Of a stretch of 64,000 nt of DNA, positions 1 through 64,000 are shown piece by piece. Origin of the DNA: Flavobacteriales bacterium (GTDB taxonomy: Bacteria; Bacteroidota; Bacteroidia; Flavobacteriales_F; PHOS-HE28); contig JAMLHB010000002.1 in NCBI GenBank assembly GCA_023957375.1, positions 1,054,001 through 1,118,000 of the forward strand, written 5' to 3'. The stretch's first letter is position 1; each line of letters opens with the position of its first letter. The notes under the pieces were generated by a model. The model did not search any database, was not told the DNA's origin, and saw nothing but the letters and a program-made list of their open reading frames with translations. The translations under genes and the position numbers were made by a program.

Positions 1-298
1 TGTGCTCCAAGAGCTCTTCCAAATACCGTTGGCGCTCATCGGCATCAACATACAAGCGCCCAGCGGGCACGGCCATCAACTCTTCCGCACTGGCATAGCC
101 CAGCAAGTTGGCCAAAGCCTGGTTGCAATCCAGGATGCGTCCAGTGAGCGTAGTACGGAAAAGCCCAAGCAGCTCGCTGGTGAACAAATCATCGTACCGG
201 TGCCCGGCAGGTACCTGCCGGCCGGAATGCTCCGGCTCACCCGTTCCACCATGCCGCGTGCCTCCTGGCTGCGGATCGTGCACTTGGGGGTTGTTCAT
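1..298 (-). CDS. PAS-domain sensor protein, N-terminal fragment (runs off the window start)
   Basis: Translating the minus strand from the ATG at 298 gives an open frame of 99 residues that continues past base 1. After about 30 polar residues it reads LFTSELLGLFRTTLTGRI, then DCNQALANLLGYASAEEL, the usual opening of a PAS sensor domain (F-x-x-x-x-D-x-N-x-A-x-x-x-x-x-G-Y pattern). PAS domains sense ligands or redox state and commonly sit in front of histidine kinase or diguanylate cyclase modules; which output follows cannot be seen. The start overlaps the stop of the MORN-repeat gene in an ATGA arrangement (295-298), so the two are probably translationally coupled and cotranscribed. Confidence 0.75.
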   Translation of the reverse strand, partial: MNNPQVHDPQPGGTRHGGTGEPEHSGRQVPAGHRYDDLFTSELLGLFRTTLTGRILDCNQALANLLGYASAEELMAVPAGRLYVDADERQRYLEELLEH

Positions 299-1911
299 GG
301 CACCGATCCCGCCGGCTCGTAGGGGGGCGGCAGTTTTGCGTCGTTCAACTTCATTTCGCTGCCGTCCTTGTAACGGATAGTGAGCAGAAGTGTTCCATCC
401 TCGTTGAAATAGTTGAAATCGCCCTGTTCCAGGCCCGCGATGTATTTTCCTTCCAACTTCAACCTTCCGTTCGGCCAATACCATTTTTGCTTTCCATCCC
501 GCGCACCGGCCACAAAGGAGCCGGTGAAGTATTTGCGGCCGTTGTCGTACGTACTGGCCCAAGGCCCACTGCGCAGGCCATCCCTGTATGCACCCTTGTC
601 GGTGTGGCCGTTCACATGGTAGGCCCACTCACCATCCTTCAACCCGTCGATGTATTGCCCTTGTAAGATCACTGTCCCGTCCGCTGCGTATTCCACGGAT
701 GTGCCATCCTCCCTGCCTTTCCGGTAGTGTTCCTCCCGGTGCAGCTGGCCTGTTGGGTAAAACCATCTCCACTCGCCTTGCGGTAAGCCTTCCCGGTAAT
801 TGCCCTTCTGTTCCACCTCCCCGCCGCGGTGGTAGAAGGTCCACAACCCTTCCTTCCTTCCTTCCACATAAGAGCCTTCCGCCCTTTTTTCCCCGGTTGC
901 GTAGTATTCCGTCCAAGGGCCGTTCATGGCGCCGGCCTCGCTTACTGCACCAGTGGCCACTATCCGGTCGTCCCGGTAGATGGAAGCATCCACCGGCTTT
1001 CCGCTTGCATCAAAATCCCTGAAAAGCCCTTCCTTGCGGCCACCTTTGGTATAGCTGCCGATGCTGGACACTGTGCCATTGGAATGGTAGGTATTGCGCA
1101 GGGTGAGCAATACCGTTTCCTGGGCATCCGGCAGCAACTGGTCCTGGTCATACTTGGCCAATTCGAGCAGGTTCCCCTGCTTGTCATACTCCTTGAAGAT
1201 GCCCTGCCGCCTGTCATCCACGAAGCTTCCCTCCCACTTCAGGTTTCCATTGGGGTAGTAGCCTTGCCAGGGGCCTTGGCGCAAATGGCCCTCATCATAC
1301 CGGTTGATCTCGCGCCTGCGCTGAAGCACCCCTGCGCGCCAATCGGTAATGGTGATGGGCCGTCCATCTTCGCCATAAACGTAGGCCTTGCCCTCCTCTT
1401 TGCCTTGCTCGAAATTCACCACGCTCGCCACGCTTCCATCCGGATGGAACGTGCGGCTGGGCCCATTTTTCACATCCTGTTCGAAGTGTTCCTCGCTTAC
1501 CAGGATACTGTCCGGCGCATACTTGCGCTGCGCGCCGTCCTTGTGGCCATGCGCATACTGGATCGTGCTGGTCAGCTCACCATCAGGGCCGTAAAAGGAC
1601 CATGTTCCGTCCAGCTGGTGTTGAACGCGGCTTCCCTGGCTCTTGAGCATGCCATCTTCGTAGTAGGTGCGCCAAAGCCCTTCCGGTTTGCCGTCCAAGA
1701 GCGATCCTTCACTGCTAACCCTCCCATCGGGGTAAAAGTACTGTTTGAACCCGGTCTCCACCTGTGCCCAGGTACCGCTCCACGATGCACACATCAGTAT
1801 TATCAATACTTTTTTAAAAAGAGAATGATGGTATAGTATAGGCTGTTCATCTTGTTGATGAACAAGGGGGTCCTTTGCCGCCGGTTTCGACTTGTTGCAA
1901 GCGATCAACAT
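295..1911 (-). CDS. MORN-repeat (YwqK-type) exported protein
   Basis: The protein consists of about twenty tandem repeats of roughly 23 residues with the pattern G-x-W-x-x-Y-Y-x-x-G-x-L-x-x-E-G-x-Y-x-x-G-x-x-x-G. This is the MORN motif as found in proteins annotated as the YwqK antitoxin family. Near the N-terminus lies a hydrophobic stretch, VLIILMCASWSGTWAQ, resembling a signal peptide, so export is likely. The start is uncertain: the ATG at 1911 gives a long leader before the hydrophobic stretch, and the next ATG (1794) lies inside it. MORN repeats form beta-hairpin arrays; in Bacteroidota such proteins are usually secreted and of unknown function. No toxin gene is adjacent, so the antitoxin label should not be taken literally. 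The 3' end is coupled to the PAS gene. Confidence 0.8.
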   Translation of the reverse strand: MLIACNKSKPAAKDPLVHQQDEQPILYHHSLFKKVLIILMCASWSGTWAQVETGFKQYFYPDGRVSSEGSLLDGKPEGLWRTYYEDGMLKSQGSRVQHQLDGTWSFYGPDGELTSTIQYAHGHKDGAQRKYAPDSILVSEEHFEQDVKNGPSRTFHPDGSVASVVNFEQGKEEGKAYVYGEDGRPITITDWRAGVLQRRREINRYDEGHLRQGPWQGYYPNGNLKWEGSFVDDRRQGIFKEYDKQGNLLELAKYDQDQLLPDAQETVLLTLRNTYHSNGTVSSIGSYTKGGRKEGLFRDFDASGKPVDASIYRDDRIVATGAVSEAGAMNGPWTEYYATGEKRAEGSYVEGRKEGLWTFYHRGGEVEQKGNYREGLPQGEWRWFYPTGQLHREEHYRKGREDGTSVEYAADGTVILQGQYIDGLKDGEWAYHVNGHTDKGAYRDGLRSGPWASTYDNGRKYFTGSFVAGARDGKQKWYWPNGRLKLEGKYIAGLEQGDFNYFNEDGTLLLTIRYKDGSEMKLNDAKLPPPYEPAGSVP

Positions 1912-2227
1912 GATATGCACAGCGCCGTGCAGGGGTGGATTGCTGCGGCCGTGTGAAGATAGCGCACAAAGCACCATGCCGATGAACGATCGTGCACAAC
2001 GTGCCTGCGGGCTGATCGTGGATGAGGCGGCCTGCTCATTTGCCCGCGTTCGATGTTGACCGCGCCGTGGATAAGACGCCGGGACCGATACTTGGAAATG
2101 TGGAAGTTTTGGCCATGCAGTGCTCCGGTGTGAAACTCCAAAAAAAGCCTTCGATAGTTATGCACGGGACAACTCGCTTATGAACAGGCAGAATGTTGGA
2201 TCCAGCACGCGCCGTTACCTTTGGCCG
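1912..2227. other. Divergent intergenic region between MORN gene and rpiB
   Basis: This stretch separates two divergently transcribed genes and should hold both promoters. The rpiB promoter is visible at its right end. On the left, AT-rich sequence lies around the uncertain MORN start. Short open frames here have no recognisable product. Two sequences resembling single DnaA boxes (near 2073 and 2158) are too few and imperfect to call an origin. Confidence 0.5.
2216..2223 (+). promoter_or_regulatory. TAnnTTTG promoter element of rpiB
   Basis: TACCTTTG matches the Bacteroidota -7 consensus TAnnTTTG exactly and ends four bases before the rpiB ATG at 2228. Transcription would then begin at or within a few bases of the start codon, giving a leaderless or nearly leaderless message. 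It supports 2228 over the upstream in-frame ATG at 2120. Confidence 0.65.
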
Positions 2228-2653
2228 ATGCGCATTGCAATAGGTAGTGACCATGCGGGTTTTGCGCTGAAGCAGCAGATCATCAGCCATCTTCGTGCCA
2301 AAGGTGTTGTTGTCCAGGACCATGGTACGCACACTGCGGAAAGCACGGACTACCCGGGTTACGCCCATGCGGTGGCGGAGGATGTATCGGGGAAGACGGC
2401 CGACCTGGGTATTGTGATCTGCGGCAGCGGTAACGGGGTGAACATCACGGCGAACAAGCACCACGGCATCCGCTCCGCCCTAGCTTGGAACCCGGAGGTG
2501 GCCATGTTGGCGCGGCAGCACAACAATGCCAACGTGCTGGCCTTGCCCGCGCGTTTTGTTGGCATGAAGGAAGCGGAAGCCATTGTGGACGGGTTTCTGG
2601 CCGCCTCGTTCGAGGGTGGCCGCCACCAGCGGCGCGTGGATGCCATTGAATAA
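2228..2653 (+). CDS. rpiB: Ribose 5-phosphate isomerase B
   Basis: This 141-residue protein is the usual size of the RpiB/LacAB family. It interconverts ribose 5-phosphate and ribulose 5-phosphate in the non-oxidative pentose phosphate pathway. The family signatures are present: GSDHAGF at residues 6-12, the active-site loop ICGSGNGVNITANK with the catalytic cysteine at about 65, and the RQHNNANVLALPARF segment at 96-110. The start is set by the abutting promoter and by homology, since the MRIAIGSDHAG opening is typical. The next gene (M28 peptidase) starts 7 bases after the stop, so the two are probably one transcript. Confidence 0.95.
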   Translation: MRIAIGSDHAGFALKQQIISHLRAKGVVVQDHGTHTAESTDYPGYAHAVAEDVSGKTADLGIVICGSGNGVNITANKHHGIRSALAWNPEVAMLARQHNNANVLALPARFVGMKEAEAIVDGFLAASFEGGRHQRRVDAIE

Positions 2654-2660
2654 GCAAGGT

Positions 2661-4211
2661 ATGCTGAACGGAAAGGCAAGGGCGCTGGCAACGGGCATGC
2701 TGCTGGCTGCCGTTGTCCCTGTGCACGCCCAAACGGACAGCTTGGCGCGGCATTATGCGAACACCATCACCCAGGCCGATCTCCAGGCGCGCCTGGAGAT
2801 ATTGGCCAGTGATTCCTTTATGGGCCGCGAGACCGGTACGGAAGGACAACGCCTCGCGGCTCACTACATCCTGGAACAGTTCCGCAGCTATGGCATTCCC
2901 CCGGTGCCCGGTGCCACCGGGCGCGGTTTGGAGGCCGACGGATACCGGCAGTTGTTTCCCGTGGAAGTCATCCGCACGGGAGGGTTGTCCATGGCAGTGG
3001 CCGGCCGGTCGTACACCTTCCTGCAGGATTACGCCTATTTCACCGAGAGCTTGCGCAGTAATCTGGATGTGGCGGAGGTGATGGTATTGGCACCGGTGTC
3101 GTTGGGAGGGGCCAAGCTGGGGGGTGCAAGCCAGGTGGTGATGTTGTTGCAGGACCGCCAAACGCAGGATGACCCGCATGCCATGGCGGCACAGGCCATG
3201 GAAGCCTTGGCCAATACGGGAACCAAGGTGCTGTTGATGGTGCATGAGCAGGCCCGCACCATCATGGAACAGCGTGGATCCTTCATCACGCGCGAACACA
3301 TGAGGCTGGCAACGGACAACGGTTCCCGCCCAAGGTCCGGTGGCGCTGGGGTGCAAGTGATCTTGATCACGCCCGAGCTCGCACAAGCCATATTGGACCA
3401 TGGCAAGGTCTCCTTGAAAAAAGCTGCGGCCACGGCTGGCAAAAAACGCCTGATCATCAAAGTCCCGGTACGGTTCACCTATGCGTCGCGCAATGGCCCG
3501 GCCACGGGAGAGAATGTGCTGGGCTTCATCAGCGGCAGCGACAAGAAGGATGAACTGGTGGTGGTGACGGCGCACTACGACCATGTGGGCGTGATCGATG
3601 GAGAAGTGTACAACGGGGCCGACGACGACGGTTCGGGCACCGTGGCGGTTCTGGGCATGGCCGAGGCATTCGCAAAAGCCAAGGCCGAAGGACACGGCCC
3701 GCGTCGCAGCATGCTCTTCATGACGGTAAGCGGAGAGGAAAAAGGTTTGCTCGGCTCCCGGTGGTATACGGATCATCCCGTGTTCCCGCTGGACAGTACG
3801 GTAGCCGACCTGAACATCGACATGATCGGCCGCACAGACACGGTATACGGGGATAGCTCCTCCTATGTATATGTGATCGGCAGCCGTCGCATCAGCAACG
3901 AGCTGGGCAACATCATCGAGCGGGAAAACGACGCATTGGCCAATTTGCACCTGGACTACACCTTCGATGCCGCGGACGACCCCAACCGGTTCTACTACCG
4001 CAGCGACCACTACAACTTCGCCAAGCACGGTGTGCCCATTGCCTTCTTCTTCAATGGCGTGCACGCGGATTACCACGGCCCTTACGACGAAGTGGACAAG
4101 ATCCGCTTCGACTTGCTTCGCCAGCGCACCTTGTTGGTGTTCCACACCGCATGGGTGCTGGCAAACAGTGAAACACGGTTGGCGAAGGACGGGCCTGAAG
4201 GCGGGAAGTGA
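2661..4211 (+). CDS. Exported M28-family zinc metallopeptidase
   Basis: The 516-residue protein opens with a signal peptide (KARALATGMLLAAVVPVHAQ) and is therefore periplasmic or secreted. The C-terminal half carries the M28 aminopeptidase di-zinc site: TAHYDHVG, GADDDGSGT, SGEEKGLLGS with the catalytic glutamate, NIDMIGR, and the final SDHYNF / HADYHGPYDEVDKI histidine region. The middle third fits a PA-type inserted domain, as in many M28 peptidases of Bacteroidota. M28 enzymes remove N-terminal residues from peptides; the exact specificity cannot be read. It follows rpiB by 7 bases and converges on the TlpA-like gene with an 8-base gap. Confidence 0.92.
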   Translation: MLNGKARALATGMLLAAVVPVHAQTDSLARHYANTITQADLQARLEILASDSFMGRETGTEGQRLAAHYILEQFRSYGIPPVPGATGRGLEADGYRQLFPVEVIRTGGLSMAVAGRSYTFLQDYAYFTESLRSNLDVAEVMVLAPVSLGGAKLGGASQVVMLLQDRQTQDDPHAMAAQAMEALANTGTKVLLMVHEQARTIMEQRGSFITREHMRLATDNGSRPRSGGAGVQVILITPELAQAILDHGKVSLKKAAATAGKKRLIIKVPVRFTYASRNGPATGENVLGFISGSDKKDELVVVTAHYDHVGVIDGEVYNGADDDGSGTVAVLGMAEAFAKAKAEGHGPRRSMLFMTVSGEEKGLLGSRWYTDHPVFPLDSTVADLNIDMIGRTDTVYGDSSSYVYVIGSRRISNELGNIIERENDALANLHLDYTFDAADDPNRFYYRSDHYNFAKHGVPIAFFFNGVHADYHGPYDEVDKIRFDLLRQRTLLVFHTAWVLANSETRLAKDGPEGGK

Positions 4212-4219
4212 CGGCGGCT

Positions 4220-5476
4220 TCAACCGGCGGACGGTTCGCGCAGCAACTCCACAATGGCGTTTTCCAGACGCTCCTTGAAACGCAGGTAGCGCGCCCCGGT
4301 ACCGGGGCCGTAGATGCCCGTGTAGATGTGCCGCACCGTGCCGTCGCGTGCGATCAGCAAGGTGGTGGGATACCCTTTCAATTGGCTGATGAAGGGCAGT
4401 TGCCGGGCCACGGAATCCCGCTGCGCCATACCGCCATACAGAATTTCGTATGGGATCCCCAGCCTTTCCCTGAACCGCTCAATGGCGGCCAAAGCCTGCT
4501 TCGGGTCGGCGTAACGCTCAAAGCTGAGTGCCACGGCTTCCAACCCGTCCTTTTGGTATTTGGCGTACAGTTCGCCCATCAAGCGGCTTTGGTCCAAGCA
4601 ATTGGGACACCAGGTGCCCATGATCTCCACCACCACGGCTTTCCCTTGGTACACTTCGTCGGTAAGGGCATGTATCCTGCCCTGCGTGTCCGGCAAGGAG
4701 AAGGCTACCGGATGCCGGGGATCGAGGGTGGTGAGGGTCTCATCGTTCGCCAGGGTAAACGATGGGTTGCGCACCCCGTACCAGGATTGTTTCCAGCGGT
4801 GGCCGCTTCGGAACTCACCGATCAGGCTATCGTTGCGCAATGCGGCGCGGAAGAGATAGGCTTGGAATCCGTTGAAGGTGGACAGGAACAGCGAATCCGT
4901 AGTGGCGGTACCGTCCAGAAAGCGTAGATCACCGGTTTCCGTGGCGAAGCTCCCCCGCACGCGGGCTCCGTCCACTGCGAAAATGCCGATGGCTGGTTCG
5001 TTTCCGTCATCATCCAGGAAGTGGACTTCCCAATCCCCGGAAATATCCACGGAAGGTGGAGCCGCCGATTTCGTGAACCGGGGTCCCTCACCAAACCTGG
5101 CGGTGAAGGGGATGCTGTAGTCCGGCCCCTTCAGGAAGTTGTACCAGCGCCCTTGGAAATAGGTGCTATCATGGATGGTACCGCGGAATTCCGAATCGAA
5201 AAAGGGCATGCGGAAACGAATGCTATCCCCGCGCACCGCAATGGAGTCCACGGGGATGGCTTCATCCCGGTTGTGGATGGTGATGTGCCATCGGTCCCGG
5301 CTCCGCTGTAAGTCGAACTCGAACGGCAGCGCCAGTTCCGCACTTGTGCTGTCCAAGTCCAGCACCATGCGCCAAGCACCGGTGGCCAGCATTGGCTTTT
5401 CCGCATCCGGGGCAGGATGGGGCTGCTTGCAAGCCGCAACAACCAGCAAAATGAACAAAAGGATACCAAGTCGCAT
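4220..5476 (-). CDS. TlpA/AhpC-type thioredoxin-fold lipoprotein
   Basis: The chosen start gives MRLGILLFILLVVAACKQ, a lipoprotein signal with the lipobox cysteine at residue 16, so the protein is membrane-anchored outside the cytoplasm. The first 230 residues form a domain typical of Bacteroidota TlpA relatives and have no catalytic motif. The C-terminal domain has the thioredoxin active site GTWCPNC at about residues 286-292, followed by the cis-proline region GYPTTLLIARDGTV. Such proteins act as periplasmic thiol-disulfide reductases, often in cytochrome maturation or redox defence. The longer in-frame start at 5533 would bury the signal peptide, so 5476 is preferred. Confidence 0.88.
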   Translation of the reverse strand: MRLGILLFILLVVAACKQPHPAPDAEKPMLATGAWRMVLDLDSTSAELALPFEFDLQRSRDRWHITIHNRDEAIPVDSIAVRGDSIRFRMPFFDSEFRGTIHDSTYFQGRWYNFLKGPDYSIPFTARFGEGPRFTKSAAPPSVDISGDWEVHFLDDDGNEPAIGIFAVDGARVRGSFATETGDLRFLDGTATTDSLFLSTFNGFQAYLFRAALRNDSLIGEFRSGHRWKQSWYGVRNPSFTLANDETLTTLDPRHPVAFSLPDTQGRIHALTDEVYQGKAVVVEIMGTWCPNCLDQSRLMGELYAKYQKDGLEAVALSFERYADPKQALAAIERFRERLGIPYEILYGGMAQRDSVARQLPFISQLKGYPTTLLIARDGTVRHIYTGIYGPGTGARYLRFKERLENAIVELLREPSAG

Positions 5477-5584
5477 CAACCGTGGTGAACGCTGCGAACT
5501 TAGCGCAGACGTGTCCCGCGGATCGCCCCGCAAATCGCGATTGCACGATTCCTATCCGGTGCACGGCAACCGGGCCCGTGCCGA

Positions 5585-7141
5585 TCACAGGTCGAATTTG
5601 ATTCCTTGGGCCAAGGGCACGGTAGTACCGTAATTGATCGTGTTCGTTTGCCGACGCATGTACGTTTTCCACGCATCGGAACCGCTCTCGCGACCGCCGC
5701 CGGTCTCTTTCTCGCCGCCAAAGGCACCACCAATCTCCGCACCGCTGGTGCCGATGTTCACGTTGGCAATGCCACAGTCGCTGCCACCCACGCTTAGGAA
5801 ACGCTCCATTTCACGCATGTCGGTGGTCATGATGGACGAAGAAAGCCCCTGTTTCACATTGTTCTGCGTGGCAATGGCGTCGGCCACGTCACCGTTGTAA
5901 CGGATCAGGTACAGGATCGGGGCGAACGTCTCCTGCTTGACGATGTCCATCTCCGGTGTTACTTCGGCAATGGCCGGCTTCACGTAGCAGCCGCTTCCAT
6001 ATTGGGCGCCACTGAGCACCCCTCCTTCCACCAACATGTTGCCTCCTTGTTCCTTGATGGTGGCGAGTGCCTTGGTGTACAGGTCCACGGCGGCCCTGTC
6101 GATCAACGGCCCCACGTGGTTGTGCTCGTCCAATGGGTCGCCGATGCGCAGTTGGCCATAGGCTTTCACCAACTTGTCGGTGAAGGTCTTGTACACCTTG
6201 TCGTGGATGATCAGCCGACGGGTAGTGGTGCAACGCTGGCCGGCGGTGCCCACGGCACCGAAGAGCGAGGCATGCAGCGCGATGTCCAGGTCGGCCTTGT
6301 CGGAAACAATGATGGCATTGTTGCCACCGAGCTCCAACAGGGCACGGCCCAATCGTTGACCCACGGCGGCACCCACCGCCTTGCCCATGCGGGTGCTGCC
6401 CGTGGCGCTGACCAATGGGATGCGTTCATCGTGGGCCAACCACTCCCCTACTTCGCGTCCGCCATTGATGAGGGTGCTCACCCCTTCCGGCGCTTGGTTG
6501 CGCGCGAGTACCTCGGAAACGATGGCTTGGCAGGCCAAGCTGCACAACGGCACCTTTTCACTGGGTTTCCAAATGGTGACGTCGCCACATACCCAAGCCA
6601 ATGCCGTGTTCCACGACCAAACAGCGACCGGGAAGTTGAATGCCGTGATGATGGCTACCGGTCCCAGCGGGTGCCATTGCTCGTACATGCGGTGCTCGGG
6701 CCGCTCACTGTGCATGGTCAAGCCGTGCAGTTGGCGCGAGAGGCCCACAGCGAAATCGCAGATGTCGATCATTTCCTGCACTTCGCCCAAGCCCTCTTGG
6801 TAGCTCTTGCCCATTTCATAGCTCACCAGTTTGCCCAATTCGGCTTTGTGCTTGCGCAGTTCTTCGGCAAACTGCCGAACCACCTCGCCACGCTTCGGGG
6901 CCGGCCATGTGCGCCATTCCAGAAAGGCCTGCTGTGCTGTTTTCACGGCCTGGTCGTACTCGGGGCGCGATGCTCCGCGTACCGTACCGATCTCCGAACC
7001 GTCCACCGGTGAGGAGGAGACTAAGCGCTCACCCTCACCTTTCAACCACTGCTTGCCGGTGGAAACGCCGGAATGGTCTTCCGTTATGTTCCATTGCTTT
7101 AACAGGTCCGCAATGCGTGAGGGGGCAGTGAGCGTGTTCAT
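5585..7141 (-). CDS. ALDH7-type aldehyde dehydrogenase (L-piperidine-6-carboxylate / alpha-aminoadipic semialdehyde type)
   Basis: The 518-residue protein is a full-length NAD(P)-dependent aldehyde dehydrogenase. The catalytic glutamate lies in LELGGNNAII (about 268) and the nucleophilic cysteine in GTAGQRCTTTRRL (about 302). The C-terminal signature FGGEKETGGGRESGSDAW followed by MRRQTNTINYG is characteristic of the antiquitin/ALDH7 branch, which oxidises alpha-aminoadipic semialdehyde in lysine breakdown. No other lysine-catabolic gene is nearby. An upstream in-frame ATG exists at 7213, but the promoter element at 7170-7177 lies between, supporting 7141. Confidence 0.92.
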   Translation of the reverse strand: MNTLTAPSRIADLLKQWNITEDHSGVSTGKQWLKGEGERLVSSSPVDGSEIGTVRGASRPEYDQAVKTAQQAFLEWRTWPAPKRGEVVRQFAEELRKHKAELGKLVSYEMGKSYQEGLGEVQEMIDICDFAVGLSRQLHGLTMHSERPEHRMYEQWHPLGPVAIITAFNFPVAVWSWNTALAWVCGDVTIWKPSEKVPLCSLACQAIVSEVLARNQAPEGVSTLINGGREVGEWLAHDERIPLVSATGSTRMGKAVGAAVGQRLGRALLELGGNNAIIVSDKADLDIALHASLFGAVGTAGQRCTTTRRLIIHDKVYKTFTDKLVKAYGQLRIGDPLDEHNHVGPLIDRAAVDLYTKALATIKEQGGNMLVEGGVLSGAQYGSGCYVKPAIAEVTPEMDIVKQETFAPILYLIRYNGDVADAIATQNNVKQGLSSSIMTTDMREMERFLSVGGSDCGIANVNIGTSGAEIGGAFGGEKETGGGRESGSDAWKTYMRRQTNTINYGTTVPLAQGIKFDL

Positions 7142-7169
7142 CTTAAGAAAGCTTGATTTTTTCGGGGTG

Positions 7170-7177
7170 CAAAGGTA
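7170..7177 (-). promoter_or_regulatory. TAnnTTTG promoter element of the aldehyde dehydrogenase gene
   Basis: On the minus strand this reads TACCTTTG, an exact match to the Bacteroidota -7 consensus. It lies 28 bases before the ATG at 7141, giving a short leader, and argues against the longer start at 7213. Confidence 0.6.
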
Positions 7178-7400
7178 CAGCCTCAAAGGAGCATGGAGTG
7201 GAAGGTGCTCCATGAACCCTTAGAAGGTGTATCAGGGATGGAACACACGGACGCAGAAAGAGTGCGTTTCCCTATCTGATTTGATGAGTAATTGTGTAAT
7301 GAGTTGATAATCAGGCGGGTAAAATGAGGTGTGTAATTTGAGTTTGCGAGACTATCGAAGAGTGGTTGGATGCCCATATCCAAAAGTGTTGTCGATGGGC

Positions 7401-8318
7401 TTAAATCGAGGGTTTTTGCCCTTCCTGGTGGTTTTTGCCTTTAGAGGCGAGGTATAACGAACTTGAAGTGGGGCGTTTGGTAGTCAGCGCTATCAAATTG
7501 GACCAAGCCCCCACCAGTAAACCTTTCCAAAAAGAACTGAAAGAGTTAGCGCCACGGTATTGTTCACTGAGCATGGAGACGTAAGGCGCATCGAACCACA
7601 TGGGGCGGATTTCAATGAGGTTGAATCCAGTTTCTGAAAGAAGCTTGGTGATATCCTGTCGGCGGAAATGGGACAGGTGACGAGGGACATCCCACGCTGC
7701 CCAAAGAGGACCGTAGTGCTGTCGGTCCCAGCTTTCATGGTCGGGTACGGCAACTACGAGCAGGGCTCCCTCGGCCATGCGCTCATGGATTTGTTTCAAA
7801 GTCGAGCGTGGGTTCGACACATGTTCCAGAACGTGCCACAACGTAACCAGGTTGAAGGGTTGCGTGAGCGGCACTTCCTCAAGGTCGGCAACAGAAGTGA
7901 GCCCTTTGGTGTGGGCGATATTTCTAGCCACAGGGCTCAGTTCCACCCCGTAAGTTTGGTATCCTTGGGCTTTGAGGTAGGTGAGGAAGTCGCCGGTGCC
8001 ACATCCGACGTCCAATGCGCGGCCGTGGGGCTGGTACTTTGCGATCAGAAGGTGCTTGTTCCTTATGGCACGGCGGCGGACCCAATGGTAGATACGGTCT
8101 TTGAATCCATGGGCTTTCTCTGAGTGGGAGATATAGTTCCGGGAAAGGTAGTAGCGTCCGATTTGGTCTGGGCCCGGCCGCGGCGAGGTGAAGAAAAACC
8201 CGCACCGGGAGCACGCCTGGATCGGGAAGTGTTCGTGCGTGACGGTATGGTCCTCCGGGGTGAGTTCAACTCGGAGCTGGGTTCCTCCGCAAACGGGGCA
8301 ATGGGGCACTGTTTCCAT
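7401..8318 (-). CDS. Class I SAM-dependent methyltransferase with N-terminal zinc ribbon
   Basis: The 305-residue protein begins with a four-cysteine zinc ribbon (CPVCGG near residue 8 and CSRCGF near 36). A Rossmann methyltransferase domain follows, with the SAM-binding motif ALDVGCGTGDFL near residues 101-112, the acidic loop GVELSP and the motif LWHVLEHV. This architecture is common in methyltransferases acting on sugars or lipids in surface-polysaccharide pathways, but the substrate is not evident. It is separated from the mnmG stop by only 29 bases, which contain a parS-like site, so it may be cotranscribed downstream of mnmG. Confidence 0.88.
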   Translation of the reverse strand: METVPHCPVCGGTQLRVELTPEDHTVTHEHFPIQACSRCGFFFTSPRPGPDQIGRYYLSRNYISHSEKAHGFKDRIYHWVRRRAIRNKHLLIAKYQPHGRALDVGCGTGDFLTYLKAQGYQTYGVELSPVARNIAHTKGLTSVADLEEVPLTQPFNLVTLWHVLEHVSNPRSTLKQIHERMAEGALLVVAVPDHESWDRQHYGPLWAAWDVPRHLSHFRRQDITKLLSETGFNLIEIRPMWFDAPYVSMLSEQYRGANSFSSFWKGLLVGAWSNLIALTTKRPTSSSLYLASKGKNHQEGQKPSI

Positions 8319-8323
8319 GTCGG

Positions 8324-8339
8324 TGTTCCACGTGGAACG
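8324..8339. promoter_or_regulatory. parS-like centromere site (site 1)
   Basis: The 16-mer TGTTCCACGTGGAACG differs from a perfect parS palindrome only in its last base. It fills most of the 29-base gap between the methyltransferase start and the mnmG stop. ParB binds such sites to seed the segregation complex near the replication origin. Two further sites lie at 8732 and 10244. Confidence 0.8.
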
Positions 8340-8347
8340 ATCCAGTG

Positions 8348-10237
8348 TTAGCGGCCAAGGTAAACCATCAAAACACTGATGTCCGCGGGTGAAATGCCGC
8401 TGATCCGTGCGGCTTGGCCCAAAGTTCGGGGTTGAACTTCGCGAAGCTTTTGACGTGCCTCGGTGGAGAGTGAGTTGAGTTGGGCGTAGGGTAGATCAGC
8501 GGGCAAGGGTACATTTTCCAGATGGGAGACACGCTGGACCATGTCGCGCTCTTTTTGGATATAGCCTTCATATTTGAGTTGAACTTCCACCTGTTCACAG
8601 ACCTCCTCCTTGAGGTGATCAAAGCCAGCTGCCATTTTCGCCACAGGAGGCGAAAGGGTTTCAATATCGGTGTAGTTGAGCTGGGGGCGAAGGAGGAGGG
8701 TGTTCAGTTTTACGCGCTGACGGATGGCTTCTGTTCCACGTGGAACAATCACCGGATTTACGACTTCCGGCGCAGCACCCTCCGTACGGATCAGTTTTGA
8801 TAAGGCCTTGATGTGAAGGGCTTTGCGCTCTAAGCGTAACATGCGCTGGTTGCTGGCCAGCCCAATGGCGTGCGATAGAGGGGTGAGCCGCTGATCCGCA
8901 TTGTCTTGCCTTAAAAGGATGCGGAATTCCGCCCGGCTGGTGAACATGCGGTAGGGTTCCTCCGTGCCCTTGGTGATCAGGTCGTCGATCAATACACCGA
9001 TGTAGGCTTGGTCCCGGGCAAGCACGAACGGCTCCTTTTCCACCAGTTTCAGGTGGGCGTTGATGCCCGCCATCAGACCTTGACAAGCTGCCTCTTCGTA
9101 GCCGGTGGTGCCATTGATCTGCCCGGCAAAGTAGAGGCCGTCCACCAACTTGGTCTCCAGGGTGTGGCGCACCTGCGTAGGGGGGAAATAATCATACTCC
9201 ACGGCATAGCCCGGCCGGAAGATGCGCGCATTGGCAAAACCCGGCAGCTTGCGAAGTGCGGCGACCTGCACCTCTTCGGGCAGGCTGGTGCTGAAACCGT
9301 TGATGTAGGTTTCCACGGTGTTCCAGCCCTCGGGCTCCACAAAAATTTGGTGGCTGTCCTTGTCGGCGAAGCGGTTGATCTTGTCCTCAATGCTGGGGCA
9401 GTAGCGCGGGCCCTGCCCTTGGATTCGCCCACTGAACATCGGGCTGCGGTCGAATCCGGTACGCAGGATATCGTGCACTTCTTCACTGGTGTATGTGATC
9501 CAGCAGCTCAGTTGTTTGGTGGTAGGTCGAGTTACGTCCGAGTAGCTGAATTTAGCCGGATGCTCATCCCCCTTCTGTTCCTCCAACACGGAGTAGTCGA
9601 TGCTGCGACCATCCACCCTGGGGGGTGTGCCGGTCTTCATTCGGCCCGAGGTAAAGCCCAGTTCAGTGAGTTGCCCGGTGATGCCATGGGCGGCTTTTTC
9701 ACCGGCCCTGCCGCCGCCGAATTGATTCTCTCCGATGTGCATCACCGCACTCAGGAAGGTGCCGTTCGTGAGGATCACCGCCCTGCAATGGATGATGCCC
9801 CCTAAACCAGTGCGCACCCCACTGATGCATGCTTTACCATTGCTGTCGGTCCGTACTTCAATGCCGGTGACCGTGTCTTGCCGAAAGTGGACATTCGGGA
9901 TGCCCTCCAGTTTTTCGCGCCAGGTTTGGGCGAAAAGGTTGCGGTCATTCTGGCTTCGCGGGCTCCACATGGCTGGTCCTTTGCTCTTGTTCAGCATTCG
10001 GAACTGCACCGTACTGAGGTCGCTAACAATGCCCGACCAACCACCTAAAGCATCGATTTCCCGCACAATCTGGCCCTTCCCCACACCACCCATGGCCGGG
10101 TTGCAGCTCATCTGTGCGATCACGCCCATGTTCATGGTGATCAACAGGACGGAACTGCCCATGTCGGCCGCGGCGGCCGCAGCTTCACAACCGGCATGGC
10201 CACCACCCACCACCACAATGTCAACTTCCTCCTTCAT
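8348..10237 (-). CDS. mnmG: tRNA uridine-5-carboxymethylaminomethyl(34) synthesis enzyme MnmG
   Basis: With MnmE, this 629-residue FAD protein builds the cmnm5 modification on wobble uridine 34 of several tRNAs. The FAD-binding motif VDIVVVGGGHAGCEAA lies at residues 5-20. The GidA signatures follow: NPAMGGVGKGQIVREIDALGG near 50-70 and KTGTPPRVDGRSIDYS near 205. The C-terminal helical domain that contacts tRNA and MnmE ends in TLGQAARISGISPADISVLMVYLGR. Length and N-terminus match the family. A parS-like site sits 7 bases upstream of the ATG and another lies in the coding sequence. In many bacteria this gene (gidA) lies close to oriC. Confidence 0.97.
   Translation of the reverse strand: MKEEVDIVVVGGGHAGCEAAAAAADMGSSVLLITMNMGVIAQMSCNPAMGGVGKGQIVREIDALGGWSGIVSDLSTVQFRMLNKSKGPAMWSPRSQNDRNLFAQTWREKLEGIPNVHFRQDTVTGIEVRTDSNGKACISGVRTGLGGIIHCRAVILTNGTFLSAVMHIGENQFGGGRAGEKAAHGITGQLTELGFTSGRMKTGTPPRVDGRSIDYSVLEEQKGDEHPAKFSYSDVTRPTTKQLSCWITYTSEEVHDILRTGFDRSPMFSGRIQGQGPRYCPSIEDKINRFADKDSHQIFVEPEGWNTVETYINGFSTSLPEEVQVAALRKLPGFANARIFRPGYAVEYDYFPPTQVRHTLETKLVDGLYFAGQINGTTGYEEAACQGLMAGINAHLKLVEKEPFVLARDQAYIGVLIDDLITKGTEEPYRMFTSRAEFRILLRQDNADQRLTPLSHAIGLASNQRMLRLERKALHIKALSKLIRTEGAAPEVVNPVIVPRGTEAIRQRVKLNTLLLRPQLNYTDIETLSPPVAKMAAGFDHLKEEVCEQVEVQLKYEGYIQKERDMVQRVSHLENVPLPADLPYAQLNSLSTEARQKLREVQPRTLGQAARISGISPADISVLMVYLGR
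8732..8747. promoter_or_regulatory. parS-like centromere site (site 2, perfect palindrome, inside mnmG)
   Basis: TGTTCCACGTGGAACA is a perfect 16-bp palindrome. It lies within mnmG, where the reading frame uses it to encode Val-Pro-Arg-Gly-Thr. A form like this is recognised by chromosomal ParB proteins in several phyla. Confidence 0.88.
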
Positions 10238-10243
10238 GACGTG

Positions 10244-10259
10244 TGTTTCACGTGGAACA
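10244..10259. promoter_or_regulatory. parS-like centromere site (site 3, in the mnmG 5' leader)
   Basis: TGTTTCACGTGGAACA read on the other strand is TGTTCCACGTGAAACA, which fits the Bacillus-type consensus TGTTNCACGTGAAACA completely. It ends seven bases upstream of the mnmG start codon, so ParB bound here could also affect mnmG expression. Confidence 0.88.
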
Positions 10260-10447
10260 ATCTGGCTATCCTGTTGATAATGAGATGGATGCCTGGCTTG
10301 TTCGTAAACTCTGCCACCATGGTCGAAAATGGAAGACCATTGGCGATTGGAACCCACAAAGTTAAGCTGGGAATGAATTGGCTTGGAGATGTTCGCAGGG
10401 CAATCGGGTCTGGCGCGTCCTGCGGGTATGGCATCCACCCAAATTCC

Positions 10448-10479
10448 AACCACGGATTCACACAGATCCACACAGATGG
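10448..10479 (-). repeat. Internal inverted repeat, left copy (mnmG-side element)
   Basis: The sequence begins AACCACGGATTCACACAGAT. Its reverse complement matches the copy at 10659-10690 with few differences, so the pair could fold into a long hairpin. The same motif occurs at 37026-37055 and 37115-37144. Confidence 0.65.
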
Positions 10480-10658
10480 GTTGTCCTACTGTGGGTTTGA
10501 CAATGAAAAGGTCCGCCCAATGGTAGTGCGTGCAGGAGTGTGAGGACGAAACCTGCATCCCCTGCACCTTTGCACGCTTTGACCCCCACACATACCGTAA
10601 TGGGAAACGCAAGAACTTCACCGCCGCCCGCACACGTTCAGCCGCAAACAGCCTTCAT

Positions 10659-10690
10659 CATCCGTGTAGGTCCGTGTGAATCCGTGGTTT
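10659..10690 (+). repeat. Internal inverted repeat, right copy (mnmG-side element)
   Basis: The sequence ends in GTGTGAATCCGTGGTTT and pairs with 10448-10479. Confidence 0.65.
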
Positions 10691-11074
10691 GTTAAAGACC
10701 TGCATGTGCCGTCAGGCGCAGACGCCAGACCCGGTTGCCATGACGTGTTCAGGGCTTGTTCTTCGGCCTATGGCTTAGGAAAGGTGGTGCAAAGGATCCG
10801 TGAGTTGCCTGTCGGGAAGCAGGTCTTCGCGAGGCATGGCCCAACAAATGGGGCAAGGCGATAGAAGCCAGGGGCCCCGTGGACCCGGTGAATTGTTTCC
10901 TGAACTGAGGAAAACATTGCCCAGACCCGTCCGGAAATCCACAACCGGCACCCGCGAATGCGTGCCAAGGTGTTAAGGTCCGTTATTTGCTTCCCCAAGA
11001 GCCGTGAACCGGGTACGTGCCACAATGGACCATTGGGCAGCATAAAACACTGCATTAACTCACGAAAGGAAATA

Positions 11075-11431
11075 ATGACCGTGCTATTGATAGACGATGA
11101 GCCGGAGATATGCTTTCTGATGAAGAACATGCTGAAGCGGAAGGGCATCATCTGCGATTTGGCCCATTCGCTTGCCCAAGGGCGTGAACGGTTGGGGAAG
11201 GGATCGTACAGCGCGGTGTTCTTGGACATCCACCTGCCGGACGGCAAAGGCTACCAATTGATCGGAGAGATACGACAACGCCAACCCGGCGCCCAAGTGA
11301 TCGCCATCAGTGCCGTGGATGCCGAAAAGGAAAATGCCGCAGGCAGGGGAGCGGACCTGTTCATTGCGAAGCCCTTTGACAAGAGCAGTATCTTAGGCGG
11401 TCTTCAGTCCCTCGGTATCACCACCGACTGA
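11075..11431 (+). CDS. Stand-alone response-regulator receiver protein
   Basis: The 118-residue protein is a single receiver domain: acidic pocket LLIDDEPE (residues 4-11), phosphoacceptor aspartate at 51 in FLDIHLPDG, Ser/Ala switch in IAISAVDA and conserved lysine at 99 in IAKPFDK. There is no output domain, so it works as a phosphotransfer intermediate or by protein-protein contact. The start has an AAAGGA ribosome-binding sequence a few bases upstream. It is followed after 15 bases by an NtrC-type regulator and then by a histidine kinase, suggesting one signalling unit. Confidence 0.9.
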   Translation: MTVLLIDDEPEICFLMKNMLKRKGIICDLAHSLAQGRERLGKGSYSAVFLDIHLPDGKGYQLIGEIRQRQPGAQVIAISAVDAEKENAAGRGADLFIAKPFDKSSILGGLQSLGITTD

Positions 11432-11446
11432 CCAAGAAGCCACCGC

Positions 11447-12835
11447 ATGCCAGCACCCCACCTGCTCGTAATAGACGATGACGCCGACATCTGCACCCTG
11501 CTCTCCAGGTTCTTGGAAAAGCAAGGGTACCAAGTGGACACGGCCCTGCGCGGATCCACCGCCAAGGACCTCCTGAAAAGGAACCACTATGAGTTGGTGC
11601 TTTGCGACCATCGCCTGCCCGATACCGACAGTGAGGAGATGCTCCTGCACATCAAATCGGTTTCCCGGGATACGGCGGTGATCATCATCACCGGTTATTC
11701 GGATGTTCGCACGGCCGTGAACCTGATGCGCAAAGGGGCTTATGACTACGTAGGCAAACCATTGTATCCGGACGAGATCTTGATGCGGATCAAGGAGGCG
11801 CTCAACAAGGCCGTCCCCGCCGCACCCGCCGCAGCTGGGCGCAAACAGCCTGCGGAGGGTGTGCCAACCGCGGAGTATGTGCAGGGCACCGGCCCGCAGG
11901 CCGAATTGCTCGCCGGGCACATCGCCTTGGTGGCCCCAACGGACATGACCGTGCTGATCACTGGGGAAACAGGCACCGGGAAGGAATACGTGGCCCGCGA
12001 GCTGCACCGGCAAAGCGGCCGGGCGGGCAAGGTGTTCATAGCCGTGGATTGCGGTGCACTTCCGAAGGAACTGGCCGGCAGCGAGCTGTTCGGGCATGTA
12101 AAAGGGGCCTTCACCGGTGCCTTGGGAGATAAGCGCGGAAGCTTTGAGCAGGCCAATGGAGGCACCTTGTTCCTGGATGAGATCGGCAACGTCACGTACG
12201 AGAACCAGGTGAAGCTGTTGCGCGTGCTGCAGGAGCGGCGCATCAAGCGGGTGGGCGATGAGAAAGACATCGAGGTAGACGTGCGCGTGCTGGCGGCCAC
12301 CAACGAAAACCTGCACGTGGCCGTGTCCGAAGGACGCTTCCGCGAAGACCTGCTGCACCGGATCAACGAGTTTACCTTGGACCTGCTGCCCCTGCGCGAA
12401 CGGCCCAAGGACATCATGGTGTTCGCCCACCACTTCCTGAAAAAAGCAAATCAGCAGTTAAGCCGCCATGTGGAAGGATTTGACGCTGCCGTGGAGGCGC
12501 GGCTGATGGTCCATGCCTGGCCGGGCAACTTGCGCGAACTGGGCAATGTGGTGAAGCGCGCAGTACTGCTTACCCCGGGTGGAACCGTTCAACTAAATGC
12601 ACTGCCTGCCGAGGTGATCGCGGGTGCACCGGCCCCTTCCGGCATTCAGCAGGGCATGCTTGCGGAAATCCAGACCGAGGAAGGATTGCGGGGCGTTTCC
12701 CACACAGCGGAAAAGCAAGCGATCTTGAAAGCGTTGGAACGCAATGGGTTCAATAAATCCCGTACGGCCGAAATGCTCAACATCGACCGCAAAACGCTGT
12801 ACAACAAGCTGAAATCCTTCGGGATCGAGATTTGA
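11447..12835 (+). CDS. Sigma-54-dependent NtrC-family response regulator
   Basis: The 462-residue protein has three domains in order. First is a receiver (residues 1-120, phosphoacceptor aspartate at 54 in LVLCDHRLPD, lysine in VGKPLYP). Second is an AAA+ sigma-54 activation domain (about 140-380) with Walker A GETGTGKE near 172, the sigma-54-contacting loop GAFTGA near 220, Walker B GTLFLDEIG and the arginine-finger region. Last is a Fis-type helix-turn-helix (NKSRTAEMLNIDRKTLYNKL). It should remodel sigma-54 polymerase at -24/-12 promoters when phosphorylated. Its kinase is probably the protein encoded from 13013. Confidence 0.95.
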   Translation: MPAPHLLVIDDDADICTLLSRFLEKQGYQVDTALRGSTAKDLLKRNHYELVLCDHRLPDTDSEEMLLHIKSVSRDTAVIIITGYSDVRTAVNLMRKGAYDYVGKPLYPDEILMRIKEALNKAVPAAPAAAGRKQPAEGVPTAEYVQGTGPQAELLAGHIALVAPTDMTVLITGETGTGKEYVARELHRQSGRAGKVFIAVDCGALPKELAGSELFGHVKGAFTGALGDKRGSFEQANGGTLFLDEIGNVTYENQVKLLRVLQERRIKRVGDEKDIEVDVRVLAATNENLHVAVSEGRFREDLLHRINEFTLDLLPLRERPKDIMVFAHHFLKKANQQLSRHVEGFDAAVEARLMVHAWPGNLRELGNVVKRAVLLTPGGTVQLNALPAEVIAGAPAPSGIQQGMLAEIQTEEGLRGVSHTAEKQAILKALERNGFNKSRTAEMLNIDRKTLYNKLKSFGIEI

Positions 12836-13012
12836 CGAGGATGGGAAGCGGGGCATTGGGGGCCAATGGCCATGCAGGCATGCGGGATGGGATATGGCGG
12901 TGTGCTCCATCCCATTCCATCCCGTCTCCTTCCTCCCCCCTGCCGCCCACCCCCCCTACAATGCTCTTTTCCGGCGACCCGCCACCGGTATGCGTGAAAG
13001 TCGCCTTGGCGG

Positions 13013-14797
13013 TTGTTCCCCATGTTCCGTACCGGTGAGCAACTGACCCAGGGTGGCCGGGAGCGGCGGATGCTGCGTGCGCTCTATGCATTTACGCTGG
13101 CCCTGTTGATCCTGTTCCTGTTGGCCACCATCGCCACCTTCAACAGGTATACGGTCGCCAACAAGACCATCCGCGACAGCAATGCCATGCTCAATGCGCT
13201 GGAGGCCATGGTTTCCGGCCTGAAGGACGCCCAGATCGGCGTGCAGGGCTATATGCTCACCCACGACACCGTCTTGGCAAGGCCCTTTCGCTTGGCGCAG
13301 CCTGCCGTGGAGGCCAGTATGCGCCAGTTGGATTCGCTTCAGCACACCGGCACCACCACCAAGGACCTGTCACATATCCAGGACCTGTCGCGGCAGATGC
13401 TGAAGATGATCCAGGACCAGTTTCTTTCGGAGCGCGGCTCCCTGCCGGGGTTGCAAGGAAGCGAGGAGGACCGCGTCCACCGATCGCAGGAGCTGATGGA
13501 GCGGATCAGGGTCGAACACGCCGGGCTTGTGTTGGCGGTGGAATCCATGAGGGACCGGAACTTGACCATGGAGCGTAGCCTGCAACCGGATACCCCGTTG
13601 ATGCTGCTCATCTTCTCCGTGATGGCCATCCTGGCCACGGCCCTGCTGTTCTGGCGGCTCTTTCGCGCCTTGGCCAAGGCGGAGGGGGCCGAGGCCGAGA
13701 TCCAGCGGAAAGTGGACCAGCTCAACCGGGAAATGCGCACCCGCGAATTTGCCGAACGCTCGCTCAAACGGGTGCTGGACAGCTCGCCCAGTGCCATCAT
13801 GGCTTTCCGCAGTATCCGCGATGCCAACGGTGAAGTGGTGGATTTTGAGTGGCTCCTGGCCAACCGGGAAAGTGAGCGGGTCTATTCACGCACGCACGAG
13901 CCCATGATCGGCAAGCGCCTCTTGCGGGAGCTGCCGGAGATGGCTGAAGATGGACTTTACGACGCCTTTCTGGAAGTGGTGGAGACCGGGACGCCCTTTG
14001 AAAACACCCGCCAATCAGCACTGCGCCAAGGAGCATGGGTGCACCTGCACGCCCTGCGCCTGTTGGACGGGTTTGTGGTTACCATCACCGACGTGTCGGA
14101 GGCGCGAAGAGCACAGGACCTGTTGGCCGAGGCCGACCGCTTGGCCATCACCGGTGGTATCGCACGCACCATCGCCCATGAGGTGCGGAACCCCCTCACC
14201 AACCTGCGCATGGCTCTGGAGCAGCTGACCGAGGAACTGCCCGGGGAAGTACGGGATGAGACCACGCCGTTCACCGACATTCTGCGCAGGAACATCCTGC
14301 GCATCAGCAAGCTGATCTCCGACCTGCTGGAATCCTCACGGCCGCACGAATTGGACCGGCAGCCTTGCAACATGGCCGACCTGCTGGAAGCGGCCGTAGC
14401 ATCCGTCCAGGACCGGTTGGACCTGCAGCACATGAGGGCCAGGGTGGAGGTGGACCCTGCACTGCCCCGCATCATGGCCGACCCCGACTTGCTGGGCGTG
14501 GCCCTCACCAACTTGTGCGTCAACGCCATAGAAGCCATGGAGGAAGGCAAGGGGCAGCTCTTGCTCAAAGCATGGTTGCAGCGGGGCCGCGTGCATGCCA
14601 GCATTACCGACAACGGCAAGGGCATTCCCGAAGAGAATATCCAACGCTTGTTCCAAGCCTTCTATTCGGGCCACAGCGGCGGCATGGGGCTGGGGCTCAC
14701 CAGCGCGCGCACCATCCTCAATGCACACGGCGTGCACATGAATGTGGAAAGCACCGTGGGCGAGGGCACCACCTTCACGCTCACCTTCCCCGGATAG
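13013..14797 (+). CDS. Membrane PAS sensor histidine kinase
   Basis: This 594-residue kinase has a transmembrane helix at about 22-42 (FTLALLILFLLATIATF), an extracytoplasmic helical sensor of CHASE3 type up to about 185, and a second helix LMLLIFSVMAILATALLFW. A coiled segment, a PAS domain (about 250-360) and the transmitter follow. The phosphoacceptor histidine is in GIARTIAHEVRNPLTNLRMA (about 386). The ATPase domain shows the N box NLCVNAIEAMEEG, G1 DNGKGIP and G2 GMGLGLTSARTI. It likely phosphorylates the adjacent NtrC-type regulator. A second in-frame ATG three codons on is an equally possible start. Confidence 0.92.
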   Translation: MFPMFRTGEQLTQGGRERRMLRALYAFTLALLILFLLATIATFNRYTVANKTIRDSNAMLNALEAMVSGLKDAQIGVQGYMLTHDTVLARPFRLAQPAVEASMRQLDSLQHTGTTTKDLSHIQDLSRQMLKMIQDQFLSERGSLPGLQGSEEDRVHRSQELMERIRVEHAGLVLAVESMRDRNLTMERSLQPDTPLMLLIFSVMAILATALLFWRLFRALAKAEGAEAEIQRKVDQLNREMRTREFAERSLKRVLDSSPSAIMAFRSIRDANGEVVDFEWLLANRESERVYSRTHEPMIGKRLLRELPEMAEDGLYDAFLEVVETGTPFENTRQSALRQGAWVHLHALRLLDGFVVTITDVSEARRAQDLLAEADRLAITGGIARTIAHEVRNPLTNLRMALEQLTEELPGEVRDETTPFTDILRRNILRISKLISDLLESSRPHELDRQPCNMADLLEAAVASVQDRLDLQHMRARVEVDPALPRIMADPDLLGVALTNLCVNAIEAMEEGKGQLLLKAWLQRGRVHASITDNGKGIPEENIQRLFQAFYSGHSGGMGLGLTSARTILNAHGVHMNVESTVGEGTTFTLTFPG

Positions 14798-14810
14798 AAC
14801 GGCTGGTAGC

Positions 14811-14818
14811 GATCTTTG
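14811..14818 (+). promoter_or_regulatory. TAnnTTTG-like promoter element of the sua5 gene
   Basis: GATCTTTG matches the Bacteroidota -7 consensus in all but the first base and ends four bases before the ATG at 14823, the near-leaderless arrangement seen at rpiB and yicC. Confidence 0.45.
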
Positions 14819-14822
14819 CAAC

Positions 14823-15812
14823 ATGCCCATTGGCAGCAATACGAAGCAGGCAGCGGAGCTGCTGGGGCAAGGAGACTTGGTGGCCATCCCCACCGAGACC
14901 GTGTACGGCTTGGCTGCGAACGCCTACAACCCGGAGGCGGTGCTGAAGATCTTCCAAGCCAAGCAAAGGCCTGCATTCGACCCGCTGATCGTGCATGTGC
15001 ACGGCCCGGAACAAGCCATGGAAGTGGCCGACCTGCGGGGTTTGGGCGAGGACATGCGTCGGCAGGCCGAAGCCTTGATGGCCCGGTTCTGGCCCGGCCC
15101 CCTCACCCTGGTGCTGCCCAAGGCCAAACACGTGCCCGACCTGGTGACCAGCGGGTTGGACACCGTGGCCGTGCGCACACCGGCGCATCCAATGACCTTG
15201 GCCTTGCTGCGCTCCTTGGAATTTCCCTTGGCCGCGCCCAGCGCCAATCCCTTCGGCTACATCAGCCCCACCACCGCGCAGCATGTGGCCGACCAGCTCG
15301 GTGGCAAGGTGCCCTACATCCTCGACGGCGGCCCCTGCACTGTGGGCGTGGAAAGCACCATCATTGGTTGGGATGCGCAATTGCGGCACTGGGTGCTCTA
15401 CCGCCCGGGCGGCCTGCCCGTGGAGGAGGTCGAAGCGGTGATCGGCACGGTGGGCCGCGCCTCGCGAAGCGTGCTGCCCGCATCGCCCGGCATGCTGGAA
15501 AGCCACTATGCACCGCGCAAACCGGTGCATATCGGCAATATTGCGGAGCTGATGCTGGAGCATGCCGGCAAGCGCATCGGTGCGATCACCTTCCGCAACA
15601 GGTATGCGGTACATGCCCTGGAAGTGCTGTCCCCGCAGGGGGACTTGGCCGAGGCCGCCCGCCATCTCTTTGCCGCCCTGCGCCGATTGGATGCCGGTGC
15701 TGCCGAGTTGATCGTGGCGGAGATTTTCCCGCAAGAAGGGCTTGGTGCGGCCATCAATGACCGGTTAAAGCGCGCAGCAGCACGGCGCGATCCCAGGGCT
15801 ATCGCGTCTTAA
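14823..15812 (+). CDS. sua5: L-threonylcarbamoyladenylate synthase (Sua5 type), C-terminus altered by IS insertion
   Basis: The protein makes threonylcarbamoyl-AMP from threonine, bicarbonate and ATP, the first step of t6A37 tRNA modification. The YrdC core (residues 10-200) shows VAIPTETVYGLAANAY, the KQRPAFDPLIVHV segment, LAAPSANPFGYISPT and the DGGPCTVGVESTII loop. The C-terminal Sua5 domain (about 230-325) makes this the long Sua5 form rather than the short TsaC form. The last five residues (RAIAS) and the stop codon are supplied by the left end of the insertion sequence. Removing the IS and one target copy restores a frame ending in Arg-Arg-Asp-Pro-stop, so the enzyme should be essentially intact. 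Confidence 0.93.
   Translation: MPIGSNTKQAAELLGQGDLVAIPTETVYGLAANAYNPEAVLKIFQAKQRPAFDPLIVHVHGPEQAMEVADLRGLGEDMRRQAEALMARFWPGPLTLVLPKAKHVPDLVTSGLDTVAVRTPAHPMTLALLRSLEFPLAAPSANPFGYISPTTAQHVADQLGGKVPYILDGGPCTVGVESTIIGWDAQLRHWVLYRPGGLPVEEVEAVIGTVGRASRSVLPASPGMLESHYAPRKPVHIGNIAELMLEHAGKRIGAITFRNRYAVHALEVLSPQGDLAEAARHLFAALRRLDAGAAELIVAEIFPQEGLGAAINDRLKRAAARRDPRAIAS
15784..15793. repeat. Target-site duplication, left copy
   Basis: GGCGCGATCC immediately precedes the insertion sequence and is repeated exactly at 17010-17019. Confidence 0.9.
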
Positions 15813-17009
15813 ATCCAAGAAGCGCATCCAATTGAGCATCGCTTCTTGCGGCAGACTTACGCCTACGGCTTGTTGACTTCTTGTCGCCAGTAAATGTGCG
15901 GCAGATGGTCAGAGCAATCCTTCGGATTGCCGCCATGTTCTGGCTTCCATGGTCCTTTCGGATGCACGAGCCATCCTCGTCGAAGGTCACGTCAAGTACC
16001 CAATGCACTTGATTCTCAACACCCCAGTGCTGGCGTACCAGGCTGTTGAACCTGGCGGCATCTGCTTGTAGGCTGGAGATGTAGAACCGTATCTCTTCGC
16101 TGCGTTTGCCGGTAGTGACCTCCTCTCTTGTTGAGACAATGCGCACAAGGCTCTTGAGCCCGGCCCAACGGGGGAATCGGTCCTGCAGGTCCGGAGAGTC
16201 AATCACGGCACATGTGCGCGATTCGATGCGGCCATGTCCCTTGTCCCATTGCTCATCCACCGATGAAGGAGCGTTGTGCACGAAGCACATTTCAACTTCC
16301 TCCATCAGCTCGCTCTGATTGCCCTTGGCACCCAGCAGGTACTCCCCGCCCCGGTCCAATATCCCTTCCGCGATCTCGGTCTGGCAGCCCATGGCATCAA
16401 TGCTCACCGCGGCTCCCTTGAGGTCCAACAGGGCCAACAATTCCGGGATGGCCGTGATCTCGTTGCTCTTGTCATCCACTTTCATCTGTGCAAGGACCAC
16501 TTGGTTGCTGCTGCTCCACGCACTGATCACATGGATCGCCTTCTTTCCATTACGGTGGTCATGGCTGCGCCGCAAGGTCTTTCCGTCTATGCTCACCAGC
16601 GCGCCATCCGTACTGCCGCAAACCGCCGAAGTCCATTGCATGAAGCAAGTCCGGAAGGCAATTGGATCCATGCGGCGAAAGAGGTTGCCCAAGATGTCAT
16701 GGGACGGAGTACGGCCATCAAGAAAGTGGCCATGGCTTTGGAGCCAACTCAACCGCTCATCACCAAAATCGGCGATCTCCGTATAGTGCTCACAGTCGGC
16801 TACCACAGCCGAAATGGTCAGGAAGATCAGCGACTGCAGCTCATAGTGCTTGGTGCGGTCAATGCGTGGGTCTTGAAGTTCCTCGAAGTGCGTGAACAGG
16901 GTCATGTGCGGTGTTTTGCCGCAAGAACCAATGCATAAAGCTGGGGATCAAGACCTTGCAAAAAGATCGATCAACCACGAATTGTTCCTATTAAGACGCG
17001 ATAGCCCTG
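15794..17009 (-). mobile_element. Complete ISAs1-type insertion sequence (1216 bp)
   Basis: The element is bounded by perfect 19-bp inverted repeats, CAGGGCTATCGCGTCTTAA at 15794-15812 and its complement at 16991-17009. It is flanked by an exact 10-bp target duplication and carries a single full-length transposase gene on the minus strand whose stop codon lies inside the left repeat. Duplications of 8-10 bp suit the ISAs1 family. Intact ends, exact target copies and an unbroken transposase frame point to a recent insertion. Its tips nearly match those of the non-autonomous element at 36971-37195. Confidence 0.93.
15799..16905 (-). CDS. ISAs1-family DDE transposase
   Basis: The 368-residue protein has the N-terminal DUF4338-like/H-repeat opening FEELQDPRIDRTKHYELQ and the RNase-H-type catalytic region. 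The DDE candidates include VSIDGKTLRRS (about 102) and VSIDAMGCQTEIA (about 166), with a C-terminal RQHWGVENQVHWVLDVTFDED block diagnostic of ISAs1 transposases. The frame is uninterrupted and of normal length, so the element is probably still active. The 3' end overlaps the extended tail of the convergent sua5 gene by 14 bases inside the left inverted repeat. Confidence 0.95.
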   Translation of the reverse strand: MTLFTHFEELQDPRIDRTKHYELQSLIFLTISAVVADCEHYTEIADFGDERLSWLQSHGHFLDGRTPSHDILGNLFRRMDPIAFRTCFMQWTSAVCGSTDGALVSIDGKTLRRSHDHRNGKKAIHVISAWSSSNQVVLAQMKVDDKSNEITAIPELLALLDLKGAAVSIDAMGCQTEIAEGILDRGGEYLLGAKGNQSELMEEVEMCFVHNAPSSVDEQWDKGHGRIESRTCAVIDSPDLQDRFPRWAGLKSLVRIVSTREEVTTGKRSEEIRFYISSLQADAARFNSLVRQHWGVENQVHWVLDVTFDEDGSCIRKDHGSQNMAAIRRIALTICRTFTGDKKSTSRRRKSAARSDAQLDALLGFKTR

Positions 17010-17019
17010 GGCGCGATCC
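17010..17019. repeat. Target-site duplication, right copy
   Basis: GGCGCGATCC directly follows the right inverted repeat and matches 15784-15793. The bases after it (ATAA) complete the pre-insertion final codon and stop of the sua5 gene. Confidence 0.9.
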
Positions 17020-17048
17020 ATAAAATCCCGGCTTAACCTCGACCTTTG

Positions 17049-17056
17049 CACCTTTG
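17049..17056 (+). promoter_or_regulatory. TTTG-type promoter element of dxr
   Basis: CACCTTTG, with a tandem GACCTTTG eight bases before it (17041-17048), resembles TAnnTTTG and sits ten bases before the GTG start of dxr. It lies outside the insertion sequence, so dxr transcription was probably not disrupted. Confidence 0.4.
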
Positions 17057-17066
17057 ACTTTCGGCC

Positions 17067-18254
17067 GTGCCCCAGTCCACCCCGCTCCCCAAACGCATTG
17101 CCATTCTTGGCAGCACCGGTTCCATCGGCACGCAAGCCCTGGAGGTGATCCGGGAACAACCCGGCTACTTGCAGGCCGACCTGTTGGTGGCGGGGCGCAA
17201 CGCGGCCTTGCTGATCGAGCAGGCGAAGGAGTTCAAGCCCAATGCCGTGGTGATCGGTGATGAAGGCCGCCACGGCGAAGTACGCGACGCCCTGTTCCCG
17301 CTGGGGGTGAAGGTGTATGCAGGCGCGAAGGCCATTGAACAGGCGGTGCAGATGGAAAGCATCGACCTGGTGCTCACCGCCATGGTGGGTTTTTCGGGCC
17401 TGCGCCCTACGCTGGCGGCCATAGAAGCCGGAAAACCCATCGCCTTGGCCAACAAGGAAACCTTGGTGGTGGCCGGGGAGCTGGTGACGCAGCGGGCACG
17501 GGAAAAGGGCGTGAACATCTATCCGGTGGACAGTGAACACTCGGCCATTTTCCAGTGTATGGCGGGGGAATGGGGCAACCCGATCGAAAAGGTCACCCTC
17601 ACGGCCAGCGGTGGCCCCTTCCGGGGTTGGAGCCGAACACAGATGGCCAAGGTAACCAAGGCCGAGGCCCTGAAGCACCCCAACTGGGCCATGGGCGCCA
17701 AGGTCACCATCGATAGCGCCAGCCTGATGAACAAAGGCCTGGAGGCCATTGAGGCCAAATGGCTCTTCGGCCTGGCTCCCCACCAGGTGGATATCGTGGT
17801 GCATGCCCAAAGCATCATCCACAGCCTGGTGCAGTTTCAGGACGGCAGCCTGAAAGCGCAACTGGGCCTGCCCAGCATGAAACTGCCCATCCAATACGCC
17901 CTGACCTATCCGCACAGGCTGCCCACGGACTGGCCGCGGTTCGATTTTGCCCAATACGGCCAGCTCACCTTCGAGCCACCGGACACGGAAGCTTTTCCCA
18001 ATCTGCGCTTGGCCTTGGAGGCCATGCGGCGCGGCGGCAACACCCCGTGCGTGCTGAACGCGGCCAACGAGGTGGCGGTAGAGGCTTTTTTAGAGGAGCG
18101 CATCGGCTTTTTGGAAATGAGCGACATGGTGGGGGAATGCTTGGCCAAAGCCACCTTTGTACCTTCACCGGGTCTTGCCGACCTGGAAGCCACCGATGCT
18201 GAAACCCGCCGCACCGCCCGCGAGGCGTTGAAACACCCCGCATGGAGACACTGA
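17067..18254 (+). CDS. dxr: 1-deoxy-D-xylulose 5-phosphate reductoisomerase
   Basis: Dxr converts 1-deoxyxylulose 5-phosphate to methylerythritol 4-phosphate with NADPH in the non-mevalonate isoprenoid pathway. The 395-residue protein has the NADPH-binding motif RIAILGSTGSIGTQALEV at 10-27, the ALANKETLVVAG block, and the metal/substrate segment YPVDSEHSAIFQC. The SGGPFRGWS flexible loop and the MGAKVTIDSASLMNKGLE signature follow. The start codon is GTG. It overlaps the next gene, rseP, by 13 bases, indicating a coupled dxr-rseP operon. Confidence 0.97.
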   Translation: MPQSTPLPKRIAILGSTGSIGTQALEVIREQPGYLQADLLVAGRNAALLIEQAKEFKPNAVVIGDEGRHGEVRDALFPLGVKVYAGAKAIEQAVQMESIDLVLTAMVGFSGLRPTLAAIEAGKPIALANKETLVVAGELVTQRAREKGVNIYPVDSEHSAIFQCMAGEWGNPIEKVTLTASGGPFRGWSRTQMAKVTKAEALKHPNWAMGAKVTIDSASLMNKGLEAIEAKWLFGLAPHQVDIVVHAQSIIHSLVQFQDGSLKAQLGLPSMKLPIQYALTYPHRLPTDWPRFDFAQYGQLTFEPPDTEAFPNLRLALEAMRRGGNTPCVLNAANEVAVEAFLEERIGFLEMSDMVGECLAKATFVPSPGLADLEATDAETRRTAREALKHPAWRH

Positions 18255-19594
18255 TCTACGCCGGCCAGCTCATCGTGGGCTTGTCCATCCTGGTGGCCCT
18301 GCACGAATTTGGCCACTTCCTGCCCGCCAAGCTCTTCGGTATGCGGGTGGACAAGTTCTTCCTGTTTTTCGACGCACCCTACGCGCTGGTGAAGAAAAAG
18401 ATCGGCCAAACCGTGTATGGCATCGGCTGCCTGCCCTTCGGTGGTTATGTGAAGATCGCCGGCATGGTGGACGAAAGCCTGGATGCGGAACAAAAGGAAC
18501 GCATGCAGCGGCCGCCCGAGCCGTGGGAGTTCCGCGCAAAACCCGTGTGGCAGCGCTTGATCGTGATGGTGGGCGGGGTGACCGTGAACGTATTGCTGGC
18601 CTTTGCCATCTATGCCATGGTGATGTTCACATGGGGGCGGGAATACCTGCCGGTGAAGAATCTTACCTACGGCGTGGCGCCCAGCGCGCTGATGAAAAGC
18701 GAAGGCTTCCAGGACGGTGACAAGATCTTGGACCTTGATGGCAAGGAGCCCCAAACCCTCGGGGATGCTTCCTTGGCCATCTTGATCGACGGGGCGAAAC
18801 ACGTGACCGTGGAGCGCGAAGGCCCCGATGGAAAACCGGAGAAGAAAACCATCGAGTTGAGCGCGGACATCCAGGAGCGCATCTTGGAGAGCAACGACAA
18901 GTCACTTTTCAGCGTGCGGTTCCCCTTCTATGTGGATTCGGTGCTTCCAGGCCACAATGCCGAGGGAACCGGCAGCTTCCGCAAGGGCGACCGCATCATT
19001 GCCGTCAATGGCCGGCCGGCCCGGTACTTCCAGGACTTTGTGGAGGAGGTGAAGGACAAGAAGGACCGCCAGGTGGAAGTGACGCTCCTGCGCGAAGGGC
19101 ACCAAGTGCGCATACCGGTGAAGGTGGACGCTGATGGCATCGTGGGCTTGATGCCCAAGCCACCGGCGGACTATTTCACTTTCGCCAAGGAGGAATACGG
19201 CTTCTTTGCCAGCATCCCCGCAGGCATCAGCTACGGGTGGCAGCGCCTGAAGGATAACGTTTCCTCCTTCAAGCTGCTGGGCAGCAAGGCGGGCATGAAG
19301 CAGATGGGCGGACTGATCGCCATGAGCAAGGCCTATGGGCCGCAATGGGTGTGGCAGCGGTTCTGGGAGATGACCGCATTCCTGTCCTTGGCACTGGCCG
19401 TGCTGAACATCCTGCCCATTCCGGCTTTGGACGGCGGCCACGTGATGTTCCTGCTCTATGAGGCCGTGGCGCGCAAACCAGCCAATCCCAAAGTGCTGGA
19501 ATACGCCCAACTGGCCGGGATGGTGTTCCTGCTCACCGTGATCATTGCGGTGAACGGGCACGATCTGGTGAAGCTGATCACGGGAAAGCTGTAA
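18242..19594 (+). CDS. rseP: RIP site-2 zinc metalloprotease RseP
   Basis: This 450-residue inner-membrane protease cuts substrates within the membrane, typically anti-sigma factors or leftover signal peptides. The zinc motif HEFGH lies at 21-25 in the first transmembrane helix. One or two PDZ-like domains lie between about 140 and 330 (PSALMKSEGFQDGDKIL; GTGSFRKGDRIIAVNG). The third catalytic ligand is in LNILPIPALDGGHVMFLLYE near 395-415. Beginning inside dxr matches the frequent dxr-rseP gene order. The partner anti-sigma factor is not in the window. Confidence 0.95.
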   Translation: METLIYAGQLIVGLSILVALHEFGHFLPAKLFGMRVDKFFLFFDAPYALVKKKIGQTVYGIGCLPFGGYVKIAGMVDESLDAEQKERMQRPPEPWEFRAKPVWQRLIVMVGGVTVNVLLAFAIYAMVMFTWGREYLPVKNLTYGVAPSALMKSEGFQDGDKILDLDGKEPQTLGDASLAILIDGAKHVTVEREGPDGKPEKKTIELSADIQERILESNDKSLFSVRFPFYVDSVLPGHNAEGTGSFRKGDRIIAVNGRPARYFQDFVEEVKDKKDRQVEVTLLREGHQVRIPVKVDADGIVGLMPKPPADYFTFAKEEYGFFASIPAGISYGWQRLKDNVSSFKLLGSKAGMKQMGGLIAMSKAYGPQWVWQRFWEMTAFLSLALAVLNILPIPALDGGHVMFLLYEAVARKPANPKVLEYAQLAGMVFLLTVIIAVNGHDLVKLITGKL

Positions 19595-19704
19595 CCGGTA
19601 CCGCACATCCTGCGGCCCCCGGCCCTGTACGCTTGCCAAGGGAGGGAGGCGGCCGGTGCAACCGTTCAAGCGTGCTGTGCGTAGGAACATCCAAAGCTTC
19701 CGCC

Positions 19705-20064
19705 ATGCCACACGTGATGGTTGTTGAGGACGATGCCTTGGTACGCCGTGCCATTGCCTTTTGTGCCATGGATTCCCATTGGCGCGTCACCACGCTCTGC
19801 GACGGCCGCGAACTGGGGCGCATGATCGAGGACGAACCCGCCGACCTGCTGTTGATCGACCTCGGTCTTCCGCATGTGGACGGCCTTGCCCTGGTGGAAG
19901 AGCTGCGCGCCAGGGGAAACAACACCCCGGTGCTCGTCATCACGGCCCAAGAGCTGCCACACCTGCGGGAGATCGTGATGGGGGCCGGGGCCAACGACTT
20001 GTTGCACAAACCGTTCGATCCGGACGACCTGCTGCAGCGGATGCGCCTGTTGCTGGCCGCATAG
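19705..20064 (+). CDS. Stand-alone response-regulator receiver protein
   Basis: The 119-residue protein is a lone receiver domain: acidic residues EDD at 8-10, phosphoacceptor aspartate at 52 in LLLIDLGLPHVDG, and the lysine at 102 in LLHKPFDPDDLL. No output domain and no adjacent kinase are present. The first ATG in a good context (19705) is chosen because it places the first beta strand (MPHVMVVEDD) at the N-terminus as usual. Confidence 0.85.
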   Translation: MPHVMVVEDDALVRRAIAFCAMDSHWRVTTLCDGRELGRMIEDEPADLLLIDLGLPHVDGLALVEELRARGNNTPVLVITAQELPHLREIVMGAGANDLLHKPFDPDDLLQRMRLLLAA

Positions 20065-20095
20065 CCCGACTTCCGTTCGGGGTGCCGCGTTGAAC

Positions 20096-20103
20096 CACCT
20101 TTG
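20096..20103 (+). promoter_or_regulatory. TTTG-type promoter element before the FAD oxidoreductase
   Basis: CACCTTTG ends four bases before the GTG at 20108, matching the near-leaderless spacing at other genes here. It favours the GTG over the in-frame TTG at 20090. Confidence 0.4.
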
Positions 20104-20107
20104 CAAC

Positions 20108-21130
20108 GTGCAATACGATGTGCTCATTCTGGGCCACGGCATCGCCGGGGCGGTATTCGCCGAAACCTGCCGGATGCGGGGATTGTCCGTGCATGTATTC
20201 GACCAAAAGCGTGAGGGAAACGCCTCCATGGCGGCCGCCGGCCTGGTCAATCCGGTGGTGTTGCGGCGTGACGTGCCCGTTTGGCGCGCAACAGAGTTGA
20301 TGACCGCCATGCGCACGTTTTACGCCGATTGGGAACGGCATCTCGGTATTTCATGCTGGCATCCCACCCCGTTAGTGAAGCTCTTCCCCACGGCAAACGA
20401 CGTGCGGCAGTGGAAGCGCGCCATGGCAGACCCGGCCACCGCCCCATTCATCACCTGCCAACCCGAACCCGAGGTGGATGCATCGCCCTTGCGCGCTCCC
20501 CACGGGTACGGAACCGTTACCCATGCCGGGTGGTTGGACATACCGCTGCTGTTGGAAGCGCACCGGAGCAGCTTGGCCCTGGAAGGCCGGTTGGCGGAAA
20601 GGGAAGTAAGGCCGACCGATATCCGCACGGAGCCGGGCGGAATACGCGTCGGCGAGGTGCACGGCCGCTGGTTGGTGGAGTGCACGGGGTCCTTCTCCAC
20701 AGCCCAGGGATTGTTGCCAGTGAAGGGCGAAACGCTGACCGTGCGCATCCCGGGCCTTCGCCTCGGCCGCATGATCCATGGCAAGGCGGGCCTGCAACCC
20801 GTGGCCGACGGGCTTTTTCGTGTGGGCGCCACGTTCAAGTGGACGGACCTGTGGGAAGGACCGACCCAAGAGGCGCGCACGGCGCTGTTGGAGCAATTGT
20901 GGGCCACGGTGGATGCGCCGGTGGAGGTGGTGGCACAGCACGCCGGGGTGCGCCCGGCCGTGCGCGACCGCCGACCCCTGCTCGGGAAAACTGGGCCACA
21001 TACGGTCCTGTTCAACGGCATGGGCACGCGTGGTGTGATGCTGGCACCTTGGTGCGCCGCGCACCTGCTGGAGCATCTGATGGACGGTAAACCGCTGGAC
21101 CCCGAGGTGGATCGTTCGCGCTTCGATTGA
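20108..21130 (+). CDS. FAD-dependent oxidoreductase (DAO family)
   Basis: The 340-residue protein begins with a Rossmann FAD-binding motif (DVLILGHGIAGAVFAE, then the acidic end of strand 2 in VHVFDQK). It continues with the DAO-type AAAGLVNPVVLRR segment and ends with GMGTRGVMLAPWCAAHLLEHL, the C-terminal FAD-contacting motif. It resembles the oxidase half of MnmC and glycine/D-amino-acid oxidases, but the substrate cannot be read. The GTG start is chosen from the promoter position and the position of the first beta strand. Downstream, the convergent glutamate-synthase-like gene ends 13 bases away. Confidence 0.85.
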   Translation: MQYDVLILGHGIAGAVFAETCRMRGLSVHVFDQKREGNASMAAAGLVNPVVLRRDVPVWRATELMTAMRTFYADWERHLGISCWHPTPLVKLFPTANDVRQWKRAMADPATAPFITCQPEPEVDASPLRAPHGYGTVTHAGWLDIPLLLEAHRSSLALEGRLAEREVRPTDIRTEPGGIRVGEVHGRWLVECTGSFSTAQGLLPVKGETLTVRIPGLRLGRMIHGKAGLQPVADGLFRVGATFKWTDLWEGPTQEARTALLEQLWATVDAPVEVVAQHAGVRPAVRDRRPLLGKTGPHTVLFNGMGTRGVMLAPWCAAHLLEHLMDGKPLDPEVDRSRFD

Positions 21131-21143
21131 TCCCGTATTCCCC

Positions 21144-22676
21144 CTATCGCGTGCCGCCGGGAGAGGCGTGCATCACTTGCCCCAAGCCGTCGGGGAAATA
21201 GCGGTTGGCCAATGCCACGAATTCGTCGCCGCGCATCAGGTGGTCCATGCCCACGTCTTCCACGTGGTCCAGTCCGCAGGCCGCCAACAACTCCATCAGG
21301 GTGAGCAGGGTGTTGCGGTGGAAGTTGAACACACGCTCACTTTTCTCGGGCACCACGATGCCGCGCACCAGGGAGCGGTCGTGCGTGGTGATGCCCGTGG
21401 GGCAGGTGTTGGTGTTGCATCGCAACGCTTGGATGCATCCCAGGGAGAACATGAAGCCGCGGGCACTGTTGCACAGGTCGGCACCCAAAGCCAGCATCTT
21501 CATCAGGCGGGCTGCGGTAACCACTTTTCCGCTGGCGATGATCTTCACCTCCCCGTGCAGCCCGTAGCGCTCCAGGGTGCGGCGCACGAACATCAGGGCG
21601 GGCTCGATGGGCATGCCCACACTGTCCGTGAATTCCAGCGGTGACGCGCCGGTGCCTCCTTCGGCGCCGTCCACGGTGATGAAATCCGGGCGCATGCCAG
21701 TTTCGGCCATCAACGCACAGATCTCGGTGAACTCATCGGTGCGCCCGATGCACAGCTTGAACCCCACCGGAAGCCCACCGCTGAGCTCGCGCAGCTTGGT
21801 GATGAACTCCAGCAGCCCGCGGGCATCGCTGAACGCGCTGTGGCCCGGGGGCGAAAGCACGGTGGTATGCGGTTCAATATGGCGGATGCGGGCGATCTCG
21901 GGCGTGTTCTTCACCGCCGGAAGCACCCCGCCATGGCCCGGCTTGGCGCCTTGGGAGAGCTTCAGTTCGATCATGCGCACTTGGTGGTGCTGGGTCACCT
22001 TGGTACGGAACAGCTCGGGGTCGAAATCACCATGCTCATCCCGGCAGCCGAAGTAACCGGTGCCGATCTGCCACACCAGGTCGCCGCCTGGTTTCAGGTG
22101 GTGGTCGCTCAATCCGCCCTCACCCGTGTTGTGGTAGAATCCCCCCTTGCGCGCCCCGGTGTTCAAGGCCAACACTGCGCGGTCGCTCAAAGCTCCGAAG
22201 CTCATGGCGGAGATGTTCAACAAGGAGGCCATGTAGGGCTTCTTGCAAAGAGCGCCGCCGATCTTTACGCGGGGTGGATCGGCGGGCACCTCTTTCGGGT
22301 AAATGGTGTGGCGGATGCCCTCGTAGTTTGCCGCATTGATGTCCAGCTGGGTGCCGAAGGGCACGGTATCCATCACGTTCTTGGCACGTTGGTATACCAA
22401 GGAGCGCTGCTGGCGGCTGAAGGGCCGTCCGTCGGTATGGCGTTCGATGAAATACTGCTGGATCTCGGGCGAGATGCCCTCGAAGGCATACCGGAAGTAG
22501 CCTAGCAAAGGGAAGTTTCGCAGGATGGTATGCCGTTTCTGCACCAGGTTCCACACACCTAACAAAAACAAGGGGCCTACCACCACGAACGCCCAGAGGA
22601 ACGCTGGGTTGAACCAACTTGCGGCACAGATCAGAACTGCGACCCCAAGGCTCACCAAATAGAACGTCTTGCGCAT
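21144..22676 (-). CDS. FMN-binding glutamate synthase-like membrane protein
   Basis: The 510-residue protein has two N-terminal transmembrane helices (residues 4-40). It then carries a glutamate-synthase central/FMN domain: NISAMSFGALS, the MIELKLSQGAKPGHGG block, TVDGAEGGTGASPLEF and an Fe-S cysteine cluster near QALRCNTNTCPTGITT. Such stand-alone GltB-domain proteins lack the amidotransferase domain and are not proven glutamate synthases; an FMN-dependent oxidoreductase of unknown substrate is safest. The start at 22676 precedes the first membrane helix directly. Confidence 0.9.
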   Translation of the reverse strand: MRKTFYLVSLGVAVLICAASWFNPAFLWAFVVVGPLFLLGVWNLVQKRHTILRNFPLLGYFRYAFEGISPEIQQYFIERHTDGRPFSRQQRSLVYQRAKNVMDTVPFGTQLDINAANYEGIRHTIYPKEVPADPPRVKIGGALCKKPYMASLLNISAMSFGALSDRAVLALNTGARKGGFYHNTGEGGLSDHHLKPGGDLVWQIGTGYFGCRDEHGDFDPELFRTKVTQHHQVRMIELKLSQGAKPGHGGVLPAVKNTPEIARIRHIEPHTTVLSPPGHSAFSDARGLLEFITKLRELSGGLPVGFKLCIGRTDEFTEICALMAETGMRPDFITVDGAEGGTGASPLEFTDSVGMPIEPALMFVRRTLERYGLHGEVKIIASGKVVTAARLMKMLALGADLCNSARGFMFSLGCIQALRCNTNTCPTGITTHDRSLVRGIVVPEKSERVFNFHRNTLLTLMELLAACGLDHVEDVGMDHLMRGDEFVALANRYFPDGLGQVMHASPGGTR

Positions 22677-22827
22677 GGCGGTGAATTTATGGCAGTGTGC
22701 TCGCACGGGCGTGCACGGTGCCTTTGGCCAACACGCGGGAGGCGGAAAAGGTGCGCAAGTCGTTAGCGCGTCGGGGGCGTAAAACCCGGCTGTGTGCGGT
22801 GGTGTTCCGCGCGGTCCTATGGAATGG

Positions 22828-23820
22828 TTACCCGCCGATGCTCACCATGGGCCGCGTGCTCAGGCCGTGCAACACCTCCTGCTGCGTGTCGGGCTGGAAC
22901 GCAGGGAGCCCGCCCAGCATCTTGTGCTTGGCCCAAACGTTGGCTTGGACCAGCGGGGCCAGGTCATCGCCGTTGCGCAAGGCCGTGAGCAGGTCTGTTT
23001 CCTCGCGGGCAAAGAGGCAGTTGCGCATCTTGCCTTCCGCCGTAAGGCGCAGGCGGTCGCAGCTGCCGCAGAACGGCTCTGTCACCGTGCTGATCACCGC
23101 GAAAGTGCCCTTCCAACCTTTTACCCGGTAAGCCTTGGCCGTACTGTGCGGATCGTCGTCCAGCTTTTCAACCGCATGTACGCTGCCGATGCGGCCGAGC
23201 ATTTCCGCGTAGGTGTACACCCGTTCACGGCCCCACTTGTTCCCGGCAAAGGGCATGAACTCGATGAAGCGCACGTGCACGTTGCGGTGTTGCGTGAGCC
23301 CCACAAAGCGCAGCAGCTCGTCGTCGTTGATGCCGCGCATCACCACCATGTTCAGCTTCACATGGAACCCCAGTTCGAGGGCTTGTTCGATGTTCGCGAG
23401 GATGCGGCCGTGACCGTCCCTGCGCGAGAGCTGGCGGAAGCGTTCCGCATCGAACGTGTCCAAGCTGATGTTGAGGTGCTGCAGTCCGGCTTCCTTCAGT
23501 TTCTCGGCGAACAGGTGCAGGCGCATGCCGTTGGTGGAGAGCCCCAGTTTTACCGGCAAGGCGGCCATGTCGCGCACGATCTCCACCACGTCCGGGCGCA
23601 TCAACGGCTCACCGCCGGTGAGGCGGACCTTGGTAATTCCGTATTCCCCGACAAAGAGGGCGGCCAGCGTGCGGATCTCCCCACGCGTCATCAGCTTGTC
23701 GCGGTGCAGGAAATGCTGCTCCTCGGGCATGCAATAGGTACAGCGCAGGTCGCACTTGTCCACAATGCTGATCCGCAGGCTGCGGTGCGTGCGTGCGAAG
23801 CGGTCCGTTAGCAGGGGCAT
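22828..23820 (-). CDS. moaA: GTP 3',8-cyclase MoaA
   Basis: MoaA is a radical SAM enzyme that starts molybdenum-cofactor synthesis by rearranging GTP to 3',8-cyclo-GTP. The 330-residue protein has the radical SAM cluster CDLRCTYC (cysteines 23, 27, 30), the GGEPLMRPD motif and the C-terminal second cluster (CGSCDRLRLTAEG and CLFA). It ends with the catalytically important Gly-Gly pair. The start at 23820 is supported by the promoter element just upstream. No other moa, moe or mog gene is adjacent. fdhD lies 2 kb away. Confidence 0.96.
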   Translation of the reverse strand: MPLLTDRFARTHRSLRISIVDKCDLRCTYCMPEEQHFLHRDKLMTRGEIRTLAALFVGEYGITKVRLTGGEPLMRPDVVEIVRDMAALPVKLGLSTNGMRLHLFAEKLKEAGLQHLNISLDTFDAERFRQLSRRDGHGRILANIEQALELGFHVKLNMVVMRGINDDELLRFVGLTQHRNVHVRFIEFMPFAGNKWGRERVYTYAEMLGRIGSVHAVEKLDDDPHSTAKAYRVKGWKGTFAVISTVTEPFCGSCDRLRLTAEGKMRNCLFAREETDLLTALRNGDDLAPLVQANVWAKHKMLGGLPAFQPDTQQEVLHGLSTRPMVSIGG

Positions 23821-23828
23821 GGCAGGCA

Positions 23829-23836
23829 CAAAGGTA
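23829..23836 (-). promoter_or_regulatory. TAnnTTTG promoter element of moaA
   Basis: On the minus strand this reads TACCTTTG, an exact match to the Bacteroidota -7 element, eight bases before the moaA ATG. The divergent glycosylase gene starts 56 bases away and has its own CAACTTTG just before its ATG. Confidence 0.6.
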
Positions 23837-23891
23837 CCAAGGCGGGGGAGGGGAGGCGCTTCCGTGTGGCGCCACGCACCAACTTTGCGCG

Positions 23892-24476
23892 ATGCCGAAT
23901 GGGAACAAGGTGCGCTGCCCGTGGTGCCTGAAGGACGAAACGTACATGCGCTACCACGACGAAGTGTGGGGCGTACCGGAGCACGACGACCGCAAGTTGT
24001 TTGCGAAACTGGTGCTGGACGGTGCACAGGCCGGCCTGAGCTGGTACACCATTCTGGTCCGCAGTGAAGGTTACCGCAAGGCCTACCACAACTGGGACGT
24101 GGCCCGCATCGCACGCTATGGCGCGAAGGACGTCGAGCGCCTGATGAACGATCCGGGCATCATCCGCAACCGCGCAAAGATCAACGCCTCCATCACCAAT
24201 GCCCGGGCTTGGCTGAAGATCATGGAGGATGGCCCGGGGTCCTTCGACCGGTTCCTATGGAAACATGTAGGCTACAAAACCGTGGTGAACCGTTGGATGC
24301 ACCCCGGCCAGGTGCCGGCCAGTACACCGCTCAGTGACGCCCTTAGCCGGGATCTGGTGAAACACGGCTTCAAGTTCACGGGAACCACCATCGTTTACGC
24401 GTTCATGCAAGCCTGCGGCTTAGTGGACGACCACTTGGAAAGCTGTTGGCGGCGCACTGCGGGACGATCGCGCTGA
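23892..24476 (+). CDS. tag: DNA-3-methyladenine glycosylase I
   Basis: Tag removes 3-methyladenine from alkylated DNA as the first step of base-excision repair. The 194-residue protein shows the family opening VRCPWCLKDETYMRYHDEVWG, with zinc-binding cysteines and an essential glutamate. The catalytic-domain block GAQAGLSWYTILVRSEGYRKA and the C-terminal GFKFTGTTIVYAFMQACGLVDDH with the conserved histidine follow. The ATG at 23892 follows a TTTG promoter element closely. It converges on the GT87-type gene with a 20-base gap. Confidence 0.96.
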   Translation: MPNGNKVRCPWCLKDETYMRYHDEVWGVPEHDDRKLFAKLVLDGAQAGLSWYTILVRSEGYRKAYHNWDVARIARYGAKDVERLMNDPGIIRNRAKINASITNARAWLKIMEDGPGSFDRFLWKHVGYKTVVNRWMHPGQVPASTPLSDALSRDLVKHGFKFTGTTIVYAFMQACGLVDDHLESCWRRTAGRSR

Positions 24477-24496
24477 TGTACGGTCCCTGCGCGCCG

Positions 24497-25774
24497 TTAC
24501 TCCGCCTGAACGAGCGGCCGGGAAGGTGCCCGAAGACCCTTCCAAAGAACCTGCCCCACCAGGCCCAGCATAATCGCCTCGGCCAGCAGCACATTCACCG
24601 GCAACAGCGACAAGGCACCCAGCAACAGGGCCGCTGCGGCCAAGGCCAGCACGTTCCAGGCCAAGGGCTGCTTGCCGTGGCTTAGCAACAGCACCACCAG
24701 CGGGGCGGCCCACACCACCACTTGGTAATCGAAGCTGGGCACCCGGAGGAACAGCATGAACAGGACCCAGCAGCAAAAGCCCAACAGCAGCAGGTCCCAT
24801 GCAGGCAAGCGCCGTAACCGGCGGCCCGCCACCAGCACGATGCCTAAGAGGAGCGCAACAAGCAGCGCCCATGGCGTCCAGGCGGGAATGTCCAGGCCGA
24901 GCACATGCAGGATGGCAGGTATCGAACCATTTTCAAATTCCATCGCATGGTGGGCATCCAGCCCGGCCATCCCCTCGATCACGGACGGATACGTGTAATT
25001 CGCCCCTTCCACCACCGGCGGTTCGCTCGGATCGGGAAGGCTGTTCCAGGTCCGCATGGCCGCGAAGTATTCAGCCCAGGCGCGCAACCCGCCGCCCAAC
25101 AGGGCGAAGGTGCCTGCCATCAATGCCGTGAAGCCCGCAGCGCCTGCCCAGGTGCGCCAGGTGGCCGCCAGCAGCAGGGGCGCGGCGATGATGGCATTGG
25201 TGGGCTTGATCAATACCAGAACGGCGATCAGGACCCCGGTTGCGACCTCGCGCCGCGCTTTCAATGCAACGAACAGGAGGGCCAAAACGGCCATGGGCAA
25301 TACGTACACTTGGCCTCGTTCCACGTGCAACCGCCATGACTGGCAGGCAACGAACAGCAATAGCACCACGGCGGCCACCACCGCTTGTCGGGCGGGGTCA
25401 TCCCTGCCGAATGCCCGGGCCGTGAACAACACGGATCCGATCAGTAGTGCGTACTGGATGACCAACCAGGCCATCCGGCCCTCACCGAAGGGAAGGGCGG
25501 CTACCGGAGCCATTAACAACGCTTGGAACGGAGTACCGGTATAGCGCGTCATGGCTGTTCCGGGTGGTAGCATGGGGTCCGCAAGTCGTTCCGGGTCACC
25601 TGGCCGCCAGGGGTTGTAATAGAGCGATCGCCCCTCCATCAAGGAACAGCTGCCCACCACCTTGTCGCGCAGGTCAATTCCTCCGTAGTGCCGGGTCAGG
25701 TGAAGGTCGACCATAAAGCAGGCAACCACGCCGATCACAATGGTCCAACGCAGGACCAAACCTCGCTTTTCCAT
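24497..25774 (-). CDS. GT87-type polytopic membrane glycosyltransferase
   Basis: The 425-residue protein has about nine or ten hydrophobic segments. Early on it has the sequence DLHLTRHYGGIDLRDKVVG followed by EGRSLYYNPWRP. This layout and motif fit the GT87/DUF2029 family of polyprenyl-phosphate-sugar-dependent mannosyl/arabinosyl transferases, which add sugars on the outer face of the membrane. The acceptor is unknown. The chosen start places one positively charged stretch before the first helix. A longer in-frame start at 25894 adds a cysteine-rich segment that looks non-coding. Confidence 0.75.
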   Translation of the reverse strand: MEKRGLVLRWTIVIGVVACFMVDLHLTRHYGGIDLRDKVVGSCSLMEGRSLYYNPWRPGDPERLADPMLPPGTAMTRYTGTPFQALLMAPVAALPFGEGRMAWLVIQYALLIGSVLFTARAFGRDDPARQAVVAAVVLLLFVACQSWRLHVERGQVYVLPMAVLALLFVALKARREVATGVLIAVLVLIKPTNAIIAAPLLLAATWRTWAGAAGFTALMAGTFALLGGGLRAWAEYFAAMRTWNSLPDPSEPPVVEGANYTYPSVIEGMAGLDAHHAMEFENGSIPAILHVLGLDIPAWTPWALLVALLLGIVLVAGRRLRRLPAWDLLLLGFCCWVLFMLFLRVPSFDYQVVVWAAPLVVLLLSHGKQPLAWNVLALAAAALLLGALSLLPVNVLLAEAIMLGLVGQVLWKGLRAPSRPLVQAE

Positions 25775-25985
25775 TCCGGGAACGGTGCAACGGCAGGCAA
25801 GATAATTCGGTTCACCGTGCGCATGTGCCATGGGGGCACTTGGCGAAAGACAACAACACGCGCATGGGCCGCCTGAACACGGCTGGGCCATCATGCTGAA
25901 CGCCGTACTTTGGTGGCCCCGTTCAGCCCCCGGGGAATGACCCGGGCATCAGCAAGGGAAGCGGGGCCACACCGGCAAGCAGGCC

Positions 25986-26840
25986 ATGAGAGCACCCGTA
26001 GAGGCGGTTTGGACCCGGCGGTACCTGGGCGGCGGTCTGGAGGTTGCGGAAGATGTTTTGGCCGCCGAGGAACCACTGGAGATCCGCCTGGGCCATGGAC
26101 CCTTGGAAGACCGTCGGGAAACGCGATTGAGCGTGACCATGCGCACGCCGGGCAACGACGAGGAATTGGCCTTGGGCTTCCTGTTCACGGAGGGGATCAT
26201 CCACGGCCGGGAGGATGTGCTCCGTGTAGTGCATTGTGAAGACGTGAAGGAAGAGGAGCGGGGCAACGTGGTCCGCGCCGAACTGCATCCTTCGGTGGAG
26301 GTGGACCCCTCCCGGTGGCAACGGAGCTTCTACATGTCCAGTAGTTGCGGAGTTTGCGGCAAGTCGAGCATTGATGCGGTACGGGCACAAGGGTTGAGAC
26401 CGCTCACGCCGTTCGGGGCGGTTGATCCGGAGGTGATCACTGCACTGCCGGAACGCATGCGCAACGTCCAGACCGTCTTCAGGCACACTGGCGGCATTCA
26501 TGCGGCAGCGCTCTTTGACCGCCAGGGCAGCTTATTGATCCTGCGTGAAGGCGTAGGCCGGCACAATGCCGTTGACAAGGTGGTGGGCGCCATGTTGATG
26601 GCAGATGCCCCGGGCCGGGCGGAAGGCCCGCAGTTGCCACCGGCCTCGGACCGCATGCTGTTGGTCAGTGGCCGTGCCGGGTTTGAGCTGGTGCAGAAGT
26701 GTGCCATGGCGGGCATTCCCTTGATGGCCGCCTTGGGCGCACCTTCATCGCTCGCTGTTCGGCTGGCCCGCGAGACCGGGCTTACCCTGGTCGGCTTTTT
26801 AAGCGAAGACCGGTTCAATGTCTATAGCGGAGGGAGCTGA
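25986..26840 (+). CDS. fdhD: Formate dehydrogenase accessory sulfurtransferase FdhD
   Basis: FdhD carries sulfur from the IscS cysteine desulfurase to the molybdenum cofactor of formate dehydrogenases. The 284-residue protein contains the conserved CGVCG motif with the sulfur-carrying cysteines 121 and 124. It also has the ELALGFLFTEGII block and the C-terminal REGVGRHNAVDKVVG and SGRAGFELVQKC signatures. No formate dehydrogenase gene lies in the window. The nearby moaA gives some molybdoenzyme context. Confidence 0.95.
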   Translation: MRAPVEAVWTRRYLGGGLEVAEDVLAAEEPLEIRLGHGPLEDRRETRLSVTMRTPGNDEELALGFLFTEGIIHGREDVLRVVHCEDVKEEERGNVVRAELHPSVEVDPSRWQRSFYMSSSCGVCGKSSIDAVRAQGLRPLTPFGAVDPEVITALPERMRNVQTVFRHTGGIHAAALFDRQGSLLILREGVGRHNAVDKVVGAMLMADAPGRAEGPQLPPASDRMLLVSGRAGFELVQKCAMAGIPLMAALGAPSSLAVRLARETGLTLVGFLSEDRFNVYSGGS

Positions 26841-26850
26841 TGGCGGCACT

Positions 26851-27792
26851 TTATTGTTTCATCCATTTCACGGTTCGTCGACCCGCTATGCCATTCAGCT
26901 CAACAAGGTAGATGCCTGAAGCAAGGCCACTGCTGTTCAACACGAAGGAGCCGTTAGGGTTTGATGCGATCAAAACCGCCCGGCCCATGCCATCAAATAC
27001 ACGCACGGTCGTCAAGTCCCTTGCCTCGGTTTCGACATGCAATACCTCCGCCCCGGGGTTGGGGAAAACCTGGATCCCCGTCGGCCTTACCTGTTCATTT
27101 ATGCTGGTGCTGAAGCCGCATGGCGTAGCCGGTGCGGTCGTGTATGTGATGTCATTGTCCCGGTAGCAACGCAAGCCCTCGAGGGGGCCATCAATGGAAA
27201 CCCAAAGGGAATAGTCGGGGATCAGATAGAAGTAATTGAACCCTATTCGCTCAATCAAGGTGTCTGTCCCCAAGGTGTCAACTTGGCCGACAAATGGATG
27301 GCCAAGCAGATGCACGATCAATCGGCGCAGGTTCAAGCCATCGATCTGAACGGAACCGGTGTCCACCACAACAAATTCCGTCGTTCCAACCGCTCCCGTT
27401 TCTTGCCCCGGCCATGACCAATGGTCTCCCGGGGAGGCAGTGAACCACATGACGGTGTCGAATTCGTATGGTGAAGGGTGGAGCAGGTATACCACGCCAT
27501 CCATTTGGCGCATGTGGAAGTCTGCGATGAATGGGGAAATAATTGTGGAATCCGGCGTTGCCTCCTCATGGATATAAGAAGTTGCGCGAATCCGTTGGGT
27601 TTCTTGCCCATCCACTATGGTATCACCGGAAAAGCGACTGATCACAACACCAACGTATGTATCCCCGGTGCTCCAGTCCACACTGTAGGATTCGTGGCTC
27701 CACTCCGCGCCCGGCGGACACCAGGATTGCGCAAGTACCGCTTGGGCGGCACCTATCCAAAAAATCGGCAGGAGGGCAAGGAACTTCTTCAT
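26851..27792 (-). CDS. Secreted protein with T9SS type-A sorting domain (WCPPGAEW family)
   Basis: The 313-residue protein starts with a signal peptide (FLALLPIFWIGAAQAVLAQ). It then has SWCPPGAEWSHESY, a central beta-rich domain of unknown function and DTLIERIGFNYFYLIPD. The C-terminal sorting domain (about 235-313) contains VFPNPGAEVLHV, VRVFDGMGRAVL and GIYLVELNGIAGRR, typical of T9SS type-A signals. It is a paralogue of the gene at 32988-33890. The start overlaps the previous gene's stop as ATGA, so it is translationally coupled in a tail-to-head series of T9SS cargo genes. Confidence 0.82.
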   Translation of the reverse strand: MKKFLALLPIFWIGAAQAVLAQSWCPPGAEWSHESYSVDWSTGDTYVGVVISRFSGDTIVDGQETQRIRATSYIHEEATPDSTIISPFIADFHMRQMDGVVYLLHPSPYEFDTVMWFTASPGDHWSWPGQETGAVGTTEFVVVDTGSVQIDGLNLRRLIVHLLGHPFVGQVDTLGTDTLIERIGFNYFYLIPDYSLWVSIDGPLEGLRCYRDNDITYTTAPATPCGFSTSINEQVRPTGIQVFPNPGAEVLHVETEARDLTTVRVFDGMGRAVLIASNPNGSFVLNSSGLASGIYLVELNGIAGRRTVKWMKQ

Positions 27793-29261
27793 TGTTTCAT
27801 CCATTTCACGGTTCGTCTTTCTCCGCCGCTATCCACTTCAATCAAGTAGACGCCCGGTGAGAGTGCTGCGCTGCTTAGCTTCAGCACGCCCGTACCCGAG
27901 GCCGCCAGCACCGCCCGGCCCATGGCATCGCGCACCTGCACGTCCATATGGCCCGTGGTGCCTGTTTCGATGTGCAGCACATCTGTTCCCGGGTTTGGCC
28001 ACAACTGCACCTGGCGCACAGGCCGCTCCGCCTCATGGATGCCAACACTTAGGCCATGCAGCTTGGCAATGAAGGTCATGCTGGTATCGCTCACCGTGCC
28101 GTCATCAAAGCCTTTGAAGAAGCCGCACACGAAAATGCTGCCGTCCGGTGCTTGCTTAATATCCGTTAGGCCACTGTACAGGTAGGTGCTGTTGAAATCA
28201 TGCCAGAGGCCGCAGCCCTGCCCAGTGAAGGCTGTGGTGAGCAAGTGCCCCGTGCTGTCCAGCAGGGCGATGCCTCGCCGCAATTGTCCGGCGATGTGTG
28301 TGAAGTCCCCACCAACCATGATCCGGCCATCGCCCAAGGGTAGTAGGGCATTCACGCTGAACGCGAAATCCCCGAAGGAAAGCGGCGGCACATGGCTATA
28401 CTGAGTATGGTTGTTGAAGGTGGTGTCCAATGCTCCATCCGGCATCAGCCGGATCAAGTGAAGGGTGTCGGGTTCATTGGGGAAAACGAACTGCCCTCCG
28501 GCGAGGATGCGGCCGTTGGGCTGTTCCACTAGGCAGGTCGCATAGCCCTTGATGATATTCGTGTGGAAGGTGGTGTCCAAGCTGCCGTCCGGCCAGATGC
28601 GCAGGATCCGCCCCTCGGGCTGCCCCTCGTAGGTGTTGTATACACCGCTGACCAAGAGGCGGCCCTGCGTGGTGGGCACAAGGGTCCAGATCACCCCGTC
28701 CGTTTTCCGCCATTGGTAGGTACTGTCCAGTATGCCGTTCGTGTCCACGCGCAGCAGCGAATACCAGCCCGGTGCATTGATCCCCCATTGTTCGGCAACA
28801 CGATGGTCCCCGGTGCAAAGCACCATGCCGTCCGGTTGCACGTACACATCACCGCCATTGTAGGTCACTAGCCCAGGATGGGGATAATTCTCTGTAATGG
28901 GAAGAAAACCCTGGTCTAACGTTCCGGTCGTGCGGAAGTACCGGGCCGGAAATCCATTGATCGTCAAATAATAATAATCCCCGGAGGTGAGGATATCTCC
29001 GTAGCCCCAATTCGAAGTCCAAGATTCGTCCAGATCACCGTTAGGCAGGATGCGGAAAAAAGAGTAAGGGATGTTGGAACCATCAATCCGTACATACCAT
29101 CCGGATGCTAATACACTCCCATCTTCCAAGGGCAGCAAGGCAATCAAACCATTGTTCAAGAAGCGCGTGCAACGGAACGAAGTGTCCAAGGTAAGCGGCA
29201 CCTGCGCTCCGCCGCTGCTGGCCGTCATTGCGGCCAGCAGCGCGAGGGTCAGGACTTTCAT
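27789..29261 (-). CDS. Delta-60-repeat beta-propeller-like secreted protein with T9SS sorting domain
   Basis: The 490-residue protein has a signal peptide (MKVLTLALLAAMTASSGGAQ). It then carries at least six repeats of about 55-60 residues built around phrases such as LxxGxxxVxGxF and LPDGxLDTTF, the delta-60 repeat, which form propeller-like folds. The C-terminal 75 residues are a T9SS type-A sorting domain (LWPNPGTDVLHIE, VRDAMGRAVL, GVYLIEVDSGGERR). Outer-surface attachment or release is expected; the ligand is unknown. It overlaps both neighbours by ATGA junctions, forming a coupled operon with the metalloprotease halves upstream. Confidence 0.85.
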   Translation of the reverse strand: MKVLTLALLAAMTASSGGAQVPLTLDTSFRCTRFLNNGLIALLPLEDGSVLASGWYVRIDGSNIPYSFFRILPNGDLDESWTSNWGYGDILTSGDYYYLTINGFPARYFRTTGTLDQGFLPITENYPHPGLVTYNGGDVYVQPDGMVLCTGDHRVAEQWGINAPGWYSLLRVDTNGILDSTYQWRKTDGVIWTLVPTTQGRLLVSGVYNTYEGQPEGRILRIWPDGSLDTTFHTNIIKGYATCLVEQPNGRILAGGQFVFPNEPDTLHLIRLMPDGALDTTFNNHTQYSHVPPLSFGDFAFSVNALLPLGDGRIMVGGDFTHIAGQLRRGIALLDSTGHLLTTAFTGQGCGLWHDFNSTYLYSGLTDIKQAPDGSIFVCGFFKGFDDGTVSDTSMTFIAKLHGLSVGIHEAERPVRQVQLWPNPGTDVLHIETGTTGHMDVQVRDAMGRAVLAASGTGVLKLSSAALSPGVYLIEVDSGGERRTVKWMKQ

Positions 29262-32002
29262 GGCTTGAGTACTAAGCGTTCCGTGGCAATGCGCCCGCCG
29301 TCGTTCAGCAGTTCCACGCTGTAGGTGCCTGGGGCGTAGCTCCGCGTGTCCAGCAGTTGCTGGCCCTGCTGCGTGGAGAGGGGCATGCGCTTCAGCTCCC
29401 GCCCGTCCACGCCGCGCAGTACCAGCACCGCATCCTTCGGCGCATCCGCGAGCTTGTAGGCAAGGGTAACGTAGGCGATAGCCGGGTTCGGGTAAACAGC
29501 CAGGGGGCTCGGAGCGGTAGTGGGCACGGTAGGCTTGGGCAGCTGCAGCATCTTCTGCGTGGCACCCTCACCGGTGCAGGGGGTATCGCATTCCTTGTAG
29601 CCGAAGCAGAGGATGTTTTGCGCCCAGAACGCGGGCCGCTCGCATCCCGTCGAAGCGATGTTCCGCAAACTGGCCAGTTCCGTGCTGTCCAGGTGCATCA
29701 GGCCATGGCCTGCCCTGTGAAAACTTGCGAGAAGATTGATGTAGGCCACGGCATCATCGCGCTCCTTTGCTTGGTCATCGCTCAACTTATACAGCGCGCC
29801 CAGCCCGAGCATCAAGTCCTTGGCCTGGTCGTACTCCCCGCGCTCTAAGCGGGTGAGGGCCTCGCTGTAGCGCGCCCCGAGGCTGGGCACCTGCTGCCAG
29901 CGGACAAGGATGCTGTCCGTGCGGATGCCCAAGGTGTCGTTTTTCCATTCACCGATCAGCTCGTCCGCCGCGAAGCTCATGTCCGCGTGGTGCTGCCCCA
30001 TGTCGCTTTCCAGCTGGGTGCGGAAGGTCTTCTGATTCCACGAGCCCACGATCAGGTCGATCATGTATTGCGGCAACGGGTACGGCGAATCATATTGCAG
30101 CCATTTGATGAGGCCTTCCTTCTTCGTCCCGTCCGGGTTGGCTAACAGCACCTCCAGCAGCATGGCCTGCGGCATGATGTTCTTGATCACTGCCTCGCGC
30201 AAGACCTCCGTGGAGAGGTACGGCGATTTGGCCATCAATTGGTCGTGCAATGGCCAGGCATCGGCCGGCCAGGTCATTTGCACCTCATCGATCAGCGCAT
30301 CCGTGTTGCCGCCGTCCAGCAGTGCGTTGTACACGTAGGCCGTGTTCACGTAGGCTGTTTTCGCTGCGGCGAATTGCCCGCGCACCTCGTTCATCTGCAC
30401 CTCGGTATAGTGCTGGGGCACCCGCCCATCAAGGTGCGAGGGGCATCCGTTGGAGTGCGTGGTGTAGGTGATGCCCACCCATCCAGGAGTATAGTCCAGC
30501 GGCTTGGCTGCGGGGTTGGAGCCATCGTTGTGCCAGTAGTTCAGTACCCAGTCCGTGTTGTTCTTGAAATCGCTCTCGTCCATGGGCGTGGTCTCCTGCG
30601 TGAAGATGTTCCCGGCGGGTGTGGACGAGGAACCTTGCTGGGTGCGGATGCTGTGATTGTTGCTGTATGGGTTTCCGGTCAACTTCCGGTCGAAGATGTC
30701 GGTTCCGCCGGGATTGTTGTTGCTGTTGCAGAGGAATTGCAGGCCCACATAGGCGGCTTGGGCCGGGTCCATGCACTTTCCTTCTCCGACGAAAGCCTGG
30801 TTCGTGTTCTCGGCGGTGTTCTTGTACACCTGGCTGTTGTACTCTCCGCTGAAATTGATCCGCGTACCGGTGAACAGATTGGCCGCATCCGCTGTTCGGG
30901 TGAAATGGTTCCCTTCAATGCGAAAGCCATGGCCGCCAGTGGAGTAGATGCCATGGTGCCCGCCTACATTCACGATATCGTAATCTGGCGTTCCGAACAC
31001 AGGTTCTACATCTCGACCTCCTCCTGTGAAATTGCTCTTGAACACGTGGAAGCTGTTCACGCTGTTGCTGTAAATCCCGATCACGTTGTCGGTGAAATCG
31101 CAATCGGTGACCGAGAAGGTGCGGTCCGTGGAAGAGACGGAGGCCTCGATACCGTGGTCCAGCCCTTCGAATGTGCTGCGGGTTAAGTGCGCGGGTGGGC
31201 AAGGGAAATAACCAGATGAGCACGCGCCGGAGATCATGTAATGTGCATCAATGCTCGTGATGCCGCGGCCCAGCTTGTAGCTCTCCGTGACCCCGGTCTG
31301 CAGGTTCTTGAAATGGCAACCGCTGATCCTGATGCCGTCCACCTGCCACATGCTGATGTGCGTGGAGAAATCACCCACTCCGCGGTAGTTGTCATCCAAG
31401 ATGAAGTCGCAGTATTTGAATAGACTTCGGTTGGCGGTGGGCTGGCCACCGGCCGTGGTGTTCTGGTAAGCCAGGAATTCCGCAGACCGGTGACAGTTGA
31501 GGAAGGTGGTGTTCGTAGCTTGGATGATCCCGCCAAAAGTCCCGTACACGCCGGGTTGTTGCATGGTGATGTTCCGGGCATGCTCAATCACCGCGCCGTT
31601 CTTCAGCACCAGCATGCCCTGGTAGGTGGGGATGGGGGAGCCGGATTGGTTGTGGACATTGTCGCCCCATACTTCGATGCCGGGCCAGAAGCCGGCGCAA
31701 CCGGTAGTGGTGATGTATCCACCATCGACGATCAAGCGCGCGCCCTGTTTCACGATGATCTTTCCATCACCCGGCATGCCCACCCGGCACTTGATCGTCA
31801 AGGTGGCCCCTGGTTGCACCGTCACGTTCCCGCCGACCACCTTCGCCCAATTCCACGTCTCATCGGCGGTGATCGTCTTGTCCAAAGCGGGATCGCGCGT
31901 ATCGGCGGTCAGCCAGCCACTTCTAAATGTACCCGCCAGCATTTGATGCATATGCCCGATCTGCTCCGGCGTCCAGTTCATTTTATCGGAACTATACCCC
32001 AT
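29258..32002 (-). CDS. C-terminal part of an interrupted M43 metalloprotease: Met-turn, right-handed beta-helix, T9SS sorting domain
   Basis: The frame opens with MGYSSDKMNWTPEQIGHMHQ, the Met-turn segment that follows the zinc site in pappalysin-type M43 proteases. A right-handed beta-helix with NosD-like repeats follows (about 60-420: NVTVQPGATLTIKC, GGYITTTGCAGFWPGIEVWG, ITMQQPGVYGTFGG). Then comes a long helical and spacer region and a T9SS type-A tail (VYPNPAIAYVTLAYKL, GTYSVELLNDGGRIATERL). It has no signal peptide of its own. It is in the same reading frame as the protein ending at 32030, separated only by a TAG and nine sense codons, so both are parts of one gene. On its own it is unlikely to be exported or active. 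Confidence 0.85.
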   Translation of the reverse strand: MGYSSDKMNWTPEQIGHMHQMLAGTFRSGWLTADTRDPALDKTITADETWNWAKVVGGNVTVQPGATLTIKCRVGMPGDGKIIVKQGARLIVDGGYITTTGCAGFWPGIEVWGDNVHNQSGSPIPTYQGMLVLKNGAVIEHARNITMQQPGVYGTFGGIIQATNTTFLNCHRSAEFLAYQNTTAGGQPTANRSLFKYCDFILDDNYRGVGDFSTHISMWQVDGIRISGCHFKNLQTGVTESYKLGRGITSIDAHYMISGACSSGYFPCPPAHLTRSTFEGLDHGIEASVSSTDRTFSVTDCDFTDNVIGIYSNSVNSFHVFKSNFTGGGRDVEPVFGTPDYDIVNVGGHHGIYSTGGHGFRIEGNHFTRTADAANLFTGTRINFSGEYNSQVYKNTAENTNQAFVGEGKCMDPAQAAYVGLQFLCNSNNNPGGTDIFDRKLTGNPYSNNHSIRTQQGSSSTPAGNIFTQETTPMDESDFKNNTDWVLNYWHNDGSNPAAKPLDYTPGWVGITYTTHSNGCPSHLDGRVPQHYTEVQMNEVRGQFAAAKTAYVNTAYVYNALLDGGNTDALIDEVQMTWPADAWPLHDQLMAKSPYLSTEVLREAVIKNIMPQAMLLEVLLANPDGTKKEGLIKWLQYDSPYPLPQYMIDLIVGSWNQKTFRTQLESDMGQHHADMSFAADELIGEWKNDTLGIRTDSILVRWQQVPSLGARYSEALTRLERGEYDQAKDLMLGLGALYKLSDDQAKERDDAVAYINLLASFHRAGHGLMHLDSTELASLRNIASTGCERPAFWAQNILCFGYKECDTPCTGEGATQKMLQLPKPTVPTTAPSPLAVYPNPAIAYVTLAYKLADAPKDAVLVLRGVDGRELKRMPLSTQQGQQLLDTRSYAPGTYSVELLNDGGRIATERLVLKP

Positions 32003-32029
32003 GGTATTGTTGAGACATGGGCTGTGGGG

Positions 32030-32932
32030 CTATGTAGGGGTCACATCGGAGGTTGGACTGCACCAGCTACTATAATGAGGGCATGGCAGGTCGGTGAACT
32101 GTGAGCATGTTAACCACGAATGTTGAAAACCAAGTGTATGTCCCATTTCGTGGGCCGTCAGCGCATTGAAATACCAAGGGTCCCCTCCTAACGGTCCTGC
32201 TGGCCAAGGATCGCCGGGTGGTAAATCCAAGTACATCTTATATACGTTCTGTAACATGACGCAGGTGTAGTCGTAGGATAACATATCTTCTGCTGGACCA
32301 CAACCTGCTGTGGTAAAATAGGTGCCACTTGTTCTACCGATAATGAACACGTTCAGATATTTACAGGGTTCTACTGCATAGTTATCAAAGCAGTAATTGC
32401 TTGTATAGGCGCAGAAACTTCCATTATTGCTCCAACCAACGTCATCTTTGTGGAACAAAATGTCTTGGACGGAAAATCGAACACGGGTATCGCCTACCAC
32501 CGCTGTAGTTACAACTCCATTAAAAATTTGGTCGGCCACTTCGCCGTATATTTTGTTTACGGATGGCGGATTGGATCCGGGAATGCCATCTAAGATGGCA
32601 TTCAAAAAATCCATGTGCGCGGGGATATCACTTCGAAAATTCTGAGGATCGGCCGGATTGGATTTTTGCATCACATGGATGATCACCCGAACTGTAAGGA
32701 TGTCATCGGTTGCGAGTGGGATATAGTCGGTGTTATTGGCCCCAGAGTATGGGCTTGCATCTACGCAACTGCCGCCACTGCCACCACTGCCGCCCATCAT
32801 CTCTGGTATAGGTCCATCCGCTGTCTGGCAGGCTATGTTCTGTGCCCAGGCAGGGATGGTCATTGCAAATGTGAGTGCCGCACAAGTGCCGATGCGGCAT
32901 AGCGTGTTGGAAAGGGAGTTTGCGTTCTTCAT
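32030..32932 (-). CDS. N-terminal part of an interrupted M43 (pappalysin-type) zinc metalloprotease
   Basis: The 300-residue product has a signal peptide ending AMTIPAWAQ, a Gly-Ser-rich linker and an M43 catalytic domain. The zinc signature HEMGHTLGFQH (HExxHxxGxxH) lies near residues 260-270. The frame then stops at a TAG (32030-32032). Reading through gives nine codons encoding PHSPCLNNT followed by the MGYSSDK Met-turn, exactly what should come next in this family. The gene is therefore split by an in-frame amber codon. It may be a new pseudogene, a consensus error or a readthrough site. AT content is visibly higher than in the surrounding housekeeping genes. Confidence 0.85.
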   Translation of the reverse strand: MKNANSLSNTLCRIGTCAALTFAMTIPAWAQNIACQTADGPIPEMMGGSGGSGGSCVDASPYSGANNTDYIPLATDDILTVRVIIHVMQKSNPADPQNFRSDIPAHMDFLNAILDGIPGSNPPSVNKIYGEVADQIFNGVVTTAVVGDTRVRFSVQDILFHKDDVGWSNNGSFCAYTSNYCFDNYAVEPCKYLNVFIIGRTSGTYFTTAGCGPAEDMLSYDYTCVMLQNVYKMYLDLPPGDPWPAGPLGGDPWYFNALTAHEMGHTLGFQHSWLTCSQFTDLPCPHYSSWCSPTSDVTPT

Positions 32933-32987
32933 GGGGTAGGAGGCGTTTTGTTTAACCAAGGGTGTATGGGGTGTGAGGCGCAATGGT

Positions 32988-33890
32988 TTACAGCTTAACA
33001 AATTTCTCCGTTAGCAATGGGCGGCCGGTATGATCCACGATTTTGCAGATGCATGGTCCTGCGGCCAGCATGCTCAGGTCAAGGTCTGCAGATTCCCCCA
33101 ATAGGGGAGCATGAAGCACGCACGTTCCTAAAACATTGAATAATTGCAACGCGGATCGTGAGCCGGAAGGGATATGGGCAACTGTCATTAGACCGGTTTT
33201 CATGACGATGGATATCGGGGTGCGATTTTCGGTGAGCTGATTTGCACTGAGGGTATAGTCGCACGGCACAGACACGTTTGTGGACAGTCCGATCTCGTTG
33301 TCAGCGTAACATCTTAACGGCCCTGTGTTCATGTCGAGTTGATAATATAACCAAGGCAGCACAGGGAGGTTAAGGGAGCCAATTCGTTCAATAAGGGTGT
33401 CGTTCATGACGGATATTCCATCCACTTCAGGGACTTCGATGGCAAGCCAACGCAATAACACTCCATCAATCAAGGTGGAACCGGTATCGGTGACCAAGAT
33501 CGAGTATGGATCATTCGTGCCAGGGAACGGCAATTGCCATGTTGCGCCCGGGATAGCCCCGAAGTACCAAAGCGTATCAAACTCATTGTCGAGCCAAAGT
33601 TTCACGCAATCAGACGTGTAGGCGGTATACAACGGAGGATAGGTGACACTCACGGGTGATTGAAATGGAATGTTCCAGCCGAACAGTGTCCGGGTCATTT
33701 TCTGGGCTGGAATGGAGTTGATCAGCGTGTCTTCTTGAAAGGTGATCAATTCATATCCCTCTGTCCCCCCCACATCCGAATAATTATAATGCCATTCCGC
33801 TCCCGGTGGGCACCATTGCTGTGCTTGCACCATGCTCATACATAAGCTGGCCCATAGGCCCATCGATGCGTGCAGGTGCGTGCGGTTCAT
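32988..33890 (-). CDS. Secreted WCPPGAEW-family protein, paralogue of the 26851-27792 gene
   Basis: This 300-residue protein has a signal peptide (ASMGLWASLCMSMVQAQ). It shares with the gene at 26851 the blocks WCPPGAEW, DTLIERIG and the LRCYADNEI segment in the same order. The C-terminal region keeps the T9SS-like pattern LQLFNVLGTCVLHA and AGPCICKIVDHTGR but lacks a clear YPNP opening, so its sorting signal is diverged. Function is unknown. The gene lies upstream of the interrupted metalloprotease and is probably part of the same cargo cluster. Its start at 33890 is the ATG nearest the signal peptide. Confidence 0.75.
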   Translation of the reverse strand: MNRTHLHASMGLWASLCMSMVQAQQWCPPGAEWHYNYSDVGGTEGYELITFQEDTLINSIPAQKMTRTLFGWNIPFQSPVSVTYPPLYTAYTSDCVKLWLDNEFDTLWYFGAIPGATWQLPFPGTNDPYSILVTDTGSTLIDGVLLRWLAIEVPEVDGISVMNDTLIERIGSLNLPVLPWLYYQLDMNTGPLRCYADNEIGLSTNVSVPCDYTLSANQLTENRTPISIVMKTGLMTVAHIPSGSRSALQLFNVLGTCVLHAPLLGESADLDLSMLAAGPCICKIVDHTGRPLLTEKFVKL

Positions 33891-34194
33891 GATTGCTTGG
33901 TGTTCAGCGTAAGGTGCTGTGTGGAAATGCAGCACTGTGCAAGTAAAACGAATGGGCGTATAAACCAAAGACAGGGCAAATCCGATCTTCGTTGCCTGCG
34001 AGGGCTCGGGTTGTGGAATCTACGTATACCAGGGGCCGTGCAAGGAAACATGGTCATCGGCATTCCGTCCGGCCACTGTTCCCAGGGTAGCCCCACGCCA
34101 AACGTGACGGTTGTCAGTGGCTGGGCGTTGGGAGCCGCATACCTTGCGGGTGCAAACCCGAGAGTGGCCTGGCAAGGCCGCCGGACCGTAGGAC
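33891..34194. other. Divergent intergenic region before the globin gene
   Basis: About 300 bases lie between divergent genes. A TACCTTGC (from 34139) resembles the TAnnTTTG element and could be the globin promoter. No repeat or RNA gene is recognised. Confidence 0.4.
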
Positions 34195-34620
34195 ATGAAT
34201 GAAGCCACAGGCGGTGAAGGCGCCACCGTTCAACAAAAGGAGATCATCACCATTGCCGACATTCGCCTCTTGGTGGACACCTTCTACGGCCGCGCCCGGC
34301 AGGACGAATTGATCGGCCCGATTTTCAACAACACCATCGGGGATCACTGGCCGGAGCACTTGAACAAGCTGTGCGGCTTTTGGCAGACCATCCTATTGGG
34401 CCAGCACACCTACCACGGGGCACCGTTCCCGCCACATACCGTACTGCCGTTGGAAAAGGCCCACTTCGAGCGCTGGTTGCAACTCTTCCACAGAACCTTG
34501 GATGACCTCTTTACCGGTACCAGGGCCGAAGAAGCTAAGCAGCGTTCCATGATGATGGCGCAGATGTTCCAATACAGGTTGGGGGAACATGCCCAAAGGG
34601 GCCCAACGCCGGTTTGCTGA
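34195..34620 (+). CDS. Group III truncated hemoglobin
   Basis: The 141-residue protein fits the small alpha-helical trHbP/group III globins. Visible family features are the B-helix DTFYGRARQDELIGPIFN with the distal tyrosine at 31, the E-helix GFWQTILLG, and the block PPHTVLPLEKAHFERWLQLF, in which histidine 90 is the likely heme ligand. Such globins bind oxygen and NO and often act in nitrosative-stress defence. That suits its position upstream of a Ric-type repair protein and a hemerythrin. Confidence 0.9.
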   Translation: MNEATGGEGATVQQKEIITIADIRLLVDTFYGRARQDELIGPIFNNTIGDHWPEHLNKLCGFWQTILLGQHTYHGAPFPPHTVLPLEKAHFERWLQLFHRTLDDLFTGTRAEEAKQRSMMMAQMFQYRLGEHAQRGPTPVC

Positions 34621-34768
34621 TGATGCTTTGGAGATGCCATCATGCGACCGTGGGCTCCTCGGAAGGCTGGTCTCGGAAGAACACCACCTTGGCCTTTTTC
34701 GCAGCCTTCGACGGGGTTTCTGCTAAATCTCGGCCACTTCATCGGCCGTCAATTTCAAATCATCCAAC

Positions 34769-35503
34769 ATGAAGATCACACCTGAAAGGACCGTAGGGTC
34801 CATTGTCGCCGAGGATTATCGGACGGCATCCGTATTCACTAAATACGGCATCGATTTTTGCTGCAAGGGCGGGTACTCCGTGCAGGATGTCTGCGAAAGG
34901 AAGAACATAGACCAGGCCAAGCTGGCCGATGAGATCATTAAAGTGATCGGCCGCGATGTCAGTTCCGGAAATGATGTGCGTACGTGGCCCTTGGACCGAT
35001 TGGCTGACCATGTGGAGACCGTGCACCACAGGTATGTGGAAGAGCGCGGGCCGATATTGAAGCAATACTTGGACAAGCTTTGCAAGGTGCACGGTGACCG
35101 GCACCCGGAGCTCTTCGCCATTAACGAAGAGTTCAATACCTGCATCGGCGCCATGGCCATGCACATGAAGAAGGAGGAGTTGATCCTCTTTCCGTTCGTG
35201 CGCAACCTGGCCAAGAGCGAACGCTCTGGCGAACCGTTCAAGGCACCGCGCTTCGGCACCGTGGAAAGCCCGGTGAAGGCCATGATGGAGGACCACAACG
35301 ACGAGGGCGAGCGGTTCGAACGCATGAACGCGTTGAGCAACAACTTCACGCCTCCGGCCGATGGATGCACCACCTACACCACCGCCTTCCGCATGCTGAG
35401 GGAGTTCGAGGCTGACCTGCACCTGCACATCCACCTGGAGAACAACATCATGTTCCCGCGCGCCATAGAACTGGAGAAGCGTTTGGCACATGCGGCCAAC
35501 TGA
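34769..35503 (+). CDS. ric: Iron-sulfur cluster repair di-iron protein (Ric/ScdA/YtfE)
   Basis: Ric proteins repair iron-sulfur clusters damaged by NO or oxidants. The 244-residue protein has the N-terminal ScdA domain with the hallmark GIDFCCKGG (about residues 27-35). A hemerythrin-like four-helix bundle follows whose di-iron ligands are visible as HVETVHHRYVEE, MHMKKEELILFPF, MEDHNDEGE and HLHIHLENNIMFPRA. It follows the globin by 148 bases and overlaps the next hemerythrin gene by 14 bases, indicating a shared transcript. Confidence 0.95.
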   Translation: MKITPERTVGSIVAEDYRTASVFTKYGIDFCCKGGYSVQDVCERKNIDQAKLADEIIKVIGRDVSSGNDVRTWPLDRLADHVETVHHRYVEERGPILKQYLDKLCKVHGDRHPELFAINEEFNTCIGAMAMHMKKEELILFPFVRNLAKSERSGEPFKAPRFGTVESPVKAMMEDHNDEGERFERMNALSNNFTPPADGCTTYTTAFRMLREFEADLHLHIHLENNIMFPRAIELEKRLAHAAN

Positions 35504-35948
35504 CAGGGCACCGGGATTGCAACAGATCGGCCACGCGCACCACGATACCGTACGCCTGTGCCGGAAGATCAGGGAGGCGATCGATGAAAATGTGGCATCA
35601 TCGCGGATCCAGCGTTATTGCCGCCACTTTCTAAGGAAGCAGTTGGAGCCCCGGTTCCATTTTGAGGAGGAGGTTGTTTTCCCCGTCCTTGGCCGCGATC
35701 ACCCGGCCGTGCGCAAAGCCTTGGCCGAGCACCGGCGCCTGCGGCGCCTGATCAACGGGAACATGGACCCGATGGTGGCCGTCTCCCTGCTGGAGGAAGA
35801 ACTCGAGGCGCACGTCCGCTTCGAGGAGCGCCTGCTGTTCAACGACATCCTGAAGAAGGCCACACCGCAACAATTGGCCCGCATGAGGGATGCATCCTTG
35901 GCGCTGCCTCCACCAAGCCCGATCGACCGCCCATTGGGTTCACGCTGA
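35490..35948 (+). CDS. Hemerythrin HHE-domain protein
   Basis: The 152-residue protein is a single hemerythrin-like helical bundle with candidate di-iron ligands in HAHHDTVRLCRKIRE, HFEEEVVFPVL, LAEHRRLRRLI and HVRFEERLLF. It lacks the ScdA domain of its upstream neighbour, with which it overlaps by 14 bases. Likely roles are binding oxygen or NO, or storing iron alongside Ric. The C-terminal 20 residues are proline-rich and probably disordered. The gene ends about 40 bases before a repeat-rich segment. Confidence 0.88.
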   Translation: MRPTDRAPGLQQIGHAHHDTVRLCRKIREAIDENVASSRIQRYCRHFLRKQLEPRFHFEEEVVFPVLGRDHPAVRKALAEHRRLRRLINGNMDPMVAVSLLEEELEAHVRFEERLLFNDILKKATPQQLARMRDASLALPPPSPIDRPLGSR

Positions 35949-35986
35949 AGCAGGAACTGCCCCGGCCTGGGAACAGTGCGGCGGTT

Positions 35987-36500
35987 ATACCCTTTCGCAA
36001 CAAGAGGCCGTCCAAAGATGCGCAGCTATTTTTTCGCAGGGCGATACGAGGAGGGCGTTTCGTAGCGGTGTTTACGGAATCATTGGTGTCCGGGATAAGC
36101 ATCGGCATAGGTCGGAACGCCCTGCCCTGTATGGAAATGGATGGGGCGTGCAACGAAGCTCCCCGTGTCAGGAACATCGGCTGCGACACCCTCCGGGGTC
36201 GAATACCGTGTGGTGGGCAGATGCGACAAGCTGCGACCCCTCCAGGGTCAAGAACCCAGCGTCAACAAAGGGGCCTGACCCCGGAGGGGTCAAAGCTTAT
36301 AGACTAACAGGCCCGTGTGCGCGCCGACCCCGGAGGGTGTCACAGCCGGCGTTGGGATGTTGTCCCGGACGCCAGTGTTTACGGAATGACCTCATCGGAG
36401 AAGCCATGCGGAAAAATGCTTCATCCCGCTTGCGGGAAGAGCAAGTAGGACCTATCCCGCCAAAGCGGGATCGGATGGGGCTTTATTGCGAAAGGGTATG
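35987..36500. repeat. Small IR-bounded repeat element, split by a second element
   Basis: The outer parts (35987-36080 and 36389-36500) together match, in reverse orientation, the intact 161-bp element at 60555-60715. Both copies begin ATACC-TTTCGCAA and end TTATTGCGAAAGGGTAT, so the ends are inverted repeats. This copy also has two short palindromic additions around 36430 and 36460 (ATCCCGCTTGCGGGA and ATCCCGCCAAAGCGGGAT). The central gap is the inserted element at 36081-36375. No coding capacity. Confidence 0.75.
36081..36375. mobile_element. 295-bp element inserted in the repeat, with 13-bp flanking direct repeats
   Basis: The element is flanked by exact direct copies of GTGTTTACGGAAT (36068-36080 and 36376-36388). 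The intact relative at 60555-60715 has a single similar copy, so these look like a target duplication. The ends are imperfect inverted repeats: TGGTGTCCGGGATAA near the left, and TGGCGTCCGGGACAA read inward from the right. Inside are two nested inverted pairs built on GACCCCTCCGGGGTC-like palindromes (near 36182, 36235, 36283 and 36324), able to form a large cruciform. No open reading frame is credible. Confidence 0.6.
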
Positions 36501-36529
36501 AGGGGTCCGAACAGCGTAGTGCCTGCACT

Positions 36530-36916
36530 TCACCGTGTGCGCAGCAGCCATGCATGGCTTTGAAGGCCGTCCGCGCTGATCCACAAATAGCAGACCTGCG
36601 AGGCCGGGTCCTCCCGCAAGGCCACCAGGTCGCGGTGGTCCGCATCGGAATAGAACAGGTGGATCCGGCCCTTTTCCATGTCGATCCACGGTGGTGGTAG
36701 GGGCTCCCCCGGGCCGACCACAGTAGCCACGAGGCTCTTGGCCACGCTGTGCTTCGAGGCAGGCGTGCCCTTGAACAGCAACAGTTCCGGGTGTTTTCGT
36801 GAGCGCCGCCGGATGTGAACGGCCTCCACCCGGCCCGAGGCACGCAACGCCGGTGCCGCGGGTCGGTCAAGCAATGTGGGGTCTTGCACGGATGAGCGAT
36901 CGGACATGGTTGCCAC
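36530..36916 (-). CDS. Hypothetical protein
   Basis: The 128-residue product is not recognised. It is rich in charged residues, has no signal peptide or membrane segment, and ends with a Trp/Tyr/His-rich stretch (VCYLWISADGLQSHAWLL). A start three codons later (36907) is equally possible. Its third-position GC bias looks like that of real genes here, but it stands alone between two repeat segments with no operon context. Confidence 0.45.
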   Translation of the reverse strand: MATMSDRSSVQDPTLLDRPAAPALRASGRVEAVHIRRRSRKHPELLLFKGTPASKHSVAKSLVATVVGPGEPLPPPWIDMEKGRIHLFYSDADHRDLVALREDPASQVCYLWISADGLQSHAWLLRTR

Positions 36917-37025
36917 GGTGCCGTATGCCGGGGCAAAGTACGCAAACCGGATCGAAGACCGGGGCGCAGGCAGGGCTATCGCCTCTTAATGCTGCGCCTG
37001 GCGGCGCTTATTCAATACTTGGGCG

Positions 37026-37055
37026 AACCACGGATCCACACTGATGGACACGGAT
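37026..37055 (-). repeat. Internal inverted repeat, left copy (MITE)
   Basis: It starts AACCACGGATCCACACTGAT. Its complement resembles 37115-37144 and both copies in the mnmG-side element at 10448 and 10659. Confidence 0.65.
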
Positions 37056-37114
37056 CGCGAGCCTCTCCAAGTATCGGACGCAAAGCCGTGGCCCACTTCC
37101 TGCATCGCGCATTT

Positions 37115-37144
37115 ATCCGTGTTCATCGGTGTTCATCCGTGGTT
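37115..37144 (+). repeat. Internal inverted repeat, right copy (MITE)
   Basis: The stretch ends in GTTCATCCGTGGTT and pairs with 37026-37055 across about 60 bases of spacer. Confidence 0.65.
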
Positions 37145-37332
37145 GAGAATTCGGGAAAGTCGCGACCGCAGGGCGCGCAAGAGGCGATAGCCCTGGGGCG
37201 CAGGCGGTCGGGCAACGGACACGCGGATGGCCAACAGGCCGTAGCGCCTGCCCCCAGGCCGTGAGCCAGTACGGTGCAAACCACCGGTCGCGTGCATTGG
37301 CGTACCATTGGCCCCGCCGATCGTTTCCGGGA

Positions 37333-38226
37333 ATGAACCGCCGCACCAGTGCACTTGCCGCCCTGTTTCTGGTCAACCTGCTGTACGGGCTCAATTATGT
37401 GGTGGCCAAAGGATTGATGCCGCGGGTGATCGACCCCTCGGGCTTCATCCTGCTGCGCGTGTGCGGTGCGGGTGTGTTGTTCTGGTCCGTGCGGATCTTC
37501 CGGCCGGAGCGTGTGGCATGGTCGGACGCCAAACGCCTGGTGCTTTGCGGCATCTCGGGCGTGGCCGTCAACCAGTTGATGTTCTTCCATGGGCTGGCGC
37601 GCACTTCCCCCGTGCATGCCAGCATCATCATGGTGGCCACGCCCATTCTGGTATTGGTGCTCAGCGGCCTGCTCATCGGCGAGCGGATCACACGGGGCAA
37701 GGCCATGGGCGTGATGTCGGGCGCGGCCGGTGCGCTGATCCTTGTGCTATCCGGCGGGCAGGGGGGTGGCGGCGCTTCGTTGCTGGGCGATTTCTTCATC
37801 CTCGTCAACGCGTCCTCCTATGCCGTCTTCCTGGTGATGGTGAAGCCGTTGATGTCCAAATACTCCGCCCTGACGGTGATGAGCTGGTGCTTTCTCGTAG
37901 GCAGCATCCTGGTGGTGCCTTTCGGTTGGCAGGGTGCCGCCGAAGTGGATTGGACCGGCTTGGCCGCAGCCGACGCCTGGGGCCTTGCCTTTGTAGTGGT
38001 GATGGTGACTTTCGCGGCCTACTTGATGAACACGTGGGCACTGCGTGCGGTACAGCCCAGCTTGGCGGGCACCTTCATTTACCTGCAGCCGGTTCTTGCC
38101 ATTGGGGCTGCCTGGTTCCTGTTGCCCGGAAGCTTGGGCTTGGGATGGCTGCAGGCGCTGGCGGCCGGAGCCGTTTTCGCCGGGGTGTGGCTTGTGGGCA
38201 GGAAGGAGGCCCCGCGTGCTGCCTGA
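37333..38226 (+). CDS. DMT-superfamily EamA-type transporter
   Basis: The 297-residue protein has ten hydrophobic helices in two EamA repeats of five. Typical segments are LFLVNLLYGLNYVVAKGLM in helix 1, SPVHASIIMVATPILVLVLS near the end of the first repeat, and AYLMNTWALRAVQPSLAGTF in the second. The family exports amino acids, nucleosides or other metabolites across the inner membrane; the substrate is unknown. The start at 37333 follows GGGA and begins just before the first helix. The MITE lies 138 bases upstream. Confidence 0.9.
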   Translation: MNRRTSALAALFLVNLLYGLNYVVAKGLMPRVIDPSGFILLRVCGAGVLFWSVRIFRPERVAWSDAKRLVLCGISGVAVNQLMFFHGLARTSPVHASIIMVATPILVLVLSGLLIGERITRGKAMGVMSGAAGALILVLSGGQGGGGASLLGDFFILVNASSYAVFLVMVKPLMSKYSALTVMSWCFLVGSILVVPFGWQGAAEVDWTGLAAADAWGLAFVVVMVTFAAYLMNTWALRAVQPSLAGTFIYLQPVLAIGAAWFLLPGSLGLGWLQALAAGAVFAGVWLVGRKEAPRAA

Positions 38227-38261
38227 AGCTTCAGTGGTGCATGCCCCATGGGGCACGCGGC

Positions 38262-38269
38262 TACCTTTG
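38262..38269 (+). promoter_or_regulatory. TAnnTTTG promoter element of the yicC-gmk-nadD operon
   Basis: TACCTTTG is an exact match to the Bacteroidota -7 consensus and ends seven bases before the yicC ATG, so the operon message should be leaderless or nearly so. Confidence 0.65.
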
Positions 38270-38276
38270 CGCCCCC

Positions 38277-39146
38277 ATGCTGCTATCCATGACCGGTTTC
38301 GGCCGGGCCGAAGGCTACGTACGCGATAAGAAAGTGACCGTTGAGGTCCGGTCCTTGAACAGCAAACAACTGGACTTGCTGGTGAAACTGCCCGTGCAGT
38401 GGCGCGAGAAGGAACCCGAACTGCGCCAACTGGCCACCACCCGGGTGGTCCGCGGGAAGGCCGAGCTGGCCATCAGCACAGAGGGTGCCTCCAACGGGAA
38501 GCGCACCACATTCAATGCCGGCGTGGTGCAGGCCTATTACAAGGAGCTAAGGGAATTGGCGGCAGGGTTGGACCCGCAGGCTTCCACCGATCTGCTGGGC
38601 GTGGTGCTGCGCATGCCCGATGTGGTGGGCACCGCACGGGAAGAGGCGGACCCGGCCGATTGGCCCCCGATCGTTGCCCTTTGCGGGGAGGCGTGGTCGC
38701 GTTTTGATGCATTCCGTGCCGCCGAAGGCGAAAAACTGGGATTGGAATTGGGCGGGCGTGTGCGCAACATCACCGCGCTGCTCAGCGAGGTGGAGGCCAT
38801 GGACGGCGGGCGCGTGGAACGGACACGCGCACGGATACAGGCCAAATTGGAGGAATTGGGCACCAAGGTGGACCGCGATCGCCTCGAGCAGGAAATGATC
38901 TATTACTTGGAGAAGCTCGACGTGACCGAGGAAAAACTGCGATTGGCCGCGCATTGCAGCTACTTCATCCAAACCATGGAGCAGGAGGAAGGACAGGGCC
39001 GCAAACTCGGGTTCATAGCCCAGGAGATGGGGCGGGAGATCAACACGCTGGGCTCCAAGAGCAATGACGCGGAGATGCAGCAGCGGGTGGTATTGATGAA
39101 GGATGAACTGGAAAAGATCAAGGAGCAGGTGTTGAACGTGCTGTGA
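38277..39146 (+). CDS. yicC: YicC-family endoribonuclease
   Basis: YicC proteins have been described as endoribonucleases affecting small-RNA turnover. The 289-residue protein has the family opening MLLSMTGFGRAEG and the EVRSLNSKQLDLLVKLP strand. The C-terminal DUF1732 domain is marked by DRDRLEQEMIYYLEKLDVTEE and GRKLGFIAQEMGREINTLGSKSNDAEMQQRVV. Length is normal. Its stop precedes the gmk start by two bases, giving the common yicC-gmk order. The start is fixed by the adjacent promoter and the conserved N-terminus. Confidence 0.96.
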   Translation: MLLSMTGFGRAEGYVRDKKVTVEVRSLNSKQLDLLVKLPVQWREKEPELRQLATTRVVRGKAELAISTEGASNGKRTTFNAGVVQAYYKELRELAAGLDPQASTDLLGVVLRMPDVVGTAREEADPADWPPIVALCGEAWSRFDAFRAAEGEKLGLELGGRVRNITALLSEVEAMDGGRVERTRARIQAKLEELGTKVDRDRLEQEMIYYLEKLDVTEEKLRLAAHCSYFIQTMEQEEGQGRKLGFIAQEMGREINTLGSKSNDAEMQQRVVLMKDELEKIKEQVLNVL

Positions 39147-39148
39147 GC

Positions 39149-39727
39149 ATGGGCACAGGAACCCCGGGCAAATGCATCATTGTTTCCGCACCTTCCGGAG
39201 CGGGAAAGACCACCATTGTGCGGTATTTGCTGGGTTGTGGCCTCGGACTTGATTTTTCCATCAGTGCCACCAATCGGCCCAAGCGCGACCATGAGCAGGA
39301 CGGTCGCGATTACTTCTTCATCACCACTGCGGAGTTCAGGCAGCGGATCGGCGCCGGTGCTTTTGTGGAATGGGAGGAGGTGTACCCCGGGCGCTATTAC
39401 GGCACGCTACGGGCGGAGATCGAACGCATTTGGGCCAATGGCCGTGCCCCCATTTTTGACGTGGACGTGGTGGGAGGCCTGCGGCTGAAGGAGATCTTCG
39501 GGGAGCAGGCGCTGTCCATCTTCGTTTCGCCGCCCACGATCGAAGCCCTGGAGGAGCGATTGCTGTTGCGCGGCACCGAAACGGCCGAGACGCTCCGCAC
39601 GCGGATGGACAAGGCAGGGCAGGAGCTGGCCTACAGCACCCGCTACGACCGCATCCTATTGAACGACGACATGCAACGGGCCTGCGAGGAGGCCCATGAA
39701 GTGGTAAACGCTTTCCTGTCGGCATGA
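39149..39727 (+). CDS. gmk: Guanylate kinase
   Basis: Gmk phosphorylates GMP to GDP with ATP. The 192-residue protein has the P-loop SAPSGAGKTT (residues 13-22). The GMP-binding segment SATNRPKRDHEQDGRDYFFIT has its second arginine replaced by lysine (RPKR instead of the usual RPPR), which is tolerated in this family. FVEWEEVYPGRYYGTL and DVDVVGGLRLK follow. A GTG six bases upstream could also start it. Its stop overlaps the nadD ATG (ATGA at 39724), so translation is coupled. Confidence 0.96.
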   Translation: MGTGTPGKCIIVSAPSGAGKTTIVRYLLGCGLGLDFSISATNRPKRDHEQDGRDYFFITTAEFRQRIGAGAFVEWEEVYPGRYYGTLRAEIERIWANGRAPIFDVDVVGGLRLKEIFGEQALSIFVSPPTIEALEERLLLRGTETAETLRTRMDKAGQELAYSTRYDRILLNDDMQRACEEAHEVVNAFLSA

Positions 39728-40314
39728 AGATCGGTTGCCTGTTCGGTTCATTCGACCCGCCCCACTTGGGCCATGTTCAATTGGCCCGGTACGTACGTGA
39801 ACATGCGGGCTTGGACCAGGTGTGGCTGGTGGTCACCCCGCAAAACCCGTTCAAGCAGCACCGCAAATTGAGCCCCGAGAAACACCGGTTGGCCATGGTG
39901 CATTTGGCCGTGCAGGGCTTGGAAGGCATTAGCGCCAGCGGGTTGGAATTGAACCTTCCCAAGCCCAACTACACGGCCGACACCCTGGCCTTCATGCGTG
40001 AACGCTGGCCCAGGGACGAGTTCTCCCTGATCATCGGCAGCGATAACCTGGCTGAACTGCACAAGTGGAAGGATGCCCTGGCGATGTTGGAAAAGACCCC
40101 GGTGCTGGTGTATCCAAGGCCGGGCCTTGAAGAGCATTTGGCCCAGGCGGACCTGCTGTACCATCCATCGGTGACCCTGATGCCCGAAGCCCCGCAGATG
40201 ACCATGTCCTCCACGGTGGTCCGGGTTCGCTTACGGGGCTGGAAACCTGTGGAAGACCTGCTGGCCCCCCCTGTGCTGGCCTACATCCGGCAGAACGGAT
40301 TGTATGCCGAATAG
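39724..40314 (+). CDS. nadD: Nicotinate-nucleotide adenylyltransferase
   Basis: NadD transfers AMP from ATP to nicotinate mononucleotide in NAD synthesis. The 196-residue protein has the nucleotidyltransferase signature GSFDPPHLGHVQLA at 8-21, the substrate region VTPQNPFKQ, the LIIGSDNLAELHKWKD block and the C-terminal SSTVVRVRL (ISSTxIR motif). It is the last gene of yicC-gmk-nadD. Its 3' end overlaps the convergent udk gene by 34 bases, so both coding ends share the same DNA. Confidence 0.96.
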   Translation: MKIGCLFGSFDPPHLGHVQLARYVREHAGLDQVWLVVTPQNPFKQHRKLSPEKHRLAMVHLAVQGLEGISASGLELNLPKPNYTADTLAFMRERWPRDEFSLIIGSDNLAELHKWKDALAMLEKTPVLVYPRPGLEEHLAQADLLYHPSVTLMPEAPQMTMSSTVVRVRLRGWKPVEDLLAPPVLAYIRQNGLYAE

Positions 40315-40973
40315 TGCAGGGTGGACGATGCCCCCAATACGATGCGGTCCGCCACGCCGGCCCTCGCGCCGAGGTGGTCGCAGAGCACGGCAAGGGCACG
40401 ATCGTGCCGGGTTTCATTCACCACGAGCAGGTCGCAGAGGTGGCGATAGGGAAGCAGGTACTGGCGGTATGCCGGCATCACGTGGTGTTCCCATTTGTAC
40501 AGCACCTCCTCGCGGCCATAGCTGCGCTCCCGCTCGTCGCGCTTGATCCTCCGCTGCAGTTGTGCCTCGGCGCTTGCCTCCACGAACACTTTCAGGTCAA
40601 GCAGCTCGCGCAAGGCCTCATGGTGCAACAGGAAAAGCCCTTCCACCAAGATCACCGGTGCCGGCCAGACCTCCATCCACCGTTCCTGCACTCCGGGCTG
40701 CTCAAAGGCGTATTCCTTGCGGTACACGGGTTCCCCTAAGGACAGGCAGCGCAGGTCATCAGCCAACAGGTCCAGGTCCAATGCACCGGGCAAGTCAAAG
40801 TTCACCCGGCCGCTTGGGTCCTTGGTTTGGCGGTCCAAAGGCAGGTAGTAATCATCTTGCGAAACGATGCACGTACTTTCCGGAGGCAACAACTCGCGGA
40901 GTGCGCGAACCAGGGTGGTCTTGCCCGATCCGCTCCCACCAGCCACGCCAACCAAGTAGGGACGGCCTTGCAT
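40281..40973 (-). CDS. udk: Uridine kinase
   Basis: Udk phosphorylates uridine and cytidine to their monophosphates for pyrimidine salvage. The 230-residue protein has the P-loop GVAGGSGSGKTT at 9-20, the SQDDYYLPLDRQTKD substrate block, NFDLPGALD, VILVEGLFLLHHEALREL and the RRIKRDERERSYGRE lid. The start at 40973 is chosen because a TATTTTCG element resembling the -7 motif sits seven bases upstream. The in-frame ATG at 40997 would add eight residues and is not excluded. The C-terminal tail overlaps the end of nadD on the other strand. Confidence 0.94.
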   Translation of the reverse strand: MQGRPYLVGVAGGSGSGKTTLVRALRELLPPESTCIVSQDDYYLPLDRQTKDPSGRVNFDLPGALDLDLLADDLRCLSLGEPVYRKEYAFEQPGVQERWMEVWPAPVILVEGLFLLHHEALRELLDLKVFVEASAEAQLQRRIKRDERERSYGREEVLYKWEHHVMPAYRQYLLPYRHLCDLLVVNETRHDRALAVLCDHLGARAGVADRIVLGASSTLHYSAYNPFCRM

Positions 40974-41096
40974 CGGGGCGAAAATAAGCGGTTCCATCCG
41001 CTCCCGGGCACCCGGCAGGCAGCCGCTATGCGGGGTTGGTCGTTGTGGCAAGGCTTTGGCCATACCCTGCCCAACAAGTACCCAAACAGGAAAGCC

Positions 41097-41234
41097 ATGG
41101 AACCGAACAAGGATCGCACCCGGAAACTGGAGGGAGTGGCCACCCGCATGCTGTTGGCCGGCAACCTGGAGCGCTACCTGCACGCCCTGCGCCTGTTGGT
41201 CGTGCTTAGGCAGCGCAGCTTCGTACCATGCTGA
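41097..41234 (+). CDS. Small hypothetical protein (45 aa)
   Basis: The short frame encodes a basic, leucine-rich helical peptide (MEPNKDRTRKLEGVATRMLL, then AGNLERYLHALRLLVVLRQR). It lies just downstream of udk's divergent promoter and 104 bases before another small ORF. There is no family match I recognise; length and composition are compatible with a real small cytoplasmic protein, but it could be spurious. Confidence 0.3.
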   Translation: MEPNKDRTRKLEGVATRMLLAGNLERYLHALRLLVVLRQRSFVPC

Positions 41235-41338
41235 TCCGCGGGCGCGTTTTGCAGGCTGATGCCGGGCTTGGCCGCAGTGCGGAAAAATAAATTCCGGCGG
41301 AGTGGATCCTTTTGCGGCGAAGCGCCGTTGAAGGGCAC

Positions 41339-41515
41339 ATGACGAAGAAGGACAAAATAGCCTTCATCAAGAGCAGCAAGCGCAAGTCGCATGTGTACAA
41401 CGACCTGCACCGGTACTCCGACCATCAGCTGGATGAGCTGATCCGGGAGATCGTGCATGGGCTGGTAAGGGAAAGCGAGCTGATCGCAAACGCTTACATC
41501 AACGGCTACCGTTGA
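41339..41515 (+). CDS. Small hypothetical protein (58 aa)
   Basis: The peptide is lysine-rich at the start (MTKKDKIAFIKSSKRKSHVY) and then helical (HQLDELIREIVHGLVRESEL). Evidence that it is transcribed and real is the strong intrinsic terminator 50 bases after its stop. No family is recognised. Sequence around it is more AT-rich than the neighbouring genes. Confidence 0.5.
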   Translation: MTKKDKIAFIKSSKRKSHVYNDLHRYSDHQLDELIREIVHGLVRESELIANAYINGYR

Positions 41516-41565
41516 ACGCATGTGAGCTTCCCTCTTGAAGGGGCTCTAAACCAACAGGTGGATCG

Positions 41566-41592
41566 GCCCCGGTTAACTAACCGGGGCTTTTT
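41566..41592 (+). terminator. Rho-independent terminator
   Basis: A nine-base-pair stem (GCCCCGGTT pairing with AACCGGGGC) closes a four-base loop and is followed directly by TTTTT on the plus strand. It ends the transcript carrying the 58-residue ORF. On the minus strand there is no T-tract, so it does not serve the MORN gene. Confidence 0.85.
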
Positions 41593-41611
41593 CACGTCCC
41601 GGCCGTTCCGC

Positions 41612-43264
41612 TCAGCGGCGCCCCCGGGGCACGGAAGGGGGCGGGGAACGCTTGATCGTGCCATTCTCATACTCCACTCTGGAGACCACCTTGCCGGTGC
41701 TATCGAAACGGATCATGGCACCGTGCAGCCTGCCGGCCTTGTAGTTCATTTCCTGCACCACGCGGCCCCTGCTGTCGTACACCGTGCACTTGCCTTCGGG
41801 CGCGCCGTTGAGGAACGTCTGTTCGCGCTCTTTCGCCCCTCCTTTTCCGTAGTAGGTCCATGGCCCGGTGGGCGTACCCTTGGCGTACAAGCCTTGGCTG
41901 GTGATCATGCCATGGGCGTCGTATTCCGTCCATCGCCCGCTCCGCTGGCCTTCCGCAAAACTGCCCTCCTCCTTCAACTTTCCGTTCTCATACCAGCTTT
42001 TCCAAGGCCCGTTCTTCGCGTTGTTCTTCCAAGTGGCCATGTAGTCCTCTTGGCCGTTGGGCAACCAGCCCTGCCAGATGCCGTCCATCCGCCCCTGCTT
42101 GAAGGAGCCCTTGTCCTTCTGCTGCCCGTTCTGGTACCAACTGTTCCAGCCACCTTCTTCCTTGCCGTTCACATAACTGCCTTCCTGCAGCTTTTGCCCG
42201 CTCTCGAACCAGGTGGTCCACAGGCCGCTTTTTTCACCCTGCTCCCACTTGCCTCGTTTCCAGTTCTGCCCCCCTTCGTAGTAATAGACCCACTCATCCT
42301 GCTGCTTGCCGTTGCGGAATAATCCGGTGGCACTGAGCTGGCCGTTGGGGTACCAATATTTCCACAGGCCGTCCTGCTCGCCGGACTTGAAACTGCCCAG
42401 CATATCGCGGGCGCCAGCCCGGTCGTACCAGGTCCAAGTGCTGTCTTTCAGTCCCTTGGCGTAGAACCCCTCCACGTTCACCCGTCCATCGGAGAACCAC
42501 TTGATGAAAGGCCCGTACAATTTGCCCAAGCTCCAGTTTTCCCTTGTTTCATGGGCATTCCCGGAGGTCCAATGGTCCCATTGCCCGTGTTTTACCCCAC
42601 CGGTCCAATGACCTTCGGATTTCAGGTTCCCGGCGGGCCAATACGTGCGTTGCACGCCGCTTAATGCACCGAGGTGGTAATGGCTTACCTCGGCCGTGTC
42701 GCCACTTGGATGGTAGGTGTGGGTGAAGCCTTCGCCCTTTTTGAGGGTTTGCGTGCTGTCGCGGTCCCAAGCATCCAGGGCCAGGCAAATGCCCTTGTCG
42801 CAAACCTCGGAAAGCATCTTTCGACCGTCGGGGTAGTAATAATTCCAGGGCCCGTGCTTTTTGCCCGTGCGGTAGTTGCCCTCCTCCATCAATTGGCCGC
42901 TTTGGTAAAAGCTCCGCATCAAGCTGTCCTGCTCGCCACGGTGGATCCACCCATCATGCTGCACCTGGCCATTGTCGTAATAGATCACCACATGGCCATC
43001 ACGCTGTCCGCTCTTGAAATCGGAAACTTCGGTGAGCTGCCCAGCGCTGTTCCAATACTTCCACTCCCCCCACTCGCGCCCGTTCACCATCAGGCCCTCG
43101 CTCTTCTTCACGGTCTTCAAACTGTCCCAATGGTCCACATAGGGTTGAACGCCTTGGGCATGGCCCGCGATCGGGGCCAAGGCCAGGAGGCAGGCACCCA
43201 TGGTTGGCAGGCACAGGCCGGAAAGAAAGGCGGGGAAGAGGCGGAACGGGGGAGCGGCGTGCAT
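41612..43264 (-). CDS. MORN-repeat (YwqK-type) exported protein
   Basis: The 550-residue protein has a signal peptide (SGLCLPTMGACLLALAPIAGHAQ). It carries about twenty tandem MORN repeats of 23 residues (for example GVKHGQWDHWTSGNAHETRE and GEKSGLWTTWFESGQKLQEG) to the end of the protein. It is similar in size and architecture to the protein at 295-1911, so the genome has at least two. The protein is probably exported and binds to or organises something at the envelope; nothing adjacent shows what. The start is fixed by an abutting promoter element. Confidence 0.85.
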   Translation of the reverse strand: MHAAPPFRLFPAFLSGLCLPTMGACLLALAPIAGHAQGVQPYVDHWDSLKTVKKSEGLMVNGREWGEWKYWNSAGQLTEVSDFKSGQRDGHVVIYYDNGQVQHDGWIHRGEQDSLMRSFYQSGQLMEEGNYRTGKKHGPWNYYYPDGRKMLSEVCDKGICLALDAWDRDSTQTLKKGEGFTHTYHPSGDTAEVSHYHLGALSGVQRTYWPAGNLKSEGHWTGGVKHGQWDHWTSGNAHETRENWSLGKLYGPFIKWFSDGRVNVEGFYAKGLKDSTWTWYDRAGARDMLGSFKSGEQDGLWKYWYPNGQLSATGLFRNGKQQDEWVYYYEGGQNWKRGKWEQGEKSGLWTTWFESGQKLQEGSYVNGKEEGGWNSWYQNGQQKDKGSFKQGRMDGIWQGWLPNGQEDYMATWKNNAKNGPWKSWYENGKLKEEGSFAEGQRSGRWTEYDAHGMITSQGLYAKGTPTGPWTYYGKGGAKEREQTFLNGAPEGKCTVYDSRGRVVQEMNYKAGRLHGAMIRFDSTGKVVSRVEYENGTIKRSPPPSVPRGRR

Positions 43265-43269
43265 GCGGT

Positions 43270-43277
43270 CAAAAATA
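43270..43277 (-). promoter_or_regulatory. TAnnTTTG promoter element of the MORN gene
   Basis: On the minus strand this reads TATTTTTG, a perfect -7 consensus match, five bases before the ATG at 43264, so a leaderless message is expected. Confidence 0.65.
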
Positions 43278-43393
43278 GAGATGGCCAAGGACGGGCTTGC
43301 GCATGGAACGCGGAACCGTTCACCTTGGTGTGCTGGAAAGTATTGCCGTTTGAAGACCCTTTCGGGCGGCCGATGCGTATAACTTGCACGAAA

Positions 43394-45343
43394 ATGGCAA
43401 GTCGTCGCCCGCTTCCCGGAAGGATCCGCGTAATGGCCGGACTGTTGGCCTTGGTGCTGCTGTTGGCGGGCTGGACAACGGCCACCACGCCGGTAAAGGG
43501 GCCGCACAGCCCGTTGGAGCTGATGTTCGTGCGCGAGATGAGCGACGGGCTTACCGTGCAGTTCGGCACCTATTTCGTAACCGCCGGCCGTTGCTCGGGA
43601 TGCCACGGGCACGACGATATGGGCCATGCGATGATGGCGGGCGAGGAGGACGTGAACGTGGTGGACGACTGGCGCAGTACCATGATGGCGCTCAGCGCAC
43701 GCGATCCCTTCTTCTTGGCCAAAATGGAGCACGAGGGCCTGGTGAACCCGGCGATCAAGGAGCAGATCGAGCATACGTGCCTCAGGTGCCATGCGCCACT
43801 GGCTGTGTTCGAGGAGCAGATGCTGGGCAATCCGCCCTTTACCATGGCCAAGTTGGACACCAGTGTTTTTGCGCAGGATGGGGTGAGCTGCCTGGCGTGC
43901 CACATGCAAAACCCCGTTGCGGCCGGCCACTTTTTCTCCGGGAACCTCCAATTCGACAGCGCACGCGTGTGGGGACCTTACACCCAGGAGCAGATCAACC
44001 CGGCGATCATGCAGTACTTCGTCAATTATACGCCCGACCAGGGCGGCCACATCTTGGACGGACGCGTGTGCGCGGGTTGCCACACGGCCATCAACCAGCC
44101 TGTGGACCTGCAGGGCAACCCCACGGGCACCTCCTTCTTCGAGCAGACCCTGTGGCAGGAGTATGTGAACTCCGTATACTACGGAACTGAGCAGAACTGC
44201 CGCAGTTGCCACATGCCCCGCATCCAAGATTCAGTGGTCTTGGCATCGGAGTATATCTACTTGCAGGGACAGTCGCCCTTTGGCAAGCACCACCTCACTG
44301 GCGGTGGCGTCTTTATGTTGAACATGATGAAGGGCTTGATCGACAGCTTGGGCATTCCGGCCACCCCGGCACAGTTCGACAGCACCATTGCACGCAGCCT
44401 CCGCCTGCGGCAAACCACCCTGTCGATGGCCGTGGAGGCGAACAGCCGCACGGATGACACCTTGTTCGTGGACGTAGCCCTCACCAACCTCATCGGCCAC
44501 AAGTTCCCCGGCGGCTTCCCCAACCGCCGCGCCTTCGTTCGGGTGCTTGCCCTTACCGAAAACGGCGACACGCTCTTCCAAAGCGGACACTGGGACGGCA
44601 CCTATGAAGTGGTGGGCAACGACCTGCCCTATGAACCGCACCACAACGTGATCACACAGGGGGACCAGGTGCAGATCTACGAGTTCGTGATGGGGGACGT
44701 GAACTACGATGTCACCACCACCTTGCTGCGTGCCGTGCATCGCTTGAAGGACAATCGCCTGGTGCCGATCGGATACCGTGTTTCGCATCCCAGCCAGGAC
44801 ACCACGGCCATCGCCGGCCTGGCCCTCAACGACCCTGATTTCAACCACGATGGGAACGGCGTGGAAGGCAACGGTGGCGACATTGTGCATTACCACATCC
44901 CGGTGAACGGGTATGGCGGCACCGTTCAGGTGAAAGCCAGCGTGTGGTTCCAGCAGGTGCCGCCCCGGTGGAACCAGGAGATGTTTGCCCATCACGGCAC
45001 TTACATCGACCCCTTCCAAGCCCTGTTTACCACGGCCGACAACACGCCCGAGCTGGTTGCGGCTGACAGCCTGATGGTGCTCAGCACAGGCGTGGCCACC
45101 AACATTCCGCAAGACGTGCGGGCCTACCCGAACCCCACGCGGAACGGCGTGGTTGTGGTTCACGCGCCAACCAGTACGACCATCAAGGCCTACGATGCAC
45201 AAGGAAGGATGGTGCCGCTATTGGCGGAACGCCAAGCGTCGGCATGGCGCTGCCGGTTGCCGGAACAACCAGGGACCTATTACCTGGTCCTGGCCGGTCC
45301 GGAGGGGAGCCGCGTGCTGCGCGTGGTGCGGGCAGGACCGTAA
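43394..45343 (+). CDS. Five-heme c-type cytochrome with C-terminal T9SS sorting domain
   Basis: The 649-residue protein has an N-terminal signal (RVMAGLLALVLLLAGW) and five CxxCH heme motifs at roughly residues 67, 129, 166, 227 and 269 (CSGCH, CLRCH, CLACH, CAGCH, CRSCH). A large beta-rich domain (about 330-570) follows. The T9SS type-A-like tail has RAYPNPTRNGVVVV, IKAYDAQGRMV and GTYYLVLAGPEGSRV. It would be a heme protein exported to the cell surface. Cytochrome c554-type oxidoreductases are the nearest resemblance for the heme part. Start choice: the ATG at 43394 gives the cleanest signal; 43373 is also possible. Confidence 0.88.
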   Translation: MASRRPLPGRIRVMAGLLALVLLLAGWTTATTPVKGPHSPLELMFVREMSDGLTVQFGTYFVTAGRCSGCHGHDDMGHAMMAGEEDVNVVDDWRSTMMALSARDPFFLAKMEHEGLVNPAIKEQIEHTCLRCHAPLAVFEEQMLGNPPFTMAKLDTSVFAQDGVSCLACHMQNPVAAGHFFSGNLQFDSARVWGPYTQEQINPAIMQYFVNYTPDQGGHILDGRVCAGCHTAINQPVDLQGNPTGTSFFEQTLWQEYVNSVYYGTEQNCRSCHMPRIQDSVVLASEYIYLQGQSPFGKHHLTGGGVFMLNMMKGLIDSLGIPATPAQFDSTIARSLRLRQTTLSMAVEANSRTDDTLFVDVALTNLIGHKFPGGFPNRRAFVRVLALTENGDTLFQSGHWDGTYEVVGNDLPYEPHHNVITQGDQVQIYEFVMGDVNYDVTTTLLRAVHRLKDNRLVPIGYRVSHPSQDTTAIAGLALNDPDFNHDGNGVEGNGGDIVHYHIPVNGYGGTVQVKASVWFQQVPPRWNQEMFAHHGTYIDPFQALFTTADNTPELVAADSLMVLSTGVATNIPQDVRAYPNPTRNGVVVVHAPTSTTIKAYDAQGRMVPLLAERQASAWRCRLPEQPGTYYLVLAGPEGSRVLRVVRAGP

Positions 45344-45427
45344 TGTGCAGCTCCGCATGTCGTGGCTGGCGCACGGTTGCATGCGGGCAGTGCCCCCACG
45401 GCAGGCTGCGCACCCGGGATGAAGGGG

Positions 45428-46408
45428 TTACTCTGCCGGCGACCAATATTGCACCTTGTTGGCCACGGGCTTCAGCGCGTGCAGGTAGTCGTAGATGGCA
45501 CCGAGGTCTTGCTCGGTCATGCCCCCATACATCGTCCAGGGCATCGTGGTCTGAAAGTCCCTCTCCTCCCAGTTCACCTTCTGTGGCGTATACGTGCTGT
45601 CGCCGAACTGCTTGAATTTGCGGATGAACGTGTCGCGGTCCCAGGCACCGATGCCGGTGGCTTTGTCCGGGGTGATGTTGGCGGAGCGCACAATGGACCC
45701 GTTGGGGAAGCGGAACTCAAAGCCTCCCGCAAAGGGTTGGCCCACGGCCTTGCCTTTCTCCATCTTTGTATGGCACTCCCTGCAGCCGGAGGCGTTCGCC
45801 ATGTAGGCACCGTATTCCGGGTCGGTGGGTTTGGGCAAGGCCATTGGGTCGGCAGGCTTGGGGATGGTGTGGAGGATGATGTTCATCGGGAAATCGGCTT
45901 GTGAGGTCTCCGTATGGCTTTCGATGGAAGGCAGGGTGCGCAAATAGGCAATGATGCTGTACACATCCTCAGAAGCCAGCTTGTTGTAGTAGAGGTAGGG
46001 CATCACCGGGAAAAAGGGGTGTTCATCCTTGCTCACCCCGCTGGTGATCGCCCGGTAGAGCTCCCCATCGCTCCAGTTTTTCAGGTGGAACGGGGTCAGG
46101 TTCTTCGACACGAAACGCCCCGGAAAATTCATCGATTGGTCAAAAACTTCGCCGCCCTTGCCCAAAGTGCCCGGGGTCAGCGGCCCGGAGAATTTGTTCC
46201 AGTCGCGGGTGCTGTGGCAGTCCATGCATACCGTTACATGGTTGGCCAAGTACTGCCCACGGGCTACACGCCCAGGGGTTACCTCAACATTCAGGTCCTT
46301 GGGTTCCGGGATGTTGGGCAGGGCCTGGGTGATGTAGGTGACGCCGCCCACGATGACCAACGCCACAACGAGCAACAGCACGCCGATGGCCTTGAGGAAC
46401 TTCTTCAT
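45428..46408 (-). CDS. Membrane-anchored diheme cytochrome c
   Basis: The 326-residue protein begins with an uncleaved or lipid-type membrane helix (FLKAIGVLLLVVALVIVGGV). It has two CxxCH motifs, CMDCH at 61-65 and CRECH near 212, each in a class I cytochrome c-like fold with distal methionine candidates (VMPYLYYNKL and TMPWTMYGG). It is a periplasmic electron carrier of the kind linked to oxidase or sugar-dehydrogenase chains. It converges with the five-heme cytochrome gene. Confidence 0.9.
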   Translation of the reverse strand: MKKFLKAIGVLLLVVALVIVGGVTYITQALPNIPEPKDLNVEVTPGRVARGQYLANHVTVCMDCHSTRDWNKFSGPLTPGTLGKGGEVFDQSMNFPGRFVSKNLTPFHLKNWSDGELYRAITSGVSKDEHPFFPVMPYLYYNKLASEDVYSIIAYLRTLPSIESHTETSQADFPMNIILHTIPKPADPMALPKPTDPEYGAYMANASGCRECHTKMEKGKAVGQPFAGGFEFRFPNGSIVRSANITPDKATGIGAWDRDTFIRKFKQFGDSTYTPQKVNWEERDFQTTMPWTMYGGMTEQDLGAIYDYLHALKPVANKVQYWSPAE

Positions 46409-46752
46409 GTTACGTTGGTTTTGATCCGAAAACTAAGAGCGCAATACCCTGTTTTGGCCAGGTTGTTTACAAAAAATTCCGCCCCGTGCATTGCCCATGT
46501 CGGACGGATGGATCCTTCCCCTGAGATCATCAGCGCTTCAACCCGGATGATGCAGCAGGATTCGTTGCGAGGGCCGAAAGCGCAATGGCAGCAAGGATTT
46601 CATGGAGGAGGAATAGCCCAAGCTGTTCTGACGAAAGGAAAACCAGCGAAGCGCCTGCTGCCGCAGCGATTTCGGGCCGTAGTAGAAGTCCTCCTGCATA
46701 TTCCTGGTTCAACCGTGCATCCATGAGGCTGCATGCCCAACTTTGCCGTGCC
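46409..46752. other. Intergenic region between the diheme cytochrome and a small ORF
   Basis: No convincing gene is seen. A TAGTTTTC on the minus strand (about 46428-46435) may be the promoter of the cytochrome gene. A minus-strand frame at 46530-46724 encodes a hydrophobic 64-residue peptide but has no supporting signal and was not annotated. Confidence 0.4.
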
Positions 46753-46920
46753 ATGGCCAAAAAGCGCATCGCCAAAGAGGAACTGCTCAAGATCGAGCGG
46801 TCGGCCGTGCGTGAAGAGCGCAAGGAACAGGGCGCGCTGGACGGCCGCTTCCGCGAGAAGGTGGAGAAGAGCAAAAAGAACTACACGCGGAAGGTGAAGC
46901 ACCGGAAAAAGGAGAAGTGA
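46753..46920 (+). CDS. Small highly basic protein (55 aa)
   Basis: The frame encodes a short protein with about half its residues charged (MAKKRIAKEELLKIERSAVR, then KKNYTRKVKHRKKEK). It is almost certainly helical, with a very basic tail suggesting RNA, ribosome or DNA contact. A CAACTTTG element ends nine bases upstream of the ATG, consistent with the local promoter style. I do not recognise a named family. Confidence 0.55.
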   Translation: MAKKRIAKEELLKIERSAVREERKEQGALDGRFREKVEKSKKNYTRKVKHRKKEK

Positions 46921-47084
46921 ACGACCTCCTTGCCTTGGTTGGCGTGGTCAACGGACCAACAGGAGGACAAGGCGGGGGCATTCGGGCCACCCGGTACCGG
47001 CAGCAAGGTTCGGGAATGGGGGGATCCGCCGCGTTCCAAGGTGGAAGCCATAGGGACGGTACAACGCATAGCACGGCGCCCATC

Positions 47085-47092
47085 TACCTTCG
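47085..47092 (+). promoter_or_regulatory. TAnnTTTG-like promoter element of the PLP enzyme gene
   Basis: TACCTTCG matches the -7 consensus at seven of eight positions and lies 24 bases before the ATG at 47117. Confidence 0.4.
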
Positions 47093-47116
47093 CGCCCTCA
47101 TTCCCTCATCACACTC

Positions 47117-48256
47117 ATGAAGTTTTCCACCAAGTGCATCCACGCCGGCGTGGAGCCCGACCCGTCCACCGGCGCCATCATGACGCCCATCTTCCAAACC
47201 AGCACGTACGTGCAGGCCTCGCCCGGCCATCATAAAGGCTACGAGTACAGCCGCACGCACAACCCCACCCGCACGGCGCTGCAGAAGGCGTTGGCGGCAC
47301 TGGAGAACGGCAGGCACGGCTTGTGCTTCGCCACGGGCATGGCCAGCATCGATGCGGTAGTGAAGCTCCTCAAGCCTGGCGATGAGGTGGTGAGCACCAA
47401 TGACCTGTACGGCGGCACCTATCGCCTCTTCACCAAGGTCTTCGAGCCTTTCGGGGTGAAGTTCAAGTTCATTGACATGTCTGATGCAGCCAACGTGGTT
47501 GCCGCCATTACGCCCAAGACCAAACTGGTGTGGGTGGAAACGCCCACCAACCCCACGATGCGCGTTGTGGACATTGCCGCCATCGCCAAGCTCACCAAGG
47601 GCAAGAACATCCTGTTGGCCGTGGACAACACCTTTGCTTCACCCTACCTGCAAAACCCGCTGAACCTGGGCGCCGACCTGGTGATGCACTCGGTCACCAA
47701 GTTCCTCGGCGGCCACAGCGACGTGGTGATGGGGGCGTTGGTGGTGAACGACGATGAACTGGCAGAGCGGCTCGCTTTCATCCAGAACAGTTGCGGCGCC
47801 ACGCCCGGCCCGCAAGACTGCTTTCTGGTGTTGCGCGGGCTGAAGACGCTTCACCTGCGGATGGAGCGGCATTGCAGCAACGGGAGGGCCGTGGCCGAAT
47901 TCCTTTCCAAGCATCCCAAGGTGGGCAAGGTGTACTGGCCGGGGTTGGAGAACCACCCCAACCACGCCGTGGCCAAGCGGCAAATGCGTGACTATGGGGG
48001 GATGATGAGCTTTACCATCAAGGGGGACAACATGGCCGACGCCATGCGGTTCCTCAGTACGTGCAAGCTGTTCTCCCTTGCAGAATCCTTAGGCGGCGTG
48101 GAATCCCTGATGGGCCATCCCGCCAGCATGACGCATGCCAGTATTCCCCGGGAGGAGCGCGAACGCACCGGTGTCACGGATTCCCTGATCCGACTGAGCG
48201 TGGGCGTGGAAGATGCGCAGGACCTGCTGGATGACCTGGCATCGGCCCTGGGATGA
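47117..48256 (+). CDS. Cys/Met-metabolism PLP-dependent enzyme (cystathionine gamma-synthase/lyase type)
   Basis: The 379-residue protein is a full-length member of the Cys/Met PLP family, which makes or breaks the C-S bond of cystathionine or related thioethers. Seen are the opening FSTKCIHAGVEPDPSTGA, the YSRTHNPTR phosphate region, the FATGMASIDAVV block and the PLP-lysine site DLVMHSVTKFLGGHSDVVMG with lysine 195. The C-terminal SLAESLGGVESLMGHPASMTH also fits. Synthase, lyase and thiol-lyase members are too alike to separate by eye. No other methionine or cysteine gene and no recognisable SAM riboswitch is adjacent. Confidence 0.93.
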   Translation: MKFSTKCIHAGVEPDPSTGAIMTPIFQTSTYVQASPGHHKGYEYSRTHNPTRTALQKALAALENGRHGLCFATGMASIDAVVKLLKPGDEVVSTNDLYGGTYRLFTKVFEPFGVKFKFIDMSDAANVVAAITPKTKLVWVETPTNPTMRVVDIAAIAKLTKGKNILLAVDNTFASPYLQNPLNLGADLVMHSVTKFLGGHSDVVMGALVVNDDELAERLAFIQNSCGATPGPQDCFLVLRGLKTLHLRMERHCSNGRAVAEFLSKHPKVGKVYWPGLENHPNHAVAKRQMRDYGGMMSFTIKGDNMADAMRFLSTCKLFSLAESLGGVESLMGHPASMTHASIPREERERTGVTDSLIRLSVGVEDAQDLLDDLASALG

Positions 48257-48336
48257 AGTGGACCGGTGCCGCGTTTGGAACCCAAGGGTAAAGTGCTTTC
48301 ATGCAAGGGAAGCCCATGGGCCAAGGCCGGAGCCAG

Positions 48337-48344
48337 TATCTTTG
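48337..48344 (+). promoter_or_regulatory. TAnnTTTG promoter element of the M43 protease gene
   Basis: TATCTTTG is a perfect match to the Bacteroidota -7 consensus and lies 19 bases before the ATG at 48364, setting the start there rather than at upstream in-frame ATG codons. Confidence 0.65.
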
Positions 48345-48363
48345 GAATTCCCGAACCGCTCAA

Positions 48364-50460
48364 ATGAAGAAATCCCGAATGTTGCGCAAGTTTTCTTTCC
48401 TGTTGACCGCTGCATGGCTTCTGTCCACCCTGTCCGTGAAGGCCCAACAAGAGGTGCCGTTCGTTTGCGGGGCCAATGAACTTCACCGCATGGGCTCCCT
48501 GGTGGAGGGCCACCCGGACCGGTTGCAGCAGATCGACCAAGCACAACAAGACCTGGAGCAGTTCACCCGGGATTGGGCCCAACATCCCTCGCGTGACGAA
48601 AACACGTACATCATTCCGGTGGTGTTCCACATTATCCATGTCAACGGACCGGAGAACATCAGCGACGAGCAGGTGCGCGATGCGGTGCGCGTGATGAACG
48701 AGGATTTCAACAAGCTCACGCCCGACTGGGACCAGGTGCAGCCCGAGTTCCTGGACCGCGTGGCGGACATGGAGGTCACTTTCAAACTGGCCCAATTGGA
48801 CCCGAACGGTAATTGCACCAATGGCATCACGCGCACGGTGAGCACGCTCACCAACGCCGGTGACCAGAACATGAAGAACCTGATCCAATGGCCGCGCAAC
48901 CGCTACCTGAACATCTGGGTGGCCGCCAGCGCACAGGGTGCAGCGGGCTACTCCATGTACCCGTCCTCCGTAACGGGCCAGTGGGGTGAGGCTGCGGATG
49001 GCATTGTGGTCCTGCATTCCTATGTGGGCGCCATCGGCACCAGCAGCATTGAAAGGTCGCACACGCTCAGTCACGAGGCGGGCCATTGGTTGAACCTCAA
49101 GCACTGCTGGGGCGATTCCAACGACCCCGGCCTGCCCTCCAATTGCGACATGGATGACAACGTGTCGGACACGCCCAATACCAAGGGATGGACCAGCTGT
49201 AATCTGCGCGGCGCCAGTTGCGGATCAACCGTGGACAACGTGGAGAACTTCATGGAATACTCGTACTGCTCCAAGATGTTCACCAACGGGCAGAAGACGC
49301 GCGTACACGCCGCCCTGAACAGCAATGTTGCCTCGCGCAGCAACTTGTGGAGCCCCGCCAACCTGGCATTGACCGGCGTGAATGCCGAGCCGCAGATCTG
49401 CGAAGTGGAGTTCACGAGCAACATGCGGACGATCTGTGCCGGGCAAAGCATCAACTTCACGGATGCGAGCTACAATGGCGTGACCGAATGGTCTTGGAGC
49501 TTTGCGGGAGGGACACCTGCTGCGGCCAGCACCGCCACTACGACCGTCACGTATGCGGAGCCGGGTACCTACAGTGTGAGCCTGACCGTCGGGGACGGTT
49601 CGGAAAGCATGACCGAAACCGAGGAGCAGTACATCACGGTACTGCCCTCCGACGGGGCGCAACTTCCCCTGTCTGAAAGCTTCGAGGGAAGCGGCGGCTT
49701 GGCCTCCACCATTTGGACGCCCCAGGCCGACATTGGCGCAGGATTCCAAGTTTCATCCTCGGCGGGGTACACCGGCCCGCACAGCCTGATGGTGCCCAAC
49801 AACAACTCCAATTCGGGGAGAACGTTCAACTTGATCAGCAACACCGTGAACGTTGCCGCCTCCTCCCCGGCAGTGATCAGCTTCCGTTATGCGTTCGCAA
49901 AGCGGAACGACAGCAACAACGACGCCCTGTACGTGTACATCAGCCGTGATTGCGGCCAAACATGGAGCATGCGCCGCGCCTTGGGCGGGGACAACCTGAA
50001 GACCGCGCCGAACACAGGGTCCTCGTTCGTTCCAAGCGGCCCCGACCAGTGGGGCTACAGTGAAACTCCGCCGATAAGCGGCACCTACGCGGTGAGCGAC
50101 CTGCGCGTCAAGTTCGTTTTCCAGAGCGGGGGCGGGAACAACCTGTGGATAGACGACATCAACATCGACGGGGCCGTAGGCATTGCGGAACAAGGAACGG
50201 TCCAGGGTTCAACCCTCTCCGTGGTGCCCAATCCGGCCAAGGACGTAGTTGAAATCGGCGCCTTCCTGGCAACTGCGGGCTCCGTGAAAGCCGACCTGGT
50301 GGATTTGTTGGGCCGCCCGGTTCGGGAAATTGCCGCAGGCATGCAACCAGTGGGCGAAGTCCGTTGGACCGTGGACTTGGCAGGCCTGCCAGCAGGCCTC
50401 TACTTTATCCGCGTACAGCAGGCAGGCCGTGTGCAGGTAGGCAAGCTCACCAAGGAATAG
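48364..50460 (+). CDS. Secreted M43 (pappalysin-type) metalloprotease with PKD and T9SS domains
   Basis: The 698-residue protein has a signal peptide (FSFLLTAAWLLSTLSVKAQ) and a propeptide-like segment. The M43 catalytic domain has zinc motif HEAGHWLNLKH near 240 and Met-turn region VENFMEYSYCSKMFT near 295. A PKD domain follows at about 345-430 (ITVLP end, TVTYAEPGTYSVSLTVGDG), then a beta-sandwich domain (about 440-610) and a T9SS type-A tail (VVPNPAKDVVEIG, VDLLGRPVREI, GLYFIRVQQAGR). The same family as the interrupted gene at 29258-32932, but here the frame is intact, so secreted protease function is retained. Confidence 0.94.
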   Translation: MKKSRMLRKFSFLLTAAWLLSTLSVKAQQEVPFVCGANELHRMGSLVEGHPDRLQQIDQAQQDLEQFTRDWAQHPSRDENTYIIPVVFHIIHVNGPENISDEQVRDAVRVMNEDFNKLTPDWDQVQPEFLDRVADMEVTFKLAQLDPNGNCTNGITRTVSTLTNAGDQNMKNLIQWPRNRYLNIWVAASAQGAAGYSMYPSSVTGQWGEAADGIVVLHSYVGAIGTSSIERSHTLSHEAGHWLNLKHCWGDSNDPGLPSNCDMDDNVSDTPNTKGWTSCNLRGASCGSTVDNVENFMEYSYCSKMFTNGQKTRVHAALNSNVASRSNLWSPANLALTGVNAEPQICEVEFTSNMRTICAGQSINFTDASYNGVTEWSWSFAGGTPAAASTATTTVTYAEPGTYSVSLTVGDGSESMTETEEQYITVLPSDGAQLPLSESFEGSGGLASTIWTPQADIGAGFQVSSSAGYTGPHSLMVPNNNSNSGRTFNLISNTVNVAASSPAVISFRYAFAKRNDSNNDALYVYISRDCGQTWSMRRALGGDNLKTAPNTGSSFVPSGPDQWGYSETPPISGTYAVSDLRVKFVFQSGGGNNLWIDDINIDGAVGIAEQGTVQGSTLSVVPNPAKDVVEIGAFLATAGSVKADLVDLLGRPVREIAAGMQPVGEVRWTVDLAGLPAGLYFIRVQQAGRVQVGKLTKE

Positions 50461-50516
50461 CGTTCAGCCCAGCAGGTCTTCCGTTCGCCACCGGTGCAGG
50501 CCACGCCCGGGCACGG

Positions 50517-50951
50517 CTACTTGTAGCCCAACAGAATGGCCACGCACCCCACGGTAAGCATGTTGGTGCCGCCTTGGTCGCCTTTTGGCACGCTGATGAG
50601 CACGGAAAGTTTCTGCGTGGTGGCCACCTTGAAATCAAAACTGTCCTTGGGCGCGTCGGGCGTGCTGTTGAACAGGACATTGCCCGCCCCGTCGGCCAGT
50701 TGCCAGTTCACATGGCCCAAGATCGGATGCGCGCACACCAATAGGCGGTATTCCTGGCCGCTGTAGAACGTAAGGTCCACTTGGGCATCCTCGCCCGGTG
50801 CCAGTTGGGCGGCGTTGAAGGTTTCGTTGAACTTGTACGGGGCCATGGCCGGCATGCACTTGTTCTTGGCAAAACTGCGGCACTGGGCATGGGCAACGGA
50901 GGGCAGTGCGGCAATGAGCAATGCACCGAGGAAGGTATGTAAAAGCTTCAT
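50517..50951 (-). CDS. Secreted hypothetical protein
   Basis: The 144-residue protein has a clear signal peptide (MKLLHTFLGALLIAALPSVAHA) and a beta-rich body beginning CRSFAKNKCMPAMAPYKFNE. Two cysteines near the N-terminus and one near the C-terminus (TVGCVAILLGY) could form disulfides. No named family is recognised. It follows the lipoprotein gene at 50960 by eight bases on the same strand, so the pair is probably an operon of envelope proteins. An upstream in-frame start at 51371 lies inside that gene and is rejected. Confidence 0.7.
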   Translation of the reverse strand: MKLLHTFLGALLIAALPSVAHAQCRSFAKNKCMPAMAPYKFNETFNAAQLAPGEDAQVDLTFYSGQEYRLLVCAHPILGHVNWQLADGAGNVLFNSTPDAPKDSFDFKVATTQKLSVLISVPKGDQGGTNMLTVGCVAILLGYK

Positions 50952-50959
50952 GGCCGGAT

Positions 50960-51850
50960 TTAGTTGATATAGCTGGAACGGATGGCGAAAGTGGCCTCCG
51001 TGATGGCGCTCAATTGTTCGTCGGAAAGGGAGGCCGGGGGTGCGGTACCGCCGATCAAGGCCACACCGTCCTCTTGGGTGATGGTGCTGTTGCCCGATGG
51101 GGTTACCACATTGGCGAACAGGGCCTGAAGGCGTTCGAGGTCCTTCAGCGCGGAAGCAATGGCCGGGTCGTCGGGGCCGTAGGTCTTCACCAGTCCAACC
51201 AGGTCGTCCAGGGGAATGCGTTGTTCGGCTATCCGTTGGCGAAGTTCCGGGGTATTGTGTTGTTTGGCCACTTGGGTGGCGATGTACAGGCCTTCCACCC
51301 AGCCGCCGGCCACCATCAGGGCACTGATGTTGTCCCTGCCATTTTCCTTCAGGTAGGCGTCCACCTGCCAATAGGTCTCGCTGATGATGTTCAGCAGGGA
51401 GTCGCGGCTGTTGCGGTTCTTCTCCAACCGGTCTACCACCGCTTGGTTGAAGGCGTTGGTGACATCGAGCTTCTTGGCCAGCTTTTGCGCACAGCTGGTG
51501 TAGAGCATGCTCTCCTGGGTGTTGTTGTACACGCTGGCGTAGCTCAGGTCTGCGCCGTAGATCCCCAAATTGAGCGCCTGCTTGCTGGCCGCAGTGTAGT
51601 TGTCCACGTTTTTCACGTCGTTCAAAATGTCCCGGTCGTACACTGCCCCCGCCGATTTCAGCAGCCCGGCGGTCTCCATGGGGGAGGGGATGTTGTAAAA
51701 GATGCTCCGGGTGCGCTCCGAACGGATGATGTCCGCGGAATCCAAGGCTGGGACGTTCAGTTCCTGCGTGACGGGTTGGTCACCGCCGCCGCATGCGGCA
51801 AAAAGCAGGGCGATGGTGAAGGAGTAAAACAGGTAATGGGCGCGCATCAT
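50960..51850 (-). CDS. Hypothetical lipoprotein
   Basis: The 296-residue protein begins with a lipoprotein signal (YLFYSFTIALLFAACGGG; lipobox cysteine near residue 20), so it is anchored to a membrane outside the cytoplasm. The rest is mainly helical with no recognisable enzyme motif. Typical stretches are LNLGIYGADLSYASVYNNTQ and AGGWVEGLYIATQ. It lies upstream of the secreted protein gene at 50517 in the same orientation and downstream of polA by 54 bases. Confidence 0.75.
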   Translation of the reverse strand: MMRAHYLFYSFTIALLFAACGGGDQPVTQELNVPALDSADIIRSERTRSIFYNIPSPMETAGLLKSAGAVYDRDILNDVKNVDNYTAASKQALNLGIYGADLSYASVYNNTQESMLYTSCAQKLAKKLDVTNAFNQAVVDRLEKNRNSRDSLLNIISETYWQVDAYLKENGRDNISALMVAGGWVEGLYIATQVAKQHNTPELRQRIAEQRIPLDDLVGLVKTYGPDDPAIASALKDLERLQALFANVVTPSGNSTITQEDGVALIGGTAPPASLSDEQLSAITEATFAIRSSYIN

Positions 51851-51904
51851 GTATCGGTCTTCTGGGATGTATCGGGGTAAAGGTGCCCTTTCGGGCCCAT
51901 GGCT

Positions 51905-54751
51905 TCAGTGCGCCTCCAGCCAGTTTTTCCCCACGTTCATGTCAACAACGAGCGGAACGTCCAGCTTCATGGCTCCTTCCATCAGGGCTTTTACGTGTTT
52001 GCGTATGGCAGGTTCCTCCTCCAAGTGGCAGTCGAACACCAGTTCGTCATGCACCTGCAAGAGCAGCTTGCTGCGGAGCTTTTCGCGTTCCAGCCAAGCG
52101 TGGATCTGGATCATCGCCACCTTGATGATGTCCGCCGCGGTGCCCTGCATGGGCGCGTTGATGGCCACGCGCTCCGCCGCGGCCCGCACGGTGTTGTTGC
52201 CGCTGAGCACGTCCGGCAGGTAACGCCGTCGGCCCATCAGGGTTTGCACATAGCCGTGTTGCCGGCAGAAGGCGATGGTCTCATCCATGTAGCCTTTCAC
52301 GCCGGGGAACTGCGCGAAGTAGCCGGTGATGATCTCCTGCGCCTCGGCGCGCGGGATGCCCAGGTTTTGGCTAAGGCCGAAAGCGCCCTGCCCGTAAGCG
52401 ATGCCGAAGTTGACGGCCTTGGCGCGGCTGCGCTGCTCGCGCGTCACCTCGCCGATGGGCACGTGGAACACCTGGGCTGCCGTGGCCGCATGGATGTCCA
52501 GCCCCTGCCGGAAGGCCTCCTGCATGTTCGGGTCGCCGCTCATGTGGGCGATGATGCGCAGCTCGATCTGCGAATAGTCCGCGCTCAGCAGGCCGTAGTG
52601 TGCGTCGCGCGGCACGAAGGCCTTGCGGATCTCGCGCCCTTTCTCGGTGCGGATGGGGATGTTCTGCAGGTTGGGCTCGTCGCTGCTCAGGCGGCCGGTG
52701 CTGGCCACGGCCTGCCGGTAGTTGGTGTGTACGCGCCCGTCGGCGGGGTCCACCGCCAGCGGCAGCGTGTCCACGTAGGTGCTTTTCAATTTGCGCAGGC
52801 TGCGGTAGTCCAAGATCATCGGGATGGCCGGGTGCTCATGGGCCATGGCGCTCAGGATGTCCTCGCTGGTCTGGTACTGGCCCGTGCGCGTCTTCTTGGG
52901 CTTTTCCCCGCCCAGCTTCAGTGTCTCAAAGAGCACATCGCCGAGCTGCTTGGGCGAGTCGATGTTGAATGGCACGCCGCAGGCCGCGATGATCTTTTCC
53001 TGCAAGGCCAGGATCGCCTCGCCCAGCTCCGCGCTGAAGGCGTTCAAGGCATCCGTGTCCAAGCGGATGCCCTCGCCCTCCATGTCGGCCAGCACCCGCA
53101 CCAGGGGCATTTCCACCTCGCCGAAGAGTTTTTCCTGGTCCTTCTCCTTCAGCTTGGGCGCGAGCAGTTCGTACAGCTGCCAAGTGATGTCGGCATCCTC
53201 GGCGGCGTATTCGGCCACGCGCTCCACCGGCACGTCGCGCATGGTCTTCTGTTTCTTCCCGGCGGGGCCGATCAGCTCGGTGATGGGCTGCGGCCGGTAG
53301 TGGAGCAGCGTTTCGGCCATGTAGTCCATGCCGTGCCGCAGGTCCGATTCCAGCAGGAAATGCGCCAGCATGGTATCGAACTGCTTCCCGGCGATGCGCA
53401 CACCGTAGCGGTCCAGCACGCGCATGTCGTACTTGATGTTCTGGCCCACCTTGGTGATCCGCACGTCTTCCAGCGGCTGGCGGAACCGTTCCAGCACCTG
53501 CTGCGCGGCCGCACGCCCGGCGGGCACCGGCACGTACCAGCCCGTATGCGCCTTCCAGCTGAAGGAAAGCCCCACCAGCTCGGCCTGTTGCAGGTCCAGC
53601 GCATCCGTTTCCGTGTCGAAGCAGAATTTTCCCAGGCCCGCCAATTCCTTCGCCAAGGCTTCCTGTTCCTCCGCCGTGGCCGCCACGCGGTAGTCGTGCG
53701 GCACCGTGCTCAGGTCACCCATCCCACCGTCATCGCGAGGCTCTGCGAAGCGATCCATTTCAGAATCTGCATCGCCCCCACTGAACAAATCCGGCTGCTG
53801 CTTCGGTGTCACTTTCAGCCGCACCGGCGCGGGCGCCGCTTCCGGCTCCCCGCCCAGCACCGTCTTCAGCAGGGTGCGGAACTCCAGCTCCTCGAACACC
53901 TCGCGCACCTTCGCCTCATCGGGCGGGTCCAGGTGCAGGGCCTCGTGGTCCAGTTCCACGGGCGCATCGGTGATGATCGTGGCCAACTGCTTGCTCATGC
54001 GCCCTTGCTGGGCAAAGGCGATCACGTTCTCCTTCTGCTTGCCCTTGAGCTGCTCCACGCCCTCCAGCACGCCCTCCAAGCTGCCAAACTGCTGCACCAA
54101 TTTCATGGCCGTCTTTTCGCCAATGCCCGGGATGCCCGGGATGTTGTCCACCGCATCGCCCATCAGCCCCAGGATGTCCCGCACCTGGTCGGTGCGCTCC
54201 AGCCCCCAGCGCTCGCAAATTTCCTTGGGCCCCAGCACCTCCGGCGGCGCACCGCTCTTGCCGGGCTTGTACATCAGCACCTGGTCGCTCACCAACTGCC
54301 CGAAATCCTTGTCGGGCGTCACCATGTAGGTGGTGTACCCTTCCTTTTCGGCCTGTTTGGCCAGCGTGCCGATCACATCATCGGCCTCGTAGCCGGGGCT
54401 GCCCAGCACGGGGATGTTGAAGGCCTCGATGATGCGGCGGATATAAGGCACGTTGCTTCGGATGTCATCGGGCGTCTCATCGCGGTTGGCCTTGTATTCG
54501 GGGTGTACTTCCAGCCGGGCGGCGGGCGCGCCCACATCAAACACCACGGCTAAGTGCGTGGGCTTTTCGCGCTTGATCAGGTCCAGCAGGGTGAGCGTAA
54601 AGCCGAAGGCCGCGCTGGTGTTAAGGCGCTTGCTGTTGATGCGCGGGGCACGGATGAAGCTGAAGTAGGCGCGGAAGATCAGCGCGTAGGCGTCCAGCAG
54701 GAACAGGCGTTTGTCTTCGTTGCCGTTGGTGGATGGGGTGTGCAGGGACAT
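51905..54751 (-). CDS. polA: DNA polymerase I
   Basis: The 948-residue protein has all three Pol I domains. The 5'-nuclease (residues 15-290) carries the acidic DAYALIFRA, VVFDVGAPAAR and MGDAVDNIPGIPGIGEKTA motifs. The 3'-5' proofreading domain (about 345-535) keeps the catalytic residues: FDTETDALD, NIKYDMRVLD and YAAEDADITW. The polymerase domain is marked by DYSQIELRIIAHMSGD, RSRAKAVNFGIAYGQGAFGL and LLQVHDELVFD. A short insertion at about residues 331-341 is encoded by a repeat-like DNA segment. A TACCTTCA element lies just before the ATG. Confidence 0.97.
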   Translation of the reverse strand: MSLHTPSTNGNEDKRLFLLDAYALIFRAYFSFIRAPRINSKRLNTSAAFGFTLTLLDLIKREKPTHLAVVFDVGAPAARLEVHPEYKANRDETPDDIRSNVPYIRRIIEAFNIPVLGSPGYEADDVIGTLAKQAEKEGYTTYMVTPDKDFGQLVSDQVLMYKPGKSGAPPEVLGPKEICERWGLERTDQVRDILGLMGDAVDNIPGIPGIGEKTAMKLVQQFGSLEGVLEGVEQLKGKQKENVIAFAQQGRMSKQLATIITDAPVELDHEALHLDPPDEAKVREVFEELEFRTLLKTVLGGEPEAAPAPVRLKVTPKQQPDLFSGGDADSEMDRFAEPRDDGGMGDLSTVPHDYRVAATAEEQEALAKELAGLGKFCFDTETDALDLQQAELVGLSFSWKAHTGWYVPVPAGRAAAQQVLERFRQPLEDVRITKVGQNIKYDMRVLDRYGVRIAGKQFDTMLAHFLLESDLRHGMDYMAETLLHYRPQPITELIGPAGKKQKTMRDVPVERVAEYAAEDADITWQLYELLAPKLKEKDQEKLFGEVEMPLVRVLADMEGEGIRLDTDALNAFSAELGEAILALQEKIIAACGVPFNIDSPKQLGDVLFETLKLGGEKPKKTRTGQYQTSEDILSAMAHEHPAIPMILDYRSLRKLKSTYVDTLPLAVDPADGRVHTNYRQAVASTGRLSSDEPNLQNIPIRTEKGREIRKAFVPRDAHYGLLSADYSQIELRIIAHMSGDPNMQEAFRQGLDIHAATAAQVFHVPIGEVTREQRSRAKAVNFGIAYGQGAFGLSQNLGIPRAEAQEIITGYFAQFPGVKGYMDETIAFCRQHGYVQTLMGRRRYLPDVLSGNNTVRAAAERVAINAPMQGTAADIIKVAMIQIHAWLEREKLRSKLLLQVHDELVFDCHLEEEPAIRKHVKALMEGAMKLDVPLVVDMNVGKNWLEAH
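53729..53760. repeat. Repeat-like palindromic segment inside polA
   Basis: The stretch GTCATCGCGAGGCTCTGCGA (continuing AGCGATCCATTT) resembles the short imperfect palindromes of the type TCATNGCGAGCGAAGCGA seen between genes in many genomes. Here it is in frame within the linker between the 5'-nuclease and proofreading domains and encodes the residues MDRFAEPRDDG on the minus strand. Confidence 0.35.
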
Positions 54752-54885
54752 GCGGGGCGTGAAGGTAGGGGCGGAAGAATTTTTTCGTGACCGGGCACCA
54801 TTCGTACGATTTGATGCTACATTGGCATCTGAAAATGATCAAGGGTGAACCAATGACGTACCATTTCCCAACCCTCACGCGAGCG

Positions 54886-54939
54886 TCCACGCTCGTGTGC
54901 GTGAAAAGCAGCCTGCAATCGATCTCACACGAGCGTGGA
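54886..54939. repeat. Hairpin-forming repeat, left flank of the AT-rich gene
   Basis: Two perfect 14-base arms (TCCACGCTCGTGTG at 54886-54899 and its complement at 54926-54939) can pair around a 26-base loop; outer bases extend the symmetry imperfectly (CTCACGC and GCGTGAG). The first 45 bases are repeated in diverged form, in direct orientation, at 55628-55670. Confidence 0.7.
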
Positions 54940-55003
54940 TACTTGCGTGAGTTGAGGGTAAAAAAGTAGCTGAAGATAATGGAATAAATGTTGATGGAAA
55001 TTG

Positions 55004-55600
55004 ATGAAATTAATTTATGCCATAAGTATTTTACTCATGTCTCAGGTGAAGTCCTTTGGACAGACATCGAACATTGAGTCAAAATTGAGTAATCTTCAGA
55101 ATCAATTTGTCGGCTATATTTCAGAAGGGAACTGCAATGCATACCTAAATAAGATTGAGTACTTAATTGACGAAGTAGACGAATTATACAGAAAGAACAG
55201 CGGCAATCAAGAATTAAAGAGTCTAAAGAAAAAGCTTGAGGCATATAAAAATTATTCGTCCACTTTAACCGGATGTGGTGGAAGCGGTGATCAGGTTAGC
55301 CTAAAATATTTCTATGAATTTCAAAACGCAACGAATTTGTCACCGCGACTTTTGACAAGAAATAATTGCGGTGAATTGTATGTATTGGAGGTTGGAGATT
55401 TTAGTACCTACTACGTTATTAATAACGGGCCAGGAAAGACATACTCTATAATTATAGAAACGGACACCCGAAGGATTTCAATTACACTTGGGGCGCGTTG
55501 CAAAGTAGCAAGAGGATTTAATCAAGGAGAAAAAATCGGTAAAATGTTGAAGATTGGATGTACTTGTAATAGTATAAGTGAAGAGTGTTGGGAATTTTAA
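55004..55600 (+). CDS. AT-rich exported hypothetical protein, probably acquired
   Basis: The 198-residue protein has a signal peptide (MKLIYAISILLMSQVKSFGQ), an extended helical segment rich in Asn, Glu and Lys, and a beta-rich C-terminal part with a cysteine cluster (LKIGCTCNSISEECWEF). No family is recognised. Its base composition is strikingly AT-rich compared with polA and rimP on either side, and it uses AT-ending codons. With related repeats on both flanks, it looks like a recent horizontal acquisition. A TTG one codon upstream (55001) could also start it. Confidence 0.7.
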   Translation: MKLIYAISILLMSQVKSFGQTSNIESKLSNLQNQFVGYISEGNCNAYLNKIEYLIDEVDELYRKNSGNQELKSLKKKLEAYKNYSSTLTGCGGSGDQVSLKYFYEFQNATNLSPRLLTRNNCGELYVLEVGDFSTYYVINNGPGKTYSIIIETDTRRISITLGARCKVARGFNQGEKIGKMLKIGCTCNSISEECWEF

Positions 55601-55627
55601 GAAACTACCCCAAACCTCAAGTAAACA

Positions 55628-55670
55628 TCCACGCTCGTGTCCGTGATGAGTAGCCTGCGATTAATCACAC
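55628..55670 (+). repeat. Diverged direct copy of the left-flank repeat
   Basis: It starts TCCACGCTCGTGTCCGTGAT and includes AGTAGCCTGCGATTAATCAC. It aligns with 54886-54930 over its whole length with about a quarter of positions different. Confidence 0.65.
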
Positions 55671-55954
55671 GGTGGAAACTTCCCAACCCGCGCTCGGGTG
55701 TCCGCGCGCGACCATGGCAGGATCCCGGCGCTCGGGTCCGGCCTGTGGGTGGCCTGTGCGGCCCGAGTGCCCGGCCCTTGATCCGCCTCCGGCGGGCTCC
55801 TGCCATCTTCGGCAAGTATTTGCGAACGCGCTTCGTGCTGGTGCCATGCAAAGAGCTGCAATGGCCAGTGGCCGCGAAAGAGCAGGCACTCGGCAGACAG
55901 CCGAGCGCCGGGATGGTATTTTCTTAAAGCCATTGGCGGTTTGTCCACTTGCAC

Positions 55955-55962
55955 TACCTTTG
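55955..55962 (+). promoter_or_regulatory. TAnnTTTG promoter element of rimP-nusA-infB
   Basis: TACCTTTG is an exact -7 match. A TTTG upstream (55940-55943) is too close for the usual -33 element. The promoter gives an 80-base leader, unlike the leaderless genes elsewhere here. Confidence 0.6.
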
Positions 55963-56042
55963 CCGCCGTTCGGAAGCGGTGAGAGTGAGGAAGAGGGGGC
56001 CGCCCCTCTTTTTTGTTCCCCATCCTGACGGTAAAAAAAACA

Positions 56043-56510
56043 ATGATCACGTCGCGGCAATTGGAACAGGCCCTGGAGCGCAGGCTGGAGGGGTCGGCCC
56101 ACTTCGTGGTGACGGCCGAGGTGCGCCCCGGCGGCAAAGCCGTGGTGGAAGTGGACGGGGAGGAAGCCCCGATCACCTTGGCCGAGCTCAGTGCCATCAA
56201 CAAAGGCCTGCGGGAGGAGTTCGGTGAGGCGCTGGACGATGTGGAGCTGCAGGTGGGAAGCCCCGGTGTAGGTCGGCCCTTCAAGGTGGAGCGGCAGTAC
56301 CGCAAGCACTTCGGCAAGCTGGTGGAGGTGCTGCTGACCGACGGAACGCAGGTGGAAGGCGTGCTGGAATCCCATGGCCCGCAAGGGCTGGGCGTCCGCA
56401 TCCTGGAAGCCGCCAAGATCAGGGGGCGCAAGCCCAAGCTATCGGAAGACATCACGGTGATCCCCTTCACCGCCATCAAGGGAACACAGGCAACGATCAA
56501 ACTCAATTGA
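56043..56510 (+). CDS. rimP: Ribosome maturation factor RimP
   Basis: RimP binds the 30S precursor and helps late assembly of the small ribosomal subunit. The 155-residue protein has the family pattern VEVDGEEAPITLAELSAINK, then the signature VELQVGSPGVGRPFKVERQYRKHFGKLVEV, and an SH3-like C-terminal domain ending in TVIPFTAIKGTQATIKLN. It is the first gene of rimP-nusA-infB; nusA begins 8 bases after its stop. The start at 56043 omits ten residues of an upstream extension that the family lacks. Confidence 0.96.
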   Translation: MITSRQLEQALERRLEGSAHFVVTAEVRPGGKAVVEVDGEEAPITLAELSAINKGLREEFGEALDDVELQVGSPGVGRPFKVERQYRKHFGKLVEVLLTDGTQVEGVLESHGPQGLGVRILEAAKIRGRKPKLSEDITVIPFTAIKGTQATIKLN

Positions 56511-56518
56511 GCAGTGCA

Positions 56519-57757
56519 ATGAGCACAGTGAACCTCATCGAATCCTTCGGGGAATTCAAGGACCTGAAGAACATTGACCGGGTGACCATGATGGGCATCC
56601 TGGAAGACGTGTTCCGGGGCGTGGTGAAGCGTAAGTACGGCGAAGAGGCCAGCTTCGACATCATCATCAACCCGGACAAGGGCGACCTGGAGATCTGGTT
56701 GAACCGGGAAATTGTGCCCGACGGTGAAGTGGAGGACGAAGGGCGGCAGATCGCGCTGGGCGAAGCGCTGCAGATCGAGCCCGACTTTGAGGTGGGCGAG
56801 GAGGTGAGCCAAGAAGTGAAGATCGCCGATTTTGGCCGTCGCAACATCCTTGCGCTGAAGCAGAACTTGCAGGGCCGCATCATGGAACTGGAGAAGGACC
56901 ACATCTACACCAAGTACAAGGAGCGGGTAGGCGAGATCATCACCGGCGAGGTGTACCAGGTGTGGAAGCGCGAAACGTTGGTGCTGGACGATGAGGGCAA
57001 CGAGCTGATCATGCCCAAAGACCAGCAGATCAAGACGGATTTCTTCAAAAAAGGCGACACGGTGCGCGCCGTGGTGTGGAAGGTGGACATGCGCAACAAC
57101 AGCCCGGTGGTGCTGCTGTCCCGCACCGCACCGGAATTCCTGGAGAAGTTGTTCGAGCAGGAAGTGCCCGAGGTGGCCGACGGTCTGATCACCGTCAAGC
57201 GCATCGTGCGCGAGCCCGGTGAGCGGGCCAAGGTGGCCGTGGAAAGCTACGATGACCGCATCGATCCGGTGGGAGCCTGCGTGGGCATGAAAGGCAGCCG
57301 CATCCACGGCATCGTGCGCGAGCTGCGCAACGAGAACATCGACGTGATCAATTGGACGGCCAATGAACAACTGCTGATCCAGCGGGCCCTGAGCCCCGCC
57401 AAGGTGGGCGAGATCAAGCTGGACGAGGCGAACAAGCGCGCCGAAGTGTACATGAAGCCCGACCAGGTGGCCCTGGCCATTGGCAAGGGCGGCCACAACA
57501 TCAAGCTGGCCGGGCGTTTGACCGGCTACGACATCGATGTCTACCGGGACAGCGATGAAGTAACCGACGATGTGGACCTCGACGAGTTCCGCGACGAGAT
57601 CGAACCGTGGATCATCGATGCGCTCAAGGGCATCGGTTGCGACACCGCGCGCGCAGTGCTGGAGGTGGCGCCCGATGAATTGGCCAAACGCACCGACCTG
57701 GAGGATGAGACGGTGATCGAAGTGCTGAAGATCCTCAAATCGGAGTTGGCCAAGTAA
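56519..57757 (+). CDS. nusA: Transcription termination/antitermination protein NusA
   Basis: NusA binds RNA polymerase and nascent RNA, modulating pausing, termination and antitermination. The 412-residue protein has the N-terminal polymerase-binding domain ([20 protein letters not shown]), an S1 domain near 135-200 ([19 protein letters not shown]) and two KH domains containing [21 protein letters not shown] and [20 protein letters not shown] short helical tail follows, as in Bacteroidota. A TTG at 56507 could start translation four codons earlier. Confidence 0.97.
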
Positions 57758-57793
57758 GGCGTGTGGGCGAATACGTGTAAACGAAACAGGCGA

Positions 57794-60508
57794 ATGACGG
57801 AAACGGCGGGAAAGGCGGTAAGGCTGAGCAAGGTGACGCGCGACTTCAACCTCGGCGTCCATACCGTGGTGGAGTTTCTTGCCGGTAAAGGGCATGTGGT
57901 GGAAGCCTCCCCGAACACCAAGATCCCTGGTGAGCTGTATGCCTTGCTGGAAAAGGAGTTCGGCCAGGACAAGGCCGAAAAGGCAGCGAGCAAACAAGTG
58001 ATCCAGGAGCGGCAGGAGCGCGAGGCTGTTGTCCTGCCCAGTGTTCCGGAACCAACGGTGCCCGCCGAAGAGGTGCCGCCACCCCCTGCCGCCGAACCGC
58101 AGCAAGAGGTGGTGCCCGCCGCCGAAAAGGCCCCTGAACCGAAGGAGGACGGGAAAAAAACCGCGGAGGACCTGAAAATTGCGGAAACTCCAGCCCCCCC
58201 TGCGGCCACGGTGGAAGAAGTGAAGGCTGCACCCAAGCGGGTGCCGGGGGTGAAGACCCTGGGCAAGATCGACCTGGAGGCGCGCAAGGCACCCAAGCCC
58301 GCCAAAACGGCCAAGGCCCCGGAGGCAGCGCCGCCCCCCGCGCCACCAGTACCCGAAGTGAAGAAGCCCGAGCCCGTGGCCAAGGCACCCGAGCCGGAAA
58401 CCATCCGCGTGAACGTGGAGAAGCTGGCCGGCCCGAAAACCATCGGCCACATTGAATTGCCCAAGGAACGGGAGCGCAAGCCCGCCGACAAGGACGGTGA
58501 GCGGGGCCGCCGCAAGCGCATTGTGAAATCCGGCCCGGTGAACGTACGCCGCGTGGTGCAGCAGCAACAGCACAAGGCGGCCGGACAGCCGGGTGAACTG
58601 GACGAGAACGCCGTGAAGCGCAAGGTGAGCGAGACCTTGGCCCGCCTGACCGGCGGGGGCGGCAAGAGCCGTGCGGCCAAGCGGAAGGTCGACAAGCGCC
58701 ATGAGCGCTTCCAGCGGCGCGAGGAGGAGATCCAAGCGCGCCAATTGGCCGGGCGCACCCTGAAAGTGACCGAGTTTGTAACGGCCAGCGAGCTGGCCTC
58801 CATGATGGACGTGCCCGTCACCGACATCATCAAGGCGTGCTTCTCGCTGGGCATGATGGTGAGCATCAACCAGCGCTTGGATGCCGAAACCTTGTCGGTG
58901 ATCGCCGACGAGTATGGGTTCAAGGTGGAGTTCGTGGGCATGGACGTGCAGGATGAAACCGTGGAAGAACCCGATGATCCCGCGCGGATGGTGCCGCGTG
59001 CCCCCATTGTCACCGTGATGGGCCACGTGGACCACGGCAAAACCTCGCTGCTGGACCACATCCGCAAGGCCAACGTCATCGCCGGTGAGGCCGGGGGCAT
59101 CACCCAGCACATCGGTGCCTACAGCGTGGCCATAGACAACGGCCGCCGCATCACCTTCCTGGACACTCCGGGCCACGAGGCCTTCACGGCCATGCGCGCA
59201 CGCGGTGCCAAGATCACCGACATTGCCATCATCGTGATCGCAGCGGACGACAGCGTGATGCCCCAAACGCGGGAGGCCATCAACCACGCACAAGCTGCCG
59301 GCGTGCCCATGGTGTTCGCGTTCAACAAGATCGACAAGCCGCAGGCCAATGCGGACAAGATCCGGGAGCAGCTCAGCCAAATGAACATCCTGGTGGAGGA
59401 ATGGGGCGGCAAGTACCAGACCCAGGAGATCAGCGCGAAAAAAGGCGTGGGCATCGAGCAGTTGCTGGAAAAAGTATTGCTGGAGGCTGACCTGCTGGAG
59501 CTGAAAGCCGACCCGAGCAAGCGGGGCGCCGGGGCCGTGATCGAAAGCACCTTGGAGGTGGGCCGCGGGTATGTGACCACCCTGCTGGTGGAGGGCGGCA
59601 CCCTGCACAAGGGCGACGTGATCCTGGTGGGCCAGCACAGCGGCCGGGTGCGCAACATGTTCAACGAACGGGGCCAATCGGTGCAGGAGGCCGGCCCTTC
59701 CGTGCCGGTATCCATCCTGGGCCTGGACGGTGCCCCCAACGCAGGCGACCGCTTTTACGTGATGGAGGACGAGCGCGAAGCCCGGCAAGTGGCCACCCGC
59801 CGCCAACAACTGCAGCGCGAGCAGGGCATCCGCACGCGCAAGCACATCACCCTGGACGAGATCGGCCGCCGCCTGGCGATCGGCGATTTCAAGGAGCTCA
59901 ACATCATTGTGAAGGGCGACGTGGACGGCTCGGTGGAAGCGCTGACCGATTCACTGCTCAAGCTGAGCACCGAAAGCATCAAGGTGGACGTGATCCACAA
60001 GGCGGTGGGCCCCATCGCCGAAAGCGACGTGCTGTTGGCCTCCGCGTCCAACGCCATCATCGTCGGCTTCCAAGTGCGGCCCACCGTGGGCGCGCGCAAG
60101 CTGGCCGAGCAGGAAGAGATCGAGATCCGCCTCTATTCGATCATCTACGACGCGATCGAAGAGCTCAAACAGGCCATGGAGGGCATGCTCGCCCCCAAGG
60201 AGGAGGAGAACGTGACCGGCACGGCCGAAGTGCGCGAAACGTTCCGCATCAGCAAGGTGGGCACCGTGGCGGGCTGCTATGTGCTGGACGGGAAGATCAC
60301 CCGCAACAGCCGCATTCGCCTGATCCGCGACAGCATCGTGGTTTACACCGGCGAACTCAGCGACCTCAAACGGTTCAAGGACGACGTGAAGGAGGTCACC
60401 CACGGCTACGAGTGCGGCCTCAGCATCAAGAACTTCAACGACATCAAGGTAGGCGACCACGTGGAAGCCTTCGAGATGGTGGAGGTGAAGCGGACCTTGG
60501 AGGAGTGA
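57794..60508 (+). CDS. infB: Translation initiation factor IF-2
   Basis: IF-2 is the GTPase that brings initiator tRNA to the 30S subunit. The 904-residue protein has an N-terminal helical domain ([17 protein letters not shown]), a long proline/alanine/lysine-rich linker (about 80-300) and the IF-2 N domain ([19 protein letters not shown]). The G domain has [28 protein letters not shown] and FNKIDKP, and domains II-IV run to the end. The proline-rich linker is the usual low-conservation region. It starts 36 bases after nusA, completing the rimP-nusA-infB operon. Confidence 0.97.
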
Positions 60509-60554
60509 CGCAGGCGGTGCCGCCACAGCGGACTTTGCGGGCACCGCAGGGATC

Positions 60555-60715
60555 ATACCCTTTCGCAATAAAGCCCCATCCGATCTACTTGCTCTTTTTC
60601 CGCATGTCTTCTCCGATGTGGTCATTCCGTAGACACCGCTACGCAACGCCCTCCTCGTATCGCCCTGCGAAAAAATAGCTGCGCATCTTTACGGCCCCTT
60701 ATTGCGAAAAGGTAT
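60555..60715. repeat. Intact 161-bp IR-bounded repeat element
   Basis: The element starts ATACCCTTTCGCAATAAAGC and ends TTATTGCGAAAAGGTAT, so its termini are inverted repeats. The interior (for example GCAACGCCCTCCTCGTATCG and CTGCGAAAAAATAGCTGCGC) matches the split copy at 35987-36500 in opposite orientation. Its last base is the first base of the downstream gene's stop codon, so it abuts or overlaps that coding end. No coding capacity. Similar elements are probably dispersed through this genome. Confidence 0.75.
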
Positions 60716-61215
60716 TACGGCTTGGCCGGAGGCAGCGGGCCTGGCGCCACTATGGCGGGCGGCTCAATGTTGTCGGGCACCACGTACAGGCCGGGAAATT
60801 CGGCCTTCAGGGAACCGCGCAGGATCTCCGCGCCCACCCGATCGCGCAGGTCGCCCACCCGCACCCGGAAGTTGGGGGCCAGGTAGCTGAGGTAGGCCGG
60901 AATGTCCGGATGCTGCAGCAGGAATGCCCTCCGGGTATTTTCAGCTTGGCCCCGGTCGCCCAGGAAGATCTGCACGCGATAGCCCTTCAACGGCCGCTTC
61001 GTCGCCGTGTATTCGGCCATCAGCGCTTTGATCCGTGCGCTTTCAAGCACCTTCACTTCCCCAGGGGAGAACCGCGCCGTGTCCTGCACCGCACTGCCGG
61101 GCAGGATGGTGGCCGTGGCCCGTGGAACCTGCGGGAGCGGAACGGTGGAATGACCATCTTGCTGGGCAAAGGCTGCCCCTGCAACTAAGCAGGCGAGGAA
61201 GGCAATGGCACGCAT
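60715..61215 (-). CDS. Exported SPOR-domain protein
   Basis: The 166-residue protein has a signal peptide (AIAFLACLVAGAAFA). Its C-terminal half fits a SPOR domain (GYRVQIFLGDRGQAENTRRA near 85-105, then PNFRVRVGDLRDRVGAEIL), a fold that binds denuded peptidoglycan glycan strands at division or remodelling sites. Its last codon and stop adjoin the repeat element, so the C-terminal tail (PGPLPPAKP) may have been altered by that insertion. It is divergent from the actA operon. Confidence 0.85.
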   Translation of the reverse strand: MRAIAFLACLVAGAAFAQQDGHSTVPLPQVPRATATILPGSAVQDTARFSPGEVKVLESARIKALMAEYTATKRPLKGYRVQIFLGDRGQAENTRRAFLLQHPDIPAYLSYLAPNFRVRVGDLRDRVGAEILRGSLKAEFPGLYVVPDNIEPPAIVAPGPLPPAKP

Positions 61216-61455
61216 GGAGGGAGGCCAAATGTAGGTCCGGTGCCTGCATCGCAAGTAGTGTGCTATGCCGCAGGCGCATCGTTCCCGCATGGACTTGGGC
61301 GGCTTGCCAAGGGGATCAAATGACACCCCCGTGACAGTGGAATGGCCAATAATGGTGCGGGTTGCACGGACCGCGCCCTTATTTGGAAGTAATCTAAATA
61401 AGAGGGTTCCGCGCCAGCCGTTGGTGCAATGGGTAGCGCCGTATCGCTTCGCGGC

Positions 61456-61463
61456 TACTTTTG
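61456..61463 (+). promoter_or_regulatory. TAnnTTTG promoter element of the act operon
   Basis: TACTTTTG is an exact match to the -7 consensus, 43 bases before the ATG at 61507. Confidence 0.6.
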
Positions 61464-61506
61464 CCCGGCGTAGATCCGCCTGGATCCGTACTCAAAATTG
61501 TCCGGA

Positions 61507-62823
61507 ATGTCCTTTGCATGCAGGCTTTTTAAGCGTTCGATCGGGCTTTGTGCCCCACTGGCCATCCTTGTTTTCCTGCTGAGCGGCGTGAGCGCGTCCG
61601 CACAGGTGGACCAAGCGGTTTACGACAACGGCGAGAAGCTGTTCAAGGCCAATTGCGGCAGCTGCCACAAGCCCGACAAGGACATGACCGGCCCTGCCGT
61701 GAAGGGCGCCAAGGAACGCTGGGACGGCAAGGGCGACGTGCACGAGTGGATCAAGGACAGCCAGGGCTACATCAAGTCCGGCAATGCGCACGCCAAGCAA
61801 ATCTTCGAGGAGCACAACAAGATCGTGATGCCCCCCCAGGCTCTGAGCAATGAGGAGATCGACGCGGTGCTGTACTACGCGGACAACTTCGCCCCGGCAG
61901 GTGGCAAAAAGGTGGCGGAAGCCCCTGCGGCCGCGGCCGAGCAACCCTCCAACACGTGGGAATGGCTCTTAGTTACCGCGCTGGTGCTGTTGGTCGTACT
62001 GCTCTCCTTAGGCGGTGTAAGCCGCCAGCTCTCCGACGCCGTTCGTGAGAAGGAGGGCCTGCCTGCGGAACCCCGGTTGGGTACCTGGGGCCGGATCAAG
62101 CGCTGGGCCGGGCGCAACAAAGGCTGGGCCTCCGTGGTCGTGCTGCTGTTCGTGGTATGGGCGCTCGTGTTGCTGTGGAACTTCATGTTCAACATCGGCG
62201 TGTATGGTGGGGACAAGGTGGCCCATTACAAGCCGAGCCAGCCGATCGCTTTCGACCATACGCTACACGCGGGCAAGGACAACTTGGCCATCAACTGCCA
62301 ATACTGCCACAGCAGTGCCGAGAAAAGCAGGCATGCCGGCATCCCCAGCGCCAATGTGTGCATGAACTGCCACCAGGCGGTGAGCGAAGGACCCAAGACC
62401 GGTACGGCCGAGATCGCCAAGATCTATGAGGCTGTAGGTTGGGACCCGGAAGCCATGAAGTACACCGGGCCGCAGAAACCCATTGTATGGAACAAGGTGC
62501 ACAACTTGCCCGACCACGTGTATTTCAACCACTCGCAGCACGTGAAAGTGGGCAAGCTGGAGTGCCAGGAGTGCCATGGGCCGGTGGATACCAAGATGGA
62601 CCAGGTGGAGCAGTGGAGCCCGCTGACCATGGTATGGTGCCTGGATTGCCACAACACCAAGGAAGTGGCGCTGACGGGTACCGACAACGGCTACTACCAG
62701 GAGATCCACCGGCGCCTGACCGAAACCCCGATGGGACAGCGCGAGCTGCGCAAGTACTTGGAAGACGAGAAGGTCACGGTTCGTGAACTCGGCGGCTTCG
62801 AGTGCGCCAAGTGCCATTATTAA
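61507..62823 (+). CDS. actA: Alternative Complex III subunit ActA with extra N-terminal monoheme domain
   Basis: Alternative Complex III oxidises quinol and passes electrons to cytochrome c or an oxidase. The 438-residue protein has a signal sequence ending near ASAQ, then a class I cytochrome c domain (GEKLFKANCGSCHKPDKDM; CxxCH at 50-54). Two transmembrane helices follow near 155-180 and 205-225, then a multiheme domain with five more CxxCH motifs (CQYCH, CMNCH, CQECH, CLDCH, CAKCH). The multiheme part fits the pentaheme ActA subunit. The extra N-terminal heme may correspond to the separate ActE-type monoheme cytochrome of other species, or may be normal here. actB follows after 19 bases. 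Confidence 0.88.
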   Translation: MSFACRLFKRSIGLCAPLAILVFLLSGVSASAQVDQAVYDNGEKLFKANCGSCHKPDKDMTGPAVKGAKERWDGKGDVHEWIKDSQGYIKSGNAHAKQIFEEHNKIVMPPQALSNEEIDAVLYYADNFAPAGGKKVAEAPAAAAEQPSNTWEWLLVTALVLLVVLLSLGGVSRQLSDAVREKEGLPAEPRLGTWGRIKRWAGRNKGWASVVVLLFVVWALVLLWNFMFNIGVYGGDKVAHYKPSQPIAFDHTLHAGKDNLAINCQYCHSSAEKSRHAGIPSANVCMNCHQAVSEGPKTGTAEIAKIYEAVGWDPEAMKYTGPQKPIVWNKVHNLPDHVYFNHSQHVKVGKLECQECHGPVDTKMDQVEQWSPLTMVWCLDCHNTKEVALTGTDNGYYQEIHRRLTETPMGQRELRKYLEDEKVTVRELGGFECAKCHY

Positions 62824-62842
62824 GATCGATCAGCCTATACAG

Positions 62843-64000
62843 ATGTCGAACAAGAAGCAGTACTGGCAGGACCTGTCCGAACTGGATCCCGCCGCCCCGC
62901 CCGCCCCGGCCAATGCGCACGAGTTCAATGAACCGATGCCCTTGGACCAGGTGTTGGCCGACGGCGGCATTGCAGGCAGCACCACCAGCCGCCGCGATTT
63001 CCTGAAATTCCTGGGCTTCTCCGTGGGCGCGGCCACCTTGGCGGCCTGTGAGGCACCGGTGATCAAGAGCATCCCCTATGTGAACAAACCCGAGGAGATC
63101 ACCCCCGGGGTGGCCAACTGGTATGCCAGCACCTATTACGACGGCGAGGACTTTGCCAGCGTGCTGGTGAAAACCCGCGAAGGCAGGCCCATCCACATCA
63201 CCGGCAACCCCCGCTTCGGGATCAACCGCGACCCGGCCTCCGGGCGGTCCGCCGTGAATGCGCGCATCAACAGCAGCGTGCTTTCACTGTATGACAGTGA
63301 GCGGTTGGCCGGGCCCATGCAGGTGGCCGACGGGAAGCCCGTGCAAAAGACCTGGGCCGATGCGGACAAGGCAATTGGTGATGGGCTGGCCAAGGTCAGT
63401 GCGGGCGGCAAGCGCATCGTGCTGCTCAGCAACACGGTGATCAGCCCCAGCATCCAGGCCGCCATCGACGTGTTCAAGGCCAAGCACGGGCTGAACATCA
63501 GCAACGACCCTGCCGTGAGCGCCAGCGTGGGGGGAGGAGTGGAGCATGTGCAGTACGATGCCGTGAGTTATGCGGCCACCGCCAGCGCCAACTTGAAGAC
63601 TTTCGGAAAGTGGGCCTTCCCTGGCCTGGACCTCGGCAAGGCCGACGTGCTGGTGGGCATTGGCGCTGATTTCCTGAGCAACTGGGGAAGCACCACGGAG
63701 AACACCTGGCAATATGCCAGCCGCCGCAAGCCGGAAGAAGCCACTGCCGCCCGGCCCATGAGCCGCCACTGGCAGTTCGAAGCCCGCATGAGCATGACCG
63801 GCGCCAATGCCGACCGCCGCGTGGCCGTGAAACCCAGCCAGGCACCCCACGTGGTGGTGGCCCTGCACAACGCCATTGCCGCCGCCACCGGCGGAAGCAG
63901 CGCAGGCAAGGCCGATCTGCCCGAAGCCGCCGCCGCCGCCGTGGCCCAATGCGCCAAGGAATTGGTGGCGGCCCGGGGAAAGAGTTTGGTGGTGTGCGGA
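62843..64000 (+). CDS. actB: Alternative Complex III molybdopterin-oxidoreductase-like subunit ActB, N-terminal part
   Basis: The frame is open to the end of the window (386 residues seen). It starts with a twin-arginine-type signal (TTSRRDFLKFLGFS near residues 47-60) ending in a lipobox-like LAACEAP. A molybdopterin-oxidoreductase-like fold follows, with VNKPEEITPGVANWYASTYY and NPRFGINRDPASGRSAVNARI. In Alternative Complex III this subunit has lost the molybdenum site and carries Fe-S clusters in a later domain not visible here. It follows actA by 19 bases. Confidence 0.92.
   Translation, partial: MSNKKQYWQDLSELDPAAPPAPANAHEFNEPMPLDQVLADGGIAGSTTSRRDFLKFLGFSVGAATLAACEAPVIKSIPYVNKPEEITPGVANWYASTYYDGEDFASVLVKTREGRPIHITGNPRFGINRDPASGRSAVNARINSSVLSLYDSERLAGPMQVADGKPVQKTWADADKAIGDGLAKVSAGGKRIVLLSNTVISPSIQAAIDVFKAKHGLNISNDPAVSASVGGGVEHVQYDAVSYAATASANLKTFGKWAFPGLDLGKADVLVGIGADFLSNWGSTTENTWQYASRRKPEEATAARPMSRHWQFEARMSMTGANADRRVAVKPSQAPHVVVALHNAIAAATGGSSAGKADLPEAAAAAVAQCAKELVAARGKSLVVCG

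Follow-up and report, generated by a model that had tools for sequence, protein, structure and literature searches.

A single in-frame TAG interrupts a gene for a secreted M43-type metalloprotease on the minus strand of the window, the 64,000-nucleotide stretch of Flavobacteriales DNA that was analysed, and falls between the zinc motif and the Met-turn of one catalytic domain. The TAG has an ordinary explanation: most likely the gene was broken recently, or a single base of the sequence is wrong, and no new two-protein route is at work. Annotation should treat the two halves as a single damaged gene rather than as a pair of proteins. Within the genus, the C-terminal carrier of the same gene, about 870 residues long, is joined to three or more unrelated kinds of front, which are interleaved on the carrier tree.

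Results

Layout of the interrupted gene

The genome (G000, 3.83 Mb) is assembled in four contigs, with 99.81% completeness and 1.68% contamination; the window is C2:1054001-1118000 of it. The interrupted gene and its neighbour comprise the following features.

29258-33001, minus strand: interrupted M43 gene, read-through frame, from a possible TTG start at 33001 or the likely ATG start at 32932 to the stop at 29260-29258
32033-32932, minus strand: upstream half, 300 codons counted from the ATG, with signal peptide and the first part of the M43 catalytic domain
32120-32152, minus strand: zinc-binding motif HEMGHTLGFQH, residues 284-294
32030-32032, minus strand: in-frame TAG at codon 324; it lies in the variable loop that joins the zinc motif to the Met-turn
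31994-32002, minus strand: Met-turn MGY, ten codons 3' of the TAG; its Tyr at Met+2 is at the position of the pappalysin 'tyrosine switch' (PMC11674741)
29261-31876, minus strand: C-terminal carrier module, about 870 residues, predicted to run from beta-helix-like through helical to beta-sandwich; found also behind other fronts
29264-29497, minus strand: putative T9SS sorting tail, Por_Secre_tail match under the curated cut-off
27789-29261, minus strand: next gene, a 490-aa DUF5122 propeller protein with a T9SS tail, overlapping by 4 bases

The frame of 1,247 codons is open save for the TAG at 32030-32032; a scan of 1,248 codons found stops at codon 324 (TAG) and codon 1,248 (terminal) and nowhere else. 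The original prediction had described one amber codon in an otherwise undamaged M43 gene, and its coordinates and description are right. Translation also confirms that nine codons after the TAG (32032-32030) the same frame reaches an ATG at 32002 and reads MGYSSDK, continuing open to 29258. In the numbering of the read-through translation the Met-turn methionine is residue 334, with the TAG ten codons ahead of it. The signal peptide (about 31 residues, read by eye) and the zinc motif thus lie before the TAG, and the Met-turn, the beta-helix-like carrier and the T9SS tail after it, so that, as predicted, the upstream half is without the sorting tail and the downstream half without a signal peptide (by eye).

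Two further parts of the prediction need qualification. The putative sorting tail sits at the C-terminus where it was placed, with sub-threshold matches to Por_Secre_tail (TIGR04183; E 0.00087, 19.2 bits, cut-off 23) and to the Pfam sorting-tail model (E 0.0017, 19.1 bits, cut-off 27). The claimed beta-helix rests on a low-confidence carrier model (mean pLDDT 45.6), in which strands seem to be followed by helices and these by a terminal sandwich that is better predicted. The carrier starts at about residue 376.

One M43 domain on both sides of the TAG

The M43 profile PF05572 matched the read-through protein at residues 281-356, across the TAG at 324 (E 0.00017, 22.0 bits, cut-off 23). Searched separately, the upstream (323 aa) and downstream (914 aa) halves gave no PF05572 match at E<=0.1. 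Since the profile spans the TAG and neither half matches alone, the halves belong to one domain. A genome-wide PF05572 search scored the locus at 28.7 bits together with neighbouring in-frame matches and reported one TAG inside it. The HExxHxxGxxH zinc motif is present (HEMGHTLGFQH), and MGY, the Met-turn with its Tyr two residues on, is encoded at residues 334-336, in frame beyond the TAG only. According to PMC11674741, the Met-turn provides the zinc with a hydrophobic base, and the Tyr takes part in substrate binding; a product ending at the TAG is without both, and without the sorting tail. An AlphaFold2 model of the M43 part, built from 3 sequences, was too poor to use (mean pLDDT 31.2), and a profile search of the PDB returned only matches at E 0.085 (about 0.08) or higher, with matrix metalloproteases at the top.

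PF05572 gave six matches at five genes of the genome, and the other four genes are without a stop. A second M43 peptidase in the window (48886-49317; 722-codon frame, 70.1 bits) has a T9SS tail match at its end and no internal stop. A paralogous M43 gene (L003, 1501-2562; G000:C1:1228274-1229335) is one open frame with some 200 residues inserted between the zinc motif region and the Met-turn. A Pfam scan of the 243-aa stretch holding this insert gave no match to the insert. The loop that holds the TAG in the interrupted gene therefore accepts a whole domain in this paralogue.

Uninterrupted orthologues

Comparison of the read-through protein with 147 genomes revealed full-length, uninterrupted homologues in two congeneric genomes, G031 (locus L008; 66% identity, 1,266 codons) and G003 (L010; 44%, 1,224 codons). 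The 914-aa and the 323-aa half both align to these single proteins, and continuity of the frame across the TAG is therefore not a matter of chance. Among 45 genomes of the genus, a profile of the front matched strongly only in the genome itself and in the two orthologues (E 1e-171 and 1e-158); weaker matches were found in 14 further genomes (best E 2.2e-8), and G031 has one further match, to a more distant protein (E 6.2e-17). A scan of GTDB contigs, which may omit records of the window's own genome, returned only the same two loci, from MAGs named as a Flavobacteriales bacterium and a Bacteroidetes bacterium.

In both full-length orthologues the loop joining zinc motif and Met-turn is free of stops. 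This loop differs in length and sequence among the three proteins, and because its length varies among orthologues, the placing of the TAG shortly ahead of the Met-turn has no particular significance. Relatives encoding two separate proteins, the case that the original prediction had named as its refutation, were searched for and none was found; both orthologues are single frames. Internal stops are uncommon among these relatives, though not confined to the interrupted gene: they occur in two of the 57 best-scoring homologue rows (E <= 5.6e-32), namely in the interrupted gene and in a fragmentary carrier of another species, G005, which contains a TAA (L036, G005:C326, 1197-1922).

Age of the stop

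Synonymous divergence was saturated or nearly so (dS 1.3 or more) and dN/dS cannot date the event, so relative counts of unique residues were used. Before the TAG, 26 residues are unique to the interrupted copy and 35 to each of the two relatives; over the rest of the M43 part the numbers are 5 as against 5 and 8, and in the carrier 48 as against 49 in the nearer relative. The interrupted copy thus has no excess of protein changes. A neutral frame of like composition would acquire a second stop, at 95%, within about 84-94 substitutions (2.3-2.6% divergence; about 89 substitutions, or 2.4%, as a single figure), and any disabling event, at 95%, within about 21-22 events (0.6%) if 10% of events, an assumed share, are frameshifting indels. 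With no second lesion and no acceleration, the stop is therefore recent, or not real, or read through.

Third-position G+C is well below that of the carriers in several fronts: about 0.45 in the front of the interrupted gene (31876-32932) versus 0.68-0.83 in its carrier, with a like step in L010, L011, L124 and L139. Other fronts, e.g. those of L128, L136 and L137, show no such step. That the low G+C marks the interrupted copy in particular as damaged or foreign was considered and rejected, as L010 and L011 have the same step; it may reflect how fronts are acquired.

Signals of readthrough or recoding

Terminators were counted in 247 non-overlapping frames, each of 200 codons or more, drawn from the window and 20 stretches of 20 kb: TAG ends 65 of them, TGA 134 and TAA 48. 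No CTA (CUA), TTA or TCA anticodon was found among 43 tRNA loci detected with the tRNA family model and read with ARAGORN. RF1 is present (486.5 bits) and has no internal stop. For pyrrolysyl-tRNA synthetase the genome gave two sub-threshold matches only (20.7 and 20.2 bits, cut-off 178), with a model that matches in 13 of 14 control genomes and exceeds the cut-off in one. Genome-wide amber recoding was rejected on the ordinary use of TAG in the sampled frames, the lack of a CUA tRNA among the 43 loci, an intact RF1 and no synthetase above cut-off. Two more release-factor-like genes lie close together at a contig start (G000:C3:17-1012 and C3:4951-5964; 232.5 and 233.3 bits with the RF1 model, below cut-off) and are perhaps RF2 and a paralogue.

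By simple folding, which leaves pseudoknots aside, the 90 and 117 bases 3' of the TAG fold like their shuffles (z -0.28 and -0.08), as do the 61 bases around it (z 0.45). A scan for coding-like frame pairs split by one stop yielded 86 pairs (TGA 38, TAA 27, TAG 21). As read, this list is dominated by neighbouring genes and shadow frames, and it is a weak test, the interrupted gene itself having failed the filter, probably owing to the unusual codon use of its front; only the terminator counts of the long frames were taken from it.

One carrier behind several fronts

Twenty related stretches, 19 of them from other genomes and one a paralogue in the same genome, were picked by high carrier score and are not usable for frequencies; all 20 hold the carrier together with a homologue of the next gene, the DUF5122 propeller with a sorting tail. 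BLAST grouping of 22 carriers, those of the interrupted gene and L010 included, placed 21 fronts in sets of 6, 7, 7 and 1, the remaining carrier being nearly frontless in its frame. One member was scanned from each of two sets; the match was to a sortilin-like propeller in one (weak, under the cut-off) and to a subtilase in the other (strong). The name of the metallopeptidase set comes from the match of the interrupted gene and from zinc motifs seen in its members, and some links within this set are weak (E 4e-5); the name of the fourth, 'another propeller', comes from appearance only. On the carrier tree, midpoint-rooted for drawing only, the distribution of the metallopeptidase set takes five or more changes, and so does that of the sortilin-like set, on well-supported branches; members of the third set lie closer together.

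The carrier of the interrupted gene is about equally near to that of M43-fronted L123 and that of propeller-fronted L124 (70% each), and DNA similarity to L124 starts 92 codons after the TAG and continues into the next gene. The M43 front is equidistant from L008 and L010 (106/224 residues identical with each), whereas the carrier is much nearer to L008 (605/856) than to L010 (356/856). Because of this difference, and likewise by the comparison with L123 and L124, front and carrier seem to have different histories.

Discussion

We consider it probable that a recent nonsense mutation inactivated one of at least five M43 genes. The intact product would be one T9SS-exported surface protein composed of a pappalysin-type M43 front, a beta-helix-like carrier and a sorting tail. 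A recent single-base change would have placed the stop in the loop that separates the zinc motif from the Met-turn, and normal release by RF1 would then yield a truncated product that bears a signal peptide and has neither Met-turn nor export tail. Such a product would presumably stay in the periplasm, inactive or degraded, and with the downstream part devoid of a signal peptide the protease would be lost. We infer, then, that the base is real, the product inactive and the change recent. As the other four M43 genes have no stop, loss of one is plausibly tolerable. The lack of relaxed constraint is not distinctive of a young nonsense allele, as it is also expected under readthrough or a sequence error.

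The original prediction had offered a fresh nonsense mutation, an assembly error or programmed readthrough, and the first two of these remain. If the error lies in the assembly, the gene is intact in the cells, and the TAG results from a wrong base or from the base of a minority strain taken into the metagenome consensus. This would account for a frame that is perfect but for one stop and bears no mark of relaxed selection, with both orthologues intact, and the genome has no near-identical second copy to confirm or confuse the site (the next match of its own has 40% identity). A wrong base also fits the data as well as a real one. Errors in long-read assemblies, if this is one, are mostly indels, however, and the frame is in register on both sides of the TAG in an assembly of good quality (four contigs, near-complete, little contamination); we regard a sequence error as a lesser, still appreciable possibility. 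Readthrough, by which ribosomes would sometimes decode the TAG and make a little full-length exported protease, appears very improbable. The frame past the TAG is conserved and open, and any stop is read through at a low basal level. Against this, none of the tests lent support to programmed or leaky decoding: the stop is absent from the loop of both orthologues, about one in four of the sampled long frames ends in TAG, no CUA anticodon occurs among the 43 tRNA loci, RF1 is intact, no pyrrolysyl-tRNA synthetase exceeds the cut-off, and the structure 3' of the TAG is no better than that of shuffles.

The least credible reading, in our judgement, is that of two proteins, one an N-terminal part in the periplasm and the other a C-terminal carrier with a start of its own, which might associate. 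An ATG ten codons after the TAG would offer a start, and the carrier is a separable module found behind other fronts; yet this ATG is the peptidase's own Met-turn codon, the carrier proper begins some 40-50 codons beyond it, and both orthologues are fused. Nor could the downstream part, which by eye has no signal peptide, use its tail, for a T9SS tail is unusable from the cytoplasm. With a real nonsense mutation, the gene would resemble the young single-lesion nonsense pseudogenes of bacteria, with one premature stop, a frame otherwise intact, intact orthologues and paralogues present, and we found nothing that sets it apart from them.

The protein itself is like the pappalysins of family M43 (cytophagalysin, mirolysin, ulilysin) in its HExxHxxGxxH motif, its Met-turn methionine and the Tyr two residues on, as these are described in PMC11674741, but differs in its weak sequence similarity (22.0 bits to PF05572) and the stop inside. 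Like cytophagalysin, for which the same paper proposes a C-terminal T9SS-type domain, it is a predicted multidomain secreted bacterial protein, with a putative tail of this type; in place of the eight Ig-like domains predicted there (PMC11674741), it has a long beta-helix-like and helical carrier. Literature on domain shuffling in type IX secretion in Flavobacteriales yielded no description of this carrier in the titles and abstract openings, which is not proof of absence.

A broken protease gene by itself matters little, since nonsense alleles of recent origin are common and wrong bases can occur in any one assembly. Tentatively, and as a possibility rather than an expectation, we suggest that unrelated fronts (M43-type, subtilase and two kinds of beta-propeller) have been traded by recombination onto a conserved T9SS carrier with a DUF5122 partner gene. 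The export part would be kept while the displayed tool changes, and a front killed by a nonsense mutation would be one stage of this turnover; no dedicated exchange mechanism is claimed. A carrier with changing fronts may show how environmental Bacteroidota diversify their type IX surface display, and it is this, more than the TAG, that is worth specialist attention.

Follow-up and report, generated by a model that had tools for sequence, protein, structure and literature searches.

Is the 225-bp element at 36971-37195 of the window (the whole 64,000-nucleotide stretch analysed here, from the genome labelled G000) a MITE, and was it mobilised by the ISAs1 element residing in the same window? 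The first-pass annotation had answered both questions in the affirmative, treating the element as a likely non-autonomous partner of the transposase encoded at 15799-16905. The first part of that claim stood: the element is a MITE with ISAs1-type tips. The second part, naming the resident IS as its mover, was only partly supported. We are highly confident that it belongs to a MITE family with ISAs1-type ends that was moved in trans by an ISAs1-family transposase, the role of the transposase being deduced from the sequences.

Structure and insertion site of the 225-bp element

The element is delimited by the following features:

36961-36970 (+): left target-site duplication GGGGCGCAGG, 10 bp, or 9 bp with the terminal G assigned to the element
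36971-37195 (+): MITE, 225 bp, subfamily A of the ISAs1-tipped family
36971-36987 (+): left terminal inverted repeat CAGGGCTATCGCCTCTT
37179-37195 (-): right terminal inverted repeat
37195-37204 (+): right target-site duplication GGGGCGCAGG, one G being common to tip and duplication

The end repeats at 36971-36987 and 37179-37195 are complementary at 17 of 17 positions, and the tip departs from that of the resident IS by one mismatch in 19 (CAGGGCTATCGCCTCTTAA vs. CAGGGCTATCGCGTCTTAA); both points had been read correctly in the first-pass annotation, as had the flanking duplications, which measure 9-10 bp. The sequence GGGCGCAGG is repeated on both sides. The final base of the element can be assigned in two ways, which also allows a 10-bp reading of the duplication, GGGGCGCAGG; the direct repeat detected at the ends is 11 bp long. 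Across the window, 17-bp inverted repeats spaced 100-600 bp apart occur twice, at this element and at another MITE, and none was seen in 20 random sequences that matched its trinucleotide composition. Open reading frames crossing the element are present in the mechanical ORF listing. No transposase remnant was found inside it, and the MITEs tested showed no transposase similarity. A comparison of the 225-bp sequence with plasmid and phage collections yielded no match.

At the orthologous site in two genomes of the genus, G019 and G031, both flanking genes are present and their spacing is too short for the MITE. Joined-flank queries for three sibling sites (L068, L070, and L071) aligned across the junction in several relatives, with the element absent. 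A base-exact single target copy was not shown at the empty sites, the intergenic DNA of these species being too diverged. The first-pass annotation had named two observations that would speak against a mobile element, a tip occurring only here and the same sequence at orthologous sites of distant relatives; the tip proved to be multicopy, and the orthologous sites examined lack the element.

The element lies in intergenic DNA upstream of two divergently oriented genes, with the left start ~60 bp and the right start ~140 bp away, and it folds end to end as a hairpin (-70.3 kcal/mol vs. -38.5 +/- 3.6 for shuffled sequences; z -8.8; DNA parameters). A strong hairpin in such a position could also represent a conserved regulatory RNA or an attenuator, without being mobile. 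However, the hairpin is absent from the orthologous region of G019 and G031, Rfam covariance models returned no family for it at E <= 1, and copies of the element occur at many unrelated loci with duplications, which refutes the regulatory-RNA reading; we give it practically no weight. The element is short, transposase-less, bounded by inverted ends and duplications, multicopy, and missing from the orthologous sites examined, as is characteristic of MITEs.

The ISAs1-tipped family across the genome

The whole genome was searched with the tip, allowing up to 3 mismatches, and the reversed pattern served as the control. The search gave 54 matches for the tip vs. 1 for the control, and many full copies were matched when the MITE itself was used as the genome query. 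Inverted tip pairs delimit ~33 transposase-less elements of 149-553 bp, 36971-37195 included. Of the 32 other elements, 18 have perfect direct repeats of 9 bp or longer no more than 3 bp from the tips, and 20 have repeats of 8 bp or longer; randomly paired flanks gave a mean of 0.59 of 32 (maximum 4; 200 trials; at least 8 bp). In most MITEs the duplication is 10 bp long, the same as at the three IS copies. The first-pass annotation, which had proposed this search for inverted tip pairs, had therefore understated its own claim of a MITE with ISAs1-type tips, given the number of copies and the duplications in siblings.

The largest cluster (n = 25) includes the 225-bp element; the tips of its members are CGCC in subfamily A and CGGG in subfamily B, i.e., different tips around the same kind of interior. 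Subfamily C is the pair L068/L103, 99.2% identical. Subfamily D is a cluster of five, the tip of which agrees with the resident IS tip at 18 of 18 positions; two of its members, L073 and L089 (98.4% identical), carry the exact IS tip CGCG at both ends. Tips, duplications, and similar size are kept in subfamilies C and D, with other interiors. The window holds one further candidate member:

10396-10742 (+): probable decayed longer relative, 347 bp, with degenerate CGGG-type tips, an inner-arm pair, and a different middle

With few exceptions, the two tip bases distinguishing subfamilies A and B covary at both ends. Three elements combine one CGCC end with one CGGG end, and two of these (L071 and L090) have perfect 10-bp duplications, which suggests that one transposase joined the unlike tips. 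Considering the mixed tips together with the duplications, one transposase probably accepted both, and tolerance of the IS tip CGCG is plausible.

The resident IS, its relatives, and the probable mover

The IS in the window was delimited as follows:

15784-15793 (+): left target duplication of the IS, 10 bp, GGCGCGATCC
15794-17009 (-): complete insertion sequence of the ISAs1 family, 1216 bp, present in three copies
15794-15812 (+): IS tip CAGGGCTATCGCGTCTTAA, overlapping the transposase stop codon
15799-16905 (-): ISAs1 transposase, 368 aa (NF033564, 371 bits; PF13808 + PF01609)
16991-17009 (-): other IS tip
17010-17019 (+): right target duplication of the IS, 10 bp

Its tips are perfect, and the 10-bp duplications are perfect at all three genomic copies (GGCGCGATCC in the window). 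The copy in the window matches one of the others exactly and departs from the remaining one by 1 base in 1216; the three encoded proteins are identical. The transposase matched the ISAs1 equivalog model NF033564 at 3.5e-111, and its stop codon lies inside the tip, so that the tip encodes the final residues FKTR and the stop. According to the mechanism that we propose, a DDE transposase of the ISAs1 family, acting in trans, would recognise the roughly 18-bp tips, cut the element, and join it into new sites, and host repair would leave the 10-bp duplications. The interior is a hairpin from a separate genus-wide 28-bp repeat and not IS-derived. The MITE resembles ISAs1-family IS (NF033564) in the tip start CAGGGC and in the 10-bp duplications seen here, autonomous members being present in G000 and G065; unlike them, it has no transposase, and its homology to them is confined to ~20 bp at the ends.

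To place the family among relatives, genomes of the same genus were compared. Full-length MITE copies, 88-90% identical, occur in G019, G031, and G032, and none was found in sampled genomes of other genera. Several further species of the genus are rich in tips, G017 having 39. An ISAs1 transposase above the cut-off was detected in 3 of 45 genus genomes: this genome, G065, and G032. The G065 transposase is 73% identical to the resident one and is bounded by the same 19-bp tip; that of G032 is ~40% identical, and the end of its element reads CAGGGCAAACGCATC. None was found in the MITE-carrying G019 and G031; draft assemblies can lose IS copies. A contig scan with the resident transposase recovered only relatives of 36-50% identity, with CAGGGCAAACGCATCTAA and CAGGGTAAG-type tips where tips were found, and CGCC tips were not found on any IS among the genus genomes searched. 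In present genomes, the MITE load does not follow the presence of the IS: G019, G031, and G017 are MITE-rich without a detected cognate IS.

In G023 and G026, several contigs (L204-L210) break off ~80-100 bases into an ISAs1-like end that has the tip CAGGGCTATCGGGTCTTAA. Read by eye, the G023 end encodes the C-terminus FKTR followed by a stop, like the resident transposase. An ISAs1 element with a CGGG tip thus probably exists in these two genomes, with its body missing from the assembly. As these contigs end inside an apparent ISAs1, drafts of the genus seem to lose ISAs1 copies, and the absence of the IS from them is weak evidence.

These data bear directly on whether the resident ISAs1 (15794-17009) itself generated and mobilised the 225-bp element, the two forming a current parent-and-passenger pair. 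The one-base difference between the tips and the shared 10-bp duplication length are consistent with this, the mixed-tip elements suggest tolerance by the transposase, and the near-identical pairs L073/L089 and L068/L103 indicate recent activity, albeit in other subfamilies. On the other hand, the nearest copy to the 225-bp MITE is at most 91% identical, vs. no more than 1 base in 1216 among the IS copies; MITEs of this type occur in species without the resident IS, with no ISAs1 found in G019 and G031 and a distant one in G032; the two elements have nothing in common beyond the tips; and the exact IS tip belongs to a different subfamily, that of L073 and L089. We therefore consider a direct partnership unlikely, though it retains a small share of the probability. 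More probably, the MITE was moved by an earlier IS related to the resident one, because its nearest copy is 91% identical, its subfamily is present in species lacking the resident IS, and the IS copies are young. The resident IS is probably a recent arrival; it may still be able to move the MITE and is at most a potential helper.

A MITE tied to a resident IS is a known kind of element. Among Bacteroidota, the literature searched describes IS5-type (PMC4596501) and IS982-type (PMC9769881) MITEs. MITECca01 of Cardinium, with its parental IS982-family ISCca4 (PMC9769881), is likewise short, transposase-less, mostly intergenic, and multiplied by the IS with which it has its tips in common; it keeps parental tip-adjacent sequence, whereas the 225-bp element has only its tips in common with ISAs1. 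BrickBuilt, MITEPgRS/MITE464, and MITE239 of Porphyromonas gingivalis (PMC4596501), also a member of Bacteroidota, have tips 0-1 base from a resident IS, but these are IS5-family tips with variable short duplications, in contrast to the ISAs1 tips and 10-bp duplications here. MITEPye1 of Paracoccus yeei (PMC11578231) similarly combines tips matching a resident IS family with direct repeats and a stem-loop, and differs in belonging to the IS1182 family and in having 1-3 copies.

No ISAs1-tied MITE from any organism was found in the open-licence literature searched, and within that literature the remark of the first-pass annotation that such MITEs are not well described in Bacteroidota holds. 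An ISAs1-tipped family within one Bacteroidota genus seems to be undescribed, and through it ISAs1 joins the IS families that have MITEs in this phylum. With ~33 copies, several tip classes, mixed tips, and near-identical pairs in a near-complete genome, the family offers a natural test of transposase tip tolerance and of how long MITEs outlive their IS.

Interior repeat and nested elements

Between its terminal repeats, the 225-bp element contains two inverted 30-bp arms of the repeat CCACGGATGAACACGGATGAACACGGAT:

37026-37055 (+): left inner arm AACCACGGATCCACACTGATGGACACGGAT, belonging to the 28-30-bp repeat also found outside MITEs
37115-37144 (+): right inner arm, with 87% complementarity to its left counterpart

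The interior showed no similarity to the resident IS, the match being limited to ~20 bp at each end. An origin of the MITE as an internal-deletion derivative of the resident IS was rejected, as no subterminal IS sequence is kept. BrickBuilt (PMC4596501) likewise has a repeat, a minisatellite, as its interior. The repeat CCACGGATGAACACGGATGAACACGGAT has 49 matches in this genome, and 32 of 44 genomes of the genus contain it; its status as a Bacteroidota-wide feature was rejected in our sample, with matches in 0 of 295 other genomes. A literature text search for the letters of the 28-bp repeat returned no relevant paper.

Arrays of CCACGGATGAACACGGATGAACACGGAT, as direct or inverted pairs, also occur without ISAs1 tips in this genome (L104:672-1220, L105:518-1100, and L106:510-1430; G000), and a GxxExxY gene (TIGR04256) has one array at its 5' end. 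The spreading unit could thus be the inner 28-30-bp repeat hairpin, as part of a GxxExxY-associated system, with the ISAs1 tips as incidental flanks; the copy number of the repeat, its occurrence in most of the genus genomes, and the tip-less arrays, including that beside the GxxExxY gene, agree with such a scenario. Yet the duplications sit exactly at the ISAs1 tips and not at the inner arms, which contradicts an inner-repeat unit for the 225-bp element, and subfamilies C and D, whose interiors differ, agree with it in tips and in having duplications and resemble it in size. We regard this scenario as very improbable and retain the ISAs1-tipped element as the unit that moved.

Palindromes of ~15-33 bp (GCCCCGGTGAATACCGGGGC, CCTGCCGGCCGGCAGG, and others) split the inner arms at recurring positions, and the same palindrome recurs in different MITE copies. 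The palindrome-bearing copies are L099, L074, L076, L094, L071, L090, L102, L075, L067, and L072, together with L217 in G022. One speculative arrangement, to which we assign a rather low probability, is that of layered passengers: the ISAs1 tips would carry the CCACGGATGAACACGGATGAACACGGAT hairpin, and CCACGGATGAACACGGATGAACACGGAT would also spread by itself as arrays and would itself be a preferred landing place of the palindromes. If the inner repeat and the micro-palindromes do have their own GxxExxY-linked spreading mechanism, they would represent an undescribed repeat system.

An unrelated 297-bp MITE is located at 36081-36377, 593 bp from the 225-bp element, with tips CATTGGTGTCCGGGATAA and CACTGGCGTCCGGGACAA and a perfect 10-bp duplication, TTTACGGAAT. 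Another copy of it lies inside an ISAs1-tipped MITE (G000:C2:842604-843156) and has its own 10-bp duplication, ATATTGCTAC, i.e., a MITE nested in a MITE. The 553-bp element at this position (C2:842604) had been considered as a separate subfamily, which was rejected: it is a ~245-bp CGCC-tipped MITE split by the inserted 297-bp MITE. Nesting of one MITE in another has likewise been reported for the MITEs of Porphyromonas gingivalis (PMC4596501).
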